Positions 1 through 12,847 of a stretch of DNA of 12,847 bases are shown here, one piece after another. The stretch comes from Deltaproteobacteria bacterium RBG_13_61_14 (GTDB taxonomy: Bacteria; RBG-13-61-14). The stretch is taken from NCBI GenBank assembly GCA_001797815.1, contig MGQK01000041.1, positions 24,035 through 36,881 of the forward strand, read 5' to 3'. The notes beneath the pieces are model-generated. The model was not told the DNA's origin. It did no database searches and worked only from the letters and a program-made list of their open reading frames with translations. Numbering within the stretch: the first letter of the stretch is position 1; each line of letters opens with the position of its first letter. The position numbers were made by a program, and so were the translations under genes.

Positions 1-338
1 TCATCGTGACCACGCCCCAGGAAATCGCGCTGCTGGACGTGCGCAAGTGCATCAACTTCTGCCGCAAGCTCAAGCTACCGGTGGCCGGGATCATCGAGAA
101 CATGAGCGGCTTTGTCTGTCCCCACTGCGGCAAGACCACCGACATCTTCAAGCGCGGCGGGGGCGAGAAGCTGGCCCAGGAGATGGGAGTGGCCTTCCTC
201 GGTCGGATCCCGATCGAGCCGGACCTGGTCCTGGCCGGCGACGCCGGCGAGCCTTTTCCCCAGAAATACGCCGGCACCGAAACCGCCTGGGCCTTCGAGC
301 GGGTGGTCCAGCAGATCGTGGACCAGGAAAAGCCATAA
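1..338 (+). CDS. mrp: Mrp/ApbC (NBP35-like) Fe-S cluster carrier ATPase, 3' part
   Basis: C-terminal part of a P-loop Fe-S carrier ATPase of the Mrp/ApbC/Nbp35 family, which assembles [4Fe-4S] clusters and passes them to apoproteins in the cytosol. The gene is cut by the window edge. The frame is open from base 3 and reads IVTTPQEIALLDVRK, the typical strand and helix of the SIMIBI/ParA-type fold. Next comes GIIENMSGFVCPHCGK, in which the CPHC pair is the family's CxxC motif that binds the bridging cluster. It continues with FKRGGGEKLAQEMGVAFLGRIPIEPDL, the usual Mrp ending. The stop is TAA at 336-338. The Walker A region lies outside the window. The TAA is also the left copy of a 3-bp duplication flanking an inserted repeat element. 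Family assignment is firm; the target apoproteins cannot be told. Confidence 0.93.
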   Translation, partial: IVTTPQEIALLDVRKCINFCRKLKLPVAGIIENMSGFVCPHCGKTTDIFKRGGGEKLAQEMGVAFLGRIPIEPDLVLAGDAGEPFPQKYAGTETAWAFERVVQQIVDQEKP

Positions 339-349
339 GAGACTATCTC

Positions 350-373
350 AAAACCCATTGGGTTTTTAATTTT
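350..373 (+). terminator. Putative intrinsic terminator of mrp
   Basis: AAAACCC at 350-356 pairs with GGGTTTT at 360-366 across a 3-nt ATT loop and runs into a T-rich tract (TTTTTAATTTT, 363-373). It begins 12 nt after the mrp stop codon. The stem is short, with only three G-C pairs, so termination may be weak. It lies inside the left end of the MITE-like element, so the element may have supplied mrp with a new terminator (inference). Confidence 0.45.
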
Positions 374-374
374 C

Positions 375-399
375 GGGCGGGTATCCAAACCCGCCCTAC
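375..399 (-). repeat. REP-like hairpin (a), left half of an inverted pair
   Basis: Read on the minus strand it is GTAG followed by stem GGCGGGT, loop TTGGAT and return stem ACCCGCC. The 5' GTAG tetranucleotide at the hairpin foot is the hallmark of REP sequences handled by RAYT (Y1 tyrosine) transposases. It faces REP (b), with the two GTAG feet inward, as in a BIME. Confidence 0.7.
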
Positions 400-416
400 G
401 AAAAATGTCCTGTTGC

Positions 417-441
417 GTAGCGCGCGATTGGATTCGCGCGC
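417..441 (+). repeat. REP-like hairpin (b), right half of an inverted pair
   Basis: GTAG at 417-420 leads into stem CGCGCGA, loop TTGGAT (428-433) and return stem TCGCGCG. The stem sequence is unrelated to hairpin (a), but stem length, loop length, loop sequence and GTAG foot are the same. On one RNA strand, loop (a) reads AUCCAA and loop (b) reads UUGGAU. These are fully complementary, so a six-base kissing interaction is possible. Confidence 0.7.
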
Positions 442-511
442 GAGGTTTTTCCGTTTTGAGATAGTCTCTAAGAGATCAGAAGGCAAGGCTATTCATTTAA
501 GAAAAGATCTC

Positions 512-535
512 ACGCCAAGTTGCCAAGGCGCAAAG
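512..535. repeat. Octamer tandem array, three units, degenerate
   Basis: Three consecutive 8-bp units, ACGCCAAG, TTGCCAAG and GCGCAAAG, resemble the ACGCAAAG array inside the phosphodiesterase gene at 2649-2680. Both are preceded by a T-rich CAC/TCAC lead-in. The last unit also forms a hairpin with 537-546 (AGGCGCAAAG against CTTTGTGCCT, one G-U pair). Confidence 0.55.
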
Positions 536-562
536 GCTTTGTGCCTCGATACAAATTTCCTT

Positions 563-591
563 CGAATTAAGTAAGGTGTCTCCCGAATTCC
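563..591 (-). repeat. Dispersed repeat copy 1 (GGACACC..TTAATTCG family)
   Basis: On the minus strand it reads GGAATTCGGG, then AGACACCTTACTTAATTCG. It lies just downstream of the AT-rich membrane gene, whose stop is at 604-606, in the sense direction of that gene. It is the inverted partner of the copy at 1124-1161: after a shared 10-base start the two differ by an 8-base insertion, one 1-base gap and one substitution. Confidence 0.7.
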
Positions 592-603
592 GAAGTTTGG
601 TAA

Positions 604-1065
604 TTATGAATTGCCCTGATCTTTAACGAGTAAGTTGATATATTCAGCTGCTCTTTGAGCATCGCGACTGAAAAATGCTGGAACCTCAACTTCATTAAAT
701 CTATTAATATTCAAAATCTTGATTGTTAAAATACTTTGCTTAGACCAAGAAGAGTCATAATCAGCTGATAGAACATCTTTTATATTAATTTCTTGCCACG
801 TTAGGCGTATAAGCCGAGCTACTAAAATTCTATTATTCTCTATCTTTAGGAAAGAAGCTTTTATTATAAAATGATGAAAATATACAGGAAGAAATATAAG
901 CAGTGTTAAGCACCCTCCAGCCAATATTACGTTTATCCAATAATAACCGCTTTTTTCACTCAATGCCTTGAATATTCCCCCAACTGCAATTATTAAAAAA
1001 CAAAATGTCCACGCAGTAATAAAAAGGATGCCAAGAAGTGGATTAATAATAAATCTGGTATTCAT
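604..1065 (-). CDS. Small two-TM membrane protein with PH-like C-terminal domain, AT-rich
   Basis: 153 residues, function unknown. Two strongly hydrophobic segments (about residues 8-32 and 42-66) form a membrane hairpin. A soluble C-terminal part (about 72-150) has alternating beta-like stretches and a final helix (RDAQRAAEYINLLV). This arrangement resembles small bacterial membrane proteins with a PH-like domain, such as the STM3941-like or bPH groups, but no diagnostic motif is visible. The gene is much poorer in GC than its surroundings; the row 841-900 is 22% GC, so recent acquisition is likely. The ATG at 1063-1065 is chosen because an in-frame TAA lies four codons upstream. There is no Shine-Dalgarno sequence; an extended -10 box ends 8 nt before the ATG, so the mRNA may be leaderless. 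Inverted repeats flank it at 563-591 and 1124-1161. Confidence 0.7.
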   Translation of the reverse strand: MNTRFIINPLLGILFITAWTFCFLIIAVGGIFKALSEKSGYYWINVILAGGCLTLLIFLPVYFHHFIIKASFLKIENNRILVARLIRLTWQEINIKDVLSADYDSSWSKQSILTIKILNINRFNEVEVPAFFSRDAQRAAEYINLLVKDQGNS

Positions 1066-1073
1066 GAGAATAA

Positions 1074-1082
1074 ATTATACCA
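1074..1082 (-). promoter_or_regulatory. Extended -10 promoter for the AT-rich membrane gene
   Basis: On the minus strand the sequence is TGGTATAAT, a perfect TGnTATAAT extended -10. No good -35 hexamer is seen 16-18 bp upstream, which extended -10 promoters tolerate. The box ends 8 nt before the ATG, so a start about 7 nt downstream would fall at or next to the start codon. Confidence 0.6.
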
Positions 1083-1123
1083 AATTATTTAAAGCTGGGC
1101 CATCTTCTCGACTAAATTGGAAT

Positions 1124-1161
1124 GGAATTCGGGAAATTGGGAGGACACCATACTTAATTCG
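1124..1161 (+). repeat. Dispersed repeat copy 2, inverted partner of copy 1
   Basis: It reads GGAATTCGGG, an 8-base insertion AAATTGGG, then AGGACACCATACTTAATTCG. Together with copy 1 it brackets the AT-rich gene as a 599-bp unit (563-1161). It is the only copy in the window that does not follow a stop codon of a recognisable gene. Confidence 0.7.
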
Positions 1162-1380
1162 CCATTTTAGAAGTCGGCGTGAGTTTTTGAAGAGGCGGCC
1201 GCTACTGAAAAAGCGATTAACAGGAGCAAGATCGGAGATGGAGTTGGAAGCAGAAGACCAGGGGCAGGGTCGTTGGAGGAATTCCGGGTCGAAAGCAGGT
1301 TCTCTGGGTTGGCCGGCATCCAGGTCTTGATTGGGGGAACCTTCTCTCATGGCGGTTTTGACCTCTTCCAAGGCAAAGTC

Positions 1381-1409
1381 ATTATGGAGTAGGGGAAAAG
1401 GGATGTCAA
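1381..1409 (-). promoter_or_regulatory. Strong sigma70-like promoter without an obvious gene
   Basis: On the minus strand TTGACA (1409-1404) is followed by a 17-bp spacer and CATAAT (1386-1381), giving 11 of 12 consensus bases at ideal spacing. It points left, into a region without a convincing CDS. It may be the relict promoter of a lost element, or may drive a small RNA or distal transcription of the AT-rich gene. Confidence 0.45.
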
Positions 1410-1423
1410 GAAAAAAATGCAAT

Positions 1424-1451
1424 GGTTCGTGGTTAGCGGTTGGTGGTTCGT
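1424..1451. repeat. Heptamer tandem array, four units (GGTTNGT)
   Basis: Four consecutive 7-bp units: GGTTCGT, GGTTAGC, GGTTGGT, GGTTCGT. It is a short degenerate heptanucleotide repeat of the STRR kind and directly abuts the REP-like hairpin at 1455. Confidence 0.65.
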
Positions 1452-1454
1452 GAA

Positions 1455-1484
1455 CCCACCCTCGCCGAAGCGAGGATGGGCTAC
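1455..1484 (-). repeat. REP-like hairpin (c)
   Basis: On the minus strand it is GTAG (1484-1481), then arm CCCATCCTCGC, loop TTCG and return arm GCGAGGGTGGG, with one A/C mismatch. It has the same GTAG-foot architecture as the pair at 375-441 but a different stem. The TTCG tetraloop is an especially stable type in RNA. Confidence 0.6.
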
Positions 1485-1561
1485 AAGGAGGATGAGCAAC
1501 TCTTCGAAAGAAAGCCTCTTTTCCTTTGGGACCGTCTCAAACCTTCAGCCTTGTGTTTTCT

Positions 1562-1589
1562 GTCTAAAGTCCGATGCCTCATGTCTGAT
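1562..1589. repeat. Degenerate heptamer tandem array, four units (GTCTGAT)
   Basis: GTCTAAA, GTCCGAT, GCCTCAT and GTCTGAT follow each other without gaps. Period and copy number match the array at 1424-1451, but the unit sequence differs. It lies in the non-coding region upstream of the phosphodiesterase promoter. Confidence 0.5.
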
Positions 1590-1669
1590 GCCTTTTCCCC
1601 CAGCCTCAGGCCCCAAGCCTTGCTTATCAGCGTCCTTGTCCCGGGTCTGGGCGGGATTGGCGAAAAAAG

Positions 1670-1697
1670 TGGACAATTCGGGATTTTGCATTACAAT
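1670..1697 (+). promoter_or_regulatory. Candidate promoter of the phosphodiesterase operon
   Basis: TGGACA (1670-1675) and TACAAT (1692-1697) are each one base from the sigma70 consensus, with a 16-bp spacer. Transcription would start near 1704, leaving a leader of about 40 nt before the GTG at 1747. The site supports a start well downstream of the ATG at 1417. Confidence 0.5.
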
Positions 1698-1746
1698 TGA
1701 ATTGAAGAAAATTGAGGCCTTTTCCGGCTATCCCGATTCCTGTCAG

Positions 1747-3942
1747 GTGAACACTTTGCCAGCTACATATCGCTCCGGCTTGAAATGGGCGGCGCTGGGC
1801 CTGGGTCTGGCGCTCCTGCTTCCGTTTTCGGCCTCGGCCTACATCGGCCCGGGCGCCGGCTTCGCCATCCTCGGCTCATTCATGGTCTTTTTCTTCGCCT
1901 TTGTGGCCGCGGTGCTTTCGATGCTGATCTGGCCGGTGCGGGCGGTTTACCGTTTCATCCAGGTGCGGCGGCTGGGGATCAAGCCGCAGGTGGACCGGGT
2001 GGTGATCCTGGGGCTGGACGGGCTGGACCCGAAGCGGGCGCAGAAGCTGATGGACCAGGGCAAGCTGCCTCACTTCCAGGCGCTCGCCGGGCAAGGCTCT
2101 TTCTCGAACCTGGCCACCACCTATCCGGCGATCTCGCCGGTGGCCTGGTCCACTTTCGCCACCGGGGTCAATCCCGGCAAGCACGCCATCTTCGACTTCC
2201 TGATGCCGGACCGCAAGACCTATCTGCCGGTGCTCAGCTCCACCCACATCGGCAAGATGGACCGGGTGCTCAAGCTCGGGCGCTGGCGCATCCCGCTCGG
2301 CCGGCCCGAGATCCGGCTCCTGCGCAAAAGCGTCCCCTTCTGGAAGATCCTGGGCGACCACTGGATCTTCTCGCACGTGCTGCGGGTGCCGATCACTTTC
2401 CCGCCGGAAAAATTCTACGGCGCCGAGCTCTCGGCCATGTGCGTGCCCGATCTCAAAGGCTCGCAAGGCACCTTTACCTTTTACACCACCGCGGCCGGCG
2501 ATAAGAAGCACACCGGCGGGGTGGAGATCAAGCTCGAGCGCCACGGCAACGGCTTCTGCGCATACATCCCCGGCCCGGAGAACTCGCTGACCGAGAAGCA
2601 GGAAGAGCTGCGCATCCCGTTCACGCTTGCCAGGAACGGGAAGATTTCACGCAAAGACGCAAAGGTGCAAAGACGCAAAGGGATCGGTGCTGTTCAACTT
2701 GGACGGCAGGAGGGAAAGAACTCGGGCTTTGACCTGAAGCTGCCCGACCGGACGCTCCACCTGGAGGTCGGCAAGTTCTCCGGCTGGGTGCCGCTCTGCT
2801 TCAAGGCGGGCCTGGGCATCAAAGTGCGGGGCATTGCCCAGTTCCGGCTGCTGCGCACCGAGCCGGAGGTGGAGCTGTATCTCTCGCCCGTGCACCTGGA
2901 CCCGGAAAGCCCGGCCATGCCCATCTCGCATCCTTCCATTTACTCCATGGTCCTGGCCAAGCTCCAGGGGCCTTATGCCACCCTGGGCCTGGCCGAGGAC
3001 ACCTGGGGCCTGAACGAGCGGGTGCTGGATGAAGACGCCTTCCTGGAAATGACCTACACCCACCATGCCGAGCGGGAGACCATGTTCTTCCATGCGCTCC
3101 GCCGCACCCGCCAGGGCGCGTGCGTGTGCGTGTTCGACGCCACCGACCGGATCCAGCACATGTTTCATCGCTACGAGGAGGCCGCTCATCCGGCCAACGC
3201 GGGCAAGGATACAAAAAAGCATAAGCAGGTGATCGAGGACTTGTATGTGCGGATGGATGACCTGGTGGGCCGGGTGATGAAGGAGATGAAAAAGCGCGAC
3301 GTGCTCCTGGTCGTCTCCGACCACGGTTTTGCCAGCTTCGCGCGGGGCGTCAACCTCAACTCCTGGCTGTGGAAGAACGGCTACCTGGCCTGCCAGGACG
3401 GAAAGGGCAGCGGCGAATATTTCAAGGAGGTGGACTGGTCCAAGACCCGGGCCTATATGCTCGGCCTGGGCGGGATCTATTTGAACCTCAAGGGCCGCGA
3501 GGCGAAAGGGATCGTGGAGCCGGGCGCCGAGGCCGACGCCCTTCGGAAAGAACTCGCGGCCAAGCTCCAGAAGCTCCCTGACGACAAGCGCGGCGCAATT
3601 GCAATCAACGATGCCTTCCTCGGGCCCGACGTCTTCCACGGTCCCTACCGCGATCAAGGCCCGGACCTGGTCATCGGCTACAACCTCGGCTACCGCGCCT
3701 CCTGGGAAGGCGTGCTCGGCGTGGTCAACGACGTGGTCTTTGACGACAACGAGAAGAGCTGGAGCGGCGACCACTGCGTGGACCCGCGGCTGGTGCCGGG
3801 CGTGATCTTTTCCAACCGGAAGATCGAGGCCCGCGATCCGGGCCTGATTGACCTGGCGCCCACGGTGCTCCGGCTGTTTGATGTTCCGATTCCCCAGCAT
3901 ATGGACGGCAAGCCGCTGTTCGAAGTGGATCGTGAAGGATGA
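1747..3942 (+). CDS. Membrane-anchored alkaline phosphatase superfamily phosphodiesterase/phosphatase (COG3379-like)
   Basis: 731 residues with GTG start. A signal-like segment (11-30) ends in ASA before AYIGPGAGF, and a second hydrophobic stretch (38-63) precedes RAVYRFIQVRR, so the catalytic part is probably extracytoplasmic and membrane-tethered. The type I phosphodiesterase/nucleotide pyrophosphatase fold is shown by the complete two-metal set: D91 (LGLDGLD), nucleophile S130 (ISPVAWS), D467 and H471 (DATDRIQH), D525-H526 (SDHGF) and H676 (SGDHC). Substrate is unknown; phosphodiester, phosphomonoester or lipid head-group targets are all possible. Residues about 297-322 are absent from the paralogous next gene and contain a translated octamer repeat (ISRKDAKVQRRKG). 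The frame is open back to 1417, but that extension encodes heptamer arrays and a REP hairpin, and the promoter lies at 1670-1697, so I reject it. The Shine-Dalgarno sequence is weak (CAGG); TTG at 1780 is an alternative. It overlaps the next gene by ATGA. Confidence 0.87.
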   Translation: MNTLPATYRSGLKWAALGLGLALLLPFSASAYIGPGAGFAILGSFMVFFFAFVAAVLSMLIWPVRAVYRFIQVRRLGIKPQVDRVVILGLDGLDPKRAQKLMDQGKLPHFQALAGQGSFSNLATTYPAISPVAWSTFATGVNPGKHAIFDFLMPDRKTYLPVLSSTHIGKMDRVLKLGRWRIPLGRPEIRLLRKSVPFWKILGDHWIFSHVLRVPITFPPEKFYGAELSAMCVPDLKGSQGTFTFYTTAAGDKKHTGGVEIKLERHGNGFCAYIPGPENSLTEKQEELRIPFTLARNGKISRKDAKVQRRKGIGAVQLGRQEGKNSGFDLKLPDRTLHLEVGKFSGWVPLCFKAGLGIKVRGIAQFRLLRTEPEVELYLSPVHLDPESPAMPISHPSIYSMVLAKLQGPYATLGLAEDTWGLNERVLDEDAFLEMTYTHHAERETMFFHALRRTRQGACVCVFDATDRIQHMFHRYEEAAHPANAGKDTKKHKQVIEDLYVRMDDLVGRVMKEMKKRDVLLVVSDHGFASFARGVNLNSWLWKNGYLACQDGKGSGEYFKEVDWSKTRAYMLGLGGIYLNLKGREAKGIVEPGAEADALRKELAAKLQKLPDDKRGAIAINDAFLGPDVFHGPYRDQGPDLVIGYNLGYRASWEGVLGVVNDVVFDDNEKSWSGDHCVDPRLVPGVIFSNRKIEARDPGLIDLAPTVLRLFDVPIPQHMDGKPLFEVDREG
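2649..2680 (+). repeat. Octamer tandem array (ACGCAAAG x4) inside a CDS
   Basis: Four units, ACGCAAAG, ACGCAAAG, GTGCAAAG and ACGCAAAG, sit inside the phosphodiesterase gene and encode most of SRKDAKVQRRKG. The unit is 8 bp, so the array does not preserve frame by period; it stays open because this stretch lacks stops. The paralogue at 3939-5972 has no counterpart, which points to insertion into a surface loop. Confidence 0.75.
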
Positions 3943-5972
3943 GGACGATGAAGCAAGGCTGGCGGCTTTGGGCGATGATCTGGATCGGCCTGATCCTCGG
4001 CCTGGGGTTCAGCGCTTGCAAGAAAAAAAATTCGGAAACCGGCAAGCGGGTGATCGTGCTGGGCATTGACGGCATGGACTTGCGTCTGCTGAAGCAGTTG
4101 CTGGCCGAGGGAACCATGCCTCACTTCCAGCGCCTGATCCAGGAGGGCGGTTTCCGGCCGCTGGGCACCAGCATCCCGCCGGAAAGCCCGGTGGCCTGGT
4201 CCAATTTCATCACCGGCATGAACCCGGGCAGGCACGGCATCTACGACTTTATCCATCGGGACCCGCAAAAGAAGCTGGACCTGTATCTCTCCACCTCCCG
4301 CACCGTGGACCCGCCCGAGAGCAAAAGCTTTACCCTGGGCGATTACGTGATCTGGCTGGCCGGGGGCAAGGTGGAGTTGCTCCGCGACCAGCGGCCGTTC
4401 TGGGACTATCTGGCGGAGCGGGGGATTCCGGTTACGGTCTATAAAATTCCGGCCGAGTTTCCGCCCGAGGCGGGCAAGGCGCGGGTGTTTTCGGGCATGG
4501 GCACGCCGGACATCCTCGGGACCTACGGCACCTTTTCCTATTACACCGACAATCCGCCGGCCAACGCCAAGGAGGTGAGCGGCGGCGACGTTTATCCCAC
4601 TTTCCCCAAGAACGGGGTCGCGGAAATGGTGCTGCACGGTCCCAAGAACACTTTCAAGCTCGATCCCAAGAAGCCTTACCTGCGCTCGGGCCGGGGCAAG
4701 CAAAGAAATTACGCGAAGGCGGAGCTTAAGTTCCGGGTTTATCTCGACCCGGAGAACGCCGCGGCCAAGATCGAGATCGGCGACGCCGAGCTGGTCTTGA
4801 ACCAGGGGGAGTGGAGCGGCTGGGTGCCGATCGAGTTCGAGCTGGTGCCGCGCCTGCTTCATCTCCCGGGCATGGTCCGCTTTTATTTGCAAGAGGTGCG
4901 GCCGGATTTCAAGCTCTACGTGAGCCCGATCAACCTGGACCCGCTGGACCCGGCGCTGCCGCTTTCCAACCCGGCCGATTACGCGGAGGAACTGGGCGAG
5001 GCGGTCGGGCGGTTTTACACCCAGGGGATTTCCGAGGACAACAAGGCGCGGAGCCACAACATCCTCAACGATGACGAATACTGGCAGCAGAGCCAGGACG
5101 TGCTCGCGGAAAGCTGGAAGCTCTACCATTATCACCTCGACCATTTCGACCGCGGGCTCCTCTTCTTCTACTTCTCGGCCCTGGACCTGGGCCAGCACAT
5201 GTTCTGGCGCCTGCACGATCCGACCTCGCCGGCCTGGGACGCCGAGGCCTCGGCCCGCCTGGGAGACCCCATCCGCCGGCTCTACTTCCAGATGGATGAA
5301 GTCCTGGCCACGGCTCTCCAGCGCGTGGACCCGAACACCACCCTGATCGTGATGAGCGACCACGGGTTTGCCCCGTTCAACCGGGCCTTTCAACTGAACT
5401 CCTGGCTCCTGGACAACGGCTACCTTTACCTGCGCGACCGGAGCAAGCGCCAGGAGACCGAGTATTTTGACCACGTGGACTGGGGCCGGACCCGGGCTTA
5501 CGGCTTGGGCATCAACGGGCTTTATTTGAATTTGTATGGCCGGGAGTGGAGCGGGATCTTCATGCCCGGCGCCGAGAAGGAAGAGCTTCTGCGCGAGCTT
5601 AAGCAAAAACTCGAAGCAGTGGTGGACCCGGCCACCGGAGAACACCCGATCAAGGTGGTCTACCGGGCGGACCAGGTCTATCAGGGGCCGCACGTGGAGA
5701 AAGTGGCGCCGGACCTGATCATGGGCTATGCCTATGGCTGGCGCGCCTCCTGGGAGACCACCCTGGGCGAGTTTCCCCAGGGATGGTTTTCCGACAACAA
5801 GGAAGCCTGGTCCGGCGACCACTGCATCGCCGCCGAGGAAGTGCCGGGCGTGCTGGTGACCAACCGCCAGATCCAAGCCGAGAGCCCGACCCTGATGGAC
5901 CTGGGTCCGAGCATTTTGAAAGAGTTCGGGATCGAGCCGCCCGAGCAGATGGAAGGGAAGCCCGTTTTCTAA
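3939..5972 (+). CDS. Lipoprotein alkaline phosphatase superfamily phosphodiesterase/phosphatase, paralogue of the preceding gene
   Basis: 677 residues from ATG 3939, which overlaps the previous stop as ATGA. ATG 3948 is equally plausible because GAAGG and GAGG lie upstream of it. The N-terminus (about residues 10-27) is a lipoprotein signal with candidate lipobox GFSAC, lipidated Cys27 and then KKK; Phe at -3 is unusual. The catalytic set is complete: D44 (LGIDGMD), nucleophile S83 (ESPVAW), D416 and H420 (DLGQH), D474-H475 (SDHGF), H628 (SGDHC). It is clearly related to the upstream protein throughout, with shared motifs such as SGWVP, SPxxLDP, NSWLxxNGYL and YDF-type segments. This looks like a tandem duplication followed by divergence in anchoring, one copy as TM protein and one as lipoprotein. 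Substrate unknown; translational coupling suggests balanced expression. Confidence 0.87.
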   Translation: MRTMKQGWRLWAMIWIGLILGLGFSACKKKNSETGKRVIVLGIDGMDLRLLKQLLAEGTMPHFQRLIQEGGFRPLGTSIPPESPVAWSNFITGMNPGRHGIYDFIHRDPQKKLDLYLSTSRTVDPPESKSFTLGDYVIWLAGGKVELLRDQRPFWDYLAERGIPVTVYKIPAEFPPEAGKARVFSGMGTPDILGTYGTFSYYTDNPPANAKEVSGGDVYPTFPKNGVAEMVLHGPKNTFKLDPKKPYLRSGRGKQRNYAKAELKFRVYLDPENAAAKIEIGDAELVLNQGEWSGWVPIEFELVPRLLHLPGMVRFYLQEVRPDFKLYVSPINLDPLDPALPLSNPADYAEELGEAVGRFYTQGISEDNKARSHNILNDDEYWQQSQDVLAESWKLYHYHLDHFDRGLLFFYFSALDLGQHMFWRLHDPTSPAWDAEASARLGDPIRRLYFQMDEVLATALQRVDPNTTLIVMSDHGFAPFNRAFQLNSWLLDNGYLYLRDRSKRQETEYFDHVDWGRTRAYGLGINGLYLNLYGREWSGIFMPGAEKEELLRELKQKLEAVVDPATGEHPIKVVYRADQVYQGPHVEKVAPDLIMGYAYGWRASWETTLGEFPQGWFSDNKEAWSGDHCIAAEEVPGVLVTNRQIQAESPTLMDLGPSILKEFGIEPPEQMEGKPVF

Positions 5973-6009
5973 ATCACCTGCCGCTGAGCCTCCAGCGGTT
6001 GGGTGAGTG

Positions 6010-6016
6010 AAGGAGG
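6010..6016 (+). promoter_or_regulatory. Shine-Dalgarno that fixes the GTG start at 6024
   Basis: AAGGAGG is a full anti-16S match, spaced 7 nt from GTG at 6024. It rules out the ATG/GTG-rich upstream codons from 6003 as the true start. Confidence 0.75.
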
Positions 6017-6023
6017 AGCGACC

Positions 6024-6215
6024 GTGTTTGAACCCAAGATCAAGATTTCCAAGGAGTTGTATGCGCGGGTGAAGAAGTTTGCGGAGCTGGCGGGTTATTC
6101 GTCGGTGGACGAGTTTGTGGCCCACGCGCTGGAAAAGGAAGTGAAAGCGCTGGAGGGATCGGACTCGGAAGAGGAGATCAAGAAGAAGCTGCAGGGGTTG
6201 GGTTACATTTCCTGA
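6024..6215 (+). CDS. 63-residue ribbon-helix-helix-like small protein
   Basis: Starts at GTG 6024, set by an ideal AAGGAGG. The N-terminal KIKISKELYARVKKFAELAG, then YSSVDEFVAHALEKEVKAL, fits a short beta strand followed by two helices, as in Arc/MetJ/CopG ribbon-helix-helix proteins, which bind DNA as dimers. It could therefore be an autoregulator or an antitoxin-like protein, but no toxin gene is adjacent. The acidic linker DSEEE leads to a C-terminal IKKKLQGLGYIS. From memory of the families, a similar L-x-x-LGY tail ends many sulfatase and phosphodiesterase-type proteins, so an alternative role is as a small partner of the two upstream hydrolases. Fold is moderately supported; function is inferred only. 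Confidence 0.65.
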   Translation: MFEPKIKISKELYARVKKFAELAGYSSVDEFVAHALEKEVKALEGSDSEEEIKKKLQGLGYIS

Positions 6216-6218
6216 AGA

Positions 6219-6253
6219 GTGAAGTGTGAAGGGTGAAGGGAGAAGGGTGAAGG
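6219..6253 (+). repeat. Heptamer tandem array (GTGAAGG x5) containing the next gene's ribosome binding site
   Basis: Five 7-bp units in register: GTGAAGT, GTGAAGG, GTGAAGG, GAGAAGG, GTGAAGG. The last unit plus the next A gives GAAGGA at 6249-6254, a Shine-Dalgarno spaced 6 nt from ATG 6261. Every unit is Shine-Dalgarno-like, so slippage could change the number of ribosome landing sites. Confidence 0.7.
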
Positions 6254-6260
6254 ATAAGAG

Positions 6261-7115
6261 ATGATCGCGGTGGTGACTTATATCCAGCGGGCGATTGACC
6301 TGGCCATGAATCCCTTGGACCGGCTCGGGCCGGCCTGGGGGATTATCGTCAGCTCGGTGGTGGTGACCGCGCTGGGGCTGGTCATCTACAAATACACCTC
6401 GAACCAGGACGGGATCAAGCAGGCCAAGGAAAAGATCAAGGGCCATTTCTTCGAGGTCTGGCTCTACATTGACGACCTCAGCCTGATCGCTCGGGCCCAG
6501 GGCGGGATCTTCAAGCAAGGCGGCCGTTACCTCGCCTATGCCCTGGTGCCGCTCCTGGTCATGCTGGCGCCGGTGATGCTGATCCTGATCAACCTGGAAT
6601 TCCGCTATGACTATCGGCCGTTCCGGCCCGGGGACGAGTTTTTGGTGAAGGTAGAACTGAAGGGTTCGGCCGTGGCCCAGCTCAACAACCTGAAGCTCAC
6701 GTTGCCCGACGGCGTCGCTTTGGCCGCCGGGCCGGTGCGGATTTCCTTTCGCGACCGGCGGCAGCGGGAACTGGACCGGATGGAAGCCGACTGGCGGCTG
6801 CGGGTGGAGAAAGAAGGCACCCTGCCGCTCCGCTTCAAGCTGGGAGAGAGCTTGGCCGCGGAACAGCCGCTTTATGCGGAAGCCAATGGCCGGCCGCGGC
6901 TCGACCCGGTGCGCTCCGCCGACTTCGCCACCGCGCTCTGGTATCCGCCCCTGATGGCCTTGCCGGCCTCTTCGCCCGTCCAGGAGATCCGGGTGGACTA
7001 TCCCCAGGCCGATGTCTCTTTTTTCGGCTGGGAGACCTGGTGGGTGTGGCCGTTCCTGCTGGTGATGCTGGTCGCCGCGTTTTTATTGCGCGGCCTGATC
7101 GGCGTCGAGTTCTAA
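6261..7115 (+). CDS. Oxa1/YidC-superfamily-like (DUF106/EMC3-TMCO1-type) membrane protein
   Basis: 284 residues. TM1 (about 25-44) is followed by YKYTSNQDGIKQAKEKIKGH, a charged helix of the kind seen in DUF106/EMC3/TMCO1 proteins. TM2 (about 91-112, LAYALVPLLVMLAPVMLILI) leads to the amphipathic YDYRPFRPGD. A beta-rich, probably extracytoplasmic domain (about 122-255) is followed by a C-terminal TM (about 260-278) and a very short tail. The family includes membrane insertases and chaperones, which would suit an operon whose other products are membrane-anchored; that link is inference. It is the last gene of the unit and is followed within 5 nt by a hairpin-forming repeat. It could instead be an unrelated membrane protein that only resembles DUF106 in its N-terminal half. 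Confidence 0.6.
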   Translation: MIAVVTYIQRAIDLAMNPLDRLGPAWGIIVSSVVVTALGLVIYKYTSNQDGIKQAKEKIKGHFFEVWLYIDDLSLIARAQGGIFKQGGRYLAYALVPLLVMLAPVMLILINLEFRYDYRPFRPGDEFLVKVELKGSAVAQLNNLKLTLPDGVALAAGPVRISFRDRRQRELDRMEADWRLRVEKEGTLPLRFKLGESLAAEQPLYAEANGRPRLDPVRSADFATALWYPPLMALPASSPVQEIRVDYPQADVSFFGWETWWVWPFLLVMLVAAFLLRGLIGVEF

Positions 7116-7118
7116 TTT

Positions 7119-7142
7119 GGGGACACCCTACTAAATTGATCG
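7119..7142 (+). repeat. Dispersed repeat copy 3, sense-oriented after a stop codon
   Basis: GGGGACACCCTACTAAATT begins 3 nt after the TAA of the membrane protein gene (7113-7115). It is the most diverged copy in its second half. It faces copy 4 across a 9-nt gap. Confidence 0.6.
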
Positions 7143-7171
7143 CCTCCCCATCGAATTAAGGATGGTGTCCC
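7120..7171. terminator. Hairpin between convergent genes, possible bidirectional terminator
   Basis: GGGACACC (7120-7127) pairs perfectly with GGTGTCCC (7164-7171). Further AATT/AATT pairing lies inside, and the segment is flanked by TTT on both sides. It fills the 61-bp gap between two converging genes. There is no long U tract, so it may block or stabilise transcripts rather than act as a classical terminator. Confidence 0.4.
7152..7171 (-). repeat. Dispersed repeat copy 4, sense-oriented after a stop codon
   Basis: On the minus strand it reads GGGACACCATCCTTAATTCG and begins 5 nt after the TAA of the dehydratase gene (7177-7179). It pairs with copy 3. Confidence 0.7.
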
Positions 7172-7176
7172 TTTAA

Positions 7177-8622
7177 TTAAATTCCCAGGAGCCGCTTGGC
7201 CAGATCCATTTTCCCCTCAAGGTCGCCCTGCCGTCCGATCATGATCCGCTGGGCGGCGGGCGGACCGGCGCCGTGCATGGACTCAATCAGATAGGCCACT
7301 GCCCCCGCGCCGGCCACCAGGTTCTCGATCAACCGGAGCACCTTCATCCGCGCCTCCACCTCCGCGACCGGCGCGGCCGCCAGATACTTGCGGAGCAGCG
7401 GTCCGGCGGAGGGGTCGGAGAGGTCGGCCGCGGGGGGCATGGTCCCCAACAGCCCGCCGGCGATATCCGTGGCCAGGCGCGCCAGCTCATAGGGGAAGCG
7501 GGTGACATTCAGTTTGCAGACGTTGGCAAGGAGCAGGTTGATTTCGTAGTTGCCGGCCGCGGTAGGGTGGCCGAGGGCGGAGCAGGCGATCCCGCAGGCG
7601 AACATGGTCTCGTTGAGGTGGATCATCTCGACCAGCTTGTCCTTGATGTGGGAGGCTTGGTCGGTCCCGTTCAGGCGCGCGATCAGGGCGGAGGCGCCGA
7701 TGAGCACGTCGCCCACTCCCACTTTGCAGCCGCCGTAACTCTGGCGGTGATAGCCGGCGAAACGCTCGACCAGTTTTCCCGACTGGTCCGTCTCCCCGCA
7801 CAAGAACACCCTTTCCTCAGGCACGAACACGTCTTCAAAGACGGTCATCACTTCCTGGCCGCCGAACTCCGGGTTGCCCACGTCCAGCCGGCCCGGCTCG
7901 AGCTTGCGGGTATCGCTTACCTGGCGGCCGTAGAAGTGGCGGATCCCCGGGGCGTTGGTCGGGACCGCAAAGCACACCGCCCAGTCCTCCTCCCCCGGCC
8001 GCATCGCCACTGTGGGCATGACCAGGACCTCATGCGAGTTCAGCATTCCGGTCTGGTGGAGTTTGGCCCCCCGCACCACGATCCCGCCCGGCCGGCGCTC
8101 AACCACCCGGAGATACAGGTCCGGGTCTGCCTGGTCCTTGGGCCGCTTCGAGCGGTCGCCCTTGGGGTCGGTCATGGCGCCGTCCACCACCAGGTCATGC
8201 TTCTGGATCATCGCCCAGTACTCGCGGAAGCGGCCGTGGTAGCGGGTGCCGTGGCCGGCGTCGCATTCGTAGGTTACTGAAAAGACGGCGTTGGCCGCGT
8301 CCATGCCCACACAGCGCTGGAAGCAGCAACCGGTAACGTTGCCGCACAGCCGCTGCATCTGGATCTTCTTGACCAGATCCTCGGCGCTTTGGTGGAGATG
8401 GGTGAAGCGGTTGATCGCGTCGCCGGTAAGGCTGGATTCGGCGGTGAGCAGGTCCTTGGCCTCCGGACTCTGCGCCAAGTCATAAGTCGCGGCCACCGCC
8501 CGGGTCGAGGGCGCGACCAGCGGGTGTCCCGGCAAATCCTCCGTCAGTCGGCCGTGGACCATGGCGCAAAGCCCCAGCTCGCGCAGAGACTTCAGATATT
8601 CCTCGCCGGTTTTTAAGGCCAT
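7177..8622 (-). CDS. abfD: 4-hydroxybutyryl-CoA dehydratase / vinylacetyl-CoA delta-isomerase
   Basis: 481 residues, close to the family's roughly 490. It is a flavin and [4Fe-4S] enzyme of the 4-hydroxyphenylacetate 3-hydroxylase-like fold that converts 4-hydroxybutyryl-CoA to crotonyl-CoA. All four cluster ligands known from the Clostridium aminobutyricum enzyme are present: C100 and C104 (CFQRC, here one residue further on), H292 and C299 (YHRQSYGGCK). Y296, K300 and E257 fall at the positions I recall as active-site residues, and E447 (IESMHGAG) probably serves as the C-terminal glutamate. This separates it from flavin-only monooxygenases, which lack the cysteines. The ATG at 8620-8622 follows GGAGGGG. 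Pathway partners (4-hydroxybutyrate CoA-transferase, 4-hydroxybutyrate dehydrogenase) are not in the window. It may be co-transcribed with the foldase gene 69 bp upstream. Confidence 0.9.
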   Translation of the reverse strand: MALKTGEEYLKSLRELGLCAMVHGRLTEDLPGHPLVAPSTRAVAATYDLAQSPEAKDLLTAESSLTGDAINRFTHLHQSAEDLVKKIQMQRLCGNVTGCCFQRCVGMDAANAVFSVTYECDAGHGTRYHGRFREYWAMIQKHDLVVDGAMTDPKGDRSKRPKDQADPDLYLRVVERRPGGIVVRGAKLHQTGMLNSHEVLVMPTVAMRPGEEDWAVCFAVPTNAPGIRHFYGRQVSDTRKLEPGRLDVGNPEFGGQEVMTVFEDVFVPEERVFLCGETDQSGKLVERFAGYHRQSYGGCKVGVGDVLIGASALIARLNGTDQASHIKDKLVEMIHLNETMFACGIACSALGHPTAAGNYEINLLLANVCKLNVTRFPYELARLATDIAGGLLGTMPPAADLSDPSAGPLLRKYLAAAPVAEVEARMKVLRLIENLVAGAGAVAYLIESMHGAGPPAAQRIMIGRQGDLEGKMDLAKRLLGI

Positions 8623-8666
8623 GGCTCCCCTCCGGGAACAACATATTTATCTCGGCATCCACCGGC

Positions 8667-8688
8667 CGAATTAAGTATGGTGTCCCCC
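8667..8688 (-). repeat. Dispersed repeat copy 5, sense-oriented after a stop codon
   Basis: On the minus strand it reads GGGGGACACCATACTTAATT, then CG, starting 3 nt after the TAA of the foldase gene (8692-8694). It is the copy closest to the apparent consensus. It stands alone without an inverted partner, in the gap between two co-oriented genes. Confidence 0.7.
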
Positions 8689-8691
8689 TTT

Positions 8692-9837
8692 TTATTCCGG
8701 CGGGTTGTCCTGGACCGGGGCCTCGGAAGCCGATTCCGGAGTTGACTCCGGGGCCGCCTCGGTGCCCGGATGGCCGGGCGGCAAGTCGGTGGGTTGTCCC
8801 ACTCCCATCTGCTTGGCCGCGTCGGAATAGGTGATCGTGGCCGCCCCCTTGAGCTCGGTCAGGTAATTTTCAAACGCGCCCCGCTCTTTCTGCTGCTGCA
8901 TCTGCTCGCGGATCTGATCTTTGACTTCCGCCAGCGGCGGCAGACCGGCCGGCTTTTGGTCCGTCTTCTTGATGATGTGATAGCCGAACTGGGTCTCGAC
9001 CACGCCGCTCAACTGGCCCAGCTTCAGCGCGAAGACGGCGTCTTCAAACGGCTTGACCATCTGGCCCCGGGGGAAATAGCCGAGGTCGCCCCCTTGCTGC
9101 TTGCTGGGGCAAGTGGAGGATTGCTTGGCCAGCTCCGCGAAATCGCCGCCCTTTTTCAGTTGGGCGAGGATATCTTCGGCCTGCTTTTTCTTGGCGGCCT
9201 TGGTCTCGTCCGTGTCCTTTTCATCGAACCCGATCAGAATATGGCTGGCCCGAATCGTCTCGGGATTGGTCAGCATCTCCGGATGGCTTTCGTAAAATTT
9301 CTGGACGTCCTCGTCGGTCACCGCGACCTCCTGCCGGGTATGGAGGGTCACCAGTTTCTGCATCATCATCCCCTCCGCGATTTCCTGGCGCAGCTTGGCT
9401 TCATCCAGGCCCAGCTCTTGCAGCCTCTGGGTGAAAGTTTCCGGCGAGGGGAATCCCTGCCGGATCTCGTTCATTTCTTTCTCCACCTCCTCCAGGGAAG
9501 CGGCAATGCTCTCTTTGACCGCCGCCTGCTTAAGCAGAATCTGGGTGATCAGTGATTTCAGCGCCAGCGGATCCAGCATGGCATGGTATTGACTCTGCTG
9601 CTCGGGGGTGTCGGGAATGCCCCGTTGCCGGGCAATCAAGTCCGCCTGGTGATCCATCTGGTTGCGGGTAATCCCGGTTCCGTTCACCGTGACCAGGACC
9701 TCGCTGGTATCGGCTTCCCCGGTTTTCGTCCCGGACTCGGAGGTCGAGCGGGGCGGCGCCAGGTAATGGACGCCCACAACGGCCGCGACAATTCCCACGA
9801 CCAGCAACAGAGCCAGGACCACGATCGCCTTTTTCAT
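8692..9837 (-). CDS. Membrane-anchored parvulin-type peptidyl-prolyl isomerase (SurA/PrsA-like)
   Basis: 381 residues. An N-terminal hydrophobic segment (about 4-23) acts as uncleaved anchor or signal and is followed by a Ser/Thr-rich linker. A SurA_N-like chaperone domain (about 46-170) begins VLVTVNGTGITRNQMD. A PpiC/parvulin rotamase domain (about 194-293) carries the landmarks ASHILI, GGDLGYF, FEDAVFAL and FGYHIIK. A helix (about 300-335) and a Pro/Glu/Ser-rich tail (345-381) complete it. The family catalyses prolyl cis-trans isomerisation and assists folding of exported proteins in the periplasm. The ATG at 9835-9837 follows AAGGAG at good spacing. A near-consensus promoter lies about 120 bp upstream. 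There is only one parvulin domain, unlike SurA, which usually has two, so I do not assign the name surA. The disordered tail is unusual. Confidence 0.88.
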   Translation of the reverse strand: MKKAIVVLALLLVVGIVAAVVGVHYLAPPRSTSESGTKTGEADTSEVLVTVNGTGITRNQMDHQADLIARQRGIPDTPEQQSQYHAMLDPLALKSLITQILLKQAAVKESIAASLEEVEKEMNEIRQGFPSPETFTQRLQELGLDEAKLRQEIAEGMMMQKLVTLHTRQEVAVTDEDVQKFYESHPEMLTNPETIRASHILIGFDEKDTDETKAAKKKQAEDILAQLKKGGDFAELAKQSSTCPSKQQGGDLGYFPRGQMVKPFEDAVFALKLGQLSGVVETQFGYHIIKKTDQKPAGLPPLAEVKDQIREQMQQQKERGAFENYLTELKGAATITYSDAAKQMGVGQPTDLPPGHPGTEAAPESTPESASEAPVQDNPPE

Positions 9838-9956
9838 GATTCACTCCTTGGGTGAGAGTTAAAACACAATCCCGCGTCTCGGGCAGGAAAAAGCCGGAGA
9901 TGGATTGGGCTTGCCAATGGACAAGAAAAAAGACGTCTTACGGACCTCATTGATTA

Positions 9957-9985
9957 TTTATATGCCATTTTGCCCTGGCTGTCAA
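9957..9985 (-). promoter_or_regulatory. Near-consensus sigma70-type promoter of the foldase gene
   Basis: On the minus strand TTGACA (9985-9980), a 17-bp spacer and TATAAA (9962-9957) match 11 of 12 consensus bases. The TGA inside the -35 box is the stop codon of the upstream glycosylase gene. The predicted start near 9950 gives a leader of about 110 nt that contains the 10-bp palindrome AAGACGTCTT (9930-9939). Confidence 0.7.
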
Positions 9986-10686
9986 ATGGCCGGCCCGGTT
10001 CCGAAAACCCGGCAGCGGCCCAGTTCCTTAAGCGGGCAAGAGCCGCAATCCGGCCGGCTGCGACAATAGCGGTTGCCCAGCGCCACCGCCTGGGCGTGGA
10101 AGTCATTGAACAGGGCGATCTCTTTAGGCAAGCGCCGGACGAAAAAGTTCTGCAGTTCCTGGTACCCGGCATGGGCAGGGGTCAAGCCCAACCGGGCAAA
10201 GACCCGGCGGGTGTAAGCGTCCACCACGAAAACCGGATGGCCCAGCGCGTAAAGCAAAATCGAGTCCGCGGTCTCGGGTCCGATCCCCCAGATCGAAAGC
10301 AGTTCCTCCCGGAGCTTCCCGGTCTCCGCCCTCCGCATCCGGCCGACGGAGCCGCGATAAGGCGGGGCCAGGAAAAAGCGCAGGAAGGCCCGCAGCTTCT
10401 TCTCCTTCTGATTGAAGTAGCCCGAGGGCCGGATCAAGCGCCTCAGTTTTGCGGGCGAGAGCTTGATCAGAAACGAAGGCCGGAGCGGCCCCTCGGCTTT
10501 CAGGTTCGCGATTGCCTTCTCCACGTTGGCCCAGGCCGTGTTCTGGGTCAGGATCGCGCCGACCATTACCTCGAACGGCGTCTTGGCCGGCCACCAGTGC
10601 CGGAGCCCGAAGCGCTCCAGCAAGCGGCGGTAGATGTCCAGGAGCAGCTTCCGCTCCTGAGCCAAGTTTTCCTTCCGGCCCTTCAT
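9982..10686 (-). CDS. HhH-GPD DNA glycosylase, endonuclease III-related (COG2231/MagIII-like)
   Basis: 234 residues. The six-helix HhH-GPD core starts at FEVMVGAILTQNTAWANVEKA (37-57). The helix-hairpin-helix is SIWGIGPETADSI (131-143), followed by VFVVDAYTRRVFARLG with catalytic Asp156. Glu138 stands where Nth has its lyase lysine (GxGRKTA), so it should be a monofunctional base-excision glycosylase. The WGIGxETADSILLYA signature is that of COG2231, whose Helicobacter member MagIII removes 3-methyladenine. Four C-terminal cysteines (C208, C214, C217, C225; spacing 5, 2, 7) probably bind a [4Fe-4S] cluster. The ATG at 10686 has no Shine-Dalgarno sequence within normal range; an AGGAG-led four-codon ORF overlaps it as ATGA. 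The exact lesion repaired cannot be told. Confidence 0.87.
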   Translation of the reverse strand: MKGRKENLAQERKLLLDIYRRLLERFGLRHWWPAKTPFEVMVGAILTQNTAWANVEKAIANLKAEGPLRPSFLIKLSPAKLRRLIRPSGYFNQKEKKLRAFLRFFLAPPYRGSVGRMRRAETGKLREELLSIWGIGPETADSILLYALGHPVFVVDAYTRRVFARLGLTPAHAGYQELQNFFVRRLPKEIALFNDFHAQAVALGNRYCRSRPDCGSCPLKELGRCRVFGTGPAI

Positions 10687-10697
10687 TTTGACCGCAT
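10683..10697 (-). promoter_or_regulatory. Four-codon leader ORF overlapping the glycosylase start
   Basis: ATG at 10697 encodes M-R-S-K and stops at TGA, overlapping the gene's ATG as ATGA. AGGAG (10706-10702) lies 4 nt before the mini-ORF start but 15 nt before the gene's own ATG. Ribosomes may therefore load on the mini-ORF and reinitiate. The minute size makes chance possible. Confidence 0.3.
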
Positions 10698-10724
10698 CTA
10701 ACTCCTATGGTAGTTTAACACGGC

Positions 10725-10750
10725 AGGGGCGGTTCGCGAACCGCCCCTAC
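10725..10750 (-). repeat. REP-like perfect palindrome (d)
   Basis: 10725-10748 is a perfect 24-bp palindrome with half-site AGGGGCGGTTCG. On the minus strand it starts with GTAG (10750-10747), like the other REP hairpins. It lies between divergent genes, about 12 bp upstream of ATG 10761, where it could interfere with initiation on the downstream mRNA. Confidence 0.65.
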
Positions 10751-10760
10751 ACCTCGAACC

Positions 10761-12203
10761 ATGAAACGAACCCTCTTCCCAGTCGCCGTCCTCACCGTCC
10801 TCTATCTCGCCGCCCTGGCCCTGTGGCCGGAGGCGCTTAACCATAACTCCGAATATCAATGGCCGGTGCTGCGCCACGGAATGACGCTTAAACTGGTCCC
10901 CGCTGGCCTCGCCCTGATCCTCATCATGGCAATCATTGTCTCCCATTATCGAAAAACCGACTGGGAAGAGCTGACCTTTTGGAAAAGAGAGCGACTTATC
11001 ATCCTGGTTTTACTCACCGGGGTAGCATCACAGGTCATCCCCATGACGGTGCATCGCATGGGCCTGCTGGAATTTCCATTACGAGTGTATCTCGCTGATC
11101 ACACTTCCTATTTTACGGATGCCGTTCTCTTGAAAAAAAATCAAGACTGGATGAGAAATTTTCCTGAACTGGTCCCGCAGCTCCATACTCATTCTCGAAC
11201 TCATCCGCCAGGTGCCATCTCGCTTTTTCAAACGATCATCAAAGCAACTGAGTTCCTACCAAAGTTTGTAGCTTGGTATAACCACAAGATCCCGCGTAGT
11301 CAAGAAGCCGCAGAACATTTTAACCTTGCGCCAGAGGAGATTGCGGCAGGAGGCATATCGGCATTCTTATTGCTTAGTCTTGCACTTTTGTCCTTAGTTT
11401 TATTTTATCAAACGGGAATGGCATTGGTTGAACGAGAAGATGCCTTATGGCTTGGGGTTTGCTTTTTTCTTTTTACTCCCACTTTCTCAAATAAATCTCC
11501 TATTCTCGATCAGCTTTTCGCGTTTTTCATCTTCTTTGGTCTTAATGGTTTTACCATCGGAATAAAAAAGAAAGAATATTTTCTGGTCTTTGCCGCGGGG
11601 ATTTGGTTTGCATGTGGACTTTGGTGGAGTTACACCTTTTTAGCGGCCCTTCCGCTGGCTTGCTTGATAGCATTCTCCGTCTGGTGGAAGGATCGCTCGA
11701 TTTTTTTATTGCATGCTTTGGGATTGCTTCTTCTTGGTTTCCTTACGGTGCCCTTGTTGTTGTCTTGGGTTAGCAATTATGATCTTGTTGCCATCTACCG
11801 CGCCAACCTGGCCGGCTGGCATTTTAACAACACCGTTTCCGGCCGCATTCACATGTGGAAGTGGATCTTGTTCAACCCGTATGAATTCTTCGCCTGGCTG
11901 GGCGTGCCCATCTTTTTGCTGTTTGCTTTGGCCGTATGGAGAGAGATTAAAAAGGCCTGGCGCAAACAATGGGACCGGATTGATCCCTTCACTTGGGCCA
12001 TTGTGCTCTTCGGGATCGCGCTCGACCTCTCCGGCCGGGTCTGCTACGAGTCGCCCCGCCTGGCCTGGTTCTACGCGCCCTTGGTCTGTCTGGTCGCCGC
12101 CAAAGGCTTCACCGAGACCGAAGGCTCGAACCGCGCCTGGCCCCTGGCCATAGTTCTAGTCTTACAGGCTGCTACTGTGCTCGTCTTTAGAATGCTTTTT
12201 TAG
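10761..12203 (+). CDS. Polytopic membrane protein, GT-C glycosyltransferase-like
   Basis: 480 residues with about 11-12 predicted membrane segments, including 5-22, 46-62, 79-95, 200-222, 228-242, 250-268, 272-310, 315-338, 375-395, 412-427 and 462-479. A large loop after TM3 (about 100-198) has acidic DHTSYFTDA (113-121) and THSRTHPPG (143-151). An acidic residue early in the first big external loop and an HPPG-type motif are common in GT-C/ArnT-PMT-like enzymes, which use polyprenyl-phosphate sugars, but no single family is diagnostic here. Composition is mosaic: the row 10801-10860 is 57% GC, 11461-11520 is 35% and 12001-12060 is 70%. No clear Shine-Dalgarno sequence precedes the ATG, and a REP palindrome sits just upstream. 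Sugar donor and acceptor are unknown. Confidence 0.6.
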   Translation: MKRTLFPVAVLTVLYLAALALWPEALNHNSEYQWPVLRHGMTLKLVPAGLALILIMAIIVSHYRKTDWEELTFWKRERLIILVLLTGVASQVIPMTVHRMGLLEFPLRVYLADHTSYFTDAVLLKKNQDWMRNFPELVPQLHTHSRTHPPGAISLFQTIIKATEFLPKFVAWYNHKIPRSQEAAEHFNLAPEEIAAGGISAFLLLSLALLSLVLFYQTGMALVEREDALWLGVCFFLFTPTFSNKSPILDQLFAFFIFFGLNGFTIGIKKKEYFLVFAAGIWFACGLWWSYTFLAALPLACLIAFSVWWKDRSIFLLHALGLLLLGFLTVPLLLSWVSNYDLVAIYRANLAGWHFNNTVSGRIHMWKWILFNPYEFFAWLGVPIFLLFALAVWREIKKAWRKQWDRIDPFTWAIVLFGIALDLSGRVCYESPRLAWFYAPLVCLVAAKGFTETEGSNRAWPLAIVLVLQAATVLVFRMLF

Positions 12204-12213
12204 TCTTGATAGT

Positions 12214-12236
12214 GGCACAGGTTTTCAACCTGTGCC
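12214..12236. terminator. Strong hairpin between convergent genes (REP-like (e), possible bidirectional terminator)
   Basis: GGCACAGGTT (12214-12223) pairs perfectly with AACCTGTGCC (12227-12236) across a 3-nt loop. It occupies the 41-bp gap between the stops of two converging genes. It lacks an exact GTAG foot (GATAGT precedes it), so it is either a variant REP or a plain terminator. Flanking T-tracts are short (TTTTTTAG upstream, TTA downstream). Confidence 0.55.
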
Positions 12237-12244
12237 CTTAGAAA

Positions 12245-12847
12245 TTACTTCCCCGTCCAGGCATGAACTAATCCCAGCGAGATCTCCGGCACATAGGTGA
12301 TCAACATCAGCGCCGCGAGCATGGCCAGGTAAAAGGGCCAGATGCTCCTGGCCACCCGCTCCATCTTGATCTTGCCCACCGCGCAGCCCACAAAGAGCAC
12401 GCTCCCCACCGGCGGGGTGGTCAGCCCGATGCCGAGGTTGGCGATCATGATCATGCCGAAATGCACCGGGTCCACCCCCACCTTCATCACCACCGGCAGG
12501 AGGATCGGGGTCAGGATGATGATGAGCGGGGCCATGTCCATAATCATGCCCAGGGCGAGCATGAGCAGGTTGAGCAGGAGCAGGAGCGCATACTTGTTGC
12601 CGGTGACGGAGAGGAAAAAGGCGGTGACGGCCTCGGGCACGTGCAGCCGGGTGAGACAATAGCCGAAGGCGGTGGCGTTGCCGATCAGGAACATGACCAT
12701 GGCCGTGGTCTTGAGGGTCGAGATTACGACCTCGCTGTAATCGCGCCAGGAAGTGTCGCGGAACCACCAGGCGAAGAGCGCGAAGTTGACCAGCAGCGCC
12801 CAGATCACGGCGATCACGCTGGATTCGACTGCGGTGAACCACCCGAG
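12245..12847 (-). CDS. dctM: TRAP transporter large permease (DctM), 3' part
   Basis: C-terminal about 200 residues of the large membrane subunit of a tripartite ATP-independent periplasmic transporter, which imports organic acids using the Na+ or proton gradient and a periplasmic binding protein. The frame is open to the window edge and reads LGWFTAVESSMIAVIWALLV at the cut, matching the DctM GWFTPTEAA-type motif, so ATG 12817 is an internal Met. Further hallmarks are NLLMLALGMIMDMAPLIIIL and ANLGIGLTTPPVGSVLFVGC, followed by VGKIKMERVARSIWPF and a final TM. The small subunit DctQ and the binding protein DctP should lie beyond the right edge. The ligand cannot be predicted from this part. 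Confidence 0.94.
   Translation of the reverse strand, partial: LGWFTAVESSVIAVIWALLVNFALFAWWFRDTSWRDYSEVVISTLKTTAMVMFLIGNATAFGYCLTRLHVPEAVTAFFLSVTGNKYALLLLLNLLMLALGMIMDMAPLIIILTPILLPVVMKVGVDPVHFGMIMIANLGIGLTTPPVGSVLFVGCAVGKIKMERVARSIWPFYLAMLAALMLITYVPEISLGLVHAWTGK

Follow-up and report, generated by a model that had tools for sequence, protein, structure and literature searches.

What is the short repeat that recurs between the genes of this locus, and why do several of its copies lie directly behind stop codons? The stretch of DNA analysed here, referred to as the window, comprises 12,847 nucleotides of contig MGQK01000041.1 (positions 24,035 to 36,881) from Deltaproteobacteria bacterium RBG_13_61_14. 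The first-pass annotation of this window described five copies of the motif and considered either an RNA signal at the 3' ends of genes or a mobile sequence with a target preference or a tolerance for stop-adjacent sites.

Copies of the repeat in the window

The features to which we refer in the following are, with TIR standing for terminal inverted repeat:

565 to 582, minus strand: single TIR copy GAGACACCTTACTTAATT, outer AATTCGG at 583-589, pointing away from gene 604-1065
604 to 1065, minus strand: AT-rich gene (32% GC, 153 aa) between two outward-facing TIR copies
1142 to 1159, plus strand: single TIR copy AGGACACCATACTTAATT, outer AATTGGG at 1135-1141, pointing away from gene 604-1065
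6261 to 7115, plus strand: host membrane protein gene (284 aa), stop overlapping the 7113-7178 hairpin
7113 to 7178, no strand assigned: complete hairpin (MITE/REPIN-like), TAATTTG-GGGACACCCTACTAAATT-(16 nt)-AATTAAGGATGGTGTCCC-TTTAATT, between two convergent genes
7120 to 7137, plus strand: left TIR arm of the 7113-7178 hairpin
7154 to 7171, minus strand: right TIR arm of the 7113-7178 hairpin
7177 to 8622, minus strand: host HpaB gene (4-hydroxyphenylacetate 3-hydroxylase family), stop overlapping the 7113-7178 hairpin
8634 to 8694, minus strand: eroded hairpin between two tandem genes, with an intact arm at 8669-8686 (minus strand) and a diverged partner arm at 8634-8651

All five copies are present where they had been described. 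Four of them match GGGACACCATACTTAATTCG with at most three mismatches (none expected, and none of 200 shuffles reached four), and the fifth, more diverged copy at 7120-7137 is GGGACACCCTACTAAATT, which differs at two of 18 positions. The short distances to stop codons that had been given for three copies are likewise correct: the 7119 copy begins 3 nt past the TAA at 7113-7115 (plus strand), the 7154-7171 copy (minus strand) begins 5 nt past the TAA at 7177-7179 (minus strand), and the 8669-8686 copy (minus strand), if its extra GG is counted, begins 3 nt past the TAA at 8692-8694 (minus strand). A fourth copy, 565-582 (minus strand), indeed lies behind gene 604-1065 in the sense direction, at 21 nt from its stop, and the 1142-1159 copy (plus strand) has no gene upstream in sense. 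The region 7120-7171 is a single hairpin element and not two separate copies as first counted; its outer AATT ends overlap both flanking stops (TAA 7113-7115, plus strand, and TAA 7177-7179, minus strand), and its fold has z scores of -2.9 and -3.2. The eroded hairpin at 8634-8694 folds with an MFE of -24.4 kcal/mol (z -3.7). The copies at 565-582 and 1142-1159 point outward around the one AT-rich gene at 604-1065, whose product had no match in Pfam, PADLOC or PHROGs, and an Rfam search of the window and 13 repeat-rich loci gave no match.

Other repeats also occur in the window. A separate MITE with the TIR GAGACTATCTCAAAAC lies at 339-470, directly after the stop of a ParA/NUBPL gene (336-338), and ends of this type have 22 matches in the genome, mostly paired about 114 nt apart. 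Repeats of the CACGCAAAGACGCAAAGG type are found at 512-540 and at 2641-2681, the latter in frame within the first phosphodiesterase gene.

The repeat is an element end

The genome is a draft assembly of 4.74 Mb in 132 contigs with 61% GC, in which genes were called with a simple home-made caller that recovers the window genes; the closest genomes for comparison belong to the same order only. Genome-wide, the 20-mer has 65 matches at up to three mismatches, as compared to none for a reversed control. The conserved unit exceeds the motif that was first noted and reads AATT-nn-G-GGGACACCATACTTAATT-C. Its outer AATT keeps the same spacing (positions -7 to -4) in 57 of 72 copies of this genome and in 103 of 220 from elsewhere. 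When copies are compared pairwise, homology on the inner side starts exactly at the motif, and homology on the outer side is absent, except for self-overlapping neighbours and two or so further pairs, including one that adjoins paralogous genes. As homology is thus, with few exceptions, restricted to the inner side, the motif is an element end, namely the TIR AATTnnG-GGGACACCATACTTAATTC of a TIRYT element, i.e. an element with a RAYT-like Y1/HUH transposase. TIR pairs that face inward at a distance of 11-21 nt form hairpins (fold z -2.9 to -7.9), and in total the genome contains nine hairpins, one of them eroded, and about 50 single copies.

The exact 19-mer was found in at least 107 stretches from many phyla (Nitrospirae, Deltaproteobacteria, Alphaproteobacteria, Planctomycetes, Elusimicrobia, Dehalococcoidia, Armatimonadota and others), and two relatives of the same order contain no TIR copies. 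A text search for the exact motif strings gave no match in the papers covered. Another genome, G037, which belongs to a different phylum, has 13 copies, mostly of the variant GGGACACGATACTTAATT, and at E 1e-20 no transposase of the clade described below was detected in it.

A cognate transposase

Of the 19 Y1_Tnp (PF01797) matches in the genome, one belongs to an intact element: a 221-aa gene on contig C46 that is bounded on either side by inverted TIR copies. The linkage to RAYT genes that the first-pass annotation had proposed to look for therefore exists, in the form of a cognate RAYT-like transposase with the motif at both ends. The C46 protein contains the motifs MPNHVH, LWQG and RYIELNP, and scores 77 bits with the NCBIfam model of the REP-associated tyrosine transposase (NF047646), below the curated cut-off of 80. 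Its gene terminates with a TAG inside the right TIR (AAT TAG GTATGGTGTCCCC). Six relatives in genomes of other phyla, 58-68% identical in the aligned part, adjoin the same TIR, and in four of these seven elements, C46 included, the transposase stop lies within the right TIR. Transposases at 44-49% identity are accompanied by other repeats (GGGGACAACTACC, AGGGACAGCGCCC, AGGGACAGCCACC, GGGACAGGCCCC), and those of 290-330 aa with about 40% identity mostly by GGGGTCAG repeats. TIR and transposase change together. With this, a sequence of 18-25 nt, found in identical form in many bacterial phyla, is recognized as the end repeat of a TIRYT element and tied to its transposase.

About a dozen further TIRYT elements exist in this genome (L033-L046), most of them with GGGGTCAG-type TIRs. 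In most of these the right TIR overlaps the transposase stop, and several start at most 14 nt after an upstream stop.

Placement of paired elements on stop codons

The inward-facing elements comprise the nine hairpins (eroded one included), three longer MITEs and the full C46 element. In 12 of these 13, a sense stop is found no more than 11 nt from the GGG. The thirteenth (C22:13761-13812, L076) is a hairpin that lies in frame inside a membrane-protein gene, to which it adds about 22 residues (IRGTPYLIPHDSKQLSMVSPKF). In 682 kb of unselected sequence that served as background, the share of sites equally close to a stop is 2.7% for intergenic positions in general and 7.2% for intergenic AATT. 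If the eroded hairpin is left out, AATT-targeted random insertion between genes (7.2%) would place at least 11 of 12 elements this close with a probability of 3e-12. An AATT-based null alone therefore fails to explain the data, and finer targeting or selection must contribute.

A gene that reads into AATTAA could simply stop there, and the C-termini of host gene products were therefore compared with relatives for truncation. The 284-aa membrane protein aligns with its relatives to the last residue, the C125 host gene product also ends at the same residue (0 aa), the C99 host gene ends one residue earlier than its relatives, and HpaB is 8 residues shorter than its relative. As all four genes differ by these amounts only (0, 0, -1 and -8 aa), the inward-facing elements are located at native stops or beside them. 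In C4, C99, C110 and C125, the host gene terminates at an AATTAA or AATTAG that belongs to the element.

Stop adjacency is a property of paired elements and not of the motif. For single copies, the outer neighbours are oriented in sense in 23 and in antisense in 28 cases, without any stop or sense preference, and a stop within 10 nt is found in only 4 of 53. The interpretation as a mobile sequence with a stop-adjacent target or tolerance thus holds for the inward-facing copies (12 of 13 within 11 nt) and fails for the single copies. As a general rule for the motif, stop adjacency has to be abandoned, since the even distribution of orientations that the first-pass annotation had named as speaking against it is what is seen for the single copies, which are the larger class. 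At 110 loci elsewhere, tight stop adjacency is weak, with 7 sense and 4 antisense hairpins within 10 nt and 17 and 6, respectively, within 30 nt.

Could the motif nevertheless be a 3'-end RNA signal, i.e. a terminator or an mRNA-stabilizing hairpin that is selected after stops and whose mobility is incidental? Strongly folding hairpins right after stops in sense agree with this, and the 7113-7178 hairpin would serve convergent genes on both strands. But single, unpaired arms that prefer neither stops nor the sense orientation make up more than two thirds of the copies, the sequence behind the hairpins is CCCGAATT or CCCTTTAATT and not the U-run of an intrinsic terminator, one copy lies in frame within a coding region, and the same sequence bounds transposase genes in other phyla. 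We therefore regard this explanation as very improbable. The hairpins would be transcribed and fold, but a dedicated RNA signal is unnecessary to account for them.

Single copies and their AT-rich neighbours

Most single copies have no partner, and the explanation proposed below accounts for them only as decayed ends. The flanks of single copies are asymmetric, as GC content drops by 15 points outward of the copy and by 7 points inward (Wilcoxon p 2e-5). For all copies taken together, 22 of 60 distinct outer genes have less than 45% GC, compared to 20 of 523 unselected genes, which is an excess of about 9-10x (odds ratio 14.6, Fisher p 4e-13). The AT-rich genes that border single copies are probably foreign. 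Several belong to defence families (loci L060, L061, L077, L080, L053, L059 and L082), and the families represented among the AT-rich neighbours are FRG, CAP12/TIR, SIR2, AIPR/AbiU, PD-Lambda-1, PDC-S06, PDC-S54 and AAA/HEC-04. An enrichment of defence genes could not be shown, with 8 of 20 AT-rich neighbours versus 2 of 10 other AT-rich genes (p 0.42). In unselected regions, the TIR core is found near 4 of 24 AT-rich genes as compared to 60 of 660 (p 0.27). Two AT-rich genes (L067, C46:41340-42776, and L074, C110:3561-4784) are paralogues of each other; each is next to a TIR element that marks the boundary with the stop of a host gene, and the host gene is a different one in the two cases.

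It may be asked whether outward-facing TIR pairs delimit cassettes with AT-rich passengers, in which case single foreign genes would be moved by the system as well. There are twelve or so outward-facing pairs, most of them around AT-rich genes, and the excess of AT-rich outer neighbours described above would be expected. In C46 and C125, moreover, the AT-rich gene lies between two TIR elements, and a host stop is found on the far side of each. However, an AT-rich border was looked for and is absent in other phyla (p 0.66), no empty sites were found, and a preference of the elements for AT-rich targets beside foreign genes would give the same pattern. When the synteny of the AT-rich islands was examined in two relatives, a homologue of the downstream host gene was absent from the examined flanks. 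On balance, such cassettes appear unlikely. The more far-reaching idea that TIRYT ends are borders of portable single-gene cassettes, formed by outward-facing TIR pairs or by two flanking TIR elements, which bring AT-rich passengers, many of them for anti-phage defence, into GC-rich genomes via stop codons, is in our view quite unlikely; if it were true, landing on stop codons would leave host operons intact. The link of single ends to AT-rich, partly defence-like genes in any case bears on the question of gene capture by HUH transposases.

Two further interpretations of the sequences on the inner side were rejected. For integron attC sites, no core sites could be seen by eye. As to mobile promoters, several inner flanks of single copies contain good sigma-70 promoters, which fit remnants of the region upstream of the transposase gene.

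A proposed mechanism

Very probably, the motif represents the ends of a TIRYT-type family (TIRtrons), whose hairpin derivatives lie on host stops, with the stop being re-created. The intact element consists of one gene for a Y1/HUH tyrosine transposase of about 220 aa between inverted AATTnnG-GGGACACCATACTTAATTC copies, with the gene ending in the right repeat (AAT TAA GTATGG TGTCCCC), as seen in four of seven elements. Internal deletions would give rise to derivatives, mostly hairpins of 50-70 nt and a few of 190-300 nt, which most likely spread in trans by the transposase acting on the single-stranded hairpin. That a Y1 enzyme recognizes the TIR hairpin in single-stranded DNA is inferred from what is known about the TnpAY1 family. 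Those derivatives that have persisted in this genome lie on host stop codons, where the outer AATTA(A/G) re-creates an in-frame stop, so that the gene keeps its native or near-native length and the element becomes 3' UTR.

Stop adjacency would result either from target choice (AATT or stop region) or from selection after insertion, and the exact insertion boundaries are inferred. The AATT flank may be a sign of target choice: at 61% GC, AATT is scarce except in AT-rich spots, and stop regions provide some of these sites. In case of selection, insertions near genes would be purged unless the stop is rebuilt. The target rule, be it AATT, the stop region or selection, is now directly testable, and the system represents a clear case of miniature elements that lie on stop codons, rebuild the stop, and are hence tolerated by their hosts.

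Comparison with known systems

The C46 element resembles IS200/IS605 elements in its Y1 HUH catalytic motifs, its small size and the hairpin at its left end. It differs from them by YIELNP in place of YxxxQ, by true terminal inverted repeats, and by the lack of tnpB. In analogy to REPIN/BIME systems with GTAG-class RAYTs, there are inverted-dimer hairpins, a Y1 protein that probably mobilizes in trans, and ends that supply stops. Are the copies thus canonical REP/REPIN elements that are moved by a GTAG-class RAYT? The RAYT-like Y1 protein, the inverted dimers and the intergenic placement would agree with this, and element ends that supply stops have been reported for GTAG REPs (PMC3733652). 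But the single unit is non-palindromic and carries no GTAG tag: a GT[AG]G foot of a palindromic unit is absent, neither GTAG nor GTGG being found, and positions -7 to -4 are, in most copies, the above-mentioned AATT. Moreover, the NHVH, WQ and YIELNP motifs assign the transposase to subclass 2.1, for which GTAG REPs were not found. This possibility is therefore hardly credible, and membership in GTAG REPs as well as in IS200/IS605 (subclass 1.1) was rejected, as the defining tests failed.

TnpAY1 enzymes of subclass 2.1 are characterized by NHVH, W[EQ] and YIELNP and a length of about 220-240 aa (PMC6006769), and the C46 protein has all three motifs and 221 aa, as compared to near 238 aa; a C-terminal helix-turn-helix domain is also among the membership features of this subclass. 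No REP-like sequences were detected by Quentin et al. (2018) in the vicinity of subclass 2.1 genes (PMC6006769), whereas in the present genome the TIR is scattered, alone and as dimers, in 65 copies. Most TIRtron enzymes fall into this subclass according to the same study (PMC6006769). TIRtrons and their enzymes, the TIRYTs (TIR-associated tyrosine transposases), were named by Di Nocera et al. (2013), who described the common core GGGGWSAS, TIRs that may overlap the 3' end of the gene, and a dispersal of TIRs as single, dimeric and grouped repeats (PMC3733652). By sequence, all TIRYT features tested here fit: a Y1 transposase gene between inverted TIRs is found in the C46 element and its relatives, GGGGACAC in the TIR matches GGGGWSAS, and the TIRs are dispersed as single and dimeric repeats. 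What distinguishes the present family from described TIRtrons is that its hairpin derivatives lie on stop codons, and that its 19-mer spans many phyla.
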